A program made the translations under genes and the position numbers. Below are positions 1 to 64,000 of a stretch of DNA of 64,000 bases, in pieces. Numbering within the stretch: the first letter of the stretch is position 1; each line of letters opens with the position of its first letter. Origin of the DNA: Henriciella sp. (GTDB lineage Bacteria; Pseudomonadota; Alphaproteobacteria; Caulobacterales; Hyphomonadaceae); assembly GCA_013214545.1 (NCBI GenBank), contig JABSQB010000006.1:62001-126000 (forward strand). The letters are read 5' to 3'. The notes under the pieces are model-generated. The model was given only the letters and a program-made list of their open reading frames with translations. It was not told the origin of the DNA and searched no databases.

Positions 1-249
1 TGATCGCGGCCAGTGACCGTTCATTCTGCGCGTTGACCCAGGCCAGCGCTTCTTCGCCTTCAACTTCCTCAAGCCAGAGATACGGGTCGGTCTCCGTCGC
101 GGCGTCTACCGCTTCGGTCGTTTCCACGAGAGCTTCTGTGAAGTGTCCACACTGACCTCTGTGTCTAAGTCTGGGGTTGAGGGGTCGGTCACGGTCTCGC
201 AGCTCATCAAAAGCGCTCCGGCAGCTACCGCGGTTAAGGCAAAACGCAT
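1..249 (-). CDS. S9 (prolyl oligopeptidase-like) peptidase lipoprotein, 5' part only, apparent frameshift
   Basis: The gene runs off the left edge. ATG at 249 has a strong ribosome binding site (AGGAGG at 256-261). It opens with a lipoprotein-type signal, MRFALTAVAAGALLMSC, followed by a Ser/Thr/Asp-rich linker. That frame hits a stop at 108-106. The frame that continues to the window edge reads DPYLWLEEVEGEEALAWV, the typical N-terminal propeller start of S9 oligopeptidases (DPYxWLE). The two parts are in different frames, and the switch must lie around 135-150. Either the gene is broken or there is a sequencing error. The family cleaves short peptides after Pro or similar residues; as a lipoprotein it would act in the periplasm. 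The catalytic domain is outside the window. Confidence 0.7.
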
Positions 250-327
250 CGCAATCCTCCTGAATATGAGGAATGGTTTAGCGCTGACGGGGCGCTCTGC
301 AAGAGAGCTCAGCTCAATTTTCGGGGA

Positions 328-1353
328 TTAATCGATTCTTTTTCCGGTCGACTGGCGGACGATGAGTTCAAAATCGAAAACTTCCTCTAGCGCTGTGTCA
401 TCATCCGGGTTCATCAGGCGCTCTGCGGCGCGCCGTGCCATGTCGGTCACGGGCTGGCGGATCGTCGTCAAAGCCGGCCAAACAGCTGAGGCGAGGCGGG
501 TATCATCATAGCCTGCAATCGAGATATCGCCCGGGATCTGGAATCCGGCGGCCATGACGGCGGTCATGGCGCCAACAGCCATATCGTCATTGGCGGCGAA
601 GATGGCGGTGGGTTTCGGATCAGCTGTGATCAGCTTGCGCGCAGCTTCCAGGCCAGAGCGCAGCGAATAGTCGCCCTCTGCGATATGAATCGGGTTTACC
701 CGAAGGCCCGCTTCGTTCATTGCGTCGAGATAGCCATCGTGACGGGCGGTTGAGGCATTGTGGCCAGCCGGGCCGGCGATGAAGGCGATCTTCTTGTGCC
801 CGAGCCGAATGAGGTGGCGCACCATTTCCATCGCGGCGAGGCGATCATCCAGGCGCATGACTGGCGTGTTCTCGGGCTGACGGGCGGGCGAGAGGCTCGC
901 ATAATAAGTGCCATTATCCTTCAACAGGCCCAGTATATCGGCGTCATCGCAAAGCGGCGGCGTTAGCACCACGCCATCGGCGCGTGAGGTCATCAGGAAG
1001 CTCTGCAGCCGATCGAGAAAATCTGGCGCATTTCGATCGACGAGTTCCGGCAACAGGAAGTAACCTTTTGCCCGGCAGGCTTCATAGATGCCGGTATTCA
1101 CTGCGGTCACATATTCCGGGTTCGGATTGTCGTGCAGGTGGGCGAGCAGGAATGACCGCGCTCCGGCGAGCGATCGCGCGGCAGGATTGGGTCGGTAGCC
1201 GAGATCCCGCGCAGCTTTCATAACAAGCTCGCGCTTGGCCGGGCGGACATTCGGTTCATTATTGAGGACGCGCGAGACTGTTTTGGCAGAAACTCCTGCT
1301 CGTTCAGCAACGTCATCTATGGTGATTGCGCGTGGCGGGCGGCTAAGGCCCAT
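328..1353 (-). CDS. LacI family transcriptional regulator
   Basis: 341 aa. The N-terminal LacI helix-turn-helix is clear (ITIDDVAERAGVSAKTVSRVL, about residues 10-30), followed by the hinge (NPAARSLAGARS) and a periplasmic-binding-protein-like sensor domain with the usual FAANDDMAVGA and ISIAGYDDTRLA motifs. Such proteins are sugar-responsive repressors or activators. The ligand cannot be read from the sequence. I chose ATG 1353 because GGGAG lies 7 bases upstream; an in-frame ATG at 1389 has no such site. The S9 peptidase gene starts 79 bases downstream on the same strand, so the two may be cotranscribed. Confidence 0.93.
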   Translation of the reverse strand: MGLSRPPRAITIDDVAERAGVSAKTVSRVLNNEPNVRPAKRELVMKAARDLGYRPNPAARSLAGARSFLLAHLHDNPNPEYVTAVNTGIYEACRAKGYFLLPELVDRNAPDFLDRLQSFLMTSRADGVVLTPPLCDDADILGLLKDNGTYYASLSPARQPENTPVMRLDDRLAAMEMVRHLIRLGHKKIAFIAGPAGHNASTARHDGYLDAMNEAGLRVNPIHIAEGDYSLRSGLEAARKLITADPKPTAIFAANDDMAVGAMTAVMAAGFQIPGDISIAGYDDTRLASAVWPALTTIRQPVTDMARRAAERLMNPDDDTALEEVFDFELIVRQSTGKRID

Positions 1354-1497
1354 GGATATTCTCCCAGCTATTATCCTTTTGTGACGCAAACTGAGCCCGA
1401 ACGCAATCTATCCGTGTGCGGTGATAAATCGGTTTGGAATTTGCCCCTTTATGCGTCTGTCTTAACACAAACGCGGATGAAAAACGTTAAAGCCCGA

Positions 1498-2103
1498 TCA
1501 GGCGCCATCCTCGGGCGCGTTTTCAGACATGGCCCGCATCATGAACAGCGGGATCGAGCCACGTTCTGTCATTACCCAGTCGAGAGGGATGTCATGAGGT
1601 TCGGCTGGAACCTCGTCCACTTCCTGGCCCATGAATGCGAGGCCGCAGACAAAGACGCGACCATTGGCCCGCAGCCGTTCGAGGGCGCGGTCATAATGGC
1701 CTTTGCCATAGCCGAGACGATTGCCTTTGCGGTCAAACGCCAACAGTGGCGCAAGCACCAGCGTCGGTTGCACTTCTGAGACTTCAGAGTTCGGTTCTAG
1801 CAGCCCAAACGGGCGCTGCTCCAGCATGTCACCGCTTTTGTAAGCGCGATAAATCATGCTGCCATCGTCGAGGACACAGGGCAGCGCCAGGTCGGCGCCA
1901 GCTGTGGTCAGTTTGCGTATAAGTGGACGCGGGTCGATCTCGCTGCCGATCGGCAGATAGACCGCCACACTCGGGCCGTAGCGTTCAAGCAGTTTGAGCG
2001 GAAACCTGTCGGCCAGGATTTCACCGGCATCTGGGTCGCGGGCGCTCAGTTCGGCGCGCAGCTCTTTCATCTGGCTACGCAGGTGCGCCTTGTCTTCGCT
2101 CAT
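1498..2103 (-). CDS. 5-formyltetrahydrofolate cyclo-ligase
   Basis: 201 aa, normal for the family (YgfA/MTHFS). It converts 5-formyl-THF to 5,10-methenyl-THF using ATP, recycling an inhibitory folate in the cytoplasm. The C-terminal signature GKGNRLGYGKGHYDRAL and the LVLAPLLAFD strand before it are diagnostic, and the N-terminal helix MSEDKAHLRSQMKELR fits. It overlaps the end of ftsY by 4 bases (ATGA), so it is translationally coupled to the mtaB-ftsY operon. In many proteobacteria this gene lies beside zapA and 6S RNA. Here zapA is 35 kb away and I see no 6S RNA next to either. Confidence 0.95.
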   Translation of the reverse strand: MSEDKAHLRSQMKELRAELSARDPDAGEILADRFPLKLLERYGPSVAVYLPIGSEIDPRPLIRKLTTAGADLALPCVLDDGSMIYRAYKSGDMLEQRPFGLLEPNSEVSEVQPTLVLAPLLAFDRKGNRLGYGKGHYDRALERLRANGRVFVCGLAFMGQEVDEVPAEPHDIPLDWVMTERGSIPLFMMRAMSENAPEDGA

Positions 2104-3818
2104 GCGGGTTCCGTCTCCTCGACGGGCATATCGGCCAGCCCGACCAGCGCCCGCGCATAGGCCTGGGCTGAGAAGGGCTGTAAATCTTCGGCTTTCTCGC
2201 CGACGCCGACAAAATGGATCGGCAGGGCGTGTGCCTCGGCAATCGCTACCAGAATGCCGCCTTTGGCTGTGCCGTCCAGTTTGGTCATGACGATTCCGGT
2301 CACATCCGCCGTGTGCCGGAAGGCTTCGACCTGGCTCAGCGCGTTCTGCCCGACGGTCGCATCGAGGACTAAAATCACGTCATGCGGTGCGTCGGGATCG
2401 AGCTTGCGCGTGACGCGGACGATCTTGGCGAGCTCGGCCATCAATTCGGACTTGTTCTGCAGGCGCCCGGCGGTGTCGACCAGAACCAGATCCAGGTCTT
2501 CCGCCTTGGCCTTCTCAATCGCCTCGTAGACCAGTCCGGCGGCATCGGCGCCTGGCTCTTTGGCGAGCACCGGAATACCGGCGCGTTCGCCCCAGACAGT
2601 CAGTTGCTCAATCGCTGCGGCACGGAACGTGTCGCCGGCTACTAGCAGCGTCTTCGCGCCTTGCTCCTGCAGCTTGGACGCAATCTTACCGATGGTCGTC
2701 GTCTTGCCCGAGCCGTTGACGCCGACAAACAGGACAACGCGCGGGCGCGACCCATCTGAGAAGTCCACGATCTCTTCGCGCGGCGACATGATGGCTTCGA
2801 TTTCATCGGCCAAAGCGATCTTGATTTCCTCGTCCGTCACGTCCTTGTCCATGCGCGTCTTGGCGAGGTTCTGGACAATCCGGGCAGAGACTTTGCCGCC
2901 CATGTCCGAGGTCAGCAGAATGTCTTCCAAATCCTCAAGCGCTTCATCGTCCAGCTTGCGCTGTGTGAACATGCTGCTGATCGAGGCGCCCATCTTGGAG
3001 GAGGATTTGGCCAGTCCAGAGGACAGTTTGGAGAAGAAACCCGGTTCGACCACTTCAGCATAAGGGTCTGGCTCTCCGCGGGCGATGGCGGCCTGACGCT
3101 CGGCCTCGCGCTTGGCGCGCTCCTCAGCGAGCTGTTGACGCAAAGCCTCGTCGGCCCGGCGCTGCTCGAGCAGGGCGAGTTCAGCCTTGGCTTTTTCTTC
3201 CTGCGCGCGGCGCTCCTCCTCGGCGAGGCGGGCGGCTTCTGCTTCAGCAGCGAGGCGGGCTTGCTCCTCAGCGGCTTTGCGCGCGGCTTCGGCGGCAGCC
3301 TCATCAGCGCGGCGCTTTTCTTCGGCTTCGCGGGCGAGTCGTTCAGCTTCGGCGCGGGCTTCAGCCGCCTTGCGCGCTTCTTCAGCATCGGCGGCAGCTT
3401 TGGCTTCCGCTTCAGCAGCGAGGCGTTCTGCTTCTGCTTGTGCGCGGGCCGCTTCTTCCGCGGCTTTGGCGTCAGCTTCAGCCTTCAATCGCGCTTGTTC
3501 GGCCTCTTCTTCAGCCTTTCGGCGCGCCGCTTCGCGGTCAGCGGCTTCCTGAGCCAGGCGCGCCGCTTCCTGTTCAGCTTCAGCGGCTTCGCGTTTCTGG
3601 CGTTCTTCCCAGGCGCGATTGGCCTCTGCGACCTTGCGCTCGATTTCTTCCTGTTCAGCGGCTTCGCGGGCGGCCTCTTCCTCGGCAAGGCGCGCGGCTT
3701 CTTCTTCAGCCGCTTTCTGGGCTGCGAGTTCTTCGGCGGATAGCTCTGGGGCTTCCATTTCAGAACCGGCTTTCAGCGCTTCTTCTTTTTTCTTTTTCTT
3801 GCCGAACCAGAGGATCAT
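2100..3818 (-). CDS. ftsY: Signal recognition particle receptor FtsY
   Basis: 572 aa. Residues 1 to about 250 form a long Ala/Glu/Arg-rich, highly charged coiled-coil-like region (the acidic A domain, unusually long here). The NG GTPase domain follows. G1 is GVNGSGKTTT near residue 365, G3 is DTAGRLQNK and G4 is TKLDGTAKGG. The DTFRAAA motif is typical of SRP GTPases. FtsY docks ribosome-SRP complexes at the inner membrane. The repetitive A domain makes long spurious reading frames on the opposite strand. It overlaps mtaB upstream and the folate gene downstream by 4 bases each. Confidence 0.97.
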   Translation of the reverse strand: MILWFGKKKKKEEALKAGSEMEAPELSAEELAAQKAAEEEAARLAEEEAAREAAEQEEIERKVAEANRAWEERQKREAAEAEQEAARLAQEAADREAARRKAEEEAEQARLKAEADAKAAEEAARAQAEAERLAAEAEAKAAADAEEARKAAEARAEAERLAREAEEKRRADEAAAEAARKAAEEQARLAAEAEAARLAEEERRAQEEKAKAELALLEQRRADEALRQQLAEERAKREAERQAAIARGEPDPYAEVVEPGFFSKLSSGLAKSSSKMGASISSMFTQRKLDDEALEDLEDILLTSDMGGKVSARIVQNLAKTRMDKDVTDEEIKIALADEIEAIMSPREEIVDFSDGSRPRVVLFVGVNGSGKTTTIGKIASKLQEQGAKTLLVAGDTFRAAAIEQLTVWGERAGIPVLAKEPGADAAGLVYEAIEKAKAEDLDLVLVDTAGRLQNKSELMAELAKIVRVTRKLDPDAPHDVILVLDATVGQNALSQVEAFRHTADVTGIVMTKLDGTAKGGILVAIAEAHALPIHFVGVGEKAEDLQPFSAQAYARALVGLADMPVEETEPA

Positions 3819-5107
3819 AGGGCCATTGCCTTTAGTCTTGTCGTGTCATGTCCGATTATCCGCGCCCGGACAGGGCGTCCAGCCTCGGCGCTGCAGCCAT
3901 CGATCGTGACCGGTGTGAAGTCTGGTAAACGGCCTTGGCTGCCGCGTTCAACCAAAACCTCGGTTTCGCTGCCTATATGGGCATCCATATGCTTAACAAG
4001 CGCCGATTTTCCAGCCTCTCGGAGACGGGCGGCGCGGGCCTTGATCACGGTTTTCTCCAGCTGTGGCATGCGCGCCGCGGGGGTGCCAGGGCGCGGGCTG
4101 TAAGGGAAAGCGTGAAGGAAGGCGATATTGCAATCCTCAATCAGTTGAAGCGAGTTCTCAAAGGCGGCATCGGTCTCGGTCGGGAAGCCAGCGATGATGT
4201 CAGCGCCAAGGGCCATCTCAGGGCGGATTTCTCGTAAGCGCTGAGCCAGTTCGATGGCTTGCTCGCGCGAATGGCGGCGCTTCATCCGCTTCAGGATGAG
4301 ATTGTCGCCATGCTGCAGGCTGAGATGCATGAACGGCGCAATGCGCGGGTCCCCCATCGCATCGAACAGCGCGTCGTCCATTTCGATCGCATCGATCGAG
4401 GAGATGCGCAGCTGCTTCAGCTCCGGCACGAGTTTCAGAATACGCTGCACCAGATTGCCGAGCTGCGGCCCGCCCGGCAGGTCTGCACCCCACGACGTGA
4501 GGTCGACGCCGGTCAGGACAATCTCGTGATGCCCGGTCTCAATCAGGCGCTTGATCATGTTGACCACATCGCCCGCCGGTACGGACCGGGAGTTCCCGCG
4601 GCCATACGGAATGATGCAGAAGGTGCAGCGATGATCGCAGCCATTCTGGACTTGCACATAAGCCCGGGCGCGCCCGTCCATACCGTCAATCAAATGCCCG
4701 GCGGTTTCCTTGACCGACATGATGTCATTGACGCGAACCTTTTCGGTCCCGCCGAGGAGATCAACCGGTTTCCAAGTCTCGGCCTGCATCTTCTCATGAT
4801 TGCCAATCACACGCGTGACTTCCGGCATGGTGGCAAACATCTCGGCATCGATTTGTGCAGCGCAGCCGGTGACGATGATTGGGGCTTCAGGATTGTCCTT
4901 CGCCGCCCGACGGATCGTCTGCCGCGCTGTGCGCATAGCTTCGCCCGTGACGGCGCACGTATTGACGATGATCGCGCCGTCCAAGCCAGCCGTTTCAGCA
5001 TGGCCGCGCATCACCTCACTCTCATAGGAGTTGAGGCGGCAGCCAAGCGTAATGACCTGCGAGGGTCTGGAGGCGGTCTTGCTGTTCGTCATGTTGATCA
5101 GGCGCAT
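3815..5107 (-). CDS. mtaB: tRNA (N6-threonylcarbamoyladenosine37-C2)-methylthiotransferase MtaB
   Basis: 430 aa radical-SAM methylthiotransferase that makes ms2t6A37 in ANN-decoding tRNAs. The N-terminal UPF0004 domain has Cys in ITLGCRLN, NTCAVTGE and VTGCAAQ. The radical-SAM triad is in GCDHRCTFCIIPYGRG. A C-terminal TRAM-like segment is present. The CRLN and NTCAVT motifs favour MtaB over MiaB (GCQMN). The start at 5107 is the outermost; ATG 5092 is an alternative and neither has a clear ribosome binding site. The order dapF-mtaB-ftsY is conserved in alphaproteobacteria, although here a plus-strand gene and an EEP gene intervene. Confidence 0.93.
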   Translation of the reverse strand: MRLINMTNSKTASRPSQVITLGCRLNSYESEVMRGHAETAGLDGAIIVNTCAVTGEAMRTARQTIRRAAKDNPEAPIIVTGCAAQIDAEMFATMPEVTRVIGNHEKMQAETWKPVDLLGGTEKVRVNDIMSVKETAGHLIDGMDGRARAYVQVQNGCDHRCTFCIIPYGRGNSRSVPAGDVVNMIKRLIETGHHEIVLTGVDLTSWGADLPGGPQLGNLVQRILKLVPELKQLRISSIDAIEMDDALFDAMGDPRIAPFMHLSLQHGDNLILKRMKRRHSREQAIELAQRLREIRPEMALGADIIAGFPTETDAAFENSLQLIEDCNIAFLHAFPYSPRPGTPAARMPQLEKTVIKARAARLREAGKSALVKHMDAHIGSETEVLVERGSQGRLPDFTPVTIDGCSAEAGRPVRARIIGHDTTRLKAMAL

Positions 5108-5140
5108 ATCGCGCTGAGACGGCCTCAGAGCAAGGGGGGA

Positions 5141-5174
5141 TTGACTGTTCTAGTAAGTGAGCATATACTCACTT
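5141..5174 (+). promoter_or_regulatory. Near-consensus sigma70 promoter overlapped by a 20-bp palindromic operator
   Basis: TTGACT (5141-5146), 17-base spacer, TATACT (5164-5169): this is 5/6 and 5/6 to the sigma70 consensus with ideal spacing. A palindrome AAGTGAG-CATATA-CTCACTT (5155-5174) covers the spacer end and the -10 box, so a bound dimer would block RNA polymerase. The first downstream gene starts at 5193, leaving a very short leader. The regulator is not identified; the site would suit a small dimeric HTH repressor. Confidence 0.75.
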
Positions 5175-5192
5175 TTAAGTTTGGAGATAATC

Positions 5193-5537
5193 ATGCTTGG
5201 CGTAATGATGCTTTTGTCTTTTATCGTGCCCCTTGTCGGGGCCCTGGCGATCCGGCGATTTGCGTGGGTTGGCATCTGGGCCAGTGTTTCCGGAATAGTC
5301 GCTGTCCCGGTTTTGCATAAGCTGTACAATCACACGTATGACCCGATGGGTTGGGGCTTCATTTTCGTTCTGATTTTCTTGCCGGCTGCTGCAGGTTCAG
5401 GGCTCGGTATGGCGATCACGGCGCTCCGCCGCTGGCTTCAGGGACCGGGCGCGATCACAGTGACGCATAAAATTGTGGCTGCGTCTTTCGCGCTGATCAC
5501 TGTAACAGGTGGACTGCTTATGGCGGGCGATGCCTGA
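5193..5537 (+). CDS. Small integral membrane protein of unknown function
   Basis: 114 aa with four likely membrane segments: MLGVMMLLSFIVPLVGALAI, the IWASVSGIVAVPV stretch, GFIFVLIFLPAAAGSGLGM, and a C-terminal VAASFALITVTGGLLM. ATG 5193 has GGAG 7 bases upstream (GGAGATAATCATG); an upstream GTG-type start at 5157 would lie inside the operator and is unlikely. I recognise no family. It is a single-gene plus-strand island between minus-strand operons, with its own strong and apparently repressible promoter, which suggests an inducible membrane function. Confidence 0.75.
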   Translation: MLGVMMLLSFIVPLVGALAIRRFAWVGIWASVSGIVAVPVLHKLYNHTYDPMGWGFIFVLIFLPAAAGSGLGMAITALRRWLQGPGAITVTHKIVAASFALITVTGGLLMAGDA

Positions 5538-5543
5538 TCCAGA

Positions 5544-6512
5544 TTAATCGAGCAGCCGAAAGCGCGCCATCAACGGATAATGGTCCGAGCCAACGGATTC
5601 CAGCACTTTAAACTCGACCAGCTCCAGGTTCTCAGAGGCGAGAATATGGTCGATCGTAATTCCCATCATCGGGAAGAAGGTGGGCCACGTGGCTGAAAAA
5701 CGCGGGTCGCCGGCGCGCTTGCCGGGCAAGTCGCGGAACGTTGCGCTCCACGGTGTCGTATTGAAATCGCCCATCAGGATGAACCTATCGGCCTGCGCCG
5801 CTGTTTCACCGGCTAGGTTCAGCAGCGAGTTTCGTGCCTCAGTCCAAGACGGGGTGACCGGGATCAGTGGATGGGTGATGACGATACGCGTGCCGCCCCA
5901 TTCACCGGCAAGGTCGGCGACCATCAGGCCGCGGCCGGCGGCGTCCTCTGGCAGGACTTTGTGCGACTGTTTCACCGGCTGGCGCGACAAGAGCGTCAGC
6001 GCTCGGGCATAATGCGGTAGAGACGGGTCGAGGCCTGTGCGAAGCTGCTCGAACGCCGGAAAATGGCGGTCAAATTCCTGGTGCCCAAACTTGGGAGAGG
6101 CTTCATTGATCGCGACGAGGTCTGCCTGCTCTTTCTCAGCCAGCGCGCCGAGCTGAACCATCGCGTCCGGCTGCATGTAAACATTGGCCGTGATCACGGT
6201 GAGGCAGGCCTCTGGCGGGCAATCGATCTGGCTTGGCTGATGGAATTTGGAGAAGGTCAGGAACGGAAAAGCAGCGACGGCTGCGATCACACCGCCCGCG
6301 GCGGCGAGGCGCGGTCTGAACGTTGCCAAACCTAGGGCTGTAAAAATCGACAGGACGAAGACTTGCGGCAGATAACTGACCGCCATTTCGAACAGGGGCA
6401 CGCCCGGGGCGACCTGGGCGAGGATGACCAGCGGGCACAGAACCAGAAAGCAGCCCGCGGCAAGCGCGGTCAGCATCGGTTTTACAAATGGAGGCAGGTC
6501 AAACGCTGGCAT
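5544..6512 (-). CDS. Endonuclease/exonuclease/phosphatase family membrane protein
   Basis: 322 aa from ATG 6512. Two or three N-terminal membrane helices (about residues 10-85) precede an EEP-fold domain. The EEP motifs are VITANVYMQ, LVAINEASPKF (metal-binding Glu), ILMGDFNTTPWS, ITIDHILAS and GSDHYPLMARF (catalytic His). This architecture is common in alphaproteobacteria and is usually annotated only as an EEP family protein. The substrate is unknown: phosphodiester, phospholipid or nucleic acid are all possible. It begins 5 bases after the dapF stop, so the two are probably cotranscribed. Confidence 0.88.
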   Translation of the reverse strand: MPAFDLPPFVKPMLTALAAGCFLVLCPLVILAQVAPGVPLFEMAVSYLPQVFVLSIFTALGLATFRPRLAAAGGVIAAVAAFPFLTFSKFHQPSQIDCPPEACLTVITANVYMQPDAMVQLGALAEKEQADLVAINEASPKFGHQEFDRHFPAFEQLRTGLDPSLPHYARALTLLSRQPVKQSHKVLPEDAAGRGLMVADLAGEWGGTRIVITHPLIPVTPSWTEARNSLLNLAGETAAQADRFILMGDFNTTPWSATFRDLPGKRAGDPRFSATWPTFFPMMGITIDHILASENLELVEFKVLESVGSDHYPLMARFRLLD

Positions 6513-6517
6513 GCGGT

Positions 6518-7327
6518 TTAGACGATAAAGCTCTCTTCCAACTCGACCGGTCCGGTCATGATCACATGATCGGTAGTCTCGTCCCAATCGATGAACAAAT
6601 CCCCACCATCCAGGATTAATCGCGCCTGACGCTCGGTTTTTCCGGCCCGCGCGGCGCAGACCAAAGCGGCGCAAGCGCCGGTGCCGCAGGCTTTGGTCAG
6701 GCCCGCCCCACGCTCCCAGACGCGCAGGCGAATGGTCTCGCGATCAATAATCTGCGCGAAGCCGACATTGGTGCCTTCCGGAAACGTTGGATGCCATTCG
6801 ACCAGCGGGCCAATGTTTGGAATGTCATAAGCATCGACATCATCAACAAAGAACACCGCGTGCGGATTGCCCATCGAGACGACAGCCGGACTGTGCAGAT
6901 AGGGGTCGTCCATGGGGCCGATTTTCACATCGACGCCGCGCACATCCATTTTCTCTGACAGAGGAATATCTTCCCAGCCCATCAGCGGCGAACCCATATC
7001 GACGCTGACCAGGCCATTCTCGGCCCGCGCGCCTTTGAGCAAGTCAGCCTCGGTCTGAATGCGGACCTCATCCTTGCCGGATTCCTCCAGCAGCAGGTGA
7101 GCGACGGCGCGGGTGCCGTTGCCGCAGGCTTTCACCTCGCCGCCATCGGCGTTCCAGATGCGTAGGAAAGCATCGGCGCGCAGGTCCTTCTCGATCGACA
7201 TGATCTGGTCCGCGGCCATGGTCTCGGCGATTTCGCGCAACTGCGCTTCAGACGGCGCGAATTTCTGCTCGCGCGCGTCGAACACCGCAAAGGCGTTGCC
7301 GGCTCCATTCATTTTCCAGATTCGCAT
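6518..7327 (-). CDS. dapF: Diaminopimelate epimerase
   Basis: 269 aa. It converts LL- to meso-diaminopimelate for lysine and peptidoglycan synthesis. Both active-site cysteines are present, in KACGNGTRA and TKACGTGACAA. MRIWKMNGAGNAF at the start and VSMGNPHAVFF are also family motifs. I chose ATG 7327 because the family begins a few residues before KMNGAGN and GAGG lies about 9 bases upstream; longer starts only add a non-conserved tail. The EEP gene follows immediately. Confidence 0.96.
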   Translation of the reverse strand: MRIWKMNGAGNAFAVFDAREQKFAPSEAQLREIAETMAADQIMSIEKDLRADAFLRIWNADGGEVKACGNGTRAVAHLLLEESGKDEVRIQTEADLLKGARAENGLVSVDMGSPLMGWEDIPLSEKMDVRGVDVKIGPMDDPYLHSPAVVSMGNPHAVFFVDDVDAYDIPNIGPLVEWHPTFPEGTNVGFAQIIDRETIRLRVWERGAGLTKACGTGACAALVCAARAGKTERQARLILDGGDLFIDWDETTDHVIMTGPVELEESFIV

Positions 7328-7387
7328 TCGCCAACCTCGTTCGCACTTGCGGGCTGACATACGCGTCAACCATGGTGATTAAAAGAT

Positions 7388-7795
7388 CTATTTTGGCAGC
7401 CGTGTGGCGCTAAGCCAGGCGCCGGACTGGATGATGGCGGCGATCAGCAACAGGATCTGCACAACCCAGTGGCTGAAGATAAACGCGCCAAGCCCCGCAG
7501 CGATCGAGAACCAGTGCAGGCGCGGATCGCTCATCAGATATCCGGGCAGGCGGCGTTTGCCCTCAATCGTGACCAGGGTGACGTGCGCCCAGATCCGGTT
7601 CATGCCGGGCGGTCCGAACACATCCTGCAAATCCTGCGGATCGGTGACGCCGGACAGCTCAGCCAGTTCGCGAACGCCAGTATGACCGAACTCGACTCTC
7701 TGGCGCAGCTGCATCGTCTGGATCAGACGAATGAGCGCAGAGATCATCACCGCAAGCGCGATGGAAACAAGCGGAAGGCCAGAGAGCAGCGTCAT
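7388..7795 (-). CDS. Hypothetical membrane protein
   Basis: 135 aa. A helix at residues 5-25 (LVSIALAVMISALIRLI) is followed by a soluble loop of about 65 residues containing TDPQDLQDVFGPPGMNRIW. Two closely spaced helices (FSIAAGLGAFIFSHWVV and ILLLIAAIIQSGAWL) end the protein. I recognise no named family. It lies upstream of dapF on the same strand with a 60-base gap and may share its transcript. Confidence 0.7.
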   Translation of the reverse strand: MTLLSGLPLVSIALAVMISALIRLIQTMQLRQRVEFGHTGVRELAELSGVTDPQDLQDVFGPPGMNRIWAHVTLVTIEGKRRLPGYLMSDPRLHWFSIAAGLGAFIFSHWVVQILLLIAAIIQSGAWLSATRLPK

Positions 7796-7857
7796 GCGGG
7801 CCTATATAGGGCCAGGACGTGCGATCTGAAAGGCGCAGCTCTCTGAGCGCGTGCGGA

Positions 7858-8409
7858 TCAATAATCCTCGTTGATCCTTGCCGTCAGTATGTGGTCGCGC
7901 CAAGCGCCGGCAATATGCAAATAGGATTTCGCGCGCCCTTCGATTTTGAAACCGAGTCGCTGCAGAAGGTGCGCGCTTCTTTCATTCTCAGGCAGATAGT
8001 TCGCCATGATGCGGTGCAATCGATGATGGTCGAACATATGCTGAATGGCCGCGCTGAGTGCTTCGTGCATCAACCCGCTTCCCTGCGCCGGAGCAGCGAT
8101 GGAATAACCGAGCGTGCACGCCTGGAACGGCCCGCGCACGATATTGGTGAAATTGCACACGCCGATGATGGGCTGTTCGTTCTTTCGCCGCATGACCAGC
8201 TTCAATGCTTGCCCGGTTTCGAGCTCTGTCTCAGCGGTTCTGATACGGCCGCGCCAGGCTTCCAGTGTGTGAAAGTCAGCATTGCGCGCGGGCTCCCACG
8301 GGTCGAGATGCGCGGCATTTTCGACATAATAGTCGCGAATGTCTGACGCGTCGGACAGGCTCAACGGCGTGAGCTCCAGGCGTTCAGTCTGAATCAGCGC
8401 GGATGTCAT
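7858..8409 (-). CDS. GNAT family N-acetyltransferase, RimJ/RimL type
   Basis: 183 aa, the usual length. The opening LIQTERLELTPLSLSDASDI is typical of RimJ/RimL-like enzymes. The acetyl-CoA-binding region is CTLGYSIAAPAQGSGLMHEA, with NERSAHLLQRLGFKIEGRA towards the end. Members acetylate protein N-termini or small amines such as antibiotics, and the substrate cannot be told. The gene starts 4 bases from the stop of the MaoC gene, so the two form a pair. Confidence 0.88.
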   Translation of the reverse strand: MTSALIQTERLELTPLSLSDASDIRDYYVENAAHLDPWEPARNADFHTLEAWRGRIRTAETELETGQALKLVMRRKNEQPIIGVCNFTNIVRGPFQACTLGYSIAAPAQGSGLMHEALSAAIQHMFDHHRLHRIMANYLPENERSAHLLQRLGFKIEGRAKSYLHIAGAWRDHILTARINEDY

Positions 8410-8413
8410 GAGC

Positions 8414-9451
8414 TTACTTTGGAATCGCAGCCCAATAATCGAAATCGAGGCATACGCCGGGCGCGTACTTGCCGTCTTCGCCGCGTAAAGTGAAATCGCC
8501 CGGGTCCTGATCCTTCACTGCGACCAGGCGCAGCCGCAGGGCGCCAACTGTGTCCGACAGCTCGGCCTTATCCAGCACTTCGCTCCAAGCATAGACCGTA
8601 TCACCTGCGAACAGCGGCCCAGTATGGGTGCCGCCATTAATGGCGATCATTTCGGCTGCGTTGGCGAGGCCGTTGAAACTCAGCGCGCGGGCGATCGAGA
8701 TCACCACACCGCCATAGATCAGGCGTTTGCCGAACCGACTTTCCTTCTGACCGTGTCCGTCAAAATGGACTTTGGCGGTATTCTGATAGAGCCGGGTCGC
8801 GATCTGGTGCTCCGCTTCCTCGACTGTCATGCCGTCCACATGATTGATCTTATCGCCAATCTCATAGTTGCCAAAGCGATGTGCGGAGCCGGCCAGGGTA
8901 TTGTCCCAGCCCGCATAGGCGCGAGAAAAACTGAGCCCGCGCGGGTCGACGCTGTCCGGTAGGTCCGGGATCACCGTATCTGGGGCAGGCGCGCCGGGAT
9001 CGCGCTTGTTGACCATCACCCAGCGGACATAGGAGAGGGCTTCATCGCCGGTCTGATTGAATCCGCGGGTGCGGACATAGACGACACCGGTTTTGCCGGA
9101 CGAGTTCTGTTTCAGGCCGATCACTTCAGAGACAGCCGTCAGCGTATCGCCGGGATAGATGGCCTTGGGGAACCGGCCATCGGCATAACCGAGATTGGCA
9201 ACTGCGTTGAGCGAGATGTCAGGCACCGTCTTGCCGAACACGACATGGAAGGCGAGCAGGGGATCGATGGGGAGCCCGTCATAACCGTTCGCCTCAGCAA
9301 AGGTTGCAGCGCTGTAGAGCGCATGCCGTGAACCGGTGAGTGCGCGGTACAGGCTGATATCGCCCGCGCTGAGCGTTAACGGCGTTGCGTGCCGTAATTC
9401 CATACCGACATGGAAGTCTTCGAAAAAATGTCCGGGATTTGATTTGGTCAT
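8414..9451 (-). CDS. MaoC-type double-hotdog dehydratase, mesaconyl-CoA hydratase-like
   Basis: 345 aa with two MaoC-like hotdog halves. The N-terminus (KSNPGHFFEDFHVG), LLAFHVVFGKTVPDISLNAV and the YPGDTLTAVSEVIGLKQN stretch closely resemble my memory of Rhodobacter-type mesaconyl-CoA hydratase, which hydrates mesaconyl-CoA to beta-methylmalyl-CoA in the ethylmalonyl-CoA pathway. The assignment is by family resemblance only, and another enoyl-CoA hydratase role is possible. A B12 adenosyltransferase gene elsewhere in the window fits a B12-dependent ethylmalonyl-CoA pathway. A small hairpin overlaps its ribosome binding site. Confidence 0.8.
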   Translation of the reverse strand: MTKSNPGHFFEDFHVGMELRHATPLTLSAGDISLYRALTGSRHALYSAATFAEANGYDGLPIDPLLAFHVVFGKTVPDISLNAVANLGYADGRFPKAIYPGDTLTAVSEVIGLKQNSSGKTGVVYVRTRGFNQTGDEALSYVRWVMVNKRDPGAPAPDTVIPDLPDSVDPRGLSFSRAYAGWDNTLAGSAHRFGNYEIGDKINHVDGMTVEEAEHQIATRLYQNTAKVHFDGHGQKESRFGKRLIYGGVVISIARALSFNGLANAAEMIAINGGTHTGPLFAGDTVYAWSEVLDKAELSDTVGALRLRLVAVKDQDPGDFTLRGEDGKYAPGVCLDFDYWAAIPK

Positions 9452-9452
9452 G

Positions 9453-9468
9453 CCGCCTTAAAAGGCGG
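9453..9468 (-). promoter_or_regulatory. Hairpin sequestering the ribosome binding site of the MaoC gene
   Basis: On the minus strand CCGCCTTTTAAGGCGG ends two bases before ATG 9451. The only Shine-Dalgarno-like purines (AAGG) are in the 3' arm of this 6-7 bp stem, so the stem would hide the site. Sequence observation; regulatory effect is inferred. Confidence 0.4.
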
Positions 9469-9507
9469 GAGGCCGGGACCGGTCAAGCCTGTCCACGCGA
9501 AATCGGT

Positions 9508-9771
9508 TCAGACAGGGCTGAATCGCATCGTCACCAATTCAGCCATGACCAGCGTGATCGCGCCGCCGCCAGACGTGACGGCAGTAGCGAAGTACGGCGC
9601 CAGAATTGTCAGAACGAGCGCCGAGGCCAGGCAGCCACCGACGAAACGTGCCTGCTCGTCACGGGCCAACTGTTGCAGACCGCGCGGGCCGTAAATGGCC
9701 AGCTGCGGCCCAAACATGAAGGTCGCCGACAGAAGGACAAAAAAGATTGCGGTGACTTGCAAGGCCAGCAT
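9508..9771 (-). CDS. Small hypothetical membrane protein
   Basis: 87 aa. Helices at residues 3-22 (ALQVTAIFFVLLSATFMFG) and about 43-63 (VGGCLASALVLTILAPYFA), with a third hydrophobic stretch at the end. A short loop holds PRGLQQLARDEQARF. No recognised family. It lies upstream of the MaoC gene with a 56-base gap on the same strand. Confidence 0.6.
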   Translation of the reverse strand: MLALQVTAIFFVLLSATFMFGPQLAIYGPRGLQQLARDEQARFVGGCLASALVLTILAPYFATAVTSGGGAITLVMAELVTMRFSPV

Positions 9772-9858
9772 TCCGGACCCCTAAAAACGATGGTTCAGGG
9801 TTTCGTATGACAGATGCTGGTTGAATTGACGTGTCGCTGATCGGTGAAATTTGATCGA

Positions 9859-10206
9859 TCAGGCAATCTCTAGCAATTGCTCAATCGGGCGTCCAAGCGC
9901 GGCTTTCCCGCCTTTGATGCCGATCGGGCGCTGAATGAGACGCGGATTATCGACCATGGCGGCATACACCTCCTCATCACTGGCGGTGGCTGGCAATTCA
10001 AACTTCACCGCGTCTTTCTCTCGCAGGAAAGCGCGGGGGGAGTTTGCGCCAAGTTGCTTGGTAATCTGTTTCAACTCCTCGACGGACAGCGCCTCTCCGG
10101 CGTTCATATATTTGCGGATTTCCGGCTCGATCCCGTTCGCCTGAAGCAGGGCGAGGCCCTTGCGAGACGTGCTGCAGCCGGTGTGATGCAGGAGCGTATA
10201 GGTCAT
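9859..10206 (-). CDS. ArsC/YfgD family thioredoxin-fold protein (arsenate reductase-like)
   Basis: 115 aa from ATG 10206, normal for the glutaredoxin-coupled ArsC family. The catalytic region HTGCSTSRKGLALL contains the nucleophilic Cys. RAFLREKD and the C-terminal NPRLIQRPIGIKGGKAALGRP are the family's second motif. No other ars genes are nearby, so a general YfgD-like redox role is as likely as arsenate detoxification. The reading frame continues upstream to 10467, but only the portion from 10206 matches the family, and AGGA lies 14 bases upstream of that ATG. Confidence 0.88.
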   Translation of the reverse strand: MTYTLLHHTGCSTSRKGLALLQANGIEPEIRKYMNAGEALSVEELKQITKQLGANSPRAFLREKDAVKFELPATASDEEVYAAMVDNPRLIQRPIGIKGGKAALGRPIEQLLEIA

Positions 10207-10315
10207 GTTTGGCTCATCCTGTATTAGTCTGGCGAGACTATAAGACCGCTTTCCCACACGGAACATGAGGCAACATGACATTGGCAGGACGCTATTGCTC
10301 GGGCTAGTCTCAAAT

Positions 10316-11482
10316 ATGGCCCTGACTTCTGACATACCCGTCCTCGACGCTGCCCGCGCGCTGCAACCTGAATTCGCTGAACGCGCCCAGGAAATGGAAG
10401 ACGTTCGGCGATTGCCGGCAGATCTCGCCCAGAAAATGGCGGATGCTGGTATCTTCCGAATGATCACGCCTTCTATTTATGGCGGTCTGGAGAGCTCGCC
10501 GCGCGAAATCGTCGATGTCGTTGAAGCCGTCGCGGAAGCCAATGCCAGTGCGGGCTGGTGCGCAATGATTGCAGCGACCACGGCGATGAACGCAGCGTAC
10601 ATGGCCCCGGAATTCGCGCGCGAGGTTTATGCGGACCCGATGACGATCACGGGCGGCGTGTTCGCGCCAATGGGTAAAGCCGTGGTCGACGGCGACGACT
10701 ACATTGTCAGCGGGCGCTGGCAATGGGGCTCAGGTTCGGCCAATTGCACTTGGCTGTGTGGGGGCTGCATGGTGTTTGAAGATGGCGAGCTGCGCACATT
10801 GCCCAGCGGGCGCCCCGATGCCCGGATGATGGTGTTCCCGGCAGGAGATGCTGAACTGATCGATACCTGGCATGTCATGGGGCTGAAAGGCACCGGCTCG
10901 GGCGATATCGCGGTCGACAATATTCGCGTCCCGAAGGGCCGCTCAGTTAGTCTGGTGGTCGACAAGCCAAACATAGACGGCGCGCTGTACAAGTTTCCCG
11001 CCTTTGGTTTGCTGGCGTTGGGTGTGGCCGCAACCGCGCTCGGAAATGCGCGCGGGACGCTCGCTGCATTCGCTGACCTCGCCGCTGCGAAGAAGAATCA
11101 AGGCTCTGCAAAGACACTGAGTGAACGGGTCAATATCCAGGCTGAGATGGCCAAGATGACGGCGGCGTTCCGATCAGCCCGGGCCTACCTGCATGATGAA
11201 ATCGATCAGACCTGGGACGTTGCGCAAAGCAGCGATGAGATCCCGGTCGAACGCCGCGCAGCCCTACGCATGGCCTGTACGCATATGGTCCGCACAGGCG
11301 CTGACATTGCTCGCAATTGTTACGATTTGGGCGGCGGCGCGGCTTTGTTTCAATCCAGTGATTTACAGCGGCGATTCCGCGATGCGCACGCCATGACGCA
11401 GCACATCGTCACCGCTCCAGGAACCTGGGAGCTGACCGGGCGTCTATTGTTTGGATTGCCGACCGACGCCGGCATGGTTTGA
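10316..11482 (+). CDS. Acyl-CoA dehydrogenase family flavoprotein (HsaA-type monooxygenase-like)
   Basis: 388 aa. The N-terminal helical domain has LPADLAQKMADAGIFRM and YGGLESSPREIVDVVEAVA. The middle beta domain has SGRWQWGSGSANCTW and the MGLKGTGSGDIAVDNIRVP stretch, and the C-terminal helical domain follows. The WQWGSG and short C-terminus resemble HsaA/pigment-biosynthesis type flavin-dependent monooxygenases rather than true beta-oxidation dehydrogenases; substrate unknown. I took ATG 10316 because the family-like sequence starts there, although an ATG at 10265 is in frame. The ArsC-like gene is divergent. Confidence 0.82.
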   Translation: MALTSDIPVLDAARALQPEFAERAQEMEDVRRLPADLAQKMADAGIFRMITPSIYGGLESSPREIVDVVEAVAEANASAGWCAMIAATTAMNAAYMAPEFAREVYADPMTITGGVFAPMGKAVVDGDDYIVSGRWQWGSGSANCTWLCGGCMVFEDGELRTLPSGRPDARMMVFPAGDAELIDTWHVMGLKGTGSGDIAVDNIRVPKGRSVSLVVDKPNIDGALYKFPAFGLLALGVAATALGNARGTLAAFADLAAAKKNQGSAKTLSERVNIQAEMAKMTAAFRSARAYLHDEIDQTWDVAQSSDEIPVERRAALRMACTHMVRTGADIARNCYDLGGGAALFQSSDLQRRFRDAHAMTQHIVTAPGTWELTGRLLFGLPTDAGMV

Positions 11483-11486
11483 GAGC

Positions 11487-12134
11487 TTATTCCGCCTCAG
11501 CGACAACTTCATCCGTGCCGCGCGCCAGCGTTTTCATGACACCATCAGCCTCTTCAACGGAATCGGCTTCAGCTTCTTTCTTGCGGGAATAGGACCGGCG
11601 GCGTTTTGGTTTCTCGCCATCGTCCGCTGAGGCTTCGACTGCTTCAGGGGCGTCTGAGGCAGCGGTGTCTTCAGCGGCGCCATTTTCCTCACGTGGCTTG
11701 CGATTGCGGCGGCGCGGCTTGGCTTCTTCGCCGTCTTCGGCTGCCGCCTGAGATGCGTCTTCATCGCTTGCCTCAGCAGGGGCTTCGCCAGCGGCTTCAG
11801 CTTGCGCAGCCCGTTCAGCTTCGCGTTGCGCGCGTTCTTCAGCCTTGGCGGCTTCGCGGGCTTCTCGCTCGAGACGGGCTTCTTCTTTTTGCTTTTCGAA
11901 GACCGCAACGATGCGGGCATAATGTTCAGCGTGCTGGAACAGGGCTTCGGCTTTCACCCGGTCGCCAGAGGTTTGCGCATCGCGGGCATACTGCAGATAT
12001 TTGTCCAGGATTTGCTGCGCCGAGCCGCGAATACGGACGTCTGGTCCGTTACTCTCGTAATGGCGGTTAGGGTTGGGGTTATTGTTGTTATTATTCCCAC
12101 CTGAGCGGCGACGGCGCTTGCGCTGCATGGCCAT
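11487..12134 (-). CDS. DUF4167 domain-containing protein
   Basis: 215 aa. The first 90 residues carry the DUF4167 signature: a basic, Asn-rich start (RKRRRRSGGNNNNNN), then the VRIRGSAQQILDKYLQYARD stretch and AEALFQHAEHYARIV. The rest is a low-complexity Ala/Glu/Arg tail. The basic N-terminus suggests nucleic-acid binding, possibly at the ribosome, but the function is unknown. In alphaproteobacteria it regularly follows prfA-prmC, as here (165-base gap). AGGA lies 8 bases before ATG 12134. Confidence 0.9.
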   Translation of the reverse strand: MAMQRKRRRRSGGNNNNNNPNPNRHYESNGPDVRIRGSAQQILDKYLQYARDAQTSGDRVKAEALFQHAEHYARIVAVFEKQKEEARLEREAREAAKAEERAQREAERAAQAEAAGEAPAEASDEDASQAAAEDGEEAKPRRRNRKPREENGAAEDTAASDAPEAVEASADDGEKPKRRRSYSRKKEAEADSVEEADGVMKTLARGTDEVVAEAE

Positions 12135-12299
12135 AGGCTATTCCTGATCTTTATAAGTCCGCTAAGCGGACGGTTTCTTCGCGCGGATTGGCTCTTTTCT
12201 AAACTGTCGCGCTGACGTTAGGCCGGACAGGTTGCCCCCTGGTCGCTGACCTTGAATGTTACGTAGCGCGCCATTCCGGATTCGCCAAGAGGGTATCTG

Positions 12300-13154
12300 C
12301 TAAGATTTTTTAACGGCGATGGCGCGGTCATTGCCGCCCAGGTCTTTGCGGTGCTCGAACTCTGTAAAGCCCGCCGCTTCGAGCAGCTCCGTCACCGCGC
12401 TTTTCTGATCATAGCCAATTTCAAGCACCAAATAGGCGCCAGACTTCATCTGCTGGGCCGCGAGTGTAATGATTTCGCGATACGCATCCAGACCATCAGG
12501 CCCGCCATCCAGGGCGTCCACCGGATCATAGTCGCGCACTTCTGGTTCGAGGTCCGGGATCACATCGCTGCATATATAAGGCGGATTGGAGATGATCAGA
12601 TCGCAGGCGCCCCATCCCGTCCATCCGGCCCACGATCCGCGCAGCAGTTCGATCCGTTCGCCGAGTTGCAAGTGCGCGAAATTCTCCGCGGCGAGGCTGA
12701 GCGCCTCCCGATTGAGGTCGATCGCGGTCCCAGCCGTCTCAGGACGCTGGCTCAGCAGCGCCGCCAGCAAGGCGCCGGACCCGGTGCCGAGGTCCGCGAG
12801 ATGCCAATTCGCATCTTTGGGGATCAGAGAGAGCGCCAGTTCGACCACGCATTCACTGTCAGCGCGGGGGACAAGGGCGCGGCCATCGGACCACAACTCT
12901 AGTCCGAAAAAGTCAGCCCGCCCGGCAATATGCGCAAAAGGATGCCGCTCGGCGCGCAAGCCCAGCGCCAGATCGAAGCCGGTCCGCAGATCGTCAGTCG
13001 TTGGGTCCTGTTCCTTCGCAATCAACGTGGCTGGCGTGTAGCCGGTGACCAGGCAAAGCAGGCGCCGGACTTCGCCGCGCGGGTCTTCAAGGCCAGCATT
13101 TTGCAGTTTCTCGGCGCCGCGGCGCATCAGATCGCTGAGGGTTTCGCCGCTCAC
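12300..13154 (-). CDS. prmC: Peptide chain release factor N5-glutamine methyltransferase
   Basis: 284 aa. It methylates the Gln of the GGQ motif of RF1 and RF2 with SAM. Motif I is [16 protein letters not shown], the substrate-Gln motif is IISNPPYI, and the N-terminal helical domain ends in [16 protein letters not shown]. It overlaps prfA by 4 bases (13151-13154), so enzyme and substrate are cotranslated. The 165-base gap before DUF4167 contains a GTCCGC-TAA-GCGGAC inverted repeat (12157-12171) in front of that gene and nothing else I can name. Confidence 0.96.
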
Positions 13155-14224
13155 GCGTCTTCCATTGCAGCGAGGCGGCGGGCCTGATCTTCGGTCATCA
13201 GCGCTTCGACCACATCTTCCAGCTTGTCGCCGGCAATGATCTTGTCGAGCGAGTAAAGCGTCAGACCAATACGATGATCGGTGACCCGGTTCTCGGGATA
13301 ATTATAAGTGCGGATTTTCTCAGAGCGGTCGCCGGATCCGACTTGAGAGGCGCGGGCCTCGGCCCGTTCGGCGTCGCGTTCCTGCTTCTCTTTTTCGTAG
13401 AGGCGGATTTTCAGCTGCTGCATCGCCTTATCGCGGTTCACGTGCTGGGACTTTTCTGAGCTGGTCGCGACAATTCCGGTCGGCAAGTGGGTGATGCGGA
13501 CCGCGGAGTCGGTTGTATTGACGTGCTGCCCGCCAGAGCCAGATGCGCGCATGGTGTCGATGCGGATATCTTCCTGGCGGATATCGATCTCGACGGTTTC
13601 AGGCGCCGGCAATACGGCGACCGAGGCCGCCGAAGTGTGCACGCGGCCCTGGGTCTCGGTCGCTGGAACACGCTGGACGCGGTGGACGCCGGATTCCCAT
13701 TTCAGGCGGCCGTAGACGCCGTCGCCTTCAACATTGGCGATGATTTCCTTGTACCCGCCAACATCGCCAGGCGACGCGCTTTGCAGGTCGATTTTCCAGC
13801 CCTGAAGCTGGGCATAGCGCGAATACATGCGAAACAGATCACCCGCGAACAGGGCCGCCTCGTCGCCGCCGGTTCCGGCTCGGACTTCGAGAACGATATT
13901 GGCTTTGTCGTCGGCATCTTTCGGCAGCAATAGAAGCTGCATTTCGTTTTCAGCGTCCGGTATGCGCGACTTGAGATCATTCATCTCTTCCTGCGCGAGT
14001 TCTGCCATTTCCGGGTCGTCGCCTTTGACCATGGCTTCAGCTTCAGCGAGGCCTTCGCGCATGCCGATCAGTTCGCGCGCGGCTTCGACAACCGGCTTCA
14101 GTTCGGCATGTTCCCGCGACAGCGCGACAATCTCGTCGCTGTCCGTGGTCGCGCCCATACGGGCTTCAACCTCGTCGAAACGTTCAATGACCTGTTCGAG
14201 GCGGGACTGAGGAATGGTTGCCAT
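13151..14224 (-). CDS. prfA: Peptide chain release factor 1
   Basis: 357 aa, normal length. It ends translation at UAA and UAG. The GGQ loop is in [18 protein letters not shown], followed by the basic [17 protein letters not shown] helix. The stop-recognition region is around residues 185-190, where [10 protein letters not shown] gives PAT (PxT), the RF1 tripeptide, rather than the SPF of RF2. The N-terminal helical domain is complete. First gene of the prfA-prmC unit. Confidence 0.97.
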
Positions 14225-14250
14225 GCCCCGCCTCTAAACCGGATCGGGGC

Positions 14251-14730
14251 CTACAGGAAGACCCGAATGACTTCCTTGCCGATCATCACGAACAGAATGA
14301 TCGAGCCGATCGAGAACATCAGAAAGCGATGCATCACTTTCGGTGACAGAATCTGGATCAATGAGTGCAGCACGCGCACGATAACGTAGCCGTATGCCAG
14401 CTTCATCATCAACCCGTCCGCCCCGCCGGTCAGAGCCGCAAACATCATCAGCGCATAGAAGATGGTCGGTTGTTCGTGCAGGTGATTGTAATTGTCGGCC
14501 ACGGCGCGAACATTTGGCGGCATCTTGTCACTATAGGTTCCCGGATGACGCGCATCGTCAGGATTGATCTCAGCCTTCTGCATGGCCGGAATGCGTGTCA
14601 GATACATCCAGATCCACATGATCGCCGTCCACAGGACGAGCAGCAGAACCGGCGTCAGAAACGATAGCAGTCCGGCGCCATGTGCCTCGATGACTGCATT
14701 GATCATTGTGGTTGGGTCTTGATTTTCCAT
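14251..14730 (-). CDS. MAPEG family membrane protein
   Basis: 159 aa with four membrane helices, as in the MAPEG family of glutathione and eicosanoid-type membrane proteins. The family motif is seen in NVRAVADNYNHLHEQPTIFYA between helices 1 and 2. A strong ribosome binding site, GGGAGGCC, precedes ATG 14730. The bacterial members are mostly uncharacterised and may act in membrane glutathione metabolism. Confidence 0.88.
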   Translation of the reverse strand: MENQDPTTMINAVIEAHGAGLLSFLTPVLLLVLWTAIMWIWMYLTRIPAMQKAEINPDDARHPGTYSDKMPPNVRAVADNYNHLHEQPTIFYALMMFAALTGGADGLMMKLAYGYVIVRVLHSLIQILSPKVMHRFLMFSIGSIILFVMIGKEVIRVFL

Positions 14731-14771
14731 TTTGGCCTCCCGCTTTTTCTCTTATTCGGGGAGGCTAGGCG

Positions 14772-16052
14772 TCATTGCGCGGATTGCAAAGTCGTCTCGT
14801 TGCGCGAGGATGCGCTGAAATGGGCGTTCATGAAGGCTGTGAACGCGTCAATATCTTCCGAAACCACGCTGTGCCCGCCGACCCGCATCCAGTAGCTGAT
14901 CTCTGCAGCAGGATCGAAATCACGCATGTCTGAACCGTCCGGCAGGCCCTCCACACCGCGTGTTTCGTAGACCAGATCCGCGGCCTGGGCGAGGCGATAA
15001 GACGAGTTCGGGTCCGACCAGACATCACGCCGGCCATTACCGAGAAAAATTGGCTTTGGCGCCGACAGAGCGAGCAGGAAATGCTGGTCCAGCGTGAGTT
15101 GATATCCGTCTTCAAGCTCTTTCCCGAGATCAGGACGCAGCCAATGCGGATAGGATTTCGCCATTCGGTCCAATCGCTCACCCGTCGTTGAACGAGAAGA
15201 AGACCCGCCGCCAAAGCCGGACTGGTGCGCAATCGCAGCCGCGATGCGATCCGACCAACCCGACGCAATCAGAGCGGATTTGCCATAACGCGAATGACCC
15301 ATGGCAACGATCGCATCGGCGCGAATGCGCGGATCATCGGCAAAGGCGGATGCGGCCGCGTCAAAACCAAAGGCCCATGCCATCAGGGCGCTGGTCGGGC
15401 GCGGCCCGGGGCTCAGTTCGATCATCACCTCCTGGGCCCGACCATTGGTGTCCGGCACAAAGCTCCAACCGGGAAAGCTCGCATATGCAAGTCCTGCATC
15501 GAAATAGCGATCAATGGGCGCGTAAGCGATGTACGTGCCGAAAATGTTGGTCGCGAGGAAGCCGACCATGCCGGTCATATTGGTGCCCTCACAGATGGTT
15601 CCACCGAACTCGGTCACCGGATCTTCCGGGAAGACGGAGCAATTGTCAGAGAAGGTCTGGCTGATAATCAGCGGGACGGGCGTGTCCTTGGCCTTGTTCG
15701 GATAGGCAATCACGACCGGGAATGTGCGGGCCGTATCGCCATCACCGATCGTGAGCGTAATCTCTTCCAGCGTTCCGCGGCCGCCGAGATAATTATCATC
15801 GACAATGCGTGCCTCGCCAAAGGTGACAGGCAGATTGCCCGGCCATGGGCCGTAAAGCTCGTTTTCGAGCGTCGCTCGTGTCTCGACATCATCGAAAGGT
15901 AGCGAGAGCGCAGGGGTCGGTGCCGCCTTATTGTCGGTTTCCAAGCTTGCATAATTCAGCCCCAGCATGGTGCAGGCTGACATGCCCGCAATGATGATGG
16001 CGGCCAGAACCAGGCGGATGGACCATTTCACGATTTGCCAGATCAGCATCAT
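14772..16052 (-). CDS. CE15-like (glucuronoyl esterase-type) alpha/beta hydrolase lipoprotein
   Basis: 426 aa. An N-terminal hydrophobic helix ends in a lipobox-like GMSAC (Cys about 27), so it is probably a lipoprotein. The nucleophile motif is GHSRYGKSAL. It is followed by HQSGFGGGSSSR, SYPHWLRPDL, LDQHFLLALSAPKPIF and the acid-like DVWSDP; the putative catalytic His is in RVGGHSVVSED. Together these match carbohydrate esterase family 15, which cleaves ester links between glucuronate in xylan and lignin, although the position before the Ser is His rather than the Cys seen in several family members. No polysaccharide-utilisation genes surround it. Confidence 0.8.
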   Translation of the reverse strand: MMLIWQIVKWSIRLVLAAIIIAGMSACTMLGLNYASLETDNKAAPTPALSLPFDDVETRATLENELYGPWPGNLPVTFGEARIVDDNYLGGRGTLEEITLTIGDGDTARTFPVVIAYPNKAKDTPVPLIISQTFSDNCSVFPEDPVTEFGGTICEGTNMTGMVGFLATNIFGTYIAYAPIDRYFDAGLAYASFPGWSFVPDTNGRAQEVMIELSPGPRPTSALMAWAFGFDAAASAFADDPRIRADAIVAMGHSRYGKSALIASGWSDRIAAAIAHQSGFGGGSSSRSTTGERLDRMAKSYPHWLRPDLGKELEDGYQLTLDQHFLLALSAPKPIFLGNGRRDVWSDPNSSYRLAQAADLVYETRGVEGLPDGSDMRDFDPAAEISYWMRVGGHSVVSEDIDAFTAFMNAHFSASSRNETTLQSAQ

Positions 16053-16148
16053 GCGCGTCGCCTCAAAATCTCGAACATATCTCGATTAGCGGCGCATGAC
16101 CGTAAGGCAAGTTTAGTTTTTGCGAGGCGGCTTCACGTTCGCGCGAGC

Positions 16149-17282
16149 CTATTCGGCCGCGACGGTTTCTGCCTCGCGCTGGGCTTTCAGGCGTTCGGCC
16201 TTGGCTTCGACTTGTTCAACAATGTGATCGACCATATCGGCATTGGAGAGCTTGTGATCCGGACGTCCGGAGACATACATCATGCCGCTTTCCTTGCCGC
16301 CGCCGGTAAAGCCGAGATCCGTCATTGCCGCTTCGCCCGGGCCGTTTACGACGCAGCCAATGATGGAAAGCGTAATTGGCTCAGCAATGTGTGCGAGGCG
16401 TTCTTCCAGGGTTTGCACCGTAGCGATGACGTCAAAGCCCTGCCGCGAGCAGCTGGGGCAGGAGATAATGTTCACGCCGCGGGTTCTAAGACCAAGCGAT
16501 TTGAGCATATCGAACCCGACTTTGACCTCTTCCACCGGATCGTCAGACAGCGAGATGCGGATCGTGTCGCCAATCCCCATCCAGAGCAGGTTGCCCATGC
16601 CTATCGAGGATTTAACCGTTCCGATCCGGCGTCCGCCCGCTTCGGTAATGCCGAGATGCAGCGGAGCGTCGGTAGCTTCTGCGAGCTGTTGATAGGCCGC
16701 GACGGCGAGGAACATGTCCGAGGCTTTGACACTGATCTTGTAATCGTGAAAGCCAAGATGATCGAGAATGCGGGCATGGTCGAGCGCGCTTTCGACCATC
16801 GCGTCCGGGCACGGTTCGCCATACTTTTCGAGCAAGTGCCGTTCCAGCGAGCCGCCATTGACGCCAATGCGGATGGAGCAGCCATTATTGCGCGCCGCGC
16901 TGACCACGTCTTTGACGCGGTCGGGGGATCCGATATTGCCCGGATTGATCCGCAAACAGGCGGCGCCAGCCTCTGCCGCTTCAATGCCGCGCTTATAGTG
17001 GAAGTGGATATCTGCCACCAATGGCACCGGCGAGTCCTTTGCGATCGCGTTGAAGGCGGCGGTTGAATCCTCATCTGGGCAAGACACCCGGACAATGTCT
17101 GCGCCGGCGTCGGCCGCCCGCTCGATTTGGGCCAGAGTCGCGGCCACGTCGGGCGTCGGCGTATTGGTCATGGTCTGAACGCTGATCGGGGCGTCGCCAC
17201 CAACCAGAACGGAGCCAACCGAAATCTGGCGCGACTTGCGGCGTTCGATATTGCGCCAGGGGCGGATCGGATTGTGCGTCAT
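16149..17282 (-). CDS. ispG: 4-hydroxy-3-methylbut-2-en-1-yl diphosphate synthase (flavodoxin)
   Basis: 377 aa from ATG 17282. It reduces MEcPP to HMBPP in the MEP isoprenoid pathway using a 4Fe-4S cluster. The cluster Cys residues are in SCPSCSR and [12 protein letters not shown]. The TIM-barrel part has [29 protein letters not shown] and RINPGNIG. The open frame extends far upstream to 17687, but homology starts at about [15 protein letters not shown], which has AGGA upstream. The C-terminal tail is Glu/Ala-rich and variable. Confidence 0.95.
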
Positions 17283-17453
17283 AACAGGCGTCCTGAACCA
17301 GTCTCTCCGGCCCATGTGGCCCCGAAATGCGGCGAGGTAAAGACCTCGAGATGCCGCAGATTTCTGTAAAATTTCAACGTCCGCGTGAACCGAGTGGAAA
17401 ACACGATCTGTTAGGAGCGTTCTGAAGACGTGTCTTAGCAAGTGGAGCGTGCG

Positions 17454-18041
17454 ATGCGCGAATTGCCAATCCCAGGAATGTTTGCCCCGCGCATGATGAA
17501 GCGGCTGGAGGCCTTTGCGGCTGATAAACGCGGGATCGCTGCGGTTGAATTTGCCCTGATCGCGGTGCCCTTCTTCTTCCTGATTTTCGGCCTGTTGGAA
17601 GTCTGCGTGATTTTCATCATGGCGTCGGTTCTGGAGCATGGTGCCAGCGAAGCCTCGCGTGCCATTCGCACCGGTCAGTTCCAGCAAGGCGGCTTTGGGG
17701 AGCTGGCCTTCAAGAACGCGGTCTGCGCAGAACTGTTCGACCTGATGAGCTGCGGCGACAAGCTCAGCCTAGACGTACAAACCTTTTCCAGCTTTGCGGG
17801 CACAGGCAACCCGTCGCCGATCGACCCGGACACTGGTGACTTGGATGATTCCGGCTTTGGATTCGCACCAGGCGGTCAGAATGCGATTGTTGTGATCCGC
17901 GTGTTCTACGAGTGGGACCTGATGATCCCGCTGATGAGTAAACCACTGGCCAATATGAGCGGCGACCGGCGTCTGCTGCAGGCGACTGTGGCGTTCCGCA
18001 ACGAACCATTCGGCAATTCGGCTGCCGCCGCGACGCCATAG
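17454..18041 (+). CDS. TadE/TadG-type pilus assembly protein (first of pair)
   Basis: 195 aa. The Tad minor pseudopilin start is clear: [21 protein letters not shown], with the conserved Glu five residues into the hydrophobic helix after Gly, where the TadV-type prepilin peptidase would cut. The rest is a soluble domain with several Cys ([12 protein letters not shown]). ATG 17454 has GGAG 7 bases upstream; a GTG at 17442 is also open. TadE-type proteins support assembly of Flp/Tad pili. Twelve bases separate it from a second such gene. Confidence 0.87.
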
Positions 18042-18052
18042 GGGACAAGAAG

Positions 18053-18628
18053 ATGCGTTTGACACCTTTTACAAAACTGCGCCGGTTCGCGCGCGATGAA
18101 AGCGGGATTTCTGCGGTGGAGTTCGCCTTGATCGCGCCGCTGATGGTGATGATTTACTTTGGCTGTATCGAGCTGTCTCTGATGATGACGCTTGATCGGA
18201 AAGTGACTGGCGCGACCGCTGCGCTTGGCGATCTGACCTCACGCTCTTCAACAGTCAGCAATGCCGACCTCACAGATATCTTTGAGGCCACCCGCATGGT
18301 CATGCAGCCGAATGACATGACCGGCGCCCGGATGCGTGTTTCGAGCCTATACGAAGACAGCGGCCAGGTGAAAGTCGCCTGGAGCGATGGTTGTAACCTG
18401 ACGCCTTACAGCGCCGATGAAGTTGTGATCATCCCGGCCAACCTGATCCCCACCGCGGGAACGATTATCATGGCTGAGATCGAGTATGACTACACCTCGG
18501 GCATCGGCTATTTCTTCTCCAGCTCGAAGCAACTCTCGGACAAGTTCTATCTGCGTCCGCGCCGGGTCGATTCGATCACGCGTGATCGGACAGCTGGATC
18601 TTTCTCCTGCGCCTATACCGCCCCTTAA
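18053..18628 (+). CDS. TadE/TadG-type pilus assembly protein (second of pair)
   Basis: 191 aa. A short basic leader (FTKLRRFARDESG) is followed by [20 protein letters not shown], the prepilin-like helix with the conserved Glu. The C-terminal domain contains two Cys (DGCNLTPYS and FSCAYTAP) and probably lies in the periplasm. It follows the first TadE gene by 12 bases, with a purine-rich site GGGGACAAGAAG. The rest of a tad locus (cpaA-F, flp) is not in the window. Its stop overlaps the convergent transporter stop by 3 bases. Confidence 0.87.
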   Translation: MRLTPFTKLRRFARDESGISAVEFALIAPLMVMIYFGCIELSLMMTLDRKVTGATAALGDLTSRSSTVSNADLTDIFEATRMVMQPNDMTGARMRVSSLYEDSGQVKVAWSDGCNLTPYSADEVVIIPANLIPTAGTIIMAEIEYDYTSGIGYFFSSSKQLSDKFYLRPRRVDSITRDRTAGSFSCAYTAP

Positions 18629-20037
18629 GCGCTGATTTTCGTTTTCATATGCTCGGGCGTCTTGTCGGCTTTGACCGTCATGATGATGGCCAGGCCTGTC
18701 ATCAATAGAACCACGACGGGCGCAAACCCGGCGCGTTGATCATTGGTCAGCCAGGTGACCAGCGCGACTGAACCCGGGCCAAGCCAGACCGTTACACTGC
18801 CAGCCATGGCATAGAAGCCGAAAAACTCGCCGATTTTCTCTGGCGGAGCGATGTGAAGCAGCATGTATCGGCTGGAGGAAATCGTCGCCACCAGGAAGAT
18901 GGTTCCGGGGATGACAGCCAGAACATAGACCAGATCCGCAAGCGTGCTGAACACGCTACCTTCCCAAACCGTGTGTCCAGCCGGGATCAGCCCGAACAAA
19001 AGCGAGTCCTTGGTGATTGAAATCTGGAAAATGCCGATCAGAATTGCCATGCTGAGCTCGAACATCAGAGCGCGTTTCGGGCCGAGCAGACGATCCAGCA
19101 CGCCGCCGAAAAACCCACCAACCACCGCGAACAGAGAGGCCATAATTCCATAGACCGCGAGCTGTTGGCCGTTCCAGGCCAGGACGCCAGCGACATAGAC
19201 GCCGCCAATGGTCAACATCGCGGCAATTCCGTCGGCGTAGATCATCCGGCCGACTAGGTAGCGCATGACGTTCGGATGTTGCTGGAAGCGGCTTTTCACC
19301 CAGGCGTACGGCTGGACGCGATTGGCCGGGTTTCGAAAATCCTTGAGCGCCTGACTCCAGGTTGCGCCTGTCTTATAGACGTCCGGCATCAGCAGGAAAA
19401 ATATGGTCATGAACACCAGAAGCCAGAACCCGATGGTCGGGGCGGTCAGGCGCGAAATGTCCAATTCGGCGAGTCCGAAGGGCGGGTTTTGACTGAGGAC
19501 CGCGATCGCGATCAGCAGCACCATTCCAGCCGCATTGCCCATGGCGAGCCCGAGGCCGGAGACCAGTGGCAGGGCGGAAGAGCGCCCGGCGCCGGGCAGC
19601 ATCGCATTGTGAAGCAACTCCGACACGGTGTAACTGCAATAGCCGACGATCAGAAGAAACATTCCGATCGGAATTGCGCCTGGCAAGTCAGGCGTCACAA
19701 ATCCAAGCAGGATCGAGCACAGCGCCAGAACGCCAAATGTGTAGAATATGAAAGGCTTCTTTGCGCCGGCATTGTCGACAATGCTGCCAAGTATGGGCGA
19801 AACAATTGCCATGATCACGCCCGCAATAGCGATCGTTACACCGACGAGGGTCTGCCCCAGCTCGCCGCTTTGGATAACAGAATTGGCGAAGTAGGGTGTG
19901 AAAATGAAGATGACAACAATGTTGTAATAGGGATTCCGGGCCCATTCGAACGAAGCCCATCCGATCCCCTTCTTGCCAAATGCACCGCCGCTGACCTCTT
20001 CGGCTCCTGAATTCTCTGCAACAGGGGCTGCGCTCAT
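18625..20037 (-). CDS. MFS transporter, UMF1/Atg22-like
   Basis: 470 aa with about 12 membrane helices. The start KGIGWASFEWARNPYYNIV and the FTPYFA that follows are typical of the UMF1 (Atg22-like) group. Helices 2-3 carry VSPILGSIVDNAGAKKPFI, the MFS loop motif. The substrate is unknown; eukaryotic relatives export amino acids from vacuoles. ATG 20037 has GGGAG 8 bases upstream, and a longer frame to 20205 lacks support. It converges on the TadE pair. Confidence 0.85.
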   Translation of the reverse strand: MSAAPVAENSGAEEVSGGAFGKKGIGWASFEWARNPYYNIVVIFIFTPYFANSVIQSGELGQTLVGVTIAIAGVIMAIVSPILGSIVDNAGAKKPFIFYTFGVLALCSILLGFVTPDLPGAIPIGMFLLIVGYCSYTVSELLHNAMLPGAGRSSALPLVSGLGLAMGNAAGMVLLIAIAVLSQNPPFGLAELDISRLTAPTIGFWLLVFMTIFFLLMPDVYKTGATWSQALKDFRNPANRVQPYAWVKSRFQQHPNVMRYLVGRMIYADGIAAMLTIGGVYVAGVLAWNGQQLAVYGIMASLFAVVGGFFGGVLDRLLGPKRALMFELSMAILIGIFQISITKDSLLFGLIPAGHTVWEGSVFSTLADLVYVLAVIPGTIFLVATISSSRYMLLHIAPPEKIGEFFGFYAMAGSVTVWLGPGSVALVTWLTNDQRAGFAPVVVLLMTGLAIIMTVKADKTPEHMKTKISA

Positions 20038-20203
20038 ATGATAGACTCCCAAATGGCGCATCTTCCGGCGCGTTGGCGGCGACCCTGTATCATTCCGCCC
20101 GCGATGAAAAGGCGGACGCTGCGTCGCTCTGCTGCGACATCTATTGTGCTTGACGCTGGCGTCCACCTCGATAAAGACGAGCCAGATTGAGTTGGAGACC
20201 GTC

Positions 20204-20503
20204 ATGGCAGACGATTACACACGCGGCGAAATGGATATCGAAGCTCAAAAGAGCATGTATGTTGGCACGATGAAGGCCGGCGCCTGGGGCGCGATAATCA
20301 CGCTTCTGATGCTGGCTTATGCGACGTTTACCTTGTCGATGGGCATGCCCTGGTTGGTGGCGTTGGTCGTGTGTGCCGGCGCTGGCATCGTGATTGGCCT
20401 CGGCATGGGATTTGGCGGCGCCTGGATTGCCACAATCGTTGCGCTTTCCGGATTGGCTGTGTTCATTCAAGTCCTGATCATATTGTTCCAGATGGCGCTC
20501 TAG
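20204..20503 (+). CDS. aa3-type cytochrome c oxidase subunit IV-like protein
   Basis: 99 aa. The N-terminus [20 protein letters not shown] matches the short family of bacterial aa3 cytochrome oxidase subunit IV (GxMDIxxQ). Three membrane stretches follow where the subunit usually has one or two, so it may belong to an expanded relative. GGAG lies 7 bases before ATG 20204. A rho-independent terminator follows at 20528, so it is transcribed alone. Other oxidase genes are not in the window. Confidence 0.75.
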
Positions 20504-20527
20504 CGACGCTGCGCAGAACGATTTTTC

Positions 20528-20556
20528 AAAAGCGGTTGCTGCGGCAGCCGCTTTTT
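20528..20556 (+). terminator. Rho-independent terminator after the oxidase subunit IV gene
   Basis: AAAAGCGGTTGC (20528-20539), loop TGCG, GCAGCCGCTTTT (20544-20555), with one G-U pair, then a T-rich tail TTCTTT. Typical intrinsic terminator 24 bases after the stop codon. Confidence 0.9.
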
Positions 20557-20606
20557 CTTTGCCTGCTTCACTGGTGCGAATCAGACAGGACGCCTATTTT
20601 CAGCCA

Positions 20607-22496
20607 ATGCCTGATAGCGCGCCTCTTTCTCCGCGGCCTCAGATCCGCCAATTGCCACCCGATGCGATCAATCGCATAGCCGCAGGTGAAGTGGTTGAAC
20701 GCCCCGCTGCGGCAGTCAAGGAACTGGTCGAAAACGCCATTGATGCGGGCGCGCGATCGATCAAGGTGACCATCGAAGAGGGCGGCCTGAAGCGCCTGAT
20801 TGTCGAAGATGATGGTTGCGGCATGAGCGGCGATGACATGCTGCTGGCGCTCGAGCGTCATGCCACCTCGAAGCTGCGCCCGGGTGAGGATGGCCGGATT
20901 GATCTGCTGAATATCCACACGATGGGATTTCGCGGTGAGGCCCTGCCCTCCATCGGCTCAGTCAGCCGGATGACCCTGACGTCTCGGGCGGACGGCGAAG
21001 ACGCGGCAGAGCTTTATGTCGAAGCCGGTCGGATCGAAGGCCCGAAACCCGCGGCTTTCGCTGGCACGGGTCTCACCGGCACACGGATAGAGGTACGCGA
21101 CCTGTTTCACGCGACCCCGGCGCGGCTGAAATTCATGAAGACCGAGCGCTCGGAGACGATGGCGGTCACTGATACGCTCAAACGCCTCGCTATGGCGCGC
21201 GCCGATATTGCGTTTCAGCTCGAAAGCAATGGCCGCAGCGTCTTTCGCTATGCCGCTCATCCGGATACGCCCGAAGGACGGCTTGAGCGACTTGGCGCGA
21301 TCATGGGGCGCGAGTTTCGCGAGAATGCGATTGAGATTGAAGCGGATCGCGAAGGCGTGCGCCTGTCTGGCTTCGCTGGCCTACCGACACTCAATCGCGG
21401 CAATGCCCAAAAACAGTATCTTTTCGTCAATGGCCGCCCGGTCAAAGACCGTATGCTGAACGGCGTCATTCGCGCGGCATATCAGGATTTTCTGGCCCGC
21501 GATCGCCACCCCATGGCGGCTCTTTTTGTCGATCTCGATCCTGAATATGTCGATGTAAACGTCCATCCGGCCAAGACAGAAGTGCGGTTCCGTGATGCGG
21601 GCAATGTTCGCGGCCTGATCATTGGCGCGCTGCGCCACGCGCTTGCGGCAGCCGGGCACCGCGCCAGTACAACGGTTGCATCTCAGGCGCTCGGCAAGGT
21701 CCAGGCCGAGCCGGTTCAGGCGGATGTCTTCCGGCCGAGTACGCTATGGTCTGATCGCCCAAGCGGCGGCGCGGCGCAGCCGGTAATGCCGGTGTCGACC
21801 CAGAGACCTCAGCCGGTCTCCGCGCCGCCGTCAGCACTGCACGAACCGGCGGGTGATTCCTATCAAGGCGGTCTGTCCGGGCGCGTGGAACCGGTTCAGG
21901 GCGAGCCCGCCGATGATTTCCCGCTTGGTGTGGCGCGCGCGCAGTTGCACGAAACCTATGTCGTCGCGCAGACCGGAGACGGGATCGTCATCGTCGACCA
22001 ACACGCGGCGCATGAGCGGCTCGTCTATGAAGACATGAAGCGCCAAATGGCGGAGGGCGGCGTTAAGCGCCAGGCTCTGCTGATCCCGGATGTGGTGGAG
22101 CTGAGCGAAGACGAGACCGCACGAATTCTGGCGCGGACTGATGAATTGGCTGAGCTTGGATTGGAGATCGAACCGTTTGGGCTTGGCGCTGTGTGCGTGC
22201 GCGCAACCCCGGCTTTGTTCGGTGAGATGGACGTGGCGGGCTTGGTGCGCGATCTGGCCGATGATTTCGCTGAATATGATGCCGGATTGGCGCTGAAAGA
22301 GCGGTTTGAAGAGGTCATGGGCAATATGGCCTGCCGCGGCTCGGTCCGGGCCGGGCGCCGCCTCAATGCGGAAGAGATGAACGCCCTACTGCGCCAGATG
22401 GAATCGACCCCGCATTCGGGCCAATGCAATCACGGCCGACCGACCTATGTCGAACTGAAGCTCGCGGATATCGAACGCCTATTCGGACGGCGTTGA
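20607..22496 (+). CDS. mutL: DNA mismatch repair protein MutL
   Basis: 629 aa. The N-terminal GHKL ATPase has [33 protein letters not shown] and [23 protein letters not shown] and the [14 protein letters not shown] motif lie in the transducer domain. A Pro/Ser-rich linker (about 365-430) leads to the C-terminal dimerisation domain, with [18 protein letters not shown] near the end. The endonuclease motif DQHA(x)2E(x)4E is matched in part by [13 protein letters not shown]. It couples MutS mismatch recognition to strand removal; mutS is not in the window. Confidence 0.97.
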
Positions 22497-22548
22497 TTTC
22501 AAAGAGAGAAATAAGAAATAATCAACCTAAACGTGCTTAATTGTCGCG

Positions 22549-23565
22549 ATGAGCAGCGCGGCCAGCCCTCCTAACAAGAAGAATCATCTTCGATTCTCTG
22601 TGGCGCTGATGGCCGTGGGGTTTCTCGGGATTATCGCGCTTGCGTTTCTCGCTTTTGCCTCCGTTCATGAGCTGAGCCGCCAGTTTTTACTGCTGGAATC
22701 GGCCATTATCCTGGTGGTAACCCTCGGATTGCTGATCCTGGTCGCCCGCCATGACAAGAAGACCGAAGAAGCCGAGGCGATTGCTGAGAGTCAGCTCTCG
22801 CATCTGGCTGATTTTGCCACCGATCTGTACTGGGAAACCGACTTGGAAGGCCATGTCATCGCTGCCGGTGGCCGCCTGATGAAGACCTTCTTTCCGGATA
22901 TCAATCACGTCGTCGGCCGGCACTATATGAGCGTTATCAAGCTGGATGACACAGAGCGCGAAAAGATGCTGAACGCGCTGCAAGCGATCAAGCCCTACTC
23001 GGATATCCTGTCCGTGTTTCACGCCACTGATGGCAGGCGTTTCTATATCTCGCTGTCTGCGACGCCGCGCTACAGCAAGTCGGGCGCGGTCATCGGCTAT
23101 CTTGGTGTTGGCACAAATGTGACCCGTCGGATCGAGGCTCAGGGACGCCTCAAGCACATGGCTGAGCATGATATGCTGACGGGGCTCGCCAATCGTTATT
23201 CGTTCCAGAACCGCATCGAGAAAGACATCGCCGAGAGCGCAGAGGATGAGAATATTGCTATCCTCGCCATCGATCTCGATAATTTCAAATCGATCAATGA
23301 CACGTTCGGTCATCAAACCGGTGACGCCCTGCTCAATCTGGTCGCCGCCCGCATCGTTTCGTCCTTGTCCCGCCCGTTCCGGGTTGGTGGGTTAGAGCTC
23401 AAATGCTCCGCCTCAGTTGGCGTTGCCTGCGCGCCCCTGCATGCGGAGTCGACCCAGGGTCTGCTGAAATGCGCCGACCTCGCTCTATACGAAGCCAAAG
23501 GCAGCGGGCGGAGCTGCTATCGCCTGTTCCAGACGCCAGAGACCCGCCGCGCTGCGGTGAATTAG
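22549..23565 (+). CDS. PAS-GGDEF membrane protein with the GGDEF loop deleted
   Basis: 338 aa. Two N-terminal membrane helices (about 15-40 and 45-65), then a PAS domain (about 85-195: LYWETDLEGHVIAAGG to YLGVGTNVTRR) and a GGDEF-type domain (HDMLTGLANRYSFQNRI). The fold start is intact, including AIDLDNFKSINDTFGHQTGD. After LLNLVAARI the sequence jumps straight to VSSLSRPFRVGG and the final SASVGVACAP region. About 40 residues that normally carry RxGGDEF and the I-site are missing in frame. It should therefore be unable to make c-di-GMP, and may be a sensor or GTP-binding adaptor. Confidence 0.88.
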   Translation: MSSAASPPNKKNHLRFSVALMAVGFLGIIALAFLAFASVHELSRQFLLLESAIILVVTLGLLILVARHDKKTEEAEAIAESQLSHLADFATDLYWETDLEGHVIAAGGRLMKTFFPDINHVVGRHYMSVIKLDDTEREKMLNALQAIKPYSDILSVFHATDGRRFYISLSATPRYSKSGAVIGYLGVGTNVTRRIEAQGRLKHMAEHDMLTGLANRYSFQNRIEKDIAESAEDENIAILAIDLDNFKSINDTFGHQTGDALLNLVAARIVSSLSRPFRVGGLELKCSASVGVACAPLHAESTQGLLKCADLALYEAKGSGRSCYRLFQTPETRRAAVN

Positions 23566-24026
23566 AGGCTGGCGCGCAGCATCCAGGCTGTCTTGTCAGC
23601 AATCGTCGCGCGCTGTGTCATCAAATCTGCGGTCACGTCATCCCCGGCTTCCCCGGCAATGCGAATGCCGTCGCGCGCGGCGCGGGCCACAGCTTCATGA
23701 CCGAGCGCCAGATTGGCGACCATGGTTGCCGCATCCGGCACTGACGTATCGGGTTCAATCGACGCGTCCTGCATCATTTCACCTGATGAACCCGGAGCAA
23801 ACCGTCCAAGCGCGCGGATGCGTTCTGCCAATTCATCGAGCGCTGCCCACAGCTCTGTATATTGCGTCATGAAAACCTCGTGCAGCGACTGAAAGCGCGG
23901 GCCAGTGACGTTCCAATGATAGCCGTGCGTTTTTATGTAAAGCGCATAGGTTTCGCCGAGCAGGCGTTTCAAAGCCGCGGCTGATTTGGCGCGATCGGCT
24001 TCAGATATCCCAATTTCTACATTCAT
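23562..24026 (-). CDS. dps: Dps family DNA-binding ferritin-like protein
   Basis: 154 aa. The ferroxidase motif spans HGYHWNVTGPRFQSLHEVF and TELWAALDELAERIRALG, giving the His, Asp and Glu ligands shared across Dps subunits. It oxidises and stores iron and protects DNA from peroxide. The N-terminal tail is short and acidic-neutral, so DNA binding is uncertain. ATG 24026 has GAGG upstream; a TTG 15 bases earlier is in frame. The stop overlaps the end of the PAS-GGDEF gene by 4 bases, convergently. Confidence 0.94.
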   Translation of the reverse strand: MNVEIGISEADRAKSAAALKRLLGETYALYIKTHGYHWNVTGPRFQSLHEVFMTQYTELWAALDELAERIRALGRFAPGSSGEMMQDASIEPDTSVPDAATMVANLALGHEAVARAARDGIRIAGEAGDDVTADLMTQRATIADKTAWMLRASL

Positions 24027-24129
24027 GGTTGTAACCCTCAATCTTGATGCGGTTGAGATGGGGAGGTGAACGTCAATCCGCCAATTGATATTCGGGCTGT
24101 CAGATATAGATGTTTTCTATGGCAAAGAC

Positions 24130-25377
<1,248 letters not shown>

Positions 25378-25516
25378 TCATTCCGACTGGTTGCAAGCCA
25401 ACATTAAAAATCTTCGATTGTTAAAATTTCAACGATTAAATTAGCGGGGATTTGACCAAGTCCGGCTATATACAACCGCTAGTTTTATCCATGGCTGGGG
25501 GCCGAGGATTGTTGTC

Positions 25517-25834
25517 ATGTGGTTTGTACGTGAAGCCAGTTCTGATGTGTATCAGCAAGCCTTCGACCGATTTAAGGGCGAAGTCGGCTTCTATATTGGC
25601 GAAGTTCAGGACTATTTTATCGGGCTGAATGATGCCGAGCGCGGTTTGGCCCTGTGCGCCTTCATTCTATTCCTGATCTATCTGATCATTGCCCGCGCCC
25701 GCCGGAAGTATAATCCGGGCAGCATTGGCCGCCAGTTTATCGGCGCCGTTATGCTGGTCGGAATGGTGCTGTTTGTCAGCGATATCCTGTTTGATTCCAC
25801 GCCAGGCGCTTATAGCAACCTGTTCAGGCTCTAG
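25517..25834 (+). CDS. Hypothetical small membrane protein
   Basis: 105 aa. A soluble N-terminus of about 40 residues (VYQQAFDRFKGEVGFYIGEV) is followed by two helices (LALCAFILFLIYLIIARARR and FIGAVMLVGMVLFVSDILF). I recognise no family. It lies 32 bases upstream of uvrC on the same strand, so the two are probably cotranscribed. Confidence 0.7.
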   Translation: MWFVREASSDVYQQAFDRFKGEVGFYIGEVQDYFIGLNDAERGLALCAFILFLIYLIIARARRKYNPGSIGRQFIGAVMLVGMVLFVSDILFDSTPGAYSNLFRL

Positions 25835-25866
25835 GCTTTCGCGCCATTGCCTCCTAAATTGGGTGC

Positions 25867-27741
25867 ATGCCCGATTCTCCGGATCTGACCGCCCGCAAAC
25901 GCGGTGTGTATGTCATCAAGGACAACCTGTCCCGGCTGCCGGCAAAGCCGGGCGTCTATCGCATGTTCGGCGAGGACGAGACGGTCCTCTATGTCGGCAA
26001 GGCCAAGAGCCTGAAAGCGCGGGTGTCGTCCTATACGCGCATTGGCGGACATACGCAGCGGATCGCTGCGATGATCATGGCGACGGCGCGGATGGAATTC
26101 GTGGTCACCGAAAGCGAAACCGAAGCCCTGCTGCTTGAGGCCAGTCTGATCAAGTCGCTCAAGCCGCGCTTCAACATCCTGCTGCGCGATGACAAATCGT
26201 TTCCCTACATCCTGATCCGCCGCGATCATGAAGCGCCACAAGTGCTGAAATATCGCGGTTCAAAGCAGGACCGCGGCGACTATTTCGGGCCATTCGCCAG
26301 TGCGGGTGCCGTGACTCGGACGATTGATACACTGCAAAAAGCCTTCCTGCTCCGGACCTGCGAAGACAGTGTCTTCTCGACCCGTCAGCGCCCATGCATG
26401 CTGCATCAGATCAAACGGTGTTCAGCGCCATGCGTGGATCTGATCAACGCTGAAGATTATCGCGCGCTCGCCGATCAGGCGGCTGATTTTCTGCGCGGAA
26501 AAGCCACAGACTTGCAGGCCGATCTCGCCACCCAGATGGAGGCGGCTGCGGAGAATATGGAGTTCGAACGCGCCGCCAGCCTGCGCGATCGCATCCGCGC
26601 CCTCGCCCATGTGCGGGCGCAGCAGGACATCAATCCAGACGGGATCGAAGAGGCAGATATCTTCTCCATCGCCATGGAGGGCGGGCTTTCCGCGGTGCAG
26701 GTCTTCTTCATTCGCGCCGGGCAAAACTGGGGCGCGACGGTACACTTCCCGCGCCATGAGAAAGGCGAGAGCGAAGCCGATATTCTCGCCGCTTTTCTAG
26801 TGCAGTTCTACGACAAGCGCCCGCCGCCGCGGGTGATCTTCACCAGTGTCGATCCGACCGATGGCGAACTGATCGCCGACGCGCTGACGCTCAAGGCCGA
26901 TCGCAAGGTTGAGATCCGGACGCCGCAAAGAGGCGAGAAACGCTCACTGGTTGAACAAGCGAGCCGCAATGCCGCCGAGGCGCTGAGCCGCAAACTCGCC
27001 GAGAGTGCGAACCAGGTGCGGCTCTTGAAAGAGGTGGCGAAAGCGTTCGATCTGGAAGATCCGCCGCAGCGCATCGAAATCTATGATAACTCCCACATTC
27101 AGGGCTCGAACATGGTCGGCGGCATGGTCGTCGCGGGCGCAGACGGGTTCGAGAAGGGCCAGTATCGCAAGTTCAATATCAAGGACAAAAGCCTCGAGCC
27201 GGGCGACGATTACGGCATGATGCGCGAGGTGATGCGGCGGCGTTTTTCGCGCGCTCTGAAAGAACGCGAAGAAGGCAATGGCGCCAATTGGCCGGACCTG
27301 GTCCTGATTGATGGCGGCCTGGGTCAGCTCAGCAGTGTGATCGAAGCGCTGGCCGAACTCGGCCTGTCGCCGTCCGATGTCAATCTGGTCTCGATCGCCA
27401 AAGGGGTTGAGCGCAATGCCGGGCGCGAACAGTTCTTCCAGCCCGGCCGCGCGCCATTCCGCCTGCCGGAAAACGCGCCGGTGCTCTATTACCTGCAGCG
27501 CCTGCGCGACGAGGCTCATCGCTGGGCCATTGGCGCCCACCGCGCCAAACGCAGCGCCGACATCAAGAAGAACCCGCTCGACGAGATTGGCGGCATCGGC
27601 CCGGCGCGCAAGAAAGCGCTGTTGCAATATTTCGGCTCGGCCAAAGGCGTCTCGCAAGCCAAGCTGGCGGATCTGAAAGAAGTTGAAGGCGTCTCAGCCG
27701 CTCTGGCTGAACGCATTTTTGGCCATTTCAATAGCGGTTAG
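25867..27741 (+). CDS. uvrC: UvrABC system protein C
   Basis: 624 aa. It makes both incisions in nucleotide excision repair. The N-terminal GIY-YIG-type domain is PAKPGVYRMFGEDETVLYVG with ESETEALLLEASLIK. The UVR motif is QMEAAAENMEFERAASLRDR. The C-terminal RNase H-like nuclease has IEIYDNSHIQGSNMVGGMVV and VLIDGGLGQL, and two helix-hairpin-helix motifs close the protein (IGGIGPARKKALL, LKEVEGVSAALAERI). The stop overlaps the convergent PduO gene by 4 bases. Confidence 0.97.
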   Translation: MPDSPDLTARKRGVYVIKDNLSRLPAKPGVYRMFGEDETVLYVGKAKSLKARVSSYTRIGGHTQRIAAMIMATARMEFVVTESETEALLLEASLIKSLKPRFNILLRDDKSFPYILIRRDHEAPQVLKYRGSKQDRGDYFGPFASAGAVTRTIDTLQKAFLLRTCEDSVFSTRQRPCMLHQIKRCSAPCVDLINAEDYRALADQAADFLRGKATDLQADLATQMEAAAENMEFERAASLRDRIRALAHVRAQQDINPDGIEEADIFSIAMEGGLSAVQVFFIRAGQNWGATVHFPRHEKGESEADILAAFLVQFYDKRPPPRVIFTSVDPTDGELIADALTLKADRKVEIRTPQRGEKRSLVEQASRNAAEALSRKLAESANQVRLLKEVAKAFDLEDPPQRIEIYDNSHIQGSNMVGGMVVAGADGFEKGQYRKFNIKDKSLEPGDDYGMMREVMRRRFSRALKEREEGNGANWPDLVLIDGGLGQLSSVIEALAELGLSPSDVNLVSIAKGVERNAGREQFFQPGRAPFRLPENAPVLYYLQRLRDEAHRWAIGAHRAKRSADIKKNPLDEIGGIGPARKKALLQYFGSAKGVSQAKLADLKEVEGVSAALAERIFGHFNSG

Positions 27742-28310
27742 CGATTGGCGCCTGGCACCCACTTGATGTCATCGGCGCCATCATTGTTGGCAGCGCGCCC
27801 GGCGACGAACAACCAGTCCGACAAGCGATTGGCATAGGCGAGCGCTTCAGCGCTGACGATCTCATCTTCCATGGCTGATAGTTCGGCAATCTGGCGCTCC
27901 GCGCGGCGACAGAGCGTGCGCGCGACATGCAGCTGCGCGGCGAGGGCGCTTCCGCCAGGCAAGATGAAACTATCCAGTGGTGCGATATTCTCATTCATCG
28001 CGTCGATTTCGGATTCGAGGCGCTCGACTTGCGCCGCGACGATGCGGAGCGGTTCCCATTCGAGCTTCTTGCCGCGATCAGGCGTTGCGAGATCCGCGCC
28101 GAGATCGAACAGGTCATTCTGGATTCGCCGGATCGCGATGAGCATGTCGCCGTCTGCATGCAAGGCGGCGACGCCGAGCGCAGCATTGGTTTCATCGACC
28201 GTGCCATAAGCGGTGACGCGCGGATGCCACTTGTCCACGGGCTCGCCGGTCGACAGACGGGTTTGTCCGCTATCGCCAGCCTTGGTGTAGATCTTGTCGA
28301 GCTTGACCAT
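27738..28310 (-). CDS. Cob(I)yrinic acid a,c-diamide adenosyltransferase, PduO type
   Basis: 190 aa. It adds the 5'-deoxyadenosyl group of ATP to cob(I)alamin. The N-terminal ATP motif is IYTKAGDSGQTRL, followed by the VDETNAALGVA stretch. The C-terminal helix motif is CRRAERQIAEL with NRLSDWLFVAGR, all PduO/MMAB-type. I took ATG 28310, just past the stop of the upstream HIG1 gene; a start at 28346 would overlap it. Product would supply B12-dependent mutases such as those of the ethylmalonyl-CoA route. Confidence 0.94.
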   Translation of the reverse strand: MVKLDKIYTKAGDSGQTRLSTGEPVDKWHPRVTAYGTVDETNAALGVAALHADGDMLIAIRRIQNDLFDLGADLATPDRGKKLEWEPLRIVAAQVERLESEIDAMNENIAPLDSFILPGGSALAAQLHVARTLCRRAERQIAELSAMEDEIVSAEALAYANRLSDWLFVAGRAANNDGADDIKWVPGANR

Positions 28311-28317
28311 CAGCGTG

Positions 28318-28527
28318 TCAGAACAGCTGGATCGATCCGACGACAATGCCCAGCAGGACCAGAATACCGATCACCACGGCCTGGACCATGACGCGCATCC
28401 GCATCAGTTGATTGGAACGACTGCGCTGGCCGTCATCGGTGCGTGTCAGGTTGATAAGTCCCATGACTAGAACCACGACCAGTAGGCCGATGGCGATATA
28501 GAGACCAATTGTAAGTGCGGAGGCCAT
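28318..28527 (-). CDS. HIG1 domain (twin transmembrane) protein
   Basis: 69 aa with two membrane helices (LTIGLYIAIGLLVVVLVMGL and VQAVVIGILVLLGIVVGSI). The loop between them contains SNQLMRMRVMVQ, which fits the HIG1 motif RxRx3Q. Bacterial HIG1 proteins are linked to respiratory complexes and low oxygen, but the role here is unknown. It directly precedes the PduO adenosyltransferase, an arrangement that I have seen recurrently in alphaproteobacteria. Confidence 0.85.
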   Translation of the reverse strand: MASALTIGLYIAIGLLVVVLVMGLINLTRTDDGQRSRSNQLMRMRVMVQAVVIGILVLLGIVVGSIQLF

Positions 28528-28616
28528 GATAAGCGCCTTCTCTTGTTTACTGGAGCCCGATTTAGGCCCTCAACGTATATTCGACCATGGGGCAGGGGGC
28601 CGCGGGGGCCTCAAGG

Positions 28617-29303
28617 TCAATATTGGTAAGGCTCCACTTTTTCGACGCGCAGCGTATAGGCCGCATCTGCCAGCTCGGATTCCTGCGTCTGAGTATACAT
28701 CGTGCCTTCGATCCAGACCGCTTGCGCGAGATCCCGCAACCGAATCGGGTCTTCGCTTATCGCAAAAACGGTTTGATTGGGCGGCGGCGGCGGCGCATGC
28801 AGGCAAGCCCCGAAATAAGGGACGAGCAGGAACTCGCTGATCTCGGCATTGGCGCCAAACTCAAACGGCACTGTGTAGCCCGGGATCCGGATTTTTCGCT
28901 CATTCAGTTCCGAGACCGTATTGAAGGTGCCGATTTGCACCATCACGTCCGCAGCTGACCCTTCCATGATCGGTCCGCCGGAATAGAGCATGGCCATTTG
29001 CTGTTGATAAAGCTGCGCCAGGCGTTCCTCTTCGCCTTCCGGCATCAATTCTTCCCAGCCAATCTCGCTATAGCCGCGTGCGGCGGCATCATTGGCCTCG
29101 GCGCCCGCCGCGGCCAGACGATTGCTGTCTTCAGGGTTCGCCGCAGGTTCGGGAATACGGTCACCGACCTGCGGGCCCGATGAATCGGCTTGCGCGGTGA
29201 GCTGGGCGTTTTCCTGCGATCCGGCTGTATCAGCGGTCACGGCTTCGCCGCACGCTGCCAGCACGCCTATGGCTGCTGTGGAGATCAACGCCTGCTTTAT
29301 CAT
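28617..29303 (-). CDS. DUF3299 lipoprotein of the zinc-uptake cluster
   Basis: 228 aa from ATG 29303. The lipobox is STAAIGVLAACGEA. A low-complexity linker is followed by the DUF3299 domain: RGYSEIGWEELMPEG near its start, then RKIRIPGYTVPFEF and LLVPYFGACLHAPPPPPNQ, with a conserved Cys-His. DUF3299 proteins are periplasmic. It is the last gene of the ABC-ZrgA operon, 55 bases after the permease, and I infer a role in zinc handling from that neighbourhood only. The short gap downstream (28528-28616) holds nothing I recognise. Confidence 0.85.
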   Translation of the reverse strand: MIKQALISTAAIGVLAACGEAVTADTAGSQENAQLTAQADSSGPQVGDRIPEPAANPEDSNRLAAAGAEANDAAARGYSEIGWEELMPEGEEERLAQLYQQQMAMLYSGGPIMEGSAADVMVQIGTFNTVSELNERKIRIPGYTVPFEFGANAEISEFLLVPYFGACLHAPPPPPNQTVFAISEDPIRLRDLAQAVWIEGTMYTQTQESELADAAYTLRVEKVEPYQY

Positions 29304-29358
29304 GCTCAATATCTAGGCGTGAAAGCTTGTCTCGGCCAGCCCTCTAGCGCTGTCGTGA

Positions 29359-30630
29359 TCACACTTTGACAGTCAGTCCATCAGCGAGGGATCGCCGCAG
29401 CGCCGTCACCGCTGGCCAGATTCCGAGGATCAGCGCCGCCAATGTAACCGCGCCAATCGTATAAAGATCGACCAGCCCCGGCCCGGTGCCCATGAGCGCA
29501 ATGCCATACTGCGCCGTCAGGATGGGCGCGGCGATGAGCAGAATGAGCTGGATCAGCAAGGCCCCCAGAATGGCGCCGATCAGACCCAGGAATGTCGACT
29601 CGGCGATCAGCAAGGCGAAGATATGCCCCGGCCGCGCCCCGGTGGCGCGCAGGATCGACATCTCCCGCCGTCGTTCATTCAAACTGGTCAGAATGCTGGT
29701 CAGAATCGAAACCAGGCCAACCGCGATGACGAAAGCGGAGATGGCCAGCAAGACTCGCTCCGCAGTGCTCATCACCTGCCAGAGTTCTGCCAGGGCTTGC
29801 CCCGGAATGATCGCAAGCAGCGGCTCGGTTTTATTGGTGTTGATGGCGCGCCGCGTGCGCAGCACAGTGGCCCGGTTCTTAAGTCCAACGAACACCGCCG
29901 TGACCGTGCGCGGCGTCAGGTCGAAGCCGCGAATGGTCTCTTCTGAAATCGTATCGACCAGCGGGTTGCGCGTGCCTGTTTCCCAGCCGACATGGATGGC
30001 GGTGATGGCTTCCAGAGAGACATGAATGGTTTGATCCACCGGCGTGCCGGTCGGGCGTAGAATGCCGACAACGCGAAATGGACGATCATCATGATCATTG
30101 AATCCGCTGGCTCCGAGGCCATGCGTAATAATGATCGGCGTTCCGAGCTCATAACCCAGCGATTTGGCCACCTCGGCGCCGATCACAGCATCAAACAAAT
30201 CATCGAACTCACGCCCATCGGCAAAAGCGAGATCCTGCCTCTGGCCGTATTTATAGTGCTCGAAATAGTTCAGATTGGTGCCCATCACGCGATAGCCGCG
30301 ATGATTGTCGCCAAGCGAAATTGGGATGGTCCAGGCCACGTCCTCGCGTGCATCAAGCGCTTCATAAGCCTGCCAGGAAATCTCTGCGGTCGCGTTGCCG
30401 AGGCGGAACACAGAATAAAGCACCAGATTGATCTGTCCGGACGGCGCTCCAACGATAAGCTCGGTGCCGGAGATGGTATTATCAAAGCCGGACTTGGCCG
30501 CATTGCGGGCTTTTTCGACGCCAAGGAACAGCGCCACAGACAACGCAATCGCGGTCACTGTTAACAGCGCCGAGATTTTGCGATTGAGCAGACTGCGCCA
30601 CGCGAGGCCAAAGATCGACACCCCCATCAC
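29359..30630 (-). CDS. MacB/FtsX-type ABC transporter permease
   Basis: 423 aa. One N-terminal helix, a large periplasmic MacB-like domain (about residues 45-270), then three helices with an FtsX core (ISAFVIAVGLVSILTSILTS, ERRREMSILRATGARPGHIF, and the C-terminal pair). This is mechanotransmission-type topology rather than a classical importer. It overlaps the ATPase by 4 bases and sits between it and the DUF3299 gene. With the His-rich ZrgA-like protein upstream, it probably moves or loads a zinc-binding periplasmic factor. Confidence 0.9.
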   Translation of the reverse strand: MMGVSIFGLAWRSLLNRKISALLTVTAIALSVALFLGVEKARNAAKSGFDNTISGTELIVGAPSGQINLVLYSVFRLGNATAEISWQAYEALDAREDVAWTIPISLGDNHRGYRVMGTNLNYFEHYKYGQRQDLAFADGREFDDLFDAVIGAEVAKSLGYELGTPIIITHGLGASGFNDHDDRPFRVVGILRPTGTPVDQTIHVSLEAITAIHVGWETGTRNPLVDTISEETIRGFDLTPRTVTAVFVGLKNRATVLRTRRAINTNKTEPLLAIIPGQALAELWQVMSTAERVLLAISAFVIAVGLVSILTSILTSLNERRREMSILRATGARPGHIFALLIAESTFLGLIGAILGALLIQLILLIAAPILTAQYGIALMGTGPGLVDLYTIGAVTLAALILGIWPAVTALRRSLADGLTVKV

Positions 30631-31337
30631 ACCGCTCCCGCCAGTTGCGCCGCGGCATTGATTTCAGACAGATCGATGGCGCGATCGAACAGTTTGGCGA
30701 GGCTGGCATCATGGCTGACAAACAGCAGCGCCGCATTGGTCTTCTTCGCCTCTGCGCTGAGGAGGCCAATGAATCGGTCCCGCGTGTCGGCATCAAGCGC
30801 GGAGGTTGGCTCATCCGCGATGATCAGCGACGGATTGCCGATCAGGGCGCGGGCTGCAGCGACCCTTTGTTGCTGTCCTACCGAAAGATCGGTGACATTG
30901 CGCGCCAGCAAGTCTGGGTCCTCAAGTCCCAATTGCGCAAGCAAGCGCCGCGCTTCCTGATCTGCGCCGCCCGCCGCGGTCACCTCACTCTGACGTCGTT
31001 TAGAGAATCGGCAAGGCAGGATCACATTCTGCACGACGGAGAGATAAGGGACGAGATTGAACAGCTGGAAGATCACGCCCAGATGGTCCGCGCGCACCTG
31101 ATCGCGGCGGCTGCCAGAGAGTTGCGTCATATCCTGCCCGAGGACAGAGATGCTGCCCTGATCGGTCTCCAGAACGCCTGCAATCAGACCCAGAAGCGTT
31201 GATTTGCCGGAACCGCTGGGCCCGCGCAGGAACAGCCGCTCGCCTGCTGCCAGTTCGAACGCTTTAACGTCAAGAAGCGGCGGCTGACCTGGCCAGGCAA
31301 AGCGCAGGTCAGCAATGTTTACGACAGGTGCGGTCAT
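30627..31337 (-). CDS. ABC transporter ATP-binding protein (LolD/MacB type)
   Basis: 236 aa. Walker A is GPSGSGKSTLL, the signature is LSVGQQQRVAAARAL, Walker B is LIIADEPTSALD, and the H-loop is FVSHD. The VIFQLFNLVPYLSVVQNV stretch is typical of the LolD/MacB group. It ends on the permease start (ATGA overlap) and begins next to the ZrgA stop, so all four genes form one operon. It would energise the permease on the cytoplasmic side. Confidence 0.94.
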   Translation of the reverse strand: MTAPVVNIADLRFAWPGQPPLLDVKAFELAAGERLFLRGPSGSGKSTLLGLIAGVLETDQGSISVLGQDMTQLSGSRRDQVRADHLGVIFQLFNLVPYLSVVQNVILPCRFSKRRQSEVTAAGGADQEARRLLAQLGLEDPDLLARNVTDLSVGQQQRVAAARALIGNPSLIIADEPTSALDADTRDRFIGLLSAEAKKTNAALLFVSHDASLAKLFDRAIDLSEINAAAQLAGAV

Positions 31338-32114
31338 CTAGCTGATGTCTAGGCGGGTGTCGCTTTCGGTCAAGGTTTCCGCAGTTTGACCTGCATCGGT
31401 GAGGAAAACGGCGTTGACTTCTTCAAAGCCGGCAAAGCTCTGAAAGCCTGTCACCTCAATCGCCTCGATCGCGCCTGGTGCAGCGCAGGTATAGGTCAGG
31501 TCGATCATCAGGTTGCCATGGTTGCTGATCGGGCGAATACTCGCCTCGGCGCTATCGCGTGTGCAGTCGCCGCCAATCACTTCAACGGTGCCATCGGTAA
31601 ACGGGGTCGTATCGTCCAGTGTGCGCAGCGTTTCATCAAGATCGAAATTCGCCATGGCGCCTTCAATGCTGATGCTGAGCGTCGAGCCGTTCAGCGTCGC
31701 GGCGAGGTCGGACAGTCCATGGACATGCGCTTCGCCAGCGCCGTGGTCGTGATCTCCGTGGTCGTGATCGTCATGAGCTTCGTGGTCATGGTCATCATGA
31801 TCATGATCGTGATCGGCGTGGTCCTCGTCGCCATGATCTTCGTCCCCATGACCCTCGTCCCCGTGATCATGCTCGTCATGGTCATGATCATGGTCTTCGC
31901 CGTGCTCATCGCCATGATCATCGGCTGCTGTTTCAGCATGGTCTTCGCCATCATGATCGTCGCTTTCCGCGGCCACTGTTTCGACTTCGACCTCCACGGT
32001 TTCTTCAACAATTGGCGGAGCTTCAGCCTCCAGACTATCAGCGGCCTCCTCTGCAGGTTGGCAGGCGGCGAGGGCGAGCGTGCTCGCAGCGAGGAAGAAG
32101 ACAGAACGAGACAT
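31338..32114 (-). CDS. His-rich ZrgA family (DUF2796) zinc-binding lipoprotein
   Basis: 258 aa from ATG 32114 (GGAG 6 bases upstream). The signal and lipobox are AASTLALAACQP. An acidic linker is followed by an Asp/His/Glu tract of about 80 residues with 24 His. The C-terminal DUF2796 domain begins around EAHVHGLSDLAATL and contains two Cys (GGDCTRD, YTCAAPG). Family knowledge: ZrgA-type proteins bind zinc in the periplasm and support zinc uptake in Vibrio. It is the first gene of the operon and faces a ZIP transporter across a Zur-like box. Confidence 0.9.
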   Translation of the reverse strand: MSRSVFFLAASTLALAACQPAEEAADSLEAEAPPIVEETVEVEVETVAAESDDHDGEDHAETAADDHGDEHGEDHDHDHDEHDHGDEGHGDEDHGDEDHADHDHDHDDHDHEAHDDHDHGDHDHGAGEAHVHGLSDLAATLNGSTLSISIEGAMANFDLDETLRTLDDTTPFTDGTVEVIGGDCTRDSAEASIRPISNHGNLMIDLTYTCAAPGAIEAIEVTGFQSFAGFEEVNAVFLTDAGQTAETLTESDTRLDIS

Positions 32115-32175
32115 TTCAGACTCCAGCTTTCGTTTGACAGGGTGAGACGCGGCAAGTACTTCGCCGAGACATTTT

Positions 32176-32193
32176 GAGATACTATAACATTTC
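32176..32193. promoter_or_regulatory. Zur-like palindrome in the divergent ZrgA/ZIP gap
   Basis: GAGATACTATAACATTTC matches the perfect palindrome GAAATGTTATAACATTTC at 15 of 18 positions. That palindrome resembles alphaproteobacterial Zur boxes as I remember them. It lies 62 bases upstream of the ZrgA start and 51 bases upstream of the ZIP start, so one bound Zur dimer could repress both. The surrounding 130-base gap is AT-rich. Confidence 0.55.
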
Positions 32194-32243
32194 AACAAAA
32201 AGAATAGGACAGTGCGGCGAAGCGCCTGAACGAATTCCAATTC

Positions 32244-33053
32244 ATGTTTGAAGCTATCCAAGCCCCACTCTTTTTTGGCCTGATCGCGGCTTCGGTGACC
32301 ACGCTTGGCCTGCTCGCAGTGGCCATTCGCAGCGACTGGAGCCTGCGTCACGCCAATCTGTTTGGGCTGGCGGCGGCGGGAATGCTGACCGCGATCGCGT
32401 TTCTGCACATTCTGCCGAAAGCGTTTTCGCTATCAACAGGTGCGCCGGTTTGGCTGACGCTGGGCTTCTTTGGCGGGCTGGTCGTTCATTACCTGATCCG
32501 CACGATCTTTCCTGACCGCGAAGACTCCTCCTTGCCCAAGGAGGCAATTACGCCAATCCTGGCGATTGCCTGCCACTCTTTCATCGATGGCATTGTCTAT
32601 GCCGTGACGTTTGCGGTCAGCTACTCAGCTGGCATTTTCGCGGCGATCGGCCTCATCCTGCACGAGTTTCCAGAAGGCGTGATCGCATTTGCGATCCTGC
32701 GCCGGCACGGCGTGTCCAGCCGGTCAGCCTTCATCTGGGCCTTCCTGGCCGCCGCCGCGACCACCCCGTTTGGGGTGCTTGCTTCAGGCCCGTTCTTGGC
32801 TGGTCTCGGAGAGACCGCCTTAGGCGCCTTGTTCGCGATTTCCGCAGGCCTGCTTTTGTTCGTCGCCACCGGTCCGCTGATGGCGCCGCTCAAAGAAGTT
32901 GCGCCGGTCCGCGGCTTGATGTCTCTGACCGCGGGTGTGGTGATCGCTGTCCTGTTGCTGATCTCGCCTATACCGGGGCATGATCACACCCATGCGGGTC
33001 ACGCCCATGGCCCGGCAGCTCAAGATCCTGGTCATGAAGGACACGAGCATTGA
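32244..33053 (+). CDS. ZIP family zinc/metal transporter
   Basis: 269 aa, about eight membrane helices. The metal-binding helices carry HSFIDGIVYA and HEFPEGVIAFAIL, the paired ZIP signatures (H-x3-DG and HEFPEG). A His-rich C-terminal tail (GHDHTHAGHAHG, GHEGHEH) replaces the usual His-rich cytoplasmic loop. It imports zinc or a similar divalent metal across the inner membrane. It is divergent from the ZrgA operon and overlaps the HupE/UreJ gene by 3 bases. Confidence 0.93.
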   Translation: MFEAIQAPLFFGLIAASVTTLGLLAVAIRSDWSLRHANLFGLAAAGMLTAIAFLHILPKAFSLSTGAPVWLTLGFFGGLVVHYLIRTIFPDREDSSLPKEAITPILAIACHSFIDGIVYAVTFAVSYSAGIFAAIGLILHEFPEGVIAFAILRRHGVSSRSAFIWAFLAAAATTPFGVLASGPFLAGLGETALGALFAISAGLLLFVATGPLMAPLKEVAPVRGLMSLTAGVVIAVLLLISPIPGHDHTHAGHAHGPAAQDPGHEGHEH

Positions 33054-33844
33054 CGCTGATTAAGTGGCTTAGACTGATCCTGATCTGCGGTGCGCTTGGC
33101 CTCGCCGTGGCATCCCCGAGCGCAAGCGCTCACCCTGAAGATGAGTTCTGCTTTGGTGACGGCGGTCTCGATCCGGCCTTGTGCCGCGCTCTACAGGACA
33201 TGGACCGCGGCAAAGATCCGGGACCGCGGGGCGCTGGTTTTACCGAAACTGAGACCATTGATTTTGACCGGCCCTGGCATGAGACCTTCGCGCTCTATGT
33301 GAAAATCGGCGTCGGACATATTCTGCCCGGCGGGCTGGATCATATCCTGTTCGTGTTGGCACTGTTCTTCTCGAGCACGCGATTGCGCCCGCTCATAATT
33401 CAGATTTCGGCGTTCACCGTTGCGCATACAGCGACGCTGGCGCTCGTAGCCTCCGGCGTGCTGTCGCCGCCAGCCAGCGTGGTTGAGCCGCTGATTGCCG
33501 CAACCATCGCCTTTGTCGCGATTGAGAACATCGTGTTCAAGGATATGACCCGATGGCGGCCGCTGGTCGTGTTTGCCTTTGGCCTAATTCACGGCATGGG
33601 CTTTGCCGGATTCTTCGGCTCACTCGGCTTGCCAGATGGGCAGTTCTGGAGCGCTTTGATTGGCTTCAATGTCGGGGTTGAGATCGGTCAGCTTTCCGTG
33701 GTCCTGGCGGCCTTCCTGCTGTTCTTCCCGATCCGGCGGTTGGTTTCAGAGCGCGGGTATCGGCACATGTTCGCCTGGCCCGCCAGCGGTCTGATCGGCC
33801 TGACAGGCCTGTATTGGGCGGTCGAAAGAGTCGTATCAGGGTAA
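33050..33844 (+). CDS. HupE/UreJ family membrane protein in the zinc locus
   Basis: 264 aa with a signal peptide (ILICGALGLAVASPSASAHP), a short loop with two Cys (DEFCFGDGGLDPALCRAL), and about seven helices. The family motifs are KIGVGHILPGGLDHILFVLA, FTVAHTATLAL and LIHGMGFAGFFG, with membrane His likely to bind metal. The start codon is TTG, sharing bases with the ZIP stop (TTGA), preceded by AAGGA. HupE/UreJ proteins are nickel or cobalt permeases in some cases; here the neighbours argue for zinc. Confidence 0.85.
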   Translation: MTLIKWLRLILICGALGLAVASPSASAHPEDEFCFGDGGLDPALCRALQDMDRGKDPGPRGAGFTETETIDFDRPWHETFALYVKIGVGHILPGGLDHILFVLALFFSSTRLRPLIIQISAFTVAHTATLALVASGVLSPPASVVEPLIAATIAFVAIENIVFKDMTRWRPLVVFAFGLIHGMGFAGFFGSLGLPDGQFWSALIGFNVGVEIGQLSVVLAAFLLFFPIRRLVSERGYRHMFAWPASGLIGLTGLYWAVERVVSG

Positions 33845-33873
33845 ACGGCACCGGCTTTGCACAAAAGCCAATC

Positions 33874-34737
33874 ATGACGATTAAGACTCTGTTTACCAAG
33901 CGAGTGCGGCGCTATCTCGGCGCCATCCTTGCCGCCGCCGTCACCACCTTTGTTGGCATGCAGACCATACCAAGGGCGGAGGCGCAGAGCTGTACCCTGA
34001 GCGACGCGACCCGGTGGCAGCTCGCCATTACCAGCGCTGAGGTTGAGCTCACGCCGTCTTATATCCGGTTTGTAACCGAGACATTCCTGAAGTCCTGTCC
34101 GGAGCGGCCCGAATTTGCTTCGGCGAGCCGCGTGGCCGGGATCGCCGCTGCGGATATGGGCGACGCTCGCTTGGCTGTGCAGCATTTCCGCAATGCCGGT
34201 CCGATGCGGGACGTCATGTCCAATCTCTACGCCATCGCCGCCCATCTCGCGGTGAAGGAAGATGTTGCCGCCTGGCGCCTGCGCGACGATATGATTGCCG
34301 CCTGGTCTTCAAGACTTGAGCGTCATCCACTCGTTTCAGTGAATACCGTCGAGCTTGAGCTTGGAACCATCTATCAGGTGCACTTTGCCGAGCCGTCCGA
34401 AGAGACCGGCCCTCGCGCGGCCTGGGTTGCGGTCCCGACAGGCCCCGGCTGGCCCGCGACGATCAGTTTTTCAAACAGCCCGTTCCAGCTCGCCATGCGC
34501 CAGATCAGCGATGGCGGCGAGGTCAACGCCCGATACATTGAACTAAGCCGTTGTTATGATCGCCGCTCGCTTGGGCGACTGGATGCGCGGGCTGCGACCG
34601 TCGATTTCGATGGTGCCGCGCAGGCTGGGCTGACGGCTTATCTCGCCGCGCCCGATCTGCATGTTGAAGTATCCGAATGCGCGATCAGCCCCTGCGTCCT
34701 GCATGGGCGCCTATTGCCGGTTCCCAAACGCCGTTAA
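33874..34737 (+). CDS. Secreted hypothetical protein
   Basis: 287 aa. A signal peptide (RYLGAILAAAVTTFVGMQTI to the AEAQS cleavage site) is followed by SCTLSDATRWQLAITSAEVE and a helical stretch. Two Cys pairs are visible (one near the start, RCYDRRS, and ECAISPCVLHG near the end). I recognise no domain. ATG 33874 gives the best signal peptide, though it lacks a clear ribosome binding site. It lies 29 bases after the HupE gene but may not belong to the zinc locus. It converges on transketolase. Confidence 0.72.
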   Translation: MTIKTLFTKRVRRYLGAILAAAVTTFVGMQTIPRAEAQSCTLSDATRWQLAITSAEVELTPSYIRFVTETFLKSCPERPEFASASRVAGIAAADMGDARLAVQHFRNAGPMRDVMSNLYAIAAHLAVKEDVAAWRLRDDMIAAWSSRLERHPLVSVNTVELELGTIYQVHFAEPSEETGPRAAWVAVPTGPGWPATISFSNSPFQLAMRQISDGGEVNARYIELSRCYDRRSLGRLDARAATVDFDGAAQAGLTAYLAAPDLHVEVSECAISPCVLHGRLLPVPKRR

Positions 34738-34738
34738 A

Positions 34739-36703
34739 CTAGACGCGCGCCTGCACCTCAGCCATGACGGCGTCTGCGGTGATGCCAAAGTGCTGGTACA
34801 AGGCTTGATACGGCGCCGATGCTCCAAACGAGCTCATTCCGACAAAACCGCCCTCATGGCCGATCCAGCGATCCCAGCCGAAGCGGACACCGGCCTCGAT
34901 CGCGACCTTTGGCAGATCCCCGCCCAGCGTGTCGCTCTGGTAGGCTGCGCTCTGCTGCTCGAACAGATCCATGCTTGGTATGGAAACAACGCGCACTGGC
35001 ACGCCCTTTTCGGCGAGCGCTGCTTGCGCAGCCATGGCGATCTCGACTTCTGAGCCGGTCGCGATGAGGACCGCCTTGGCGCCGTCTGCATCAGACAGGA
35101 CATAGCCGCCCTTGGCTGAGAGATTTTCGTCGGTGTGCGTGGTGCGAGCCGATTTCACTTTCTGACGCGTCAGCGCCAGCGTGCTCGGGCCGTTCTGATT
35201 GCGCAAAGCCAGTTCCCAGCACTCGGCCGCTTCTACGCCGTCACAGGGGCGGAACACCGTCATGTTCGGCATCGCGCGGAGGCTCGCAACATGCTCAACG
35301 GGTTGGTGAGTCGGGCCGTCTTCGCCAAGGCCGATGCTGTCATGTGTCATGACATGGATGACCCGCTCGCCCATCAAGGCGCCAAGGCGGATCGCTGCGC
35401 GGGAATAATCAGCAAAGACCAGGAAAGTGCCAGAATAAGGGATCACGCCGCCATGCAGCGCCATACCATTCATGGCCGCGGCCATGGCATGCTCGCGGAT
35501 GCCATAATGGACATAGCGCCCGCCCCAGTTTGAGGGAGACAGAACATCTGTATGGCTGGTCTTGGTATTGTTCGAGCCGGTGAGGTCGGCTGAACCGCCA
35601 ATCATTTCCGGGATGGCTTCGGTGAGCGGCTCCAGCGCCGCGCCAGACCATTGCCGGGTCGCCTTGTCTTCCCCGCCGTCGACGACGGCTTTCTTGTGCG
35701 CGTTGACGATGTCAGAGAGATTGGCGGGCAGCGCCCCGGCCATGGCGGCTTCGAAGGCGGCCTTGTCCGCGTGATTGTCGAGCCGGTTCTTCCAGGCCAA
35801 ATGCTCGGCATGGGACCGTTTGCCGGCCTCGAGCCAGGCGTTCTCGATCTCTGCTGGGACCTCAAATGGGGCATGCGGCCAGCCAATGCTCTCGCGCACC
35901 GTGGCAACTTCTTCGGCGCCATAAGGCCCGCCATGGGCTGGGCCGGTGCCCGCGCGCTTGGCGCCATAGCCAATGATCGTCTTGACCGCCAGCATGACCG
36001 GCTTGTCCTGATCTTGGGCCCAGGCGAGCGCCGCTTCGACATCAGCGACATCATGGCCATCGACCTTTTTGGTGACCCAGCCTGAGGCCTCAAAGCGTTG
36101 GCACTGGTCGGTGCTGTCGGCCATGTCGGTGCCGCCATCAATGGTGACGGCATTATCATCAAACAGGACAATCAGGTTGGAGAGCTTCAAGTGCCCGGCG
36201 AGGGTAATCGCTTCCTGACTGATGCCTTCCATCAGGCAGCCATCGCCGGCGATGACATAGGTCTTGTGACCCACCAGTTCGTCGCCAAAGCGAGCGTTCA
36301 GGTGACGCTCCGCCATCGCCATGCCGACCGCGGTGGTGATGCCCTGGCCGAGAGGCCCGGTCGTCGTCTCGACGCCTTTGGTCAGGAAATTCTCAGGGTG
36401 ACCAGCAGTGGGGCGGCCGAGCTGGCGGAAGTTACGGATATCGTCGCGGCTGACGCTCTCATATCCGGTCAGGTGCAGCAGCGAATAGACCAGCATTGAG
36501 CCATGGCCGGCTGAGAGCACGAAGCGGTCGCGATCGGCCCAATCCGGATCGGCCGGATTGTGCTTCATGAATTTGGTAAACAGCACTGTTGCCGCATCCG
36601 CCATGCCGAGCGGCAATCCCACATGGCCAGACTTCGCTGCCTCTACCGCATCCATCGAAAGTGCGCGGATCGCATTGGCCATATCCCGAGCAGAAACCGT
36701 CAT
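34739..36703 (-). CDS. tkt: Transketolase
   Basis: 654 aa. It transfers two-carbon ketol units in the pentose phosphate or Calvin pathway using thiamine diphosphate. The N-terminal Pyr/PP part has AKSGHVGLPLGMADAATVLF, FVLSAGHGSMLVYSLLHLTG and the ThDP motif GDGCLMEGISQEA to IVLFDDNAVTIDG. The C-terminal part has THDSIGLGEDGPTHQPVEH. The next plus-strand genes DUF4164 and zapA are divergent, as in many alphaproteobacteria. Confidence 0.97.
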   Translation of the reverse strand: MTVSARDMANAIRALSMDAVEAAKSGHVGLPLGMADAATVLFTKFMKHNPADPDWADRDRFVLSAGHGSMLVYSLLHLTGYESVSRDDIRNFRQLGRPTAGHPENFLTKGVETTTGPLGQGITTAVGMAMAERHLNARFGDELVGHKTYVIAGDGCLMEGISQEAITLAGHLKLSNLIVLFDDNAVTIDGGTDMADSTDQCQRFEASGWVTKKVDGHDVADVEAALAWAQDQDKPVMLAVKTIIGYGAKRAGTGPAHGGPYGAEEVATVRESIGWPHAPFEVPAEIENAWLEAGKRSHAEHLAWKNRLDNHADKAAFEAAMAGALPANLSDIVNAHKKAVVDGGEDKATRQWSGAALEPLTEAIPEMIGGSADLTGSNNTKTSHTDVLSPSNWGGRYVHYGIREHAMAAAMNGMALHGGVIPYSGTFLVFADYSRAAIRLGALMGERVIHVMTHDSIGLGEDGPTHQPVEHVASLRAMPNMTVFRPCDGVEAAECWELALRNQNGPSTLALTRQKVKSARTTHTDENLSAKGGYVLSDADGAKAVLIATGSEVEIAMAAQAALAEKGVPVRVVSIPSMDLFEQQSAAYQSDTLGGDLPKVAIEAGVRFGWDRWIGHEGGFVGMSSFGASAPYQALYQHFGITADAVMAEVQARV

Positions 36704-36730
36704 TCCTCAACCCCTGTTTTGGTTAACCCG

Positions 36731-36759
36731 GCAATGCAGATCGTGCCCAGCGCTGTCAA
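36731..36759 (-). promoter_or_regulatory. Probable transketolase promoter
   Basis: On the minus strand TTGACA (36759-36754) is a perfect -35 element, 17 bases before CATTGC (36736-36731), a weak -10. ATG 36703 is 28 bases further. The -35 match makes this plausible; the -10 is poor. Confidence 0.4.
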
Positions 36760-36814
36760 GACTGTGGTGCTGTAGCTATTGAGTTTTCGGTGGAATAACT
36801 GCTAACCGGATAGA

Positions 36815-37090
36815 ATGAGTGTGATTGAAGCAGCCGCCTCTCGTCTTGAGAAGGCTACGCGGCGTCTTGAGGGGGCGGTCGAGGGATTGTTCGAACGGTC
36901 CGGAGATCCTGTGCTTTTGCGTCAGGAATTGAGCGCGATGATGGAAGATCGGGCGCGCCTGGCCGAGCAGCTGGACGAGTCGCTCGCGCGTGAGAAGGAA
37001 TTGCAGGCGCTGGCGGATGAAGCCTCTGAAGCGCTCGGCTCCGCGATTGCTGAGGTTCGGGCAGCGCTGGGTCGCGGAGAACGCAGCTAA
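36815..37090 (+). CDS. DUF4164 domain-containing coiled-coil protein
   Basis: 91 aa. Nearly all helix, with heptad-like charged repeats (ASRLEKATRRLEGAVEGLFE, DRARLAEQLDESLAREKEL). DUF4164 proteins sit just before zapA in alphaproteobacteria, and their function is unknown; the coiled coil suggests a ZapA/ZapB-like partner in division. The stop overlaps the zapA start (TAATG). Divergent from tkt. Confidence 0.88.
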   Translation: MSVIEAAASRLEKATRRLEGAVEGLFERSGDPVLLRQELSAMMEDRARLAEQLDESLAREKELQALADEASEALGSAIAEVRAALGRGERS

Positions 37091-37401
37091 TGGCCAAGGC
37101 AGATATAAAGATCAAAGGGCGTTCCTATTCCGTCGCCTGCGCGCCTGGGCAGGAAGAGCGGCTGATCGCCCTGTCGCGGCAGCTTGATGCGCGGATTGAA
37201 GATATTTCCAAAGCCGTTGGCAATATTGGTGATGACCGCCTGCTGCTGATTGCCGGGCTGGCTTTGCTGGATGAGCTTGATGCGGCGCATCAGGCTCAGG
37301 CTGCGGCAGCCGGGCCGGATATCGAGCGGGCTGCGCAAGCGCTGAACACGGCGGCAGAGACGATTGAAACGCTGGCCGCGCGGATCGAGGAAGAAAAATG
37401 A
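37090..37401 (+). CDS. zapA: Cell division protein ZapA
   Basis: 103 aa. The N-terminal beta part ADIKIKGRSYSVACAPGQEE and the helix RLIALSRQLDARIEDISKAV to IGDDRLLLIAGLALLDEL match ZapA, which cross-links FtsZ filaments at the Z ring. It overlaps DUF4164 upstream and the glycosyltransferase downstream (ATGA). The 6S RNA gene that often follows zapA is absent here because the next coding region starts inside zapA's stop. Confidence 0.94.
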   Translation: MAKADIKIKGRSYSVACAPGQEERLIALSRQLDARIEDISKAVGNIGDDRLLLIAGLALLDELDAAHQAQAAAAGPDIERAAQALNTAAETIETLAARIEEEK

Positions 37402-38147
37402 CCGCGCCTGCGCTCAGCGTCCTCATCCCTTTCTATAATGAAGAGGGCAATATCATCCCGTTGCTCGAAGAAGTGCATGACGCGCTGAGAGGTATCCCGT
37501 TTGAAGTGGTCTGCGTGAATGATTGCTCTGCCGATGCCACAGGGTCAGAGCTGTCTGAAGCCGCTACGCGCTGGCCGGAAACCGTCAGTGTGTTCACGCA
37601 TGTTGAACGCGCCGGCAAATCTGCGGCTCTGTTCACCGGGCTGAAGGCGGTGCGCGGAGACTGGACGCAGCTGATCGATGGCGATGGCCAGAACGACATC
37701 AATGATACCGCGCGTCTGTGGAAAGCGCAGATAGAGGGTCAGGATACCGGCAAGCTCGGCATCATCGCCGGTAAGCGAAACAGCCGCAATGATAGCGGGT
37801 TCAAATGGCTGCAGTCGCGGATCGCCAATGGTGTGCGCCGGTTCATGCTGCGCGATGATGCCACCGATACAGGCTGTGGTTGGAAGCTGATCCGCACCGA
37901 AGCGTTTCGCGAGCTGCCTTACTTTGCTTCCATGCACCGCTTTCTGCCTGCTCTGATCAAGCGGGCCGGATGGGATGTCCGTGAAGAGCTGGTCAATGAC
38001 CGGGCGCGCTGGCACGGACAGTCCAAATATGGCTTCCTCGGCCGTCTCGGCGCAGGTATTTTCGACCTGCTGGGCATGTTCTGGCTAACCCGGCGGGGCG
38101 GACAGGGCGTCGCCGAAGAATGGTCCGACCCAAGGGCGCGTCGATGA
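37398..38147 (+). CDS. Family 2 glycosyltransferase, DPM1/ArnC-like
   Basis: 249 aa. The GT-A fold starts with LSVLIPFYNEEGNI, VVCVNDCSADAT and the acidic motif LIDGDGQND (DxD-like), then TGCGWKLIRTEAF and HRFLPALIKRAGW. This matches undecaprenyl/dolichyl-phosphate sugar transferases, but the usual C-terminal membrane helices are missing; only the GIFDLLGMFWLTRRG stretch is present. It overlaps zapA and the Crp gene by 4 bases each. The sugar and lipid acceptor cannot be told. Confidence 0.88.
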   Translation: MTAPALSVLIPFYNEEGNIIPLLEEVHDALRGIPFEVVCVNDCSADATGSELSEAATRWPETVSVFTHVERAGKSAALFTGLKAVRGDWTQLIDGDGQNDINDTARLWKAQIEGQDTGKLGIIAGKRNSRNDSGFKWLQSRIANGVRRFMLRDDATDTGCGWKLIRTEAFRELPYFASMHRFLPALIKRAGWDVREELVNDRARWHGQSKYGFLGRLGAGIFDLLGMFWLTRRGGQGVAEEWSDPRARR

Positions 38148-38806
38148 ACAATTCAGAGATCGCAGCGCGTCTGAAAGACGCGCGTTTGTTTCAGGTTTTG
38201 CCGAAGCGCGATCGGGACGCCCTGGCCAAGAGCTCAACCGTCATGACCTCGGAAGCCGACACGATCGTCATCTATCGCGGCGACTCGGCCGAGTGTGTGT
38301 ATCTGATCCTCGAAGGCAGCGTCGCTGTGGAGTCGATGTCGAGCCATGGCAAATCCATCTCGATCAGCTCGCTCTGCGCCGGGGAAGTGTTTGGCGAGAT
38401 GGCGGTCCTCGATGGCCGCGATCGCAGCGCCAATATTCGCACGCTTGAGCCGACCAGTCTGCTGCTGATCAGCAAAGCGCGCTTTCAGGCTTTGCTGACT
38501 GAGAATCCCGACTTTGCCTATGAAGTGATCCTCGATCTGGTGCAGCGCCTCCGGCAAGCGGATGATCAGATCGAGGCGATCATGTTCCTGACGCTCAAAC
38601 GCCGCTTGGCGGGTTTGCTCATCGACCTGTTCGAAGCTCAGGGCCCAAAGCTCAAGATCACCCAGGCCGATCTTGCCAATCGGCTGACGGCGACGCGTGA
38701 GAAGGTCAATGTGAACCTGCAAGTGCTGCAGGAAGCCGGAGCGATCAGACTGGGTCGGGGACAGGTGACTCTGCTGGATCAGGCGGCTTTAGAGCGAATA
38801 AAGTAG
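38144..38806 (+). CDS. Crp/Fnr family transcriptional regulator
   Basis: 220 aa. The N-terminal cyclic-nucleotide-binding fold has IYRGDSAECVYLILEGSVAV and VFGEMAVLDGRDRSANI. The C-terminal winged helix has LKITQADLANRLTATREKVN and NLQVLQEAGAIRLGRGQV. No Cys is present, so it is not an Fnr-type oxygen sensor. The ligand may be cAMP or something else. Translationally coupled to the glycosyltransferase, so it may regulate division or envelope genes. Confidence 0.92.
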   Translation: MNNSEIAARLKDARLFQVLPKRDRDALAKSSTVMTSEADTIVIYRGDSAECVYLILEGSVAVESMSSHGKSISISSLCAGEVFGEMAVLDGRDRSANIRTLEPTSLLLISKARFQALLTENPDFAYEVILDLVQRLRQADDQIEAIMFLTLKRRLAGLLIDLFEAQGPKLKITQADLANRLTATREKVNVNLQVLQEAGAIRLGRGQVTLLDQAALERIK

Positions 38807-38929
38807 TTTAGGCTCGATCTTTGTTTTCAATATACGTTCCAAATAAAACAGTATTCGAAATAAAAATATATATGAGTCGAATATTACTTGAAGTATTTAG
38901 ATTCAATTATTATTTCAAGTCTAGGTTGA

Positions 38930-39052
38930 ACCTTGTCCGGACGGTTGCTCCATGGCCGCACCGGACAAGCTCAAGGCACGGGTTTATCCGCCCCTCGAAC
39001 CCTGCAACCTACTTGGGATGCACCTCTCCAGGTGCATCCCATTTGGTTTGGG
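38930..39052 (+). ncRNA. Candidate small RNA or structured 3' region with three hairpins
   Basis: The 254-base gap (38807-39060) holds no gene I trust. Bases 38815-38925 are strongly AT-rich. Then come three stem-loops: CTTGTCCGG/CCGGACAAG (38932-38969), GGGTT/AACCC (38980-39002) and GGGATGCACCT/AGGTGCATCCC (39015-39040), ending in ATTTGGTTTGG. A weak promoter (TTGAAG 38888, TATTTC 38911, 17-base spacer) would start RNA near 38923. It may be a trans-acting RNA or only the 3' UTR of the Crp operon. Confidence 0.35.
39015..39040. terminator. Perfect 11-bp hairpin between convergent crp-like and Sel1 genes
   Basis: GGGATGCACCT, loop CTCC, AGGTGCATCCC, 21 bases past the Sel1 stop on the minus strand. 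The flanking T-runs are short on both sides, so termination is likely but not certain. Confidence 0.5.
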
Positions 39053-39060
39053 CTCAGGCT

Positions 39061-39945
39061 TTAGCCTTCTTTGGGGATATCATTGCAAGTCGACACCAGA
39101 CCGGCATCACAAGCGCGCCGCAGGAACACCCGCGCCCGTTTCATATCCGCGTCAACGAAAGAACCGGTCAAATAGGCGTAGCCGATTTTCTGGCAACTGA
39201 ACGTGTCGCCAAATGTGCAACCGGCTTCAAAATAGTCAGCGGCGCGATCTACGTCCATCGAGACCGGTCGCCCGTGTAGATAGAACTCTCCGATCCTGAC
39301 GCAGTCGCTCGCATTGTTCGGCGAGCAGGCTTTCGCGAACGCAGTGGCAGCGCGCTCCAAATCCTTTCCGACGCCAAGGCCTGTGGCATACAAGTAGCCC
39401 AACTCGGTGCACGCGGGGCCAGAGTCTAGGCGACACGCCTTTTCGAACCGCTGGGCCGCAGCGATCGGGGCATAGGGCACTTCGGTCAGATTGTGGAGCT
39501 GGAGAAACGCGCTGGCCATGCAGGCTTTGGCGTCATCGTTCGTGCAGCGGGATTCAGTTTCTGCGAACGCAGATTTTACCGCGCCGCACGCATCGTCCGC
39601 ACCAAGGTCGCAGGCGCGCGTGTAAAGCGGGATTGCGGCGAAGGGGTCAGGATCAAGATCGGCTTTTTGGTCCAGAAGCTGCGCGGCTTGCAGGCACGCC
39701 GCCGATGAATCTGCAAAACACATTTGAATGTAGAGCGAGAGGGCTTCGCGATGTTCGCCCTGTTCCAGAGCCCGTTCGGCGGCGGCTTGAAGATCAGGTA
39801 GTTGGTTCGACGCGCTGTTTTTGTTTTGCGTGACTGTTCCGTCTCTTAGAATGGTGCCGGAGATTTGGCCGTGCGCGACCAGCGTGTGCGGGCTTGCGAG
39901 CCAACAGGCAAGGCTTAGCAATAGGGCGATTATTTGAGCATTCAT
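39061..39945 (-). CDS. Secreted Sel1-repeat (HcpA-like) protein
   Basis: 294 aa. A signal peptide (AQIIALLLSLACWLASPHTL) precedes about six Sel1/HCP repeats of 35-40 residues, for example ACDLGADDACGAVKSAF, ACRLDSGPACTELGYLYATG and FEAGCTFGDTFSCQKIGYAY. Each repeat has a Cys pair likely to form disulfides. These proteins act as beta-lactam-binding or protein-interaction modules; function here is unknown. ATG 39945 has GGGAG 6 bases upstream. It converges on the Crp operon. Confidence 0.85.
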   Translation of the reverse strand: MNAQIIALLLSLACWLASPHTLVAHGQISGTILRDGTVTQNKNSASNQLPDLQAAAERALEQGEHREALSLYIQMCFADSSAACLQAAQLLDQKADLDPDPFAAIPLYTRACDLGADDACGAVKSAFAETESRCTNDDAKACMASAFLQLHNLTEVPYAPIAAAQRFEKACRLDSGPACTELGYLYATGLGVGKDLERAATAFAKACSPNNASDCVRIGEFYLHGRPVSMDVDRAADYFEAGCTFGDTFSCQKIGYAYLTGSFVDADMKRARVFLRRACDAGLVSTCNDIPKEG

Positions 39946-40006
39946 GAGGACTCCCATCGGTGTCCCCAAGTATTAAGTGCCAATACGCAGACCAAGATCG
40001 TCTACA

Positions 40007-40045
40007 ATAAAAGAAAATGGCGCGACACCCGGTGCCGCGCCATTT
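40007..40045 (-). terminator. Rho-independent terminator after the acyl-CoA dehydrogenase
   Basis: On the minus strand AAATGGCGCG ... CGCGCCATTT (10 bp, 11-base loop, 40045-40015) is followed by TCTTTTATT. It lies 22 bases past the stop codon. Confidence 0.88.
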
Positions 40046-40066
40046 AATCTTAAAGATAGTTCAGGC

Positions 40067-41371
40067 CTATTTGCGCCAGACTGCGGCCATGGCCGGATCT
40101 TCTTCCTCGCCGGTATATTTGCGGGTCTCGGCGCGGCCAACTACCATGTGGTGAACCTCGTCCGGACCGTCCGCCAGGCGGAGCGTACGCTGATTGGCAT
40201 AGAGGCGGGCCAGCGGTGTCCACTGAGACACACCTGCGGCGCCGTGCATCTGGATCGCTTCGTCGATGATGCGGCAGACCTTTTCAGGCACCATAGCTTT
40301 GACCATGGAGATCCAGACCCGGGCTTCTTTATTACCCAGCACGTCCATGGCCTTCGCGGCCTTTAGGACCATCATACGCATGGATTCAATGTCGATCCGG
40401 GCGCGTGAGACTTTCTCAATATTGCCGCCGAGCTTGATCAGGTCGCGGCCAAAAGCCTGACGACCCATGCCGCGGACAACCATCATATCCAGAGCCCGTT
40501 CCGCCGCGCCGATGGAGCGCATGCAGTGGTGGATACGGCCTGGTCCAAGGCGCAGCTGCGAGATTTCGAAGCCGCGGCCCTCACCGAGCAGCATGTTTTC
40601 TTTCGGGACGCGAACATTGTCGAACACGATGTGCATGTGGCCGTGCGGGGCGTCATAGTCGCCAAACACTTGCATGCCGTCCAGGATTTTCACGCCGGGC
40701 GTGTCGGTCGGGACGAGGATTTGTGATTGTTGTTTATGCGGCTCGGCATCAGGGCTGGTCTTGACCATGGTGATCATGATTTTGCAGCGCGGGTCGCCAG
40801 CACCGGAAATGTAGAACTTCTCACCATTGATCACCCACTCATCGCCTTCCAAGACGGCGCGGGTTGAGATGTTCTTGGCGTCAGAAGATGGCAGTGCCGG
40901 CTCTGTCATCGCGAAGGCCGAGCGGATCTTGCCATCCAGCAGCGGCTTCAGCCATTGCTCTTTCTGCTCGGGCGTGCCGACGCGTTCCAGAACTTCCATA
41001 TTGCCGGTGTCTGGCGCTGAGCAGTTCATGGTCTCTGAGGCGAGAGAGTTCTTGCCAAGCTCAGCGGCGATATAAGCATAGTCGAGGTTTTTCAGGCCTT
41101 CGCCGGTTTCGGCATCTGGCAGGAAGAAGTTCCAAAGGCCTTGTTTCTTGGCCTCGTCCTTGGCTTCTTCCAGCGTTTCGAGCTGACCAGGGGCGTAAGA
41201 CCAGATGTCTGCCTTGTCTTTGCCAAGCTCGTGGAATTTCACCGACATGGGATCCACCACGTCAGCAATAAACTTTTTCACGTGATCATAAAGCGGACGC
41301 GCGTCGTCCGACATTCTCAGATCAAACAGGTCGTCATTCAGTTCGCTGCTGCCAGCGTCGGTATAAGCCAT
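40067..41371 (-). CDS. Acyl-CoA dehydrogenase family protein (ACAD10/11-like)
   Basis: 434 aa from ATG 41371. The FAD and substrate domains are recognisable: AFAMTEPALPSSDAKNI, GEKFYISGAGDPRCK, HGHMHIVFDNVRVPKENML, the RLGPGRIHHCMRSIGAAERA stretch and IDEAIQMHGAAGVSQWTPLA, ending in LADGPDEVHHMVVGR. It oxidises acyl-CoA in fatty-acid or related degradation. The usual Glu base position is taken by the ACAD11-type sequence; chain length is not predictable. GAGG lies 9 bases upstream. A terminator follows. Confidence 0.93.
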   Translation of the reverse strand: MAYTDAGSSELNDDLFDLRMSDDARPLYDHVKKFIADVVDPMSVKFHELGKDKADIWSYAPGQLETLEEAKDEAKKQGLWNFFLPDAETGEGLKNLDYAYIAAELGKNSLASETMNCSAPDTGNMEVLERVGTPEQKEQWLKPLLDGKIRSAFAMTEPALPSSDAKNISTRAVLEGDEWVINGEKFYISGAGDPRCKIMITMVKTSPDAEPHKQQSQILVPTDTPGVKILDGMQVFGDYDAPHGHMHIVFDNVRVPKENMLLGEGRGFEISQLRLGPGRIHHCMRSIGAAERALDMMVVRGMGRQAFGRDLIKLGGNIEKVSRARIDIESMRMMVLKAAKAMDVLGNKEARVWISMVKAMVPEKVCRIIDEAIQMHGAAGVSQWTPLARLYANQRTLRLADGPDEVHHMVVGRAETRKYTGEEEDPAMAAVWRK

Positions 41372-41463
41372 AGTGCTTGTCCTCGTTTTCTCAGATGTGC
41401 TGGGATTAGCGTATGACGCGCACGTAAACTTGTAAAACCGTCCCGCGGGGTAAGGCGCGGCAA

Positions 41464-41482
41464 AGTGAGACGAACGGTCACT
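41464..41482. promoter_or_regulatory. Dyad AGTGA-N9-TCACT between divergent genes
   Basis: AGTGAGACGAACGGTCACT lies 93 bases upstream of the acyl-CoA dehydrogenase start and 58 bases upstream of the TauE start. The GAACGGTCA part resembles sites of TetR-type fatty-acid regulators. Only the outer five bases of each half are symmetric, so this is a weak call. Confidence 0.3.
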
Positions 41483-41539
41483 CCGGAAAAGCCCTAGGGT
41501 GATTTGTCTCGCGGCGAGACTCAGCGCACGAGAGCGGCG

Positions 41540-42286
41540 ATGAGTGCAATCGCGGCTGCCATAATCCTCGCGACCACCCTGGTGACGTCGTTTATTTCCG
41601 GAATTTTCGGATTGGCGGGCGGGATCATTCTGATGGCGGTTCTGGTGGCGTTGGTCAGCGTTGCCATGGCGATGATCATCCATGGCGCGATCCAGATGTT
41701 CGCCAATGGCTTTCGGGCTTTCCTGTTGCGCGATGCCATCGATTGGCGCGTCATGGGCTTGTATTGCATTGGCGCGGCAGCGGGCGTCGGCGTCCTGTTC
41801 TTTATCAGCTGGACCCCGGACAAACGCGCGCTTTACCTATTGCTGGGCCTGACGCCACTCTTGGTCTGGCTACCGAAAGAGCGCCTGCATCTGGACATCA
41901 AACGCCGCGAACATGCGATCTTTGCCGGCTTTATCGTTCAGGGTTTGAACACGCTCGCGGGCGTGGCGGGGCCATTGCTCGACATCTTCTTCGTGCAGAC
42001 CAACATGACGCGTCAGCAAATCGTCGCGACCAAATCGGTGTCGCAAGCGTTGAGTCACCTGATCAAGATCGGCTTCTGGAGCGTGCCTGTGGTCACAGCC
42101 GCAGGTTGGGGCGCCTTGCCGCCCTGGTGGCTGATCGCGGCGGCGATCCCGCTCTCTATGCTGGGGACTACGCTTGGCAAGCGGGTGCTGGAGCGCATGA
42201 ATGACCAGGGCTTTCGCAAATGGATCAAAGGCCTGGTCACCGTGATCGGCGTGGTTCTACTGATGCGCGCCGCTGGGTTGTACTAG
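41540..42286 (+). CDS. TauE/SafE family sulfite/anion exporter
   Basis: 248 aa, about eight membrane helices in two inverted halves, the standard family architecture. The first half has SFISGIFGLAGGIILMAVLV and the second VQGLNTLAGVAGPLLDIFFV, the related motif of each half. The family moves sulfite, sulfoacetate or similar anions; the substrate here is unknown. ATG 41540 follows GAGAGCGGCG. Divergent from the acyl-CoA dehydrogenase gene. Confidence 0.87.
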   Translation: MSAIAAAIILATTLVTSFISGIFGLAGGIILMAVLVALVSVAMAMIIHGAIQMFANGFRAFLLRDAIDWRVMGLYCIGAAAGVGVLFFISWTPDKRALYLLLGLTPLLVWLPKERLHLDIKRREHAIFAGFIVQGLNTLAGVAGPLLDIFFVQTNMTRQQIVATKSVSQALSHLIKIGFWSVPVVTAAGWGALPPWWLIAAAIPLSMLGTTLGKRVLERMNDQGFRKWIKGLVTVIGVVLLMRAAGLY

Positions 42287-42297
42287 GCGCGTTCCCT

Positions 42298-42972
42298 TCA
42301 GCCCGGCAGCGAGGCCCCAATCGTGGCCAGCGTGGCTTCCCTGAGCAGGCGTTTATTGCCGGTGAGCGATGGGCTGCTGAGCGGCTTCAGGGCTTCGGCG
42401 TGGGCCTTGGCTGTGGCCGCGAGGTCCGCCGCCTCAACCACCTGATCGAGATAACCGACTTTCACCGCCATCTCCGGGTCAAACAGCTCGCCAAACACCA
42501 TTGAGCGGGTTTTGTATTCGTCCGCGACGCGTGCTTTGACCAGCTCCGAGGCGAAGATCGGCAGCACCATGTTGATCTGAGTTTCGTTTGCGCCGATTTT
42601 GAACGCGCCGGCCGTGCCGATCCGTACATCACTGGCCAGCAGGATGAACGAGCCCATGGCGACGCCGTGGCCGTTACACGCCGCAATCACCGGCATCGGG
42701 AAGCCGTACAGGCGATGGGCAAGCTTGCCGCCGCCATCGACCAGGGCTTTGACCTCAGGACCCGGCAGGCTCATCATCAGTTTCAGATCGAAGCCGCCCG
42801 AAAAGCGCCCTTCCCGGCCGGTGATGATCACCACTTTGGCTTCTTTTTCGGCCTGATCGAGGCAGGCATTGAGCGCCTCGAGCATAGGGGGATTGATCGC
42901 ATTCGCCTTGCCGTCATCCATCGTAATGGTGGCAATTTCGTCCTGGATCTCGATTGTCGCGGGAGCGCTCAT
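42298..42972 (-). CDS. Enoyl-CoA hydratase/crotonase family protein
   Basis: 224 aa. Crotonase core: TMDDGKANAINPPMLEAL, the oxyanion region REGRFSGGFDLKLM, and HGVAMGSFILLASDVRIG. The second catalytic Glu region (normally GGxG...E) is less typical, so it may be a non-hydratase crotonase (isomerase or hydrolase). GGAGG precedes ATG 42972. It may work with acyl-CoA enzymes in the window. Convergent with TauE (11-base gap). Confidence 0.88.
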   Translation of the reverse strand: MSAPATIEIQDEIATITMDDGKANAINPPMLEALNACLDQAEKEAKVVIITGREGRFSGGFDLKLMMSLPGPEVKALVDGGGKLAHRLYGFPMPVIAACNGHGVAMGSFILLASDVRIGTAGAFKIGANETQINMVLPIFASELVKARVADEYKTRSMVFGELFDPEMAVKVGYLDQVVEAADLAATAKAHAEALKPLSSPSLTGNKRLLREATLATIGASLPG

Positions 42973-43066
42973 GTGTGTCCTCCGTCAAAGGTTTCATTCT
43001 CGCTTAGGCGGCCTGTCCCAGCGGGACGCAAGCTTCACTCCACGTCAGTTGCTGCAACGGACCGGC

Positions 43067-43543
43067 TCAGCTGCGCGTGGGCTGTTTGCGTCTTTGTTTG
43101 AAAAAACTGGACAAAAGCGCACCCGCAGCTTCAGCGTTTTCGTGGTCCTGCTCGATCTGCGTATGCCAGTGGCAGGTGGGCTGCTCAAAGAATCTCGGCC
43201 CATGCAGGATAGCCCCGCCTTTGGGATCATCGGCGGCGAAGATCAGTTTCTCGATCCGCGCAAAGCTGATCGCTCCGGCGCACATGGCGCACGGCTCGAG
43301 CGTCACATACAGGTGCAGCCCGGGCAGGCGATAATTTCCAAGCTTTTGCGCCGCTGCACGCATGGCGACAATTTCAGCATGCGCCGTCGGATCATGATTG
43401 GCGATGGGTTGATTGTGGCCTTCAGCGACGATCTCTCCAGATTTTGGGTCAAACACAACCGCGCCAACAGGCACCTCGCCCGTGTCGGCGGCCTGCTGCG
43501 CCAGCGCCAGGGCACGGGCCATTGGGTCAATCTTGTCGCTCAT
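43067..43543 (-). CDS. tadA: tRNA(Arg) adenosine(34) deaminase
   Basis: 158 aa. It deaminates A34 to inosine in the anticodon of tRNA-Arg. The zinc site is HAEIVAMRAA (His, Glu) and EPCAMCAGAI (two Cys), with PVGAVVFDPKSGEIVAEGHN before it. Divergent from rsmD with a 38-base gap. Essential in most bacteria. Confidence 0.95.
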   Translation of the reverse strand: MSDKIDPMARALALAQQAADTGEVPVGAVVFDPKSGEIVAEGHNQPIANHDPTAHAEIVAMRAAAQKLGNYRLPGLHLYVTLEPCAMCAGAISFARIEKLIFAADDPKGGAILHGPRFFEQPTCHWHTQIEQDHENAEAAGALLSSFFKQRRKQPTRS

Positions 43544-43581
43544 CTCTTCCCCATCGCGCCGTCGCGGCCTAAAGGCAACCC

Positions 43582-44142
43582 ATGCGCATCGTTGCAGGAC
43601 AGTTCAAAGGGCGCCCGATTGCAGCGCCGAAGACCGCGGCAACGCGTCCAACGTCGGACCGTGCGCGCGAGAGCCTGTTCAACATGATCGCCCACGCCGC
43701 CTGGGCCCCACCGCTTGACGGCGCCAAAGTCATCGACCTGTTTGCCGGGTCTGGCGCGCTCGGTCTGGAAGCCTTGTCGCGCGGCGCGGCGTTCAGCCTC
43801 TTCGTCGAGAACGCCCATGCGGCTTGCAGCACGATCCGCAAGAATATCGAGGCGCTCGGTGTCGGCAAACAAGCGCGCCTGCATCGCCGCAGCGCGGTTG
43901 ATCTCGGCCCGCGCCCGGACGCGATACCGACGCCGTTTGACCTCGCTTTCCTGGACCCGCCTTATCATAAAGGCCTCGTCGAACCGTGCCTCGAAGCGCT
44001 CGTGGCCGGCGAGTGGCTGAGCCTGGACGCGCTGATTGTGGTCGAGACGGCAAGTGAAGAAACGCCAGGTTTTGAAGGGTTTGAACGGGTCTCCGAACGC
44101 CAGAGCGGCGCGGCGCGCTTCTGGTTCCTGACCCGGTCCTAG
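43582..44142 (+). CDS. rsmD: 16S rRNA (guanine(966)-N2)-methyltransferase
   Basis: 186 aa. It methylates G966 of 16S rRNA. MRIVAGQFKGRPIAAPK and RPTSDRARESLFNMI are hallmarks, SAM motif I is VIDLFAGSGALGLEALSRGA, and the catalytic motif is LAFLDPPYHKGL (DPPY). The stop overlaps the convergent patatin stop by 4 bases. Confidence 0.95.
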   Translation: MRIVAGQFKGRPIAAPKTAATRPTSDRARESLFNMIAHAAWAPPLDGAKVIDLFAGSGALGLEALSRGAAFSLFVENAHAACSTIRKNIEALGVGKQARLHRRSAVDLGPRPDAIPTPFDLAFLDPPYHKGLVEPCLEALVAGEWLSLDALIVVETASEETPGFEGFERVSERQSGAARFWFLTRS

Positions 44143-45164
44143 TCTTCGAGGAATTCCTCGCGCAGATCGACGCTGGACTGGCCAGTGCCGAGATATTGCG
44201 CGCAGGAGCCGAGCCATTTTTCAGCCTCAGCCCGGCCTTTGTCGCGAAGCTCGGTCAGGAAGGTCCAGCTGGTATCGTATTTGGTCGGTAGGGCGAGATC
44301 GCTCAGCGCCTGCCCGCCGCGCAACGCGTGAATGGTCAGGCGGCGATACTTTTTCACCATCGGCTCTTTCAGCATGCCGTCATCCAGCAGCTTCTGCACG
44401 AAGGCGATGGCCCGCAGCTCGCCGATGAGGGAAGCATTGAAGCTGATCTCGTTCAGCCGGTCCATGATTTGTGGCACCCGCCGCGGCACGCCCTCGCGCG
44501 CAATCGGGTTGAGCAGGACGAGCAACACATCCCGCGGCGCCTTGGCATAGATCAGCGGAAACAGGCTTGGATTGCCCATATAGCCGCCATCCCAATAGGC
44601 GTTACCTTCAATCTCCACCGCCCGGAAGATTTGCGGCAGACAGGCCGATGCGAGCACCGCATCGCGAGTCACTTCGTCGCCGGAGAAGACTTTGACCCGG
44701 CCGGATTCGACATTGGTCGCTGACAGGAACAGCTCCACCGGCGAGTGGCGGGCGGCTTCGAAATCAATCGTTTCGTCCAAGGCGTCGCGCAGCGCGTTGA
44801 AGTCAAACGGATTGAATTCATAGGGGCTGGCAATGCTGGTCAAGGCAAGGCCCATCTGGATCGGCGAGAACGGCATCGCGGTCAGCGGCGACTGCGCCCA
44901 GGAAAAAGCAGTGAAAGGCGCGCCTTTGGCCGAAATCGTGCGCCACAGCTTCTCCAGATTGGCCTTTGCACCTTCGGCGCCATCGCGCGCATATCCGGCC
45001 GCGAAGGCGGCGGCATTGGTGGCGCCGGCCGAGGTCGCTGTAATCGCTTTGATCTCAAGTCCCGGCTCATCGACCAGGCGCTCCAGCACGCCCCAGGTGA
45101 AGGCGCCATGCGCGCCGCCGCCTTGAAGCGCGAGGCTGATCGATCGGGTTTTACGTTTCGACAT
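44139..45164 (-). CDS. Patatin-like phospholipase family protein
   Basis: 341 aa. The oxyanion loop is LALQGGGAHGAFTWGVLERL. The nucleophile Ser is in AITATSAGATNAA, where the usual GxSxG reads ATSAG (first Gly replaced by Ala). The catalytic Asp is in YWDGGYMGNPS (DGG). Members hydrolyse lipid ester bonds. No signal peptide is seen, so it is probably cytoplasmic or membrane-associated. Divergent from the NUDIX gene. Confidence 0.9.
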   Translation of the reverse strand: MSKRKTRSISLALQGGGAHGAFTWGVLERLVDEPGLEIKAITATSAGATNAAAFAAGYARDGAEGAKANLEKLWRTISAKGAPFTAFSWAQSPLTAMPFSPIQMGLALTSIASPYEFNPFDFNALRDALDETIDFEAARHSPVELFLSATNVESGRVKVFSGDEVTRDAVLASACLPQIFRAVEIEGNAYWDGGYMGNPSLFPLIYAKAPRDVLLVLLNPIAREGVPRRVPQIMDRLNEISFNASLIGELRAIAFVQKLLDDGMLKEPMVKKYRRLTIHALRGGQALSDLALPTKYDTSWTFLTELRDKGRAEAEKWLGSCAQYLGTGQSSVDLREEFLED

Positions 45165-45245
45165 GGCGGTTACTCAAAGTTTCGCGGTCGCTTTGGCACA
45201 AATTTTTTGCATGGTCTTCCCGGCAAACTGTGCAATCTGCCTGCC

Positions 45246-45692
45246 ATGACATCGATTCCCGTCCCCGTTGATGATTTACGTCCCACTCCCGCGGTCGGTG
45301 TGGTCTGTATTCGCGGCGAGGAGGTCTTGCTGATCCGGCGTGGCACGCCGCCGAAGCTGGGCGAATGGTCAATCCCGGGCGGGCGGATTGAACCGGGCGA
45401 GGCGGCCAAAGTCGCCGCGCTGCGCGAATTGAAGGAAGAAACCAGCGTTGAAGCAGAGCTGGTCGGCCTACTCGATGTCGTCGATGCAGTGTTCAATAAT
45501 CGCGCCGGTGACCTGATTACGCGCCATTATGTGCTGATCGATTATGCCGCCCGCTGGCAGGCCGGGGAGCCGGTTGCTGGCGATGATGCTGCAGAGGCAC
45601 GGTTTTTTCACCAATCTGAGCTAGGATCGCTCGAATTGTGGAGTGAAACCCGGAAGATCATTCAAAAAGGGTTCGAACTCCTGAGTGAGTAA
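45246..45692 (+). CDS. NUDIX hydrolase
   Basis: 148 aa from ATG 45246. The NUDIX box is GGRIEPGEAAKVAALRELKE followed by ET, the complete GX5EX7REUXEEXGU form with Ser after ET. The N-terminal strand PAVGVVCIRGEEVLLIRRG fits ADP-sugar or NADH-type pyrophosphatases; the substrate is unknown. An open frame reaches back to 44745, but this lies opposite the patatin gene and has no homology. MscS follows 11 bases later. Confidence 0.92.
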   Translation: MTSIPVPVDDLRPTPAVGVVCIRGEEVLLIRRGTPPKLGEWSIPGGRIEPGEAAKVAALRELKEETSVEAELVGLLDVVDAVFNNRAGDLITRHYVLIDYAARWQAGEPVAGDDAAEARFFHQSELGSLELWSETRKIIQKGFELLSE

Positions 45693-45703
45693 GAGGACCG
45701 AAC

Positions 45704-46900
45704 ATGCGTTTCGGAGAATGGTTCCAGACTGGATTGCCAGTCCGCTTGCAGGACAATCCCCCTACCGAGGGGGACGATACAGCTGCCGATCCGATCGAAG
45801 CGATTACGGAGACTGCCGCGGACGCAACCGAAGCTGCGACGGAGTTTCTCGGCTGGATCGGATCCGGTGAACTTGAAGCGCTGATTGCGCTGGGTTTGGT
45901 TATCACACTCACCCTGGCGCAATGGCTTGCGCGCTGGGCTGTGCTGAAAGGCATCGTCCAGTTGCCGCGCAACGAAGACTATTCGATTGCCGATCTGTTT
46001 TATCGCGTAGTCAAAAGGTTCCACACCTATTTCATGATCATGATCGCCTTTGTGGTGACCGATGCCATGCTGAGCCTGCCCAATGCGGTTTCGGTGATCG
46101 TGAAGATCTTCTTCGTCCTCGCCGCGATTCTGCAGATTGCCGAATGGGTTCAGGAGTTTGCGGTTGGCTTCATTCGCCGCAACGTTGCCCGCTCAAGCGG
46201 CGATGCGCGAGCGCTGGCCTCGGCCTTCAATATCATCAAGTGGTTTATCAGCGTTGCGGTCTGGTCGGTCGCGCTGTTGCTGATCCTCGACAATGTCGGC
46301 GCCGATGTGACGGCGCTGCTCGCCGGTCTCGGTATCGGTGGTATCGCCATCGGTATTGCGGCCCAGGGCGTCTTCAGGGACCTTTTTTCCTCGCTCTCAA
46401 TCGTCATCGATAAGCCTTTTCAGGTCGGTGATACGGTGCGTTATGGCGACAGCTGGGGAATCATCGAGGATATTGGTCTGAAGACGACGCGTGTGCGCGC
46501 CAAGACGGGCGAGCAGATGATCATCTCGAACACCAATCTCCTCGATTATGAGATCCACAATATGCAGCGCATGTCGCGGCGCCGGATCGAAACCGTCTTC
46601 GGCGTGATCTATCAAACCGATCCAAACCTGGCAGATCAGGTGCCGGAGATTGTCGCAAAGATCATCAAGGATGTGCCAGCGGTCGATTTCGATTATTGCG
46701 GCATGTCGGCATTCGGGCCGAGCTCGCTTGATTACACGCTGGTCTTCTATTCGCTGCAGCCGGACTTTAACCGGTCCATGGCGGCGCAGTCGCGGGTCTT
46801 GTTGGCGTTGTTCCGAGGGTTGCAGGATCACGGGCTCGAATTCGCCTATCCGACGCAAACACTCTTCATTGAAGGTATGCCTGAAAAGGCAACGGCTTAA
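45704..46900 (+). CDS. Mechanosensitive ion channel family protein (MscS type)
   Basis: 398 aa. A Glu/Ala/Thr-rich N-terminus (about 1-45) precedes four or five membrane helices. The pore helix is VTALLAGLGIGGIAIGIAAQ, then FRDLFSSLSIVIDKPFQVGD opens the cytoplasmic beta domain, with ISNTNLLDYEIHNM as another MscS hallmark. It releases solutes on osmotic downshock. Probably cotranscribed with the NUDIX gene. Confidence 0.93.
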   Translation: MRFGEWFQTGLPVRLQDNPPTEGDDTAADPIEAITETAADATEAATEFLGWIGSGELEALIALGLVITLTLAQWLARWAVLKGIVQLPRNEDYSIADLFYRVVKRFHTYFMIMIAFVVTDAMLSLPNAVSVIVKIFFVLAAILQIAEWVQEFAVGFIRRNVARSSGDARALASAFNIIKWFISVAVWSVALLLILDNVGADVTALLAGLGIGGIAIGIAAQGVFRDLFSSLSIVIDKPFQVGDTVRYGDSWGIIEDIGLKTTRVRAKTGEQMIISNTNLLDYEIHNMQRMSRRRIETVFGVIYQTDPNLADQVPEIVAKIIKDVPAVDFDYCGMSAFGPSSLDYTLVFYSLQPDFNRSMAAQSRVLLALFRGLQDHGLEFAYPTQTLFIEGMPEKATA

Positions 46901-46903
46901 GCC

Positions 46904-47197
46904 TTACTCGACCGTCCAGCCGCGCGGCGTTTTCTTCGCTTCCAGCGTGATTGTGCCATTGTCGGCGGTTTCTTCGTACCGTGTTTGCGGCGCGTCATCA
47001 CGCGAGCCTGACAGGCGCAGGATGATCGCAAAAGCGGCGAGCGCCAGCCCGGCAACCGCCGTGGCCACGGCAATCATACCGGCCATGAAGATGATCGCGA
47101 CTGCAAGCATGCCTTTGGCCATGAGATTCCCGGCCCGGCGCAGCAGCGCGAACAAATTGTGGGGAAAACCATAAGGGGCGGTGTGTGTCGCAGTCAT
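46904..47197 (-). CDS. Small hypothetical membrane protein
   Basis: 97 aa with a hydrophobic stretch of about 40 residues (LMAKGMLAVAIIFMAGMIAV, then ATAVAGLALAAFAIILRLSG) that probably makes two helices, and a polar C-terminus with TRYEETADNGTITLEAKKTP. No recognised family. AGAGGAT precedes ATG 47197. Convergent with MscS. Confidence 0.65.
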   Translation of the reverse strand: MTATHTAPYGFPHNLFALLRRAGNLMAKGMLAVAIIFMAGMIAVATAVAGLALAAFAIILRLSGSRDDAPQTRYEETADNGTITLEAKKTPRGWTVE

Positions 47198-47264
47198 AAT
47201 ATCCTCTTAACACTTAGATGGCTTGCAAGCTAGGTGCCGTCAACGGCAAGAGTATGACCAATCT

Positions 47265-47966
47265 TCAATTTACCGCGATTAATCCGCGTTCGGCCCGGAT
47301 TCGAGCATAGGCGCTCGTAATTGTGGCAGCTTTCTCATGCGCAGCGTTCTCGAACTCGCGCGGCGCGCCGTTCTGAATGACCCGGTCGGGGTGATTGTCA
47401 GCCATCAAGCGCCGGTACACTTTGCGAATCTCTTCGAACTCAGCGTCATGGGCGACGCCGAGAATATGATAGGGATCATCGCGATCGGCGCCCATATGGC
47501 TCGCCTTGATGCGCCTGAACGTCGCTTCTGAGAATCCGAACGCCTCTGACACTGTGCGCAGATAGGACAATTCATCATCAGTGACGATGCCATCGGCAGT
47601 TGCGATCATGAACAATCCGTCGAGCACGCCTTCGAGCAGGCACGGCCGGGCGGCATATTTGCGGCCAATCTTGCGGGCATAGGATTCGTAACCGCTCACC
47701 GTTTGCTGAGCCAGATTGAACACCCGGCGCACGGCGGCTGCATCCTTGGGGGCGGTCTGAAAGACACGTGAGAAGACCATGATCTCGTCATCGGTGACGC
47801 GGCCATCCGCCTTTGCCATCTTGGCGCCTAGGCCAACCACGGCAGCGGTAAAACCGACATCATTCGGGTCTGGCGCGCATTCGAGATCAGCCGGGAGCGG
47901 ATCATCCTCCACGTCCACGTCGAACAAGCGCTTTCCGCTCTCAATCAATCGTTGCCACATCGACAT
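47265..47966 (-). CDS. DjlA-like TerB-DnaJ protein
   Basis: 233 aa from ATG 47966. The N-terminal TerB-like domain (about 40-150) has GLGAKMAKADGRVTDDEIMV and MIATADGIVTDDELSYLRTV, giving paired acidic metal-binding loops. The C-terminal J domain has DPYHILGVAHDAEFEEIRKV and NHPDR (HPD), so it should stimulate DnaK. Unlike E. coli DjlA there is no N-terminal membrane helix. AGG lies 7 bases before the ATG. Confidence 0.9.
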   Translation of the reverse strand: MSMWQRLIESGKRLFDVDVEDDPLPADLECAPDPNDVGFTAAVVGLGAKMAKADGRVTDDEIMVFSRVFQTAPKDAAAVRRVFNLAQQTVSGYESYARKIGRKYAARPCLLEGVLDGLFMIATADGIVTDDELSYLRTVSEAFGFSEATFRRIKASHMGADRDDPYHILGVAHDAEFEEIRKVYRRLMADNHPDRVIQNGAPREFENAAHEKAATITSAYARIRAERGLIAVN

Positions 47967-48147
47967 GCGCACACCTATAGCGCGTATTTGTGAAAAGAGT
48001 CAGGTGGCAATACTGACAACAGTGTTAAGTGGATCGCGGCCGTAATTATTAAAATCGAGTCACAATTCGATCCGTTTTATATACAATTCCGTATAGGAAA
48101 TCGACGCCGATATGGTTCGGGTCATTTTGCTAAACGGAGATACCCCC

Positions 48148-48714
48148 GTGAAAATCGCTACTCTCCTGGTTTCGGCCAGCCTCTTCGCCGCCCCTGCTTT
48201 TGCTGAGCAGTGCTCGTCCAAAACCCAATCTCACGCTGTGAATGTCAGCTACAGCACGGCTATTGCTGGCGAAAGCTACAAGAAAGCCAGTTCTGACATT
48301 GTTGAGACTGCGGCGGCCGCCGGGTCTTTCTCGACTTTGCTTGCGGCGGCCGAAGCTGCCGGTCTGGTTGGCGCGCTGAAAGGCGAAGGTCCGCTGACCG
48401 TATTTGCCCCAACCGATGAAGCTTTCGCGGCTCTGCCTGCCGGCACCGTTGAAACCCTGCTGCTGCCTGAAAATCAGGACGCGCTCGCAGGTGTCCTCAA
48501 GCTGCACGTGATTGCCGGCGCGAAAGTCAAATCAATCGATCTCGCTGGCCAGCAGATCACCGCCAGCACACTGAATGGTGATTTGGCAGTTGATGGCACA
48601 GATGGTGTTGTACTGACGGCGCCTGGCTCGACAGCGACTGTGATCGCCGCCGATGTCAGCGCTTCAAATGGCGTGATCCACGTGATCGACACGGTCCTGC
48701 TGCCAGCTGGCTAA
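48148..48714 (+). CDS. Secreted fasciclin (FAS1) domain protein
   Basis: 188 aa from a GTG at 48148 that has GGAG 8 bases upstream and puts the signal peptide ([20 protein letters not shown]) at the N-terminus. An ATG at 48112 is also in frame but adds a non-signal extension. The FAS1 domain has [48 protein letters not shown] and [14 protein letters not shown]. Such proteins mediate adhesion. A strong terminator follows. Confidence 0.92.
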
Positions 48715-48778
48715 GGACAAAAAACAAGATTGTAGGGAGCCTGTTGCGTCCCCCCACCCCATGACGGCTCCCCGCAGC

Positions 48779-48814
48779 GTCCCGCCAGTGCCCTTGCTGG
48801 CGGGACTTCTTTTT
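48779..48814 (+). terminator. Rho-independent terminator after the fasciclin gene
   Basis: GTCCCGCCAG, loop TGCCCTTG, CTGGCGGGAC, then TTCTTTTT. Perfect 10-bp stem with a T-tract, 65 bases past the stop. Confidence 0.95.
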
Positions 48815-48824
48815 GCGGAAAGGT

Positions 48825-49697
48825 CTAATCTGACTTTTCGCCTTTCAGCGCGGCGATGTCGCGTTTGAGCTCTTCCAACATGGCGATGATTTGATCGCGT
48901 TCCTTGTCGGCGGAATCGAACTCTTCATCCATGTCTTCTTCAATCTCGCCGAGATGCTCGTCCGTGGCGGCGCGTTGCTCCTCGGCCAGCGCGTCAACGA
49001 TCAGCGCGATGAACAAGTTGAGGACGGCAAAACTCGCGATGAAGATGAAGATCAGGAAGAAGGCCGGGGCGTAGGGATGCCCGTCGTCGACGACTTTCTG
49101 AACCACTTCGAAGCGCCAGCCATCCATGGTCATGACCTGGAACAGCGAATAGGCAGAGCTTGGCAGGTCGCCAAACAGTTCCAGCACTTCGGGATCGTCT
49201 GTGTTGCCATACATGTTGGTGGCCATGACCGCGCCGACATAAGTGAGCAGGGCGAGCACAGCCAAAATCGCGCCCATACCTGGTAGCGCATTCAGCAGCG
49301 CCTCGGTAATCCGGCGCATCATCGGCACGATATGCAGCAGGCGCAGCACGCGTAGTACCCTCAGGGCGCGCAGGACCGAGAAGGCCGCGCCGCCTGGTAC
49401 CAGCGAAATCCCGACAACGAGAAAGTCGAACCAGTTCCAGCCGGATCGGAAGAAAGCCAGTCGATAGACCACCAGCTTGATGGTGATTTCGACGGCAAAC
49501 ACAAAGGTCACCGCCTGGTCGATCCAGCTCAGCGACGAAACAAGCTCAGGCGGTAAGGTTCGCTCGTAGGTTAGCACTCCCAGAACGAGGGCGTTCACAA
49601 CGATCAAAGTTGTAATGAAGTTGCGAAAGAAGCTGCCTTCAATCGCTTTTTCGAGCGGCGAGTGGCTCGTTTCGAGATCGAGTGTGCCCTGTTTCAT
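48825..49697 (-). CDS. Voltage-gated cation channel, NaChBac type, with unusual filter
   Basis: 290 aa, one six-helix domain plus an acidic C-terminal coiled coil. S4 is RALRVLRVLRLLHIVPMMRR, with five or more Arg spaced by three. The pore loop is LFQVMTMDGWRFEVVQ: where NaChBac has TLESW, this has TMDGW. S6 is FFLIFIFIASFAVLNLFIAL. The tail has DKERDQIIAMLEELKRDIAA, a tetramer-forming helix. The family conducts Na+, but the Asp and Gly in the filter could make it calcium-permeable. Confidence 0.9.
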   Translation of the reverse strand: MKQGTLDLETSHSPLEKAIEGSFFRNFITTLIVVNALVLGVLTYERTLPPELVSSLSWIDQAVTFVFAVEITIKLVVYRLAFFRSGWNWFDFLVVGISLVPGGAAFSVLRALRVLRVLRLLHIVPMMRRITEALLNALPGMGAILAVLALLTYVGAVMATNMYGNTDDPEVLELFGDLPSSAYSLFQVMTMDGWRFEVVQKVVDDGHPYAPAFFLIFIFIASFAVLNLFIALIVDALAEEQRAATDEHLGEIEEDMDEEFDSADKERDQIIAMLEELKRDIAALKGEKSD

Positions 49698-49763
49698 ACG
49701 TACATGCCTCTCCGGTCCCGCGTGCGATTCTCCTTGGCGGTTTTAGCGCCCTGAGAAACAGGA

Positions 49764-50510
49764 TCAATCGGCTAATAGAGAAATGCGTACGCCGGTGAAA
49801 ACAAATGCGTTGTCATCGGTCTGCAGCCCGAGCGCCTGCGCGCGTTTGAGGCAACCGTCTGGATCCGGGTGGGTGAGGTGATAGCCGGACAGGAAATCGC
49901 GATCGCCCGGTTGGAACGAGATGATGTGTTCGCCAAGTTCAAGCTCATAAATCTCATGTCCTGCCGATTGTGATGGCACACGCAGGACGCGGCCCCAGCG
50001 CTCGCTCAGCGCTTGCGGGTCTGTGGCCGTCACGTCGAGGCGTGTCAGGCTGCCGGGGCGGCTATTGTCGCGCCAGCCGGGACCGCCCCACAGCCAGGAC
50101 CCTTCGGGATGCGCCTCATCGATCGAGACAATCCCGGCGCCAATATCGGCGGGGTGTAAGTGGCTGGCTGAAATATCGGACCGGTCAATATTCCAGACGC
50201 GGCGAATGTGCAGGTCATCGGCGCGGCGCCTGACGCCGGCCAGATCGTCGGTCTGGAAGATCGCCATATAGCCGCCGACCCCGCCCGTGCGATCGATAAA
50301 CCGGCCGGCCGCGGTATTGTCCTCAACCGGGACCACGACTTCGAGGAACTGATCGCCAAGCGCGAACACCCCATTGGTGAGTCCAAAGACGCCAACGCCT
50401 GGATCGACAAACCCGGCGCCGAGATCCAGCACCTGCCGAAGGTGTTCGATATCTTCGTGCTGGTTAGAGGCAAAAACGAGTTGCCGGATTCGAGGTAGGG
50501 TCAAGGTCAC
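49764..50510 (-). CDS. VOC family protein (glyoxalase-like)
   Basis: 248 aa with two VOC half-domains: an N-terminal LVFASNQHEDIEHLRQVLDL and a C-terminal VTATDPQALSERWGRVL to LELGEHIISFQPGD. The substrate is unknown. The VOC fold uses metal in many but not all cases. It overlaps the SnoaL-like lipoprotein by 4 bases (ATGA), so the two are cotranslated. Confidence 0.78.
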   Translation of the reverse strand: MTLTLPRIRQLVFASNQHEDIEHLRQVLDLGAGFVDPGVGVFGLTNGVFALGDQFLEVVVPVEDNTAAGRFIDRTGGVGGYMAIFQTDDLAGVRRRADDLHIRRVWNIDRSDISASHLHPADIGAGIVSIDEAHPEGSWLWGGPGWRDNSRPGSLTRLDVTATDPQALSERWGRVLRVPSQSAGHEIYELELGEHIISFQPGDRDFLSGYHLTHPDPDGCLKRAQALGLQTDDNAFVFTGVRISLLAD

Positions 50511-50983
50511 TCCGCCGAAGTTGTCGTGTCACTGACGATTTTCCAGTCGCCATCTATTTGTCTGAAGACCAGGGTGAAAAGACCCCAGGGTCGGTCCTGC
50601 TCGCGCTCCAGCGCCCATTGGCCGTGCACAATCGCAGCGTCGTCGCTGATCTGTTCGACCTCAAGCTGCTCGAAGCTGAGGGTGCCCATCAGGGCGCGAT
50701 TTGAATAGCGCGCGTGATAGCGGTCGCGCGTCTCCTGCCAGCCATAAGTCACGGTTCCGCCGGACGCAAAGCGCAGCTCTGGCGACACCCAATAGCCTTG
50801 CATGAAGCCGTCAATATCGCCGGCATTCCAGGCCGCTTGCTGCGCGGCAACGACACCGCGAATGTCATCCTCCTGACTGATCTCTGAACCCAGCAACTGG
50901 TGGTCGTTGATGTTCAGGTTCACGGCGCAAGCTGACAGCAGACAGGCCAGCGCGACGGTGATCAGATGAAAACGATGCTGCAT
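50507..50983 (-). CDS. SnoaL/NTF2-like (DUF4440-type) lipoprotein
   Basis: 158 aa from ATG 50983. The signal and lipobox are HLITVALACLLSACAVN. The NTF2-like domain is seen in GVVAAQQAAWNAGDIDGFMQ and GYWVSPELRFASGG, with WALEREQDRPWGLFTLVFRQ near the end. The ligand or reaction is unknown. GGAG lies 9 bases before the ATG. First gene of a pair with the VOC gene. Confidence 0.83.
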   Translation of the reverse strand: MQHRFHLITVALACLLSACAVNLNINDHQLLGSEISQEDDIRGVVAAQQAAWNAGDIDGFMQGYWVSPELRFASGGTVTYGWQETRDRYHARYSNRALMGTLSFEQLEVEQISDDAAIVHGQWALEREQDRPWGLFTLVFRQIDGDWKIVSDTTTSAE

Positions 50984-51039
50984 TCGGGCCGGCTCCAAGG
51001 CTGTTCGTGACAGTGGAAATCATTTACCCGGATGGACAT

Positions 51040-51069
51040 CTTGGCAAGGGTACACATATACCCGCCAAG
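51040..51069 (+). promoter_or_regulatory. Hairpin/dyad in the leader of the CaCA antiporter gene
   Basis: CTTGGC-AA-GGGTA, loop CACATA, TACCC-GCCAAG: 11 bp with a 2-base bulge, 24 bases upstream of the antiporter ATG. The core GGGTACACATATACCC is also a 16-bp operator-like palindrome. Its role is not known. Confidence 0.4.
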
Positions 51070-51092
51070 CGAATGGGAGCTAAAACAAGTCG

Positions 51093-52121
51093 ATGATGAT
51101 AACCTTGCTGATCCTGGCTGGCTTCTTTCTGCTTTTTGCTGGTGGCGAAGCCTTGGTGCGAGGGTCCGTCGGCGTTGCCCGAAAGGCCGGAATGTCAGAA
51201 CTGGTGATCGGGCTGACCCTGGTCGGGTTCGGAACAAGCCTGCCGGAATTGGTGACCAGCCTCGAGGCGCTTCATGAAGGCGCGGTCGGGATTTCGATTG
51301 GCAATGTCATCGGCTCGAATGTCGCCAATATCATGCTGGTGATCGGTGCCGCGGCCTTTGTCCGCGCGATCATGACCGATCCAAAATCACTGATGCGTGA
51401 CGGTGCATTCATGGCCGCCGTGACGGTTGTTTTTGCGGTCGTCGTCTGGATGGATGCCTTTACCCGTCTGACCGGAATTCTGTTCACGACTTTGCTGGTC
51501 GCCTATCTCGTCGTTTCTGTCATTCTCGACCGGCAGGCCAATAGCGCGGCGGGCGAATTGCACCAGCACGAAGCCGAAGAGTTCGATCATGATGATCCGA
51601 TCTGGTTGTCACTGCTGATGACGCTGGGCGGCATTGTCGGTGTTATCTTCGGTGCCAAGTTTCTGGTTGAAGGCGGCTCGGATGCGGCGCGTCTGTTTGG
51701 CGTATCAGAAACCGTAATCGGGATTTCGATTGTCGCCATCGGCACCAGTCTGCCTGAGCTGGTGACCTCGATCATGGCCGCGCGCAAAGGCAAAGCCGAT
51801 GTTGCGCTGGGCAATGTGCTCGGCTCCAATGTGTTCAATATTCTCGGCATTCTTGGCATCTCGGCCATCGTCTATCCGTTCTCATTGATCGAGACGAACG
51901 CCGCTGTCGTGCCGCTGGAAGTGACCGCGATGCAGTTCGGTCAGGCCGCCAGCATGGTCACCTGGACCGATATGGGCGCCGTCTTCCTGTCTGTGCTGCT
52001 GCTATATATTTTCGCATTTACTGGTCGCAAGATTGCCCGTTGGGAGGGCGGTATTCTGCTCAGCGCCTATTTCCTCTATATGGGTCTGCGGTTCGACCTG
52101 ATCCCGACTTTTGGGGGCTGA
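51093..52121 (+). CDS. Calcium/sodium antiporter (CaCA superfamily, YrbG-like)
   Basis: 342 aa, ten helices in two inverted repeats. The alpha-1 motif is [20 protein letters not shown] with [14 protein letters not shown], and alpha-2 is [20 protein letters not shown] with [14 protein letters not shown]; these contain the Glu and Asn/Ser that bind Ca2+ and Na+. It exports calcium using the sodium or proton gradient. The 52111-52121 end overlaps nothing essential; queF starts two bases after the stop. Confidence 0.93.
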
Positions 52122-52122
52122 T

Positions 52123-52590
52123 ATGGCAGACAAAGACATCTATTCCGGCCTCGACCAGCTTGGCCAGCAAAGCGATATGCCGACATCGCCAGATGAGGCT
52201 CAGCTGGAGCGCGTACAAAATCCGCATCCTGACACGCTCTATCTGGCCCGGTTTGTGTGCCCCGAATTTACCTCGCTCTGCCCCGTCACCGGACAGCCTG
52301 ATTTCGCGCACCTGGTAATTGATTACGCGCCCGCCGACTGGCTGGTTGAAAGCAAGAGCCTGAAACTGTTCCTGACCAGCTTCCGCAATCATGGTAGCTT
52401 TCACGAGGACTGCACCTTGAAAGTCGGCAAAGAGATTGCGGCATTGCTCGATCCGCGATGGCTGCGGATCAGTGGATATTGGTATCCACGCGGCGGCATT
52501 CCGATCGATGTGTTCTGGCAAACCGGTGATGTTCCGGATGGGCTTTACGTGCCGGACACGGGTGTCGCGCCTTATCGCGGCCGCGGATAA
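52123..52590 (+). CDS. queF: NADPH-dependent 7-cyano-7-deazaguanine reductase (QueF)
   Basis: 155 aa, type I length. It reduces preQ0 to preQ1 in queuosine synthesis. Motifs are [20 protein letters not shown] (catalytic Cys in [10 protein letters not shown]) and [20 protein letters not shown], with Glu and Ser for NADPH and substrate binding. ATG 52123 has GGGGG upstream. Follows the antiporter with a 1-base gap, so the two are an operon. Confidence 0.95.
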
Positions 52591-52650
52591 ACCGCTGTTT
52601 CTGCTGCGCTTACTCAGCTTCAGTTCAGATTCATCTGGTAGAGCAGCGAT

Positions 52651-53400
52651 ATGAAATGGCTGGTCTCCGCTCTTCTTGGATTGACGCTCGGTTGCGGCGT
52701 TGCGTCTGCGCAGGTTGCAGACTGCCAGCAATCTGAAACGACTTGTGTGCTCGACGCGGCATGGAGCGCGGCCCTGGTCTTGCCGGAAGAGAAGCTCAGC
52801 CGGCTTGGACCCGCCTTTCTCGAGACGGCTTATGTCTCCGGAGAGCCAGGCTTGATCGCGCGCTGGGAAACCCGGCTCGGCGAAACCGCTTCGCCGCCCG
52901 AGACCTATGACGACTTTGGCTGGCAACGGGCCGAGCCGCTATTGCGAGCTGGCGGCGTCGAGCGCTTGATTGAGGTGGCGCGAAGCCGGACCGAGCCCCT
53001 GAATTATGGCCGCGCCGATGCGCTGCTCTCCGCTGGCAAGCGCCTGCACGAGGACGATGACGAGGCCGCCCGCACCCTGAACGATGCCTTGCTGGAGCTC
53101 ACCCGTACCGCGTCGAATTTTGAAAAGCCGAACCTTGCTCATGCAGCGGCCGAGCTTGCCATGGTGCGCTGCGACCGTGAGCGGTTCGAGCGGGCACTGC
53201 TCTATACCGATGCCCCGGGCAATCTGCGCTACGCGATTTGGCGGGTCCGGATCGCGGGGCGGATCACCTCTCTGCTGAGTCGCATCCGCGCCATTGATAG
53301 CGACCAGGACACCCGCGAAGTGCGCCGGGTTCTGGAAGGCTATCGCGCGATCCAGACGTTTGGATACTGCGCTGCGCGGAATGACCCGATTGGCGGCTAA
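52651..53400 (+). CDS. Secreted hypothetical protein
   Basis: 249 aa. A signal peptide (VSALLGLTLGCGVASAQ) precedes a helical region with TPR-like spacing (RTLNDALLELTRTASNFEKP, LAHAAAELAMVRCDRERFER). Cys occur in pairs near both ends (DCQQSETTCVLD, YCAARND). I cannot assign a domain or a function. Close to queF upstream (60 bases) and DUF2270 downstream. Confidence 0.7.
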   Translation: MKWLVSALLGLTLGCGVASAQVADCQQSETTCVLDAAWSAALVLPEEKLSRLGPAFLETAYVSGEPGLIARWETRLGETASPPETYDDFGWQRAEPLLRAGGVERLIEVARSRTEPLNYGRADALLSAGKRLHEDDDEAARTLNDALLELTRTASNFEKPNLAHAAAELAMVRCDRERFERALLYTDAPGNLRYAIWRVRIAGRITSLLSRIRAIDSDQDTREVRRVLEGYRAIQTFGYCAARNDPIGG

Positions 53401-53423
53401 CCGATTCAGGCTATACCTGTGTG

Positions 53424-54134
53424 ATGATCGATCCGAACGAAGATCCTCCGGAAGCCATTTGCGGCAGCGCTGAGATTGGCGCGCTGGCGCACTTGTACCG
53501 CGCCGAAGTCTACCGATCGACGATCTGGCGCCAGCGACTGGACATGACGACCAATTGGGCCGTGGTGTCGACCGGGATCGCGTTTTCAGTCAGCTTCGCG
53601 AATGAACAGGCCTCGCCTTTGCCGATTGTGCTGGTTGGCTTGCTGTCGGCCATGTTCCTGATCCTCGAGGCACGGCGCTATCGCTATTTCTATGTCTGGA
53701 AGTTCCGGGCGCGCATGATCGAGATCACCAATTATGTGCCGATCCTGCGTGGCAAAGGCGCCCAGATCGCGATGGATAAAGGCACCGCCTTGTCCGACGA
53801 TTATATGCGGCCACGTCATCGCATTTCCAGCATGCGCGCGGTCGGACGGCGGCTGCGACGCAATTATGGTTGGCTGTTCGCGATCCAGGCGGCGGCTTAT
53901 TATGCCAAGATCGGTATGCATCCGACCGATGTCAGCTCGCTCGAAGAGTTCCTCCACCGCGCCCATATCGGTCCGATCCCGGGCTGGCTCGCTTTGACGG
54001 CGGGCGTCGCCTTTCATGTCGGCTGGATGGCTTTTGCCTATTACACTTGGCGTCTGGAAAAGGCCGACAAGCGGATCACCGCGGATTATCTCGACCCGGA
54101 ACTCGCCTCAGGCGTCGCCGAGGATAATCGGTAA
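53424..54134 (+). CDS. DUF2270 domain-containing membrane protein
   Basis: 236 aa. The DUF2270 signature is LAHLYRAEVYRSTIWRQRLD then MTTNWAVVSTGIAFSVSF. Two helices near residues 48-85 and one in the C-terminal half (GWLALTAGVAFHVGWMAFAY). Function unknown; widespread in alphaproteobacteria. ATG 53424 is used in preference to the GTG three bases upstream. Convergent with the next secreted protein. Confidence 0.85.
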   Translation: MIDPNEDPPEAICGSAEIGALAHLYRAEVYRSTIWRQRLDMTTNWAVVSTGIAFSVSFANEQASPLPIVLVGLLSAMFLILEARRYRYFYVWKFRARMIEITNYVPILRGKGAQIAMDKGTALSDDYMRPRHRISSMRAVGRRLRRNYGWLFAIQAAAYYAKIGMHPTDVSSLEEFLHRAHIGPIPGWLALTAGVAFHVGWMAFAYYTWRLEKADKRITADYLDPELASGVAEDNR

Positions 54135-54175
54135 GGCAACAGGCCTGAGAGGCTATTCGAGCAGGCAAATCGCGA

Positions 54176-54640
54176 TCAGTTCTCGCACTTGCTGGAATTG
54201 CCTTTCATTAGGATATCTTTGCCATCGACGCTGCCGGAGCCGGTATTCTTGCAGCGATTGTTGTTGAACGTGGTTCCGCTCATTTTCACGTACCAGACCT
54301 CTGAGCTGCTGGCATCGTACATATGCTTGCGGTCTTTGCGGCAGCTTTCATTGTCGCCCGCTTCAATCTTGGCGACCATCCAGACTTCGGAGCCATCGGG
54401 AATATCATTATCGGCCGAGAGGTCGTAGCAAATCCCCTCATTATTCCCGATCCGGGGCCCAAGATTCTTGGACTTCTTATTGCCGTCCGGCGTTTTCCAA
54501 TGCAGCACCACAGGGTCGATGATGTAGCCGCCATTATTCACCAGCGAGATATAGCGAAGCTGCATGTCCTCGGCCTGGCTCGCAGGGGCACACAGAGAAC
54601 CGGTCAGGAGGGTCGATAGAATGAACAAGGTTGAGCGCAT
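54176..54640 (-). CDS. Secreted hypothetical protein
   Basis: 154 aa from ATG 54640, which has a strong AAGGAG site. Signal peptide LFILSTLLTGSLCAPASQAE. The mature part is short, beta-rich, with an RYISLVNNGGYIIDPVVLHW start and four Cys (GICYDLSAD, ESCRKD, NRCKNT, SSKCEN), probably two disulfides. No domain recognised. Confidence 0.72.
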   Translation of the reverse strand: MRSTLFILSTLLTGSLCAPASQAEDMQLRYISLVNNGGYIIDPVVLHWKTPDGNKKSKNLGPRIGNNEGICYDLSADNDIPDGSEVWMVAKIEAGDNESCRKDRKHMYDASSSEVWYVKMSGTTFNNNRCKNTGSGSVDGKDILMKGNSSKCEN

Positions 54641-54837
54641 GGAAGTCTCCTTCTTTCGGATGAAGATCAGCACAGCGATTCCGGTGCGCACCCGCCACTG
54701 TCAGTTCCGACAGCGCGCCTTCAAAAGACCTGACTCAATTGGCTTGCTCTTCCCCGCCCGTTCCTGTATGCCCGCGCTTTCGAGATTTTAGGGCCGGTCA
54801 GTAATCGTCCCGCAGCAGACTCTAAGAGGCACCCGCG

Positions 54838-55056
54838 ATGAAAGCCGAAGGCCATCCAGACTATCACTTCATCACTGTCGTCATGACTGACGGCACTGAG
54901 TATCAAACCCGTTCAACCTGGGGCAAGGAAGGCGACAAGCTCGTCCTCGACATTGACTCCAGTTCGCACCCGGCCTGGACTGGCGACCGCAACGCCAATC
55001 TCGACCGCGGCGGCCGCGTTTCGCGCTTCAAGGACAAGTTCAAAGGCTTCATGTAA
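54838..55056 (+). CDS. rpmE: 50S ribosomal protein L31
   Basis: 72 aa. [40 protein letters not shown] and [13 protein letters not shown] match L31. It is the Cys-free type (no CxxC), so it does not bind zinc. GAGG lies 8 bases before the ATG. The stop overlaps the 3' end of a convergent open frame, and a bidirectional terminator follows at 55089. Confidence 0.95.
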
Positions 55057-55747
55057 GCCGAAGCGCCGCACGGCGCGATTGGAATTGCAAAAACCCGCGC
55101 TCACCGGCGCGGGTTTTTTGTTGGATCTTCACAAACCGAACAGGATAATGATGAGCGGACTGAGTTCTAACGCACTTTTTTCCCTGTCCCTCAAACACAC
55201 GATTGAATTGCGTGATTGGTAAATCGGAAAAATTTGCCACATTGATCGACGTATAGGCGGTGAAATCGTCGTTGTAAGACAAGACGGTCTGAAGCCGTTC
55301 CACAATGTGATTGGCCAACATAAGCTCACCTTCAATGGTTACCGTGCTGGACTCAGCGTCTAAGCTAACACGGTTAGCTCCATGGGAAGGCCAGTTGCTG
55401 TAGACTCCGATTTCTTCCAGAGACCCCAGAAATCGGTTGTAGCTGATCGCTGTTAGGGTTTCCCGACGCCGGCCAACCTGCTGCGAACCTTCAGTCACGG
55501 TCCACTCACCTCGACACAAGATGTAACGGTTCTCACCGTTGAGCGACAAATCATATTCACACGTTTTTGTGCCTTGCTCGACAAAAAGCAATCGATCTGG
55601 TTCGTGGTGGTAATAAATCGTGTTCTCGATTTCCCATTCACCAATCATGAAATCTAAATCCTGGATGCTCGGCACCGGTTTTTCGGCATCTTGCGCGGTC
55701 GCGGCGAGGGGAGACAGGCAAAAGCCGATGAGCAGAAGTGTACGCAT
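55049..55747 (-). CDS. Small secreted protein with a suspected C-terminal frameshift
   Basis: 232 aa as read. Signal peptide [18 protein letters not shown], then a lipocalin/DUF1579-like start: [20 protein letters not shown] and [21 protein letters not shown] cannot assign a function. A run of six T at 55176-55181 (A6 in the mRNA) separates the conserved-looking part from a basic tail that reads through the rpmE terminator to 55049. One base fewer would instead end the protein at 55129 with [17 protein letters not shown], right before the terminator. Codon use is less GC-rich than neighbours. It lies beside three 11-bp repeats and a divergent CadC-like regulator, its likely controller. Confidence 0.7.
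55089..55119. terminator. Bidirectional terminator after rpmE
   Basis: AAAAACCCGCGC, loop TCACCG, GCGCGGGTTTTTT. Serves rpmE on the plus strand; on the minus strand it is followed by TTTTTGC and would stop the gene coming from 55747. Confidence 0.93.
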
Positions 55748-55809
55748 AAGGTAGTCCTCGTAGGTGATGAGCGGACTCTTTCTCGCGAGTTTTCACTTGC
55801 GTCCTCCAT

Positions 55810-55842
55810 AAGACTTCAAGAATCTTCCAAGAAATGTTCAAG
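55810..55842 (-). promoter_or_regulatory. Three tandem 11-bp direct repeats, likely OmpR-type wHTH binding site
   Basis: On the minus strand: CTTGAACATTT (55842-55832), CTTGGAAGATT (55831-55821), CTTGAAGTCTT (55820-55810). Each starts CTTG and ends TT. The 11-bp period is the spacing of PhoB/OmpR-family boxes. They lie 63 bases upstream of the secreted-protein ATG (55747) and 111 bases from the wHTH regulator start (55953). Confidence 0.7.
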
Positions 55843-55952
55843 CCGCTGAAAATCGACACTTTTTATCGCGCTGAGTAAGTCTTGATGTTGGAATTCTTCG
55901 GCGGATGCGACACAATCTTCGATCTCGCAATCCTCAATAACTGGATCCTCTG

Positions 55953-57713
55953 ATGAGATACCAAATAGGAGAATGGACGGTTGACGAAGCCGCAAACCTG
56001 CTCACGCGGGACAATGAAAAAGTGCGAGTCGAGAAACGCGTTATGGCTGTTTTGTCCCAGTTGGCGAAGGCAAAAGGAAACGTGGTTTCCAAGCACGAAC
56101 TGATCGAAACCGTCTGGAACGGCGCGTCGGTAAGCGACCATTCTGTGGCAAACGCGATAAGCGATCTGAGGCGCGCCTTGGGAGACGACCGACGCAATTC
56201 ACGTTACATCGAGACTATCCCGAAAAGCGGCTATCGGTTGATCGCTGAACAATCAAAAGGTCCCCCAAACGCGGAAGCGAGCATCAAACCGATAAATCCG
56301 CTTCCAGTTCGGATCGCGGCACTGCTCGGTATTGGGGGGCTGATCGCATTGGCCCTTGTGTTCTGGCTGTCCTCATCCCCTCCCCAACTGAAGCGACTTT
56401 ATCTTGCGAACATAGAGAACGCGACGGACGACCCGGCGTTAACGCTCGCCGGCGATGTCGGGGCCGAAATGATGACGGTCGCTTTGGCGGGCGGCGAATA
56501 CAGGTTGGTGCGATGGCGGGCGCGGGGATTCGATACCAATGCTGTCGGGCCGGGGATTGGCGTCAACAAACATGATCGGTTGTTGAAAGGACGCATCGTT
56601 CTCGATGGGCAGGCACCGCTGCTAACATTGCAGCTCATCGATCTCTCAGACGGTGCATCAATATGGGCCGGTGCCTATGACTTTAACACCTCGAGATACG
56701 CGTTACTCGCCGATGAGATCGTGACGGACTTAATGGCGCCGCTGGGACTGAGCGAAGTCTCGCCTCGGATCCCGCGCGCGGACGCTGATACATTGGAAGC
56801 TTATTGGCGAGCACGTTACTTGTGGTCACTGCGCGAGCACAGCGCTATTCGCGAAGCCCTCAGAATCTTGACGGAGCTAACCTATGACTCCCCAAATTTC
56901 GCCCCAGCTCACGCGGCGCTCGCCGACATATATGCTCACAAATCTGCGGAAGAACTCGCTGTGGAGCGAGGTGAAACATTTTCAATTGCGGAACATCATC
57001 TCAATCGCGCGCTGTCCCTCGATCCGGCTCTTAACGACGCGCTTGTGACGAAAGCTTTTTTAAATTTCTATCGCGATCGGGACAACGCTGCGGCCATGGC
57101 GGCGGTGCAACGTGCGATTGGTGAAGAACCTCACAATCCCGTCGCGTGGCAGACGAGAGCAATGGTCGAAAGCGCTGCAGGACAGTATAGCGATAGCTTA
57201 CAGTCGATAGCACGCGCGCGAGAACTAGATCCTTTGTCAGCCAGCATGATGTGGGATCAAGTCTGGTTTCTTTACATCAGCAGAGATTACGACGAGGCGC
57301 TTGATATGGCGGCGCGCGCTCGACGTATGTCAGCCCCGAATGACGCTTACGAAGCGCTCATTCATCAACAGCGAGGAGATTTAGCGGCTGCATTTCCACA
57401 CTGGCGCGCCCGGGCCATATTGCGCGGGCTTTCGCCTGAAAAAGCCGACAACATTGAACACATCGCCTCCACTGCGGGGGTCCCCGCGGCTTTGGGCGCT
57501 CTTGCAAATGAGGCGGTGGAGGATCCGAATTACTACGAGCATCCGGTACCTCTTGCCGCGCTGTTTATCGCAGCGGGTGAAGACGGGCGAGCAGTGAAGG
57601 TACTCGAAGAAGCCCCGCTGATGGAGAAAAGCTGGTGGTGGCGTTGGTTTGATTTGATTCCCGCATTTGACAGTGTTCGCGATGCGGTCAGCTTGGAGAG
57701 CCGTCGTCGCTAA
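55953..57713 (+). CDS. CadC-like membrane regulator: winged helix, TM helix, periplasmic TPRs
   Basis: 586 aa. The N-terminal OmpR-type winged helix (1-100) has RVEKRVMAVLSQLAKAKGNV, KHELIETVWNGASVSDHSVA and RYIETIPKSGYRLIAEQ. One membrane helix (IAALLGIGGLIALALVFWLS, about 118-140) separates it from a periplasmic domain with TPR-like repeats (LNRALSLDPALNDALVTKAF, VAWQTRAMVESAAGQYSDSL). This is the CadC/ToxR plan: direct DNA binding from the membrane. It has no DNA-binding partner in the cytoplasm. It is divergent from the secreted protein and from three 11-bp repeats it probably binds. Confidence 0.9.
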   Translation: MRYQIGEWTVDEAANLLTRDNEKVRVEKRVMAVLSQLAKAKGNVVSKHELIETVWNGASVSDHSVANAISDLRRALGDDRRNSRYIETIPKSGYRLIAEQSKGPPNAEASIKPINPLPVRIAALLGIGGLIALALVFWLSSSPPQLKRLYLANIENATDDPALTLAGDVGAEMMTVALAGGEYRLVRWRARGFDTNAVGPGIGVNKHDRLLKGRIVLDGQAPLLTLQLIDLSDGASIWAGAYDFNTSRYALLADEIVTDLMAPLGLSEVSPRIPRADADTLEAYWRARYLWSLREHSAIREALRILTELTYDSPNFAPAHAALADIYAHKSAEELAVERGETFSIAEHHLNRALSLDPALNDALVTKAFLNFYRDRDNAAAMAAVQRAIGEEPHNPVAWQTRAMVESAAGQYSDSLQSIARARELDPLSASMMWDQVWFLYISRDYDEALDMAARARRMSAPNDAYEALIHQQRGDLAAAFPHWRARAILRGLSPEKADNIEHIASTAGVPAALGALANEAVEDPNYYEHPVPLAALFIAAGEDGRAVKVLEEAPLMEKSWWWRWFDLIPAFDSVRDAVSLESRRR

Positions 57714-57756
57714 AGACGGATCGTCGGCGAGCCGACCACAAATGTAATCAAACCCG

Positions 57757-57785
57757 TTGACTTATTGTTTTTCGATATGTAGAGA
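57757..57785 (+). promoter_or_regulatory. Possible promoter of the GIN-domain gene
   Basis: TTGACT (57757-57762), 17 bases, TAGAGA (57780-57785). The -35 is good and the -10 is weak (3/6). Start codon at 57836. Confidence 0.4.
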
Positions 57786-57835
57786 GGAGCGGCGTTCAGG
57801 ATCACATTGTTAGTTTCTTTTTGGAGCAGAAATCC

Positions 57836-58534
57836 ATGATCCGTACTCTTTCAACCGTCAGCGTCGCTGCACTTTGCCTCGCTGGCGCGGCCACTGCCGA
57901 AACCCGTTCCTATGATGTTGGCAGCTTTACCAATATCGACATTTCTGCCGGTCTCGATCTCGATTTCACCGCGGGTGAGGCGCAGAGCGTTATGGTCGAG
58001 AATGACAAAGGCGATTTCAGCGATATCGAAGTCGACGTGCGCGGCGACACGCTGGTGCTGAAGCGCAAGAAAAACATGAATTGGGGCTGGAACCGCAAGC
58101 GCGCCCGCTACAGCATAACGGTGTCCGCACCGCAGATCTCTGGTCTGGAAGCCTCCTCTGGCTCTGATGTTTCAGGCCGCAACATGACCGGCAGCGATAT
58201 CCTCATCGATGTCTCCTCTGGCGCTGACGTGAATGTCACTGGCGTCGATGGCGGCACGGTGACGATCGAGTCGTCCAGCGGCTCAGATGCGAGTGTCTCC
58301 GGCACATGCGTGACGGTGCGGGCGGAATCCTCGTCCGGCTCCGACATCGAAGCCCGCGACCTGATTTGCCAGAATGGGTATGCCGACGCCTCCAGCGGCT
58401 CTGACATTGCCATTCACGCGTCGGCCAGCGTCGATGCGGAAGCCTCGTCCGGGGCCGATGTCGATGTCTATGGCGGTCCGGTCGATGTCAGCTCTGACAA
58501 GTCGAGCGGTGGATCCGTCTCGATCCGCAGCTAG
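57836..58534 (+). CDS. Secreted GIN-domain (DUF2807) putative adhesin
   Basis: 232 aa. Signal peptide TLSTVSVAALCLAGAATA. The DUF2807 start is RSYDVGSFTNIDISAGLDLD and SVMVENDKGDFSDIEV. Then a beta-helix-like series of short repeats, each with SSGSD or SSGAD (LEASSGSDV, DVSSGADV, IESSSGSDA, EASSGADV), about seven copies. The repeats probably stack as parallel strands; two Cys (GTCVTV, LICQNG) may bridge. GGAG precedes ATG 57836. No operon partner. Confidence 0.85.
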   Translation: MIRTLSTVSVAALCLAGAATAETRSYDVGSFTNIDISAGLDLDFTAGEAQSVMVENDKGDFSDIEVDVRGDTLVLKRKKNMNWGWNRKRARYSITVSAPQISGLEASSGSDVSGRNMTGSDILIDVSSGADVNVTGVDGGTVTIESSSGSDASVSGTCVTVRAESSSGSDIEARDLICQNGYADASSGSDIAIHASASVDAEASSGADVDVYGGPVDVSSDKSSGGSVSIRS

Positions 58535-58543
58535 GCGTTCGCG

Positions 58544-59371
58544 CTAGCTGAAATCATAGTCTTCCAGTTTGAGGCCCGGATCAGGCCAGGAGAGATCCAT
58601 CTCTTCCAATGTGCCGCGCACGATCCGGGCAATCATTGCATTGCGGCGCGTGCGGCTGTCGGCTGGGATGATGTACCAGGGCGCATGCTCAGTTGAGCAG
58701 CGCTGCACGGCCGTCTGATAAGCGTCCATGAAGGCGGGCCAGAGTTTGCGGTCTTCAAGATCGCCCGGATTGAACTTCCAGCGCTTGTGCTCTTCGGTGA
58801 TCCGCTCCTGCAGGCGAAGGCCCTGTTCTTCATAGCCGACATTGAGCATGAATTTCAGGATCGTGATGCTATTCTCGGTCAGGTGCTTTTCGAACTGGTT
58901 GATCTGGTCATAGCGCTGCTCAATCTTGTCGGCCGGAGCGAAGCTGCGGACTTTGACGACGAGGACATCCTCATAATGCGAGCGGTCGAACACCCCGATC
59001 CGGCCCTTGCGCGGCACCGCCTCATGGATGCGCCAGAGATAGTCGTGGGCAAGCTCGGTCTTGCTCGGCGCTTTGAAGGCCTCAACTTGCATGCCGAGCG
59101 GGCTGGTATCGGCGAAGACATTGCGGATGACGCCGCTCTTGCCGGACGTGTCCATGCCTTGCAGGACGACCAACAAGGCGCGGTCGCGCTGAGCGTAGAG
59201 CTTGTCCTGCAACTCATTGATCGCGGCGGCGTCTTTCTTGAGGCTCACCCGGGCATGTTTCTTGTCTGGGAACAGAGAGCGGTCCCCGGAATCGCGCTTA
59301 GACAGATCGAACGGTTTGCCCGGCGCTGCCAGCAGCGTGTCGCAAACGGACTTGAAGGAGGGCTGAGACAT
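58544..59371 (-). CDS. PPK2 family polyphosphate kinase
   Basis: 275 aa from ATG 59371. Walker A is LQGMDTSGKSGVIRNV, the lid/DRS motif is GVFDRSHYEDVLVVKV, and FMLNVGYEEQGLRLQERITE and HAPWYIIPADSRTRRNAMIA follow. PPK2 uses polyphosphate to phosphorylate nucleotides (class I or III by length). AAGGGATC lies upstream. The rpsD terminator separates it from rpsD, so it has its own promoter. Confidence 0.93.
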   Translation of the reverse strand: MSQPSFKSVCDTLLAAPGKPFDLSKRDSGDRSLFPDKKHARVSLKKDAAAINELQDKLYAQRDRALLVVLQGMDTSGKSGVIRNVFADTSPLGMQVEAFKAPSKTELAHDYLWRIHEAVPRKGRIGVFDRSHYEDVLVVKVRSFAPADKIEQRYDQINQFEKHLTENSITILKFMLNVGYEEQGLRLQERITEEHKRWKFNPGDLEDRKLWPAFMDAYQTAVQRCSTEHAPWYIIPADSRTRRNAMIARIVRGTLEEMDLSWPDPGLKLEDYDFS

Positions 59372-59396
59372 GATCGATCCCTTTGAAATACAGACA

Positions 59397-59427
59397 AGAA
59401 AAAAGCCGCGCCATGACAGCGCGGCTT
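59397..59427 (-). terminator. Rho-independent terminator after rpsD
   Basis: Minus strand: AAGCCGCGC, loop TGTCATG, GCGCGGCTT, then TTTTCTT. 27 bases past the rpsD stop. Confidence 0.92.
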
Positions 59428-59453
59428 GATCTTTTGTGCAAGCAGATTGCTGC

Positions 59454-60071
59454 TTACGAAGAATAGTATTCGACGACCTGAGCAGGTTCCATTTGAACCG
59501 CGTAAGGGACGTCTGCCAGTTCTGGCATACGGACAAAGGTGGCCGTCATCGATTTTGGCTCAACTTCGATATATTCCGGGATATCGCGCTCTGGAGATCC
59601 GAGGGCTTCCAGAACCAGGGCCATGTTGCGAGACTTCTCGCGAACCTGAACCACGTCACCCGGCTTCAGACGATAAGAGCTGATATTCGTCTTGGTGCCA
59701 TTGACCATGACATGGCCGTGATTGACGAACTGACGCGCTGCGAAAATGGTCGGCACGAACTTGGAGCGGTAAACAAAGGCATCGAGACGTGACTCGAGCA
59801 GACCGATCAGGTTCTCAGCCGTGTTGCCTTTGCGGCGGGCGGCTTCAACGAAGGTTGCCTTGAACTGCTTCTCAGTGATGTCGCCATAGTGAAACTTGAG
59901 TTTCTGCTTGGCCATCAGCTGCATGCCGTAGTCAGAGACTTTGCCGCGACGGTTCGGGCCGTGCTGACCTGGTTTGTTTGGGCGTTTGTTGACTGGTGAT
60001 TTGGGGCGTCCCCAGATATTCTCGCCGACACGGCGATCAATCTTGTACTTCGCCGAATGACGACGTGACAT
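59454..60071 (-). CDS. rpsD: 30S ribosomal protein S4
   Basis: 205 aa. [35 protein letters not shown], the S4 domain [18 protein letters not shown] and [15 protein letters not shown] match S4. It nucleates 30S assembly. GAGG lies 7 bases before ATG 60071. Monocistronic, with a terminator after it and a probable promoter (TTGACT-N17-TTTTAG) upstream. Confidence 0.97.
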
Positions 60072-60165
60072 ATTAGACCTCAATTTTTGACGTGGGCTGG
60101 TTTCTCTCCGCGTGAGAAAAACGATTGCAACGGCAGCGCCACACCGACCCGTCCTGAAGCGGCGT

Positions 60166-60194
60166 CTAAAACAGGATTAGGGGCGCAGAGTCAA
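60166..60194 (-). promoter_or_regulatory. Probable rpsD promoter
   Basis: Minus strand TTGACT (60194-60189), 17 bases, TTTTAG (60171-60166). ATG 60071 is 95 bases on. The -10 is weak. Confidence 0.35.
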
Positions 60195-60267
60195 GCGCTG
60201 CGATCAGTCGAAATCCATGCATCTGACGCGAGGGCCCGCCTTGACGGACGCGCGGCAGGCGCGCCCC

Positions 60268-60284
60268 ATTGTTTTAAACACAAT
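60268..60284. promoter_or_regulatory. Palindrome before the SDR gene
   Basis: ATTGT-TTTAAAC-ACAAT, 17 bp, ends four bases before the TGGAGGA ribosome binding site at 60288. Near-symmetric; could be an operator. Confidence 0.35.
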
Positions 60285-60298
60285 CATTGGAGGAAAAC

Positions 60299-61186
60299 AT
60301 GGCGGATCTTTCGGGCAAGGTGGCAGTCATTACCGGCGCAGCCAGCGGCATTGGTCTGGCCGGCGTTGAGGTCTTTGTCGAGGCCGGCGCGCAAGTGGTG
60401 GCGGCCGACGTGCAAGACGATAAAGGCGAAGCGCTGGCGGCGCGGTTCGGTGCGGACAAGGTTTCCTACCAGCATTGCGATGTGACCGATCCGGAGGCGC
60501 TGAAGGCGCTGATGCAGAGCGCGGTCGATACTTATGGTGGCTTGGACATCCTATGGAACAATGCGGGCAGCGGCGGCACCTCCAGCACGGTCGAGGAACT
60601 CGATCTCGATGGTTATGATTTCACCATGGACCTGCTGCTTAAGTCCGTCTTCGCCGGAACCCATTTCGCTGTGCCGCACATGATTGCCCGCGGCGGCGGC
60701 AGTGTGGTCAACACATCATCCATATCGGCGGTGTGCGCGGGCTATGCGCCGGTCACATACTCGGTTGCCAAGAAGGCGGTAGCCCATTTCTCCAAACTTG
60801 CGGCTGCGGAACTCTCCAAGCATCAGATCCGGGTGAACGCGATCTTGCCGGGTTTCATTGCGACGTCGATCTTTGGCGCCTCGCTTGGCTTGCCGCGTGA
60901 GCAAGCTGACCAAATGGCGGAAATGGTGTCGCAAGCCGGGGGTTCGATGCAGCCGGTTGGTCGCATTGGTCATGGCGCTGATATTGCGCAAATGGCGGCC
61001 TTCTTGAGCTCGGATGCTGCTGGTTTCGTGACCGGTGGCGAGTTTCTGGTCGATGGCGGAATGACGGTTGGACCGCCGCACAGCTGGAATGAAGAACTCG
61101 GCGGCCCGCTGCTGGATGCGCTCGGGATCACGCCTGAACAGGCAGAGCAAATGGCCGAAGCGATGCGTGGTGGCCAGGGCAGCTAG
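60299..61186 (+). CDS. SDR family oxidoreductase
   Basis: 295 aa. The classical Rossmann start is VAVITGAASGIGLAGVEVF, NAG is in ILWNNAGSGG, and the active site is SVVNTSSISA with YSVAKKA (YxxxK). An NAD(P)-dependent alcohol/ketone oxidoreductase; substrate unknown. The C-terminal GFVTGGEFLVDGGMTVGPPH is typical. ATG 60299 follows a perfect TGGAGGA site. A palindrome sits just upstream. Confidence 0.92.
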   Translation: MADLSGKVAVITGAASGIGLAGVEVFVEAGAQVVAADVQDDKGEALAARFGADKVSYQHCDVTDPEALKALMQSAVDTYGGLDILWNNAGSGGTSSTVEELDLDGYDFTMDLLLKSVFAGTHFAVPHMIARGGGSVVNTSSISAVCAGYAPVTYSVAKKAVAHFSKLAAAELSKHQIRVNAILPGFIATSIFGASLGLPREQADQMAEMVSQAGGSMQPVGRIGHGADIAQMAAFLSSDAAGFVTGGEFLVDGGMTVGPPHSWNEELGGPLLDALGITPEQAEQMAEAMRGGQGS

Positions 61187-61197
61187 CAGGCCAGTCG

Positions 61198-61470
61198 TTA
61201 GGCGGCGAGCCCGGGGATCGCCTCAACCTGTTCGAGGAGGTTCAGGGGAGACGTCGAGCGCGCGACCTCTGTGCCCTTGTCGTCGTAGAGCACAAATTCT
61301 GCGTTTGACTTGCGTAACGGAAACCGGCGCCAGTGCGCGCGGGTGCGATACAGCGTAATCTCTTCAGGTTCGTCCCCGGTAGCTGACCAGCCGGTCCAGA
61401 CATGATCGGCTGGCACAGATCGCCATAAACGGTCTATGGCCTCTAGGTCAGAAACGGAGAAACGGTTCAT
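61198..61470 (-). CDS. Small conserved-looking hypothetical protein
   Basis: 90 aa. Begins NRFSVSDLEAIDRLWRSVPA and ends STSPLNLLEQVEAIPGL; a beta-rich centre (EEITLYRTRAHWRRF, NAEFVLYDDKGTEVARS). No domain recognised. Its ATG 61470 overlaps the divergent EamA gene's ATG 61469 in CATG, so each promoter must lie inside the other gene's coding region. No ribosome binding site is evident. Confidence 0.6.
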   Translation of the reverse strand: MNRFSVSDLEAIDRLWRSVPADHVWTGWSATGDEPEEITLYRTRAHWRRFPLRKSNAEFVLYDDKGTEVARSTSPLNLLEQVEAIPGLAA

Positions 61471-62425
61471 GCAAGACAAGGGGGACACATCCGGTTACGG
61501 AGAGGTTAACAAAAAGCAATTGTCGGGGAATTTGCAAGGCGCGGCCTTGATGGTGCTTTCTGGCATCGGGTTCACTTTCTATCTGCTTCTCAACAAGCTT
61601 CTCTCCTCCGATGTTCACCCGGTCTTTTTGGCTTTTTGGCGGGCCTTTTTGGGCATGTGGATGGCGGTGCCGTTCGTCGCCGCGATAGGCTTCGACAAAA
61701 TGAAGACCAAGCGGCCGGGTCTGCTGGTTTTGCGGAGCCTCTGCGGCACGCTCGGATTTACGCTAGCCATCGTCGCGGTGTCCGACTTTTTCACGCTGAC
61801 CCTGGCTCAGTTCAATGCGATCAGCTTTACCCGCCCGCTCTTCGTCACGCTGCTCGCCGCATTGATCCTGCGCGAATATGTCGGGCTGCACAGATGGGGC
61901 GCGCTGGCGGTTGGGTTCTTTGGCGTCGTGGTTATGGTGATGCCAGGCGTGTTCCTGTTCTGGCAGCCTGGCGCGTTTGATAGCACGCAGCTCAGCATGG
62001 GCAGTCTCGTTGCACTGATCAGTGCCTTCAGTCTCGCCGCCGCGATCGTATTGGTGAAGTTCCTGAGCGCCGAGCTGCCATCCATGGTTCTGTTGCTCTA
62101 CGCCAATATGTTCTCGAGCATTCTGCTCGCCCCGTTCTTGTTCGTGTTCTGGCATGAAGTGTCACTGCAGGACTGGGGTCTGATCTTCGCGATGAGCGCG
62201 TTCGGTTTTGTCAGTCAGTTCTGTTTCATCTACGCGATGAGCATTGGCGATGCCTCATTCCTTTCGCCGATCGATTATCTCAGGCTACCCATGTCGGCAG
62301 TGGCTGATTTCTGGGTGTTCCGCCTGATCCCCGGCGCCAGCGTCTGGATCGGCGCGGCCATCATTGTTGTTTCGACGCTCTACATTGGCTGGCGCGAGCG
62401 CGTGCGAGGGGTTTCGAAATCGTGA
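61469..62425 (+). CDS. EamA/DMT family transporter
   Basis: 318 aa, about ten helices in two EamA repeats (GIGFTFYLLLNKLLSSDVHP, FFTLTLAQFNAISFTRPLFV, FLSPIDYLRLPMSAVADFWV). Probably exports a small metabolite; substrate unknown. GGAG precedes ATG 61469. Divergent start codon overlap with the 90-aa gene. Confidence 0.88.
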   Translation: MQDKGDTSGYGEVNKKQLSGNLQGAALMVLSGIGFTFYLLLNKLLSSDVHPVFLAFWRAFLGMWMAVPFVAAIGFDKMKTKRPGLLVLRSLCGTLGFTLAIVAVSDFFTLTLAQFNAISFTRPLFVTLLAALILREYVGLHRWGALAVGFFGVVVMVMPGVFLFWQPGAFDSTQLSMGSLVALISAFSLAAAIVLVKFLSAELPSMVLLLYANMFSSILLAPFLFVFWHEVSLQDWGLIFAMSAFGFVSQFCFIYAMSIGDASFLSPIDYLRLPMSAVADFWVFRLIPGASVWIGAAIIVVSTLYIGWRERVRGVSKS

Positions 62426-62486
62426 CTGGGGCGCCCCTTGTGAGGGGCAATCATTTCGTTCATCCTTCAGGCTCGGAGGATCTCAC

Positions 62487-63503
62487 ATGACCAAAGTACT
62501 CGTCACCGGCGCGACCGGCTTTATCGCATCCCACACAATTCTTGCGCTCGTGAACAAGGGCTATGAGGTACGGGGCACCGCCCGTTCGGCGAGCAAGGCT
62601 GAGAAGCTCAACGCGACGCTCAGCGCCTATGCTGGCAAACCGGTTGAGATTGAATTGGTGAGTGCAGACCTGACCAGTGATGAGGGCTGGGATGCGGCGA
62701 TGGACGGCGTCACCTATTTGCAGCATCTGGCCTCTCCGATCCCCAATAACCTGCCCAGGGATCCGAATGATCTGATCATCCCTGCACGCGAGGGCGCATT
62801 GAGAGCGCTGCGCGCGGCCAAAGCCGCAGGTGTGAAGCGGGCCGTGATGACCTCTTCCTTTGCTTCGATTGCTTATGGCTGGGGCGACAGCCGTCCGGAC
62901 GTGCTGGATGAGAGCCATTGGTCGAACCCCGACAATCTAAAGGACAATACGGCCTATACCCGTTCCAAAGTGATCGCTGAAAAAGCGGCCTGGGACTATA
63001 TCGAAGGCGACGGCAAAGGCCTGGAGTTGGCGGTCATCAATCCAGTTGCCGTGCTTGGACCCGCGATGAGTGGGGACGTATCCGCCTCGCTCGAGCTGGT
63101 GACCCAGCCAATGGAGAACAAGGTCCCGGCTTTCCCGAAGCTCACATTTGGCATCGTTGATGTGCGCGACGTTGCATTGGCGCATGTCGCTGCAATGGAA
63201 AAACCCGAAGCAGCCGGGGAGCGTTTCATTCTTGGTGACAAAGTGCTCAGCTTCACCGAGATCGGAGCTATCCTGCGCGAGGCCTATCCCGATCGCAAGC
63301 TGCCAAAAGGCGAGCTTCCCAACTGGCTGGTGCGAATGCTGACCGTCGTCAATCCGACGCTGAAGCAGATCGTTCCTGAACTTGGTAAGCATCGTTCGTT
63401 CAACAATGAAAAGTCGCAGCGCGTGCTTGGAATCGATTATATCCCAGCCAAAGACGCCATTCTCGCCAGCACGAATTCGCTGATCGATTTGGGCGAGCTT
63501 TAA
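62487..63503 (+). CDS. Aldehyde reductase-like extended SDR (NAD-dependent epimerase/dehydratase fold)
   Basis: 338 aa. The Rossmann motif is VLVTGATGFIASHTILALVN with RGTARSASKAEKL. The active site is MTSSFASIAYGWGD with AYTRSKVIAE (YxxxK). The IVDVRDVALAHVAAM motif and DKVLSFTEIGAILRE match the dihydroflavonol/cinnamoyl-CoA reductase group, whose bacterial members reduce aldehydes with NADPH. Perfect CGGAGG site before ATG 62487. cysS leader region follows. Confidence 0.9.
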   Translation: MTKVLVTGATGFIASHTILALVNKGYEVRGTARSASKAEKLNATLSAYAGKPVEIELVSADLTSDEGWDAAMDGVTYLQHLASPIPNNLPRDPNDLIIPAREGALRALRAAKAAGVKRAVMTSSFASIAYGWGDSRPDVLDESHWSNPDNLKDNTAYTRSKVIAEKAAWDYIEGDGKGLELAVINPVAVLGPAMSGDVSASLELVTQPMENKVPAFPKLTFGIVDVRDVALAHVAAMEKPEAAGERFILGDKVLSFTEIGAILREAYPDRKLPKGELPNWLVRMLTVVNPTLKQIVPELGKHRSFNNEKSQRVLGIDYIPAKDAILASTNSLIDLGEL

Positions 63504-63564
63504 CCGACCATTGCCAAATTGTATTTAGAAGCCTAAGGCAATGTCAGTTCTTGAGGAGTCGGCG

Positions 63565-63606
63565 ATGCCTCTGCGCGTCATCTGTTGCGTCTGTATCTGC
63601 GGCTAA
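63565..63606 (+). CDS. Cys-rich leader peptide upstream of cysS
   Basis: Encodes MPLRVICCVCICG, then TAA. Four Cys codons in 13, all in the second half. GAGGAG (63553-63558) lies 6 bases before ATG, a much better site than chance predicts. It is too short for ordinary gene calls. It ends 60 bases before the cysteinyl-tRNA synthetase start. A peptide rich in the amino acid that the following enzyme charges is the signature of attenuation leaders (as for trp, his, leu). Its Cys codons can pair with the cysS ribosome binding site. Confidence 0.8.
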   Translation: MPLRVICCVCICG

Positions 63607-63656
63607 GGCCAGCCTGCCTTAGCCAGCCTTCGCGTTGACCCTTTTTCAAATACAGA
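63590..63656 (+). promoter_or_regulatory. Putative attenuator of cysS (mutually exclusive hairpins)
   Basis: (a) GGCTAAGGC (63601-63609) pairs with GCCTTAGCC (63616-63624), loop CAGCCT, 9 bp; it starts in the last leader codon. (b) CGTCTGTAT (63588-63596, Cys codons) can pair with ATACAGATG (63650-63658), which overlaps the cysS Shine-Dalgarno region GATGAG (63655-63660), including one G-U pair. (c) CTAAGGC also occurs at 63533-63539 and could pair with GCCTTAG of stem (a). A ribosome stalled on Cys codons would break (b), exposing cysS. Mechanism inferred, not measured. Confidence 0.55.
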
Positions 63657-63666
63657 TGAGCCTGAA

Positions 63667-64000
63667 ATGTCTATCCGCCTTTACGATTCCATGGCCCGCG
63701 AAAAGCGCGCCTTCGAGCCCCAAGACCCGAACCGCGTGACCATGTATGTCTGTGGGCCAACGGTTTATAACCGGGCCCATATCGGCAATTTCCGCCCCGT
63801 TATCGTTTTCGACACGCTGTTCCGCTTGCTGCGGTCTGCCTATGGCGACGATGCCGTGATCTATGCCCGCAATTTCACCGACATTGACGACAAAATCATC
63901 ACAGCGAGCCAGGAAACCGGCGAGTCGATCGAAGCGATCACTAAGAAATATGCGGAGATCTATTCTGAAGACGCTGCGGCGGTGAACGCTCTGCAGCCGA
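63667..64000 (+). CDS. cysS: Cysteinyl-tRNA synthetase, 5' part
   Basis: First 111 codons; the gene runs off the right edge. [20 protein letters not shown], the zinc/HIGH region [19 protein letters not shown] (HIGN), [10 protein letters not shown] and [17 protein letters not shown] are diagnostic. It charges tRNA-Cys. ATG 63667 is preceded by a weak GATGAG site that can pair with leader Cys codons. Upstream lies a Cys-rich leader peptide. Confidence 0.97.

Follow-up and report, generated by a model that had tools for sequence, protein, structure and literature searches.

Does a very small, cysteine-rich open reading frame (ORF) placed directly ahead of the cysteinyl-tRNA synthetase gene (cysS) sense cysteine, and at which step might it control cysS? 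This question is raised by the end of the window, by which we mean the whole 64,000-nt stretch of Henriciella sp. DNA that was analyzed.

A short cysteine-rich ORF and a putative promoter ahead of cysS

The leader ORF (MPLRVICCVCICG; positions 63565-63606, + strand, like all features described here) comprises 13 codons, from an ATG at 63565 to a TAA stop at 63604-63606, and is supported by both the sequence and its conservation. A Shine-Dalgarno sequence, GAGGAG (63553-63558), is visible in the sequence with a 6-nt spacer to the ATG. The ATG of cysS, encoding cysteine--tRNA ligase, is located at 63667, 60 nt past the leader stop; the gene (63667-64000) continues beyond the window end, has 461 aa in the genome and was identified by TIGR00435 (495.7 bits; cut-off, 340). 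Because the preceding same-strand ORF terminates at 63503, the leader is intergenic. The short Cys ORF with a good ribosome binding site that the first-pass annotation had placed here is thus present as claimed. Four of its 13 codons are Cys codons (positions 63583, 63586, 63592 and 63598), the tandem pair being codons 7-8, versus 1.1% of codons in window ORFs of at least 250 codons. Among 100 micro-ORFs of 6-25 codons led by a Shine-Dalgarno sequence on both strands of the whole window, three have at least four Cys codons, the leader being one of them. When the window's own genome was scanned by pattern for Cys-rich stretches, 38 matches appeared, versus 17 in a control. Judged from its sequence, position and conservation, this tiny ORF is very probably a cysteine-sensing leader.

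A putative promoter was recognized just upstream (63511-63538), with the -35 element TTGCCA (63511-63516), a 16-nt spacer and the -10 element CTAAGG (63533-63538). The pattern TTGCCA-N16-CTAAG[GT], with a variable spacer sequence, occurs in 8/8 of the window (L003) and its close relatives L004-L010, hereafter the eight sequences, from which L011, L013 and L014 of the same sub-clade were left out; L011 and L013 carry a similar promoter-like pair, and the pattern gave no match in L014. Transcription would start near 63545, about 20 nt ahead of the leader ORF. CTAAGGC at 63533-63539 had been read at first pass as a competitor for one arm of the hairpin at the leader stop. The copy exists, but the competitor role was rejected: it stands a fixed 16 nt after TTGCCA, behind a variable spacer, as fits a -10 element, and L008 has CTAAGT for CTAAGG, yet the 3' arm of its hairpin is unaltered. 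CTAAGGC is probably the promoter -10, and since it behaves as the -10 of a promoter pair, it is probably not transcribed.

Distribution of the leader among relatives

The genus sample contained 29 genomes, all with cysS, and the family sample 101 genomes, 99 of them with cysS. The upstream regions read amounted to 97 from 96 genomes, consisting of 30 genus loci, which include one second cysS copy (G014), and 67 further family loci; the family genomes G030, G052 and G070 were left out (cysS at a contig edge). Micro-ORFs of 6-25 codons within the last 170 nt, with an ATG or GTG start, no Shine-Dalgarno sequence required and at least three Cys including CC, were found in 50/97 regions, compared with 1 in antisense and a mean of 0.9 (maximum 4) in shuffles; a Cys-codon leader before cysS, as first proposed, is therefore conserved in relatives. 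The other 47/97 loci have no qualifying ORF, and for genera g3, g9 and g10 and some members of the window's own genus, no CC-containing ORF is listed. The second cysS copy of G014 (L032), 54% identical, in the same assembly and perhaps due to contamination or transfer, likewise has no Cys-rich leader listed.

In the window and its seven close relatives, the 13-codon length is kept (MPLRVICCVCICG, MHKHVICCVCIRG, MPMRVICCICICG and similar), and the Shine-Dalgarno sequence of the relatives is AAGGAG or GAGGAG; the L014 leader is one codon shorter, and alignment of the closest sequences leaves gaps of 1-2 nt in the 3' part. Across the leaders the peptides vary, and Cys stays near the end (VICCVCICG, ESCCCMIG, RSLCCRIV, RCCCCR, PKGCCC). 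In the sister genus g4, 35 of the 39 loci that were read have a listed leader, many ending in CCC, CCCC or CCCCR with a differing first half. In 35/35 of these loci, a -10-like element, searched with patterns composed after inspection of the sequences, is followed 7-11 nt after its end by the leader ATG, and no clear Shine-Dalgarno sequence is visible before the g4 leaders in their sequences; therefore, the polycysteine leaders of g4 (L113-L144, L158-L163) may be translated from leaderless mRNA, that is, possibly without a Shine-Dalgarno sequence. In the same g4 loci, GCCATTAGGGCTG or near variants are strongly conserved after the leader stop, and L159 has a stop codon within the leader, ahead of the last Cys codons.

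These distributions bear on two simpler explanations. A chance ORF without function is hardly credible: short ORFs are common, and about half of the family loci are without such an ORF, but only 7 of 5000 dinucleotide shuffles of 63504-63666 yield a Shine-Dalgarno-led micro-ORF with at least four Cys, the ORF is conserved in seven close relatives, and other forms occur in a sister genus. The second explanation is that the ORF just feeds ribosomes to cysS or shields the mRNA, by coupling or reinitiation, with no cysteine sensing. Leader genes can reportedly increase downstream translation (PMC4833913), but we consider this very improbable here, because the leader stop lies 58-86 nt from cysS in 51 leaders, far for reinitiation, and because coupling leaves unexplained why Cys, which accounts for 1.1% of residues in the window's long ORFs, reaches 28.6% over those 51 leaders. 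The set of 51 omits L154, L159 (because of its internal stop), L011 (whose leader contains a run of N) and L027 (which has no ATG or GTG start near its Cys codons).

A covariance model of the element matched 9/101 family genomes at E <= 2e-7, always directly upstream of cysS, 8 of the 9 having served to build it; L013 and L014 match it weakly. Four of the weaker matches (best E 2.8e-4, in G089) were inspected (L280-L283) and taken as chance. In a class sample of 250 genomes, 246 of them with cysS, 100 upstream regions were taken, of which 14 have a micro-ORF with at least three Cys (shuffle mean 2.4, maximum 5) and 9 have one with CC (shuffle mean 1.0, maximum 3). The class-wide set was not used as evidence, because six short Cys ORFs (L200, L201, L215, L233, L238 and L264, not all within the 14) seem to overlap the end of the upstream gene, out of frame; this gene presumably resembles gltX.

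Possible pairing with the cysS start region and the probable output

The 9-bp hairpin reported at first pass, beginning in the last codon of the leader, is present (63601-63624), and its 5' arm contains the leader stop codon. Across the eight sequences it is paired in 100% of alignment cells, with one-sided changes only. The other reported element, a 9-bp pairing of 63588-63596 with 63650-63658 (one G-U), is also present in the sequence. However, leader and cysS can pair in two registers, both of which use the translation start region of cysS (ATACAGATGAGC, 63650-63661) as their 3' arm, within which ACARATGAG is conserved in 8/8 sequences. In register a, 63575-63585, which includes the first Cys codon, pairs with 63652-63661 (-13.1 kcal/mol); register b is the pairing reported earlier (-11.2 kcal/mol). 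The leader holds a repeat, CATCTGT / CGTCTGT, either copy of which is able to pair with ACAGATG.

The RNAalifold consensus of the eight sequences joined 63575-63586 to the cysS start region and kept the stop-codon hairpin. Register a pairs in 96.6% of cells, with one two-sided change common to L005 and L008, and register b in 83.3%, its single two-sided change falling in L010, a sequence in which register a is broken. Duplex energy favours register a in 8/8 sequences, the margin in L010 being merely 0.3 kcal/mol, in a comparison biased towards register a by the segments supplied (14 nt versus 10 nt for register b). Register a of the window contains 8 contiguous Watson-Crick pairs, and a run of at least 8 occurred in 24/3000 shuffles; for L003-L009 the perfect-pair run was reached by 1 to 32 of 1000 shuffles, and for L010 by 471/1000. 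When columns were shuffled, 191/500 did equally well for the register-b structure, and for the register-a structure 19/500 did so by score and cells paired and 243/500 by pairs changed on both sides. Pairing of 63575-63585 with 63652-63661 thus looks stronger in these models than the helix first named, which can form as well and is less well supported by the RNAalifold consensus, the pair counts and the duplex energies.

The proposed alignment of related cysS upstream regions bore out the conserved Cys-rich micro-ORF, and much less so the covarying stems, as covariation is thin, with one two-sided change per register among eight related sequences. The best-duplex value for the window's leader and cysS (p = 0.086 against shuffles) is weak by itself, and p < 0.05 was found in only 1/10 group-A sequences. 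Leader and start-region duplexes combined across clades often match the cognate ones in strength, and a leader-to-start-region pairing in every sub-clade, hinted at by the folds, failed against shuffles and cross-clade pairs.

With moderate confidence, we favour a cysteine-sensing leader peptide that governs cysS translation by blocking its start region. The promoter just upstream would yield an mRNA beginning about 20 nt ahead of the leader ORF. With ample Cys-tRNA, the ribosome would pass the Cys codons, terminate inside the stop-codon hairpin and depart, after which 63575-63585, or 63588-63596 in the second register, could pair with the cysS start region at 63650-63661; the stop-codon hairpin would sit nested in the loop and shorten it, and cysS translation would be low. 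When Cys-tRNA is short, the ribosome would halt on the Cys codons and block the pairing, which would open the start region and raise CysS production. Use of the promoter, the stall itself, in vivo sequestration and a response to cysteine are all inferred.

The stalled state was modelled with a 28-nt ribosome footprint on the first Cys codon, and the cost of opening the cysS start was computed; the values are modelled energies for related sequences and do not amount to independent tests. The modelled stall cheapens opening in 7/8 sequences, by a mean of 1.32 kcal/mol, compared with a mean of 0.06 kcal/mol for shuffled 3' segments under the same stall, none of 40 sets being as high as 1.32; viewed singly, each of the eight had between 1 and 21 of its 40 shuffles do equally well. 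Without a ribosome, opening the start region costs no more than in shuffles (4.99 versus 5.14 kcal/mol), and a ribosome at the stop codon gives group A a mean of 5.55 versus 5.21 free (10 members, slightly longer sequences). In a comparison made without shuffles, groups C, D, E and G shift in the same way on average, and F hardly, when the first Cys codon is covered, and E and F shift the opposite way when the last Cys codon is covered; in sub-clade B the modelled stall does not open the cysS start. The original suggestion, in which stalling of the ribosome frees the cysS start, is weakly supported by an opening that exceeds that of shuffles, but the effect is small.

The main rival keeps the same cysteine-sensing leader and places its output in transcription termination (Rho-dependent or non-canonical) before cysS, relieved by the stalled ribosome. 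In the window neither a standard scan nor a strict rule gave an intrinsic terminator, the T-run at 63642-63646 starting 17 nt past the stem, and the strict rule found a terminator in 4/51 family leaders, all of them in sub-clade E and none in group A. For this reason, control of translation fits the window's clade better. With the rule relaxed to 4 T in 8 and a gap of at most 6, the hairpins of the window, L008, L018 and L117, and L141, also count, 8/51 in all. In group A the bases that follow the hairpin are rich in C and poor in G (0.32 and 0.16); however, cysS upstream regions outside the leader list also have C over G (0.31 and 0.21, n=45). In sub-clade E, 4/6 loci (L127, L128, L131 and L136) have a terminator-like hairpin between leader and cysS, and given these hairpins the output may differ between sister clades.

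Termination is also favoured by more distant leaders. The cysS leader of Rhodobacterales has been described as a probable transcription attenuator (PMC8632094). In family f147, whose CysS is closest to Bradyrhizobium, a fold of 23 leaders showed the leader start ACGGCC joined to GGCCGT before UCUUUUCUC, enclosing the stop-codon hairpin, so that the leader-start helix abuts this U-run. The f147 leader resembles that of the window in having a helix from the leader that encloses the stop-codon hairpin, a likeness that also speaks for the preferred model, and differs at the 3' end. Its pairs are mostly invariant. For family f20, whose CysS is closest to a named Paracoccaceae MAG, the automatic fold of 27 leaders gave no consensus; L339, L345, L371, L372, L373 and L376 were removed by hand from the f147 and f20 fold alignments. 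The frequent leader start MNG in f147 (L316, L349-L377) is explicable by the ACGGCC-GGCCGT pairing just before the U-run. On balance, we regard termination as an unlikely, though serious, account of the window, and keep blocking of the cysS start region as the preferred one.

Operon content and comparison with known leaders

The f20 and f147 loci were the best-matching ones of 41 genomes searched per family, plus further f20 loci. A citramalate-synthase-like gene (cimA) was located in the downstream flank of cysS, in the same orientation, in 32/34 f20 and 26/30 f147 loci, at a median distance after the cysS match of 182 nt and 662 nt, respectively, and is often not adjacent in f147. Over loci L294-L377, mainly f20 and f147, it was found in 75/84; two fragments have TIGR00977 as their best NCBIfam match, under its full-length cut-off. 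CimA is an enzyme of the isoleucine pathway, and many cysS leaders of these loci are rich in Ile and Cys (e.g., MKSICIICCIIPC, MNGLNAICCICCEIIS). Upstream ORFs with at least one Cys, at least three Ile and at least five Cys plus Ile occur in 25/34 f20 and 24/30 f147 loci, with shuffle means of 0.03 and 0; the ORF picker for these leader lists favours Cys and Ile, which biases residue fractions upward, and the shuffle test uses a fixed criterion. In the window's family, 1/51 leader loci passes the same test.

It is conceivable that the window's leader senses isoleucine too, a trait left from the leader of an ancestral cysS-cimA operon. Consistent with this are the Ile and Cys codons of the cysS-cimA families and an Ile content of 16.8% in group A leaders, but a cimA-like match was absent in 45/45 window-family loci searched (for 44 of these the sequence extended 1000 nt or more downstream), and Ile is 0.8% in sub-clades C-G, which leaves this possibility quite improbable. 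A joint reading would be that leader codons of cysS in Alphaproteobacteria track operon content, with Cys and Ile where cimA follows and almost Cys alone where it does not, as in most of the window's family, and that one topology serves two outputs, blocking of the ribosome binding site in the window lineage and a terminator in f147; we consider the chances of this reading evenly balanced. Two observations do not fit a strict rule, namely the Ile of group A, which is without cimA, and family f87, which has cimA in 12/13 loci and leaders with 15.8% Cys versus 13.2% Ile. If codons do track operon content, the published Rhodobacterales motif may be a two-amino-acid sensor rather than a sensor of cysteine alone. 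Leaders of cysS-only and cysS-cimA loci offer a natural test of what leaders sense, as their codons vary with the genes controlled.

That motif, uORFC-8-2, has 145 unique examples, exclusively upstream of cysS in Rhodobacterales, and is described as a uORF that starts with AUG and carries a tandem pair of Cys codons, mostly at codons 14 and 15, together with two prominent stems, the first holding the Cys codons, with a U-run at the 3' end as an intrinsic terminator; ribosome stalling was proposed when Cys-tRNA is short (PMC8632094). The earlier statement that no such cysS leader had been described in alphaproteobacteria was therefore wrong, and, among titles and abstract starts of the CC-licensed PMC literature, no further description of a cysS leader was found. 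A cysteine-codon leader of cysS is already known in Rhodobacterales, and the window's version differs from it in sequence, lacking the U-run. Both are AUG-started short ORFs with tandem Cys codons directly upstream of cysS. Unlike uORFC-8-2, as described, the window's leader has its tandem Cys at codons 7-8, its stem is not directly followed by a U-run, and its local hairpin begins after the Cys codons, which can themselves pair with the cysS start. The lineage is probably another one as well: the nearest named CysS among the matches listed, in which very near records may be missing, is that of Robiginitomaculum, Maricaulales (57%), not Rhodobacterales. Rfam was searched with the window at the gathering threshold, with 63400-63760 at E up to 10 and with eight related loci, two of them named Paracoccaceae/Rhodobacteraceae, at E up to 1; none of these searches gave a match.

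In mycobacteria, a polycysteine leaderless short ORF is a cysteine-responsive attenuator, as summarized in a later paper (Canestrari et al., 2020, cited in PMC9031893). Contiguous Cys codons are common to both systems, and the g4 leader may likewise start at or near the mRNA 5' end, whereas the window's leader has a Shine-Dalgarno sequence and a probable 5' stretch of about 20 nt. The mycobacterial ORFs sit at other operons. The cysS T-box riboswitch of Firmicutes reads tRNA-Cys charging directly, without a leader peptide; the window's leader would also sense tRNA-Cys charging to control cysS, but by means of a leader peptide and with no Rfam match here. The trp, his, leu and phe attenuators combine a leader rich in the cognate amino acid, a hairpin near the leader end and an intrinsic terminator. 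Like them, the window combines a conserved ORF rich in Cys, the amino acid handled by CysS, with a hairpin near the end of that ORF; unlike them, its likely output is the cysS start region. Cys-codon control of cysS would thereby extend beyond the one order for which a report was found, with translation start, rather than a terminator, as its likely output.
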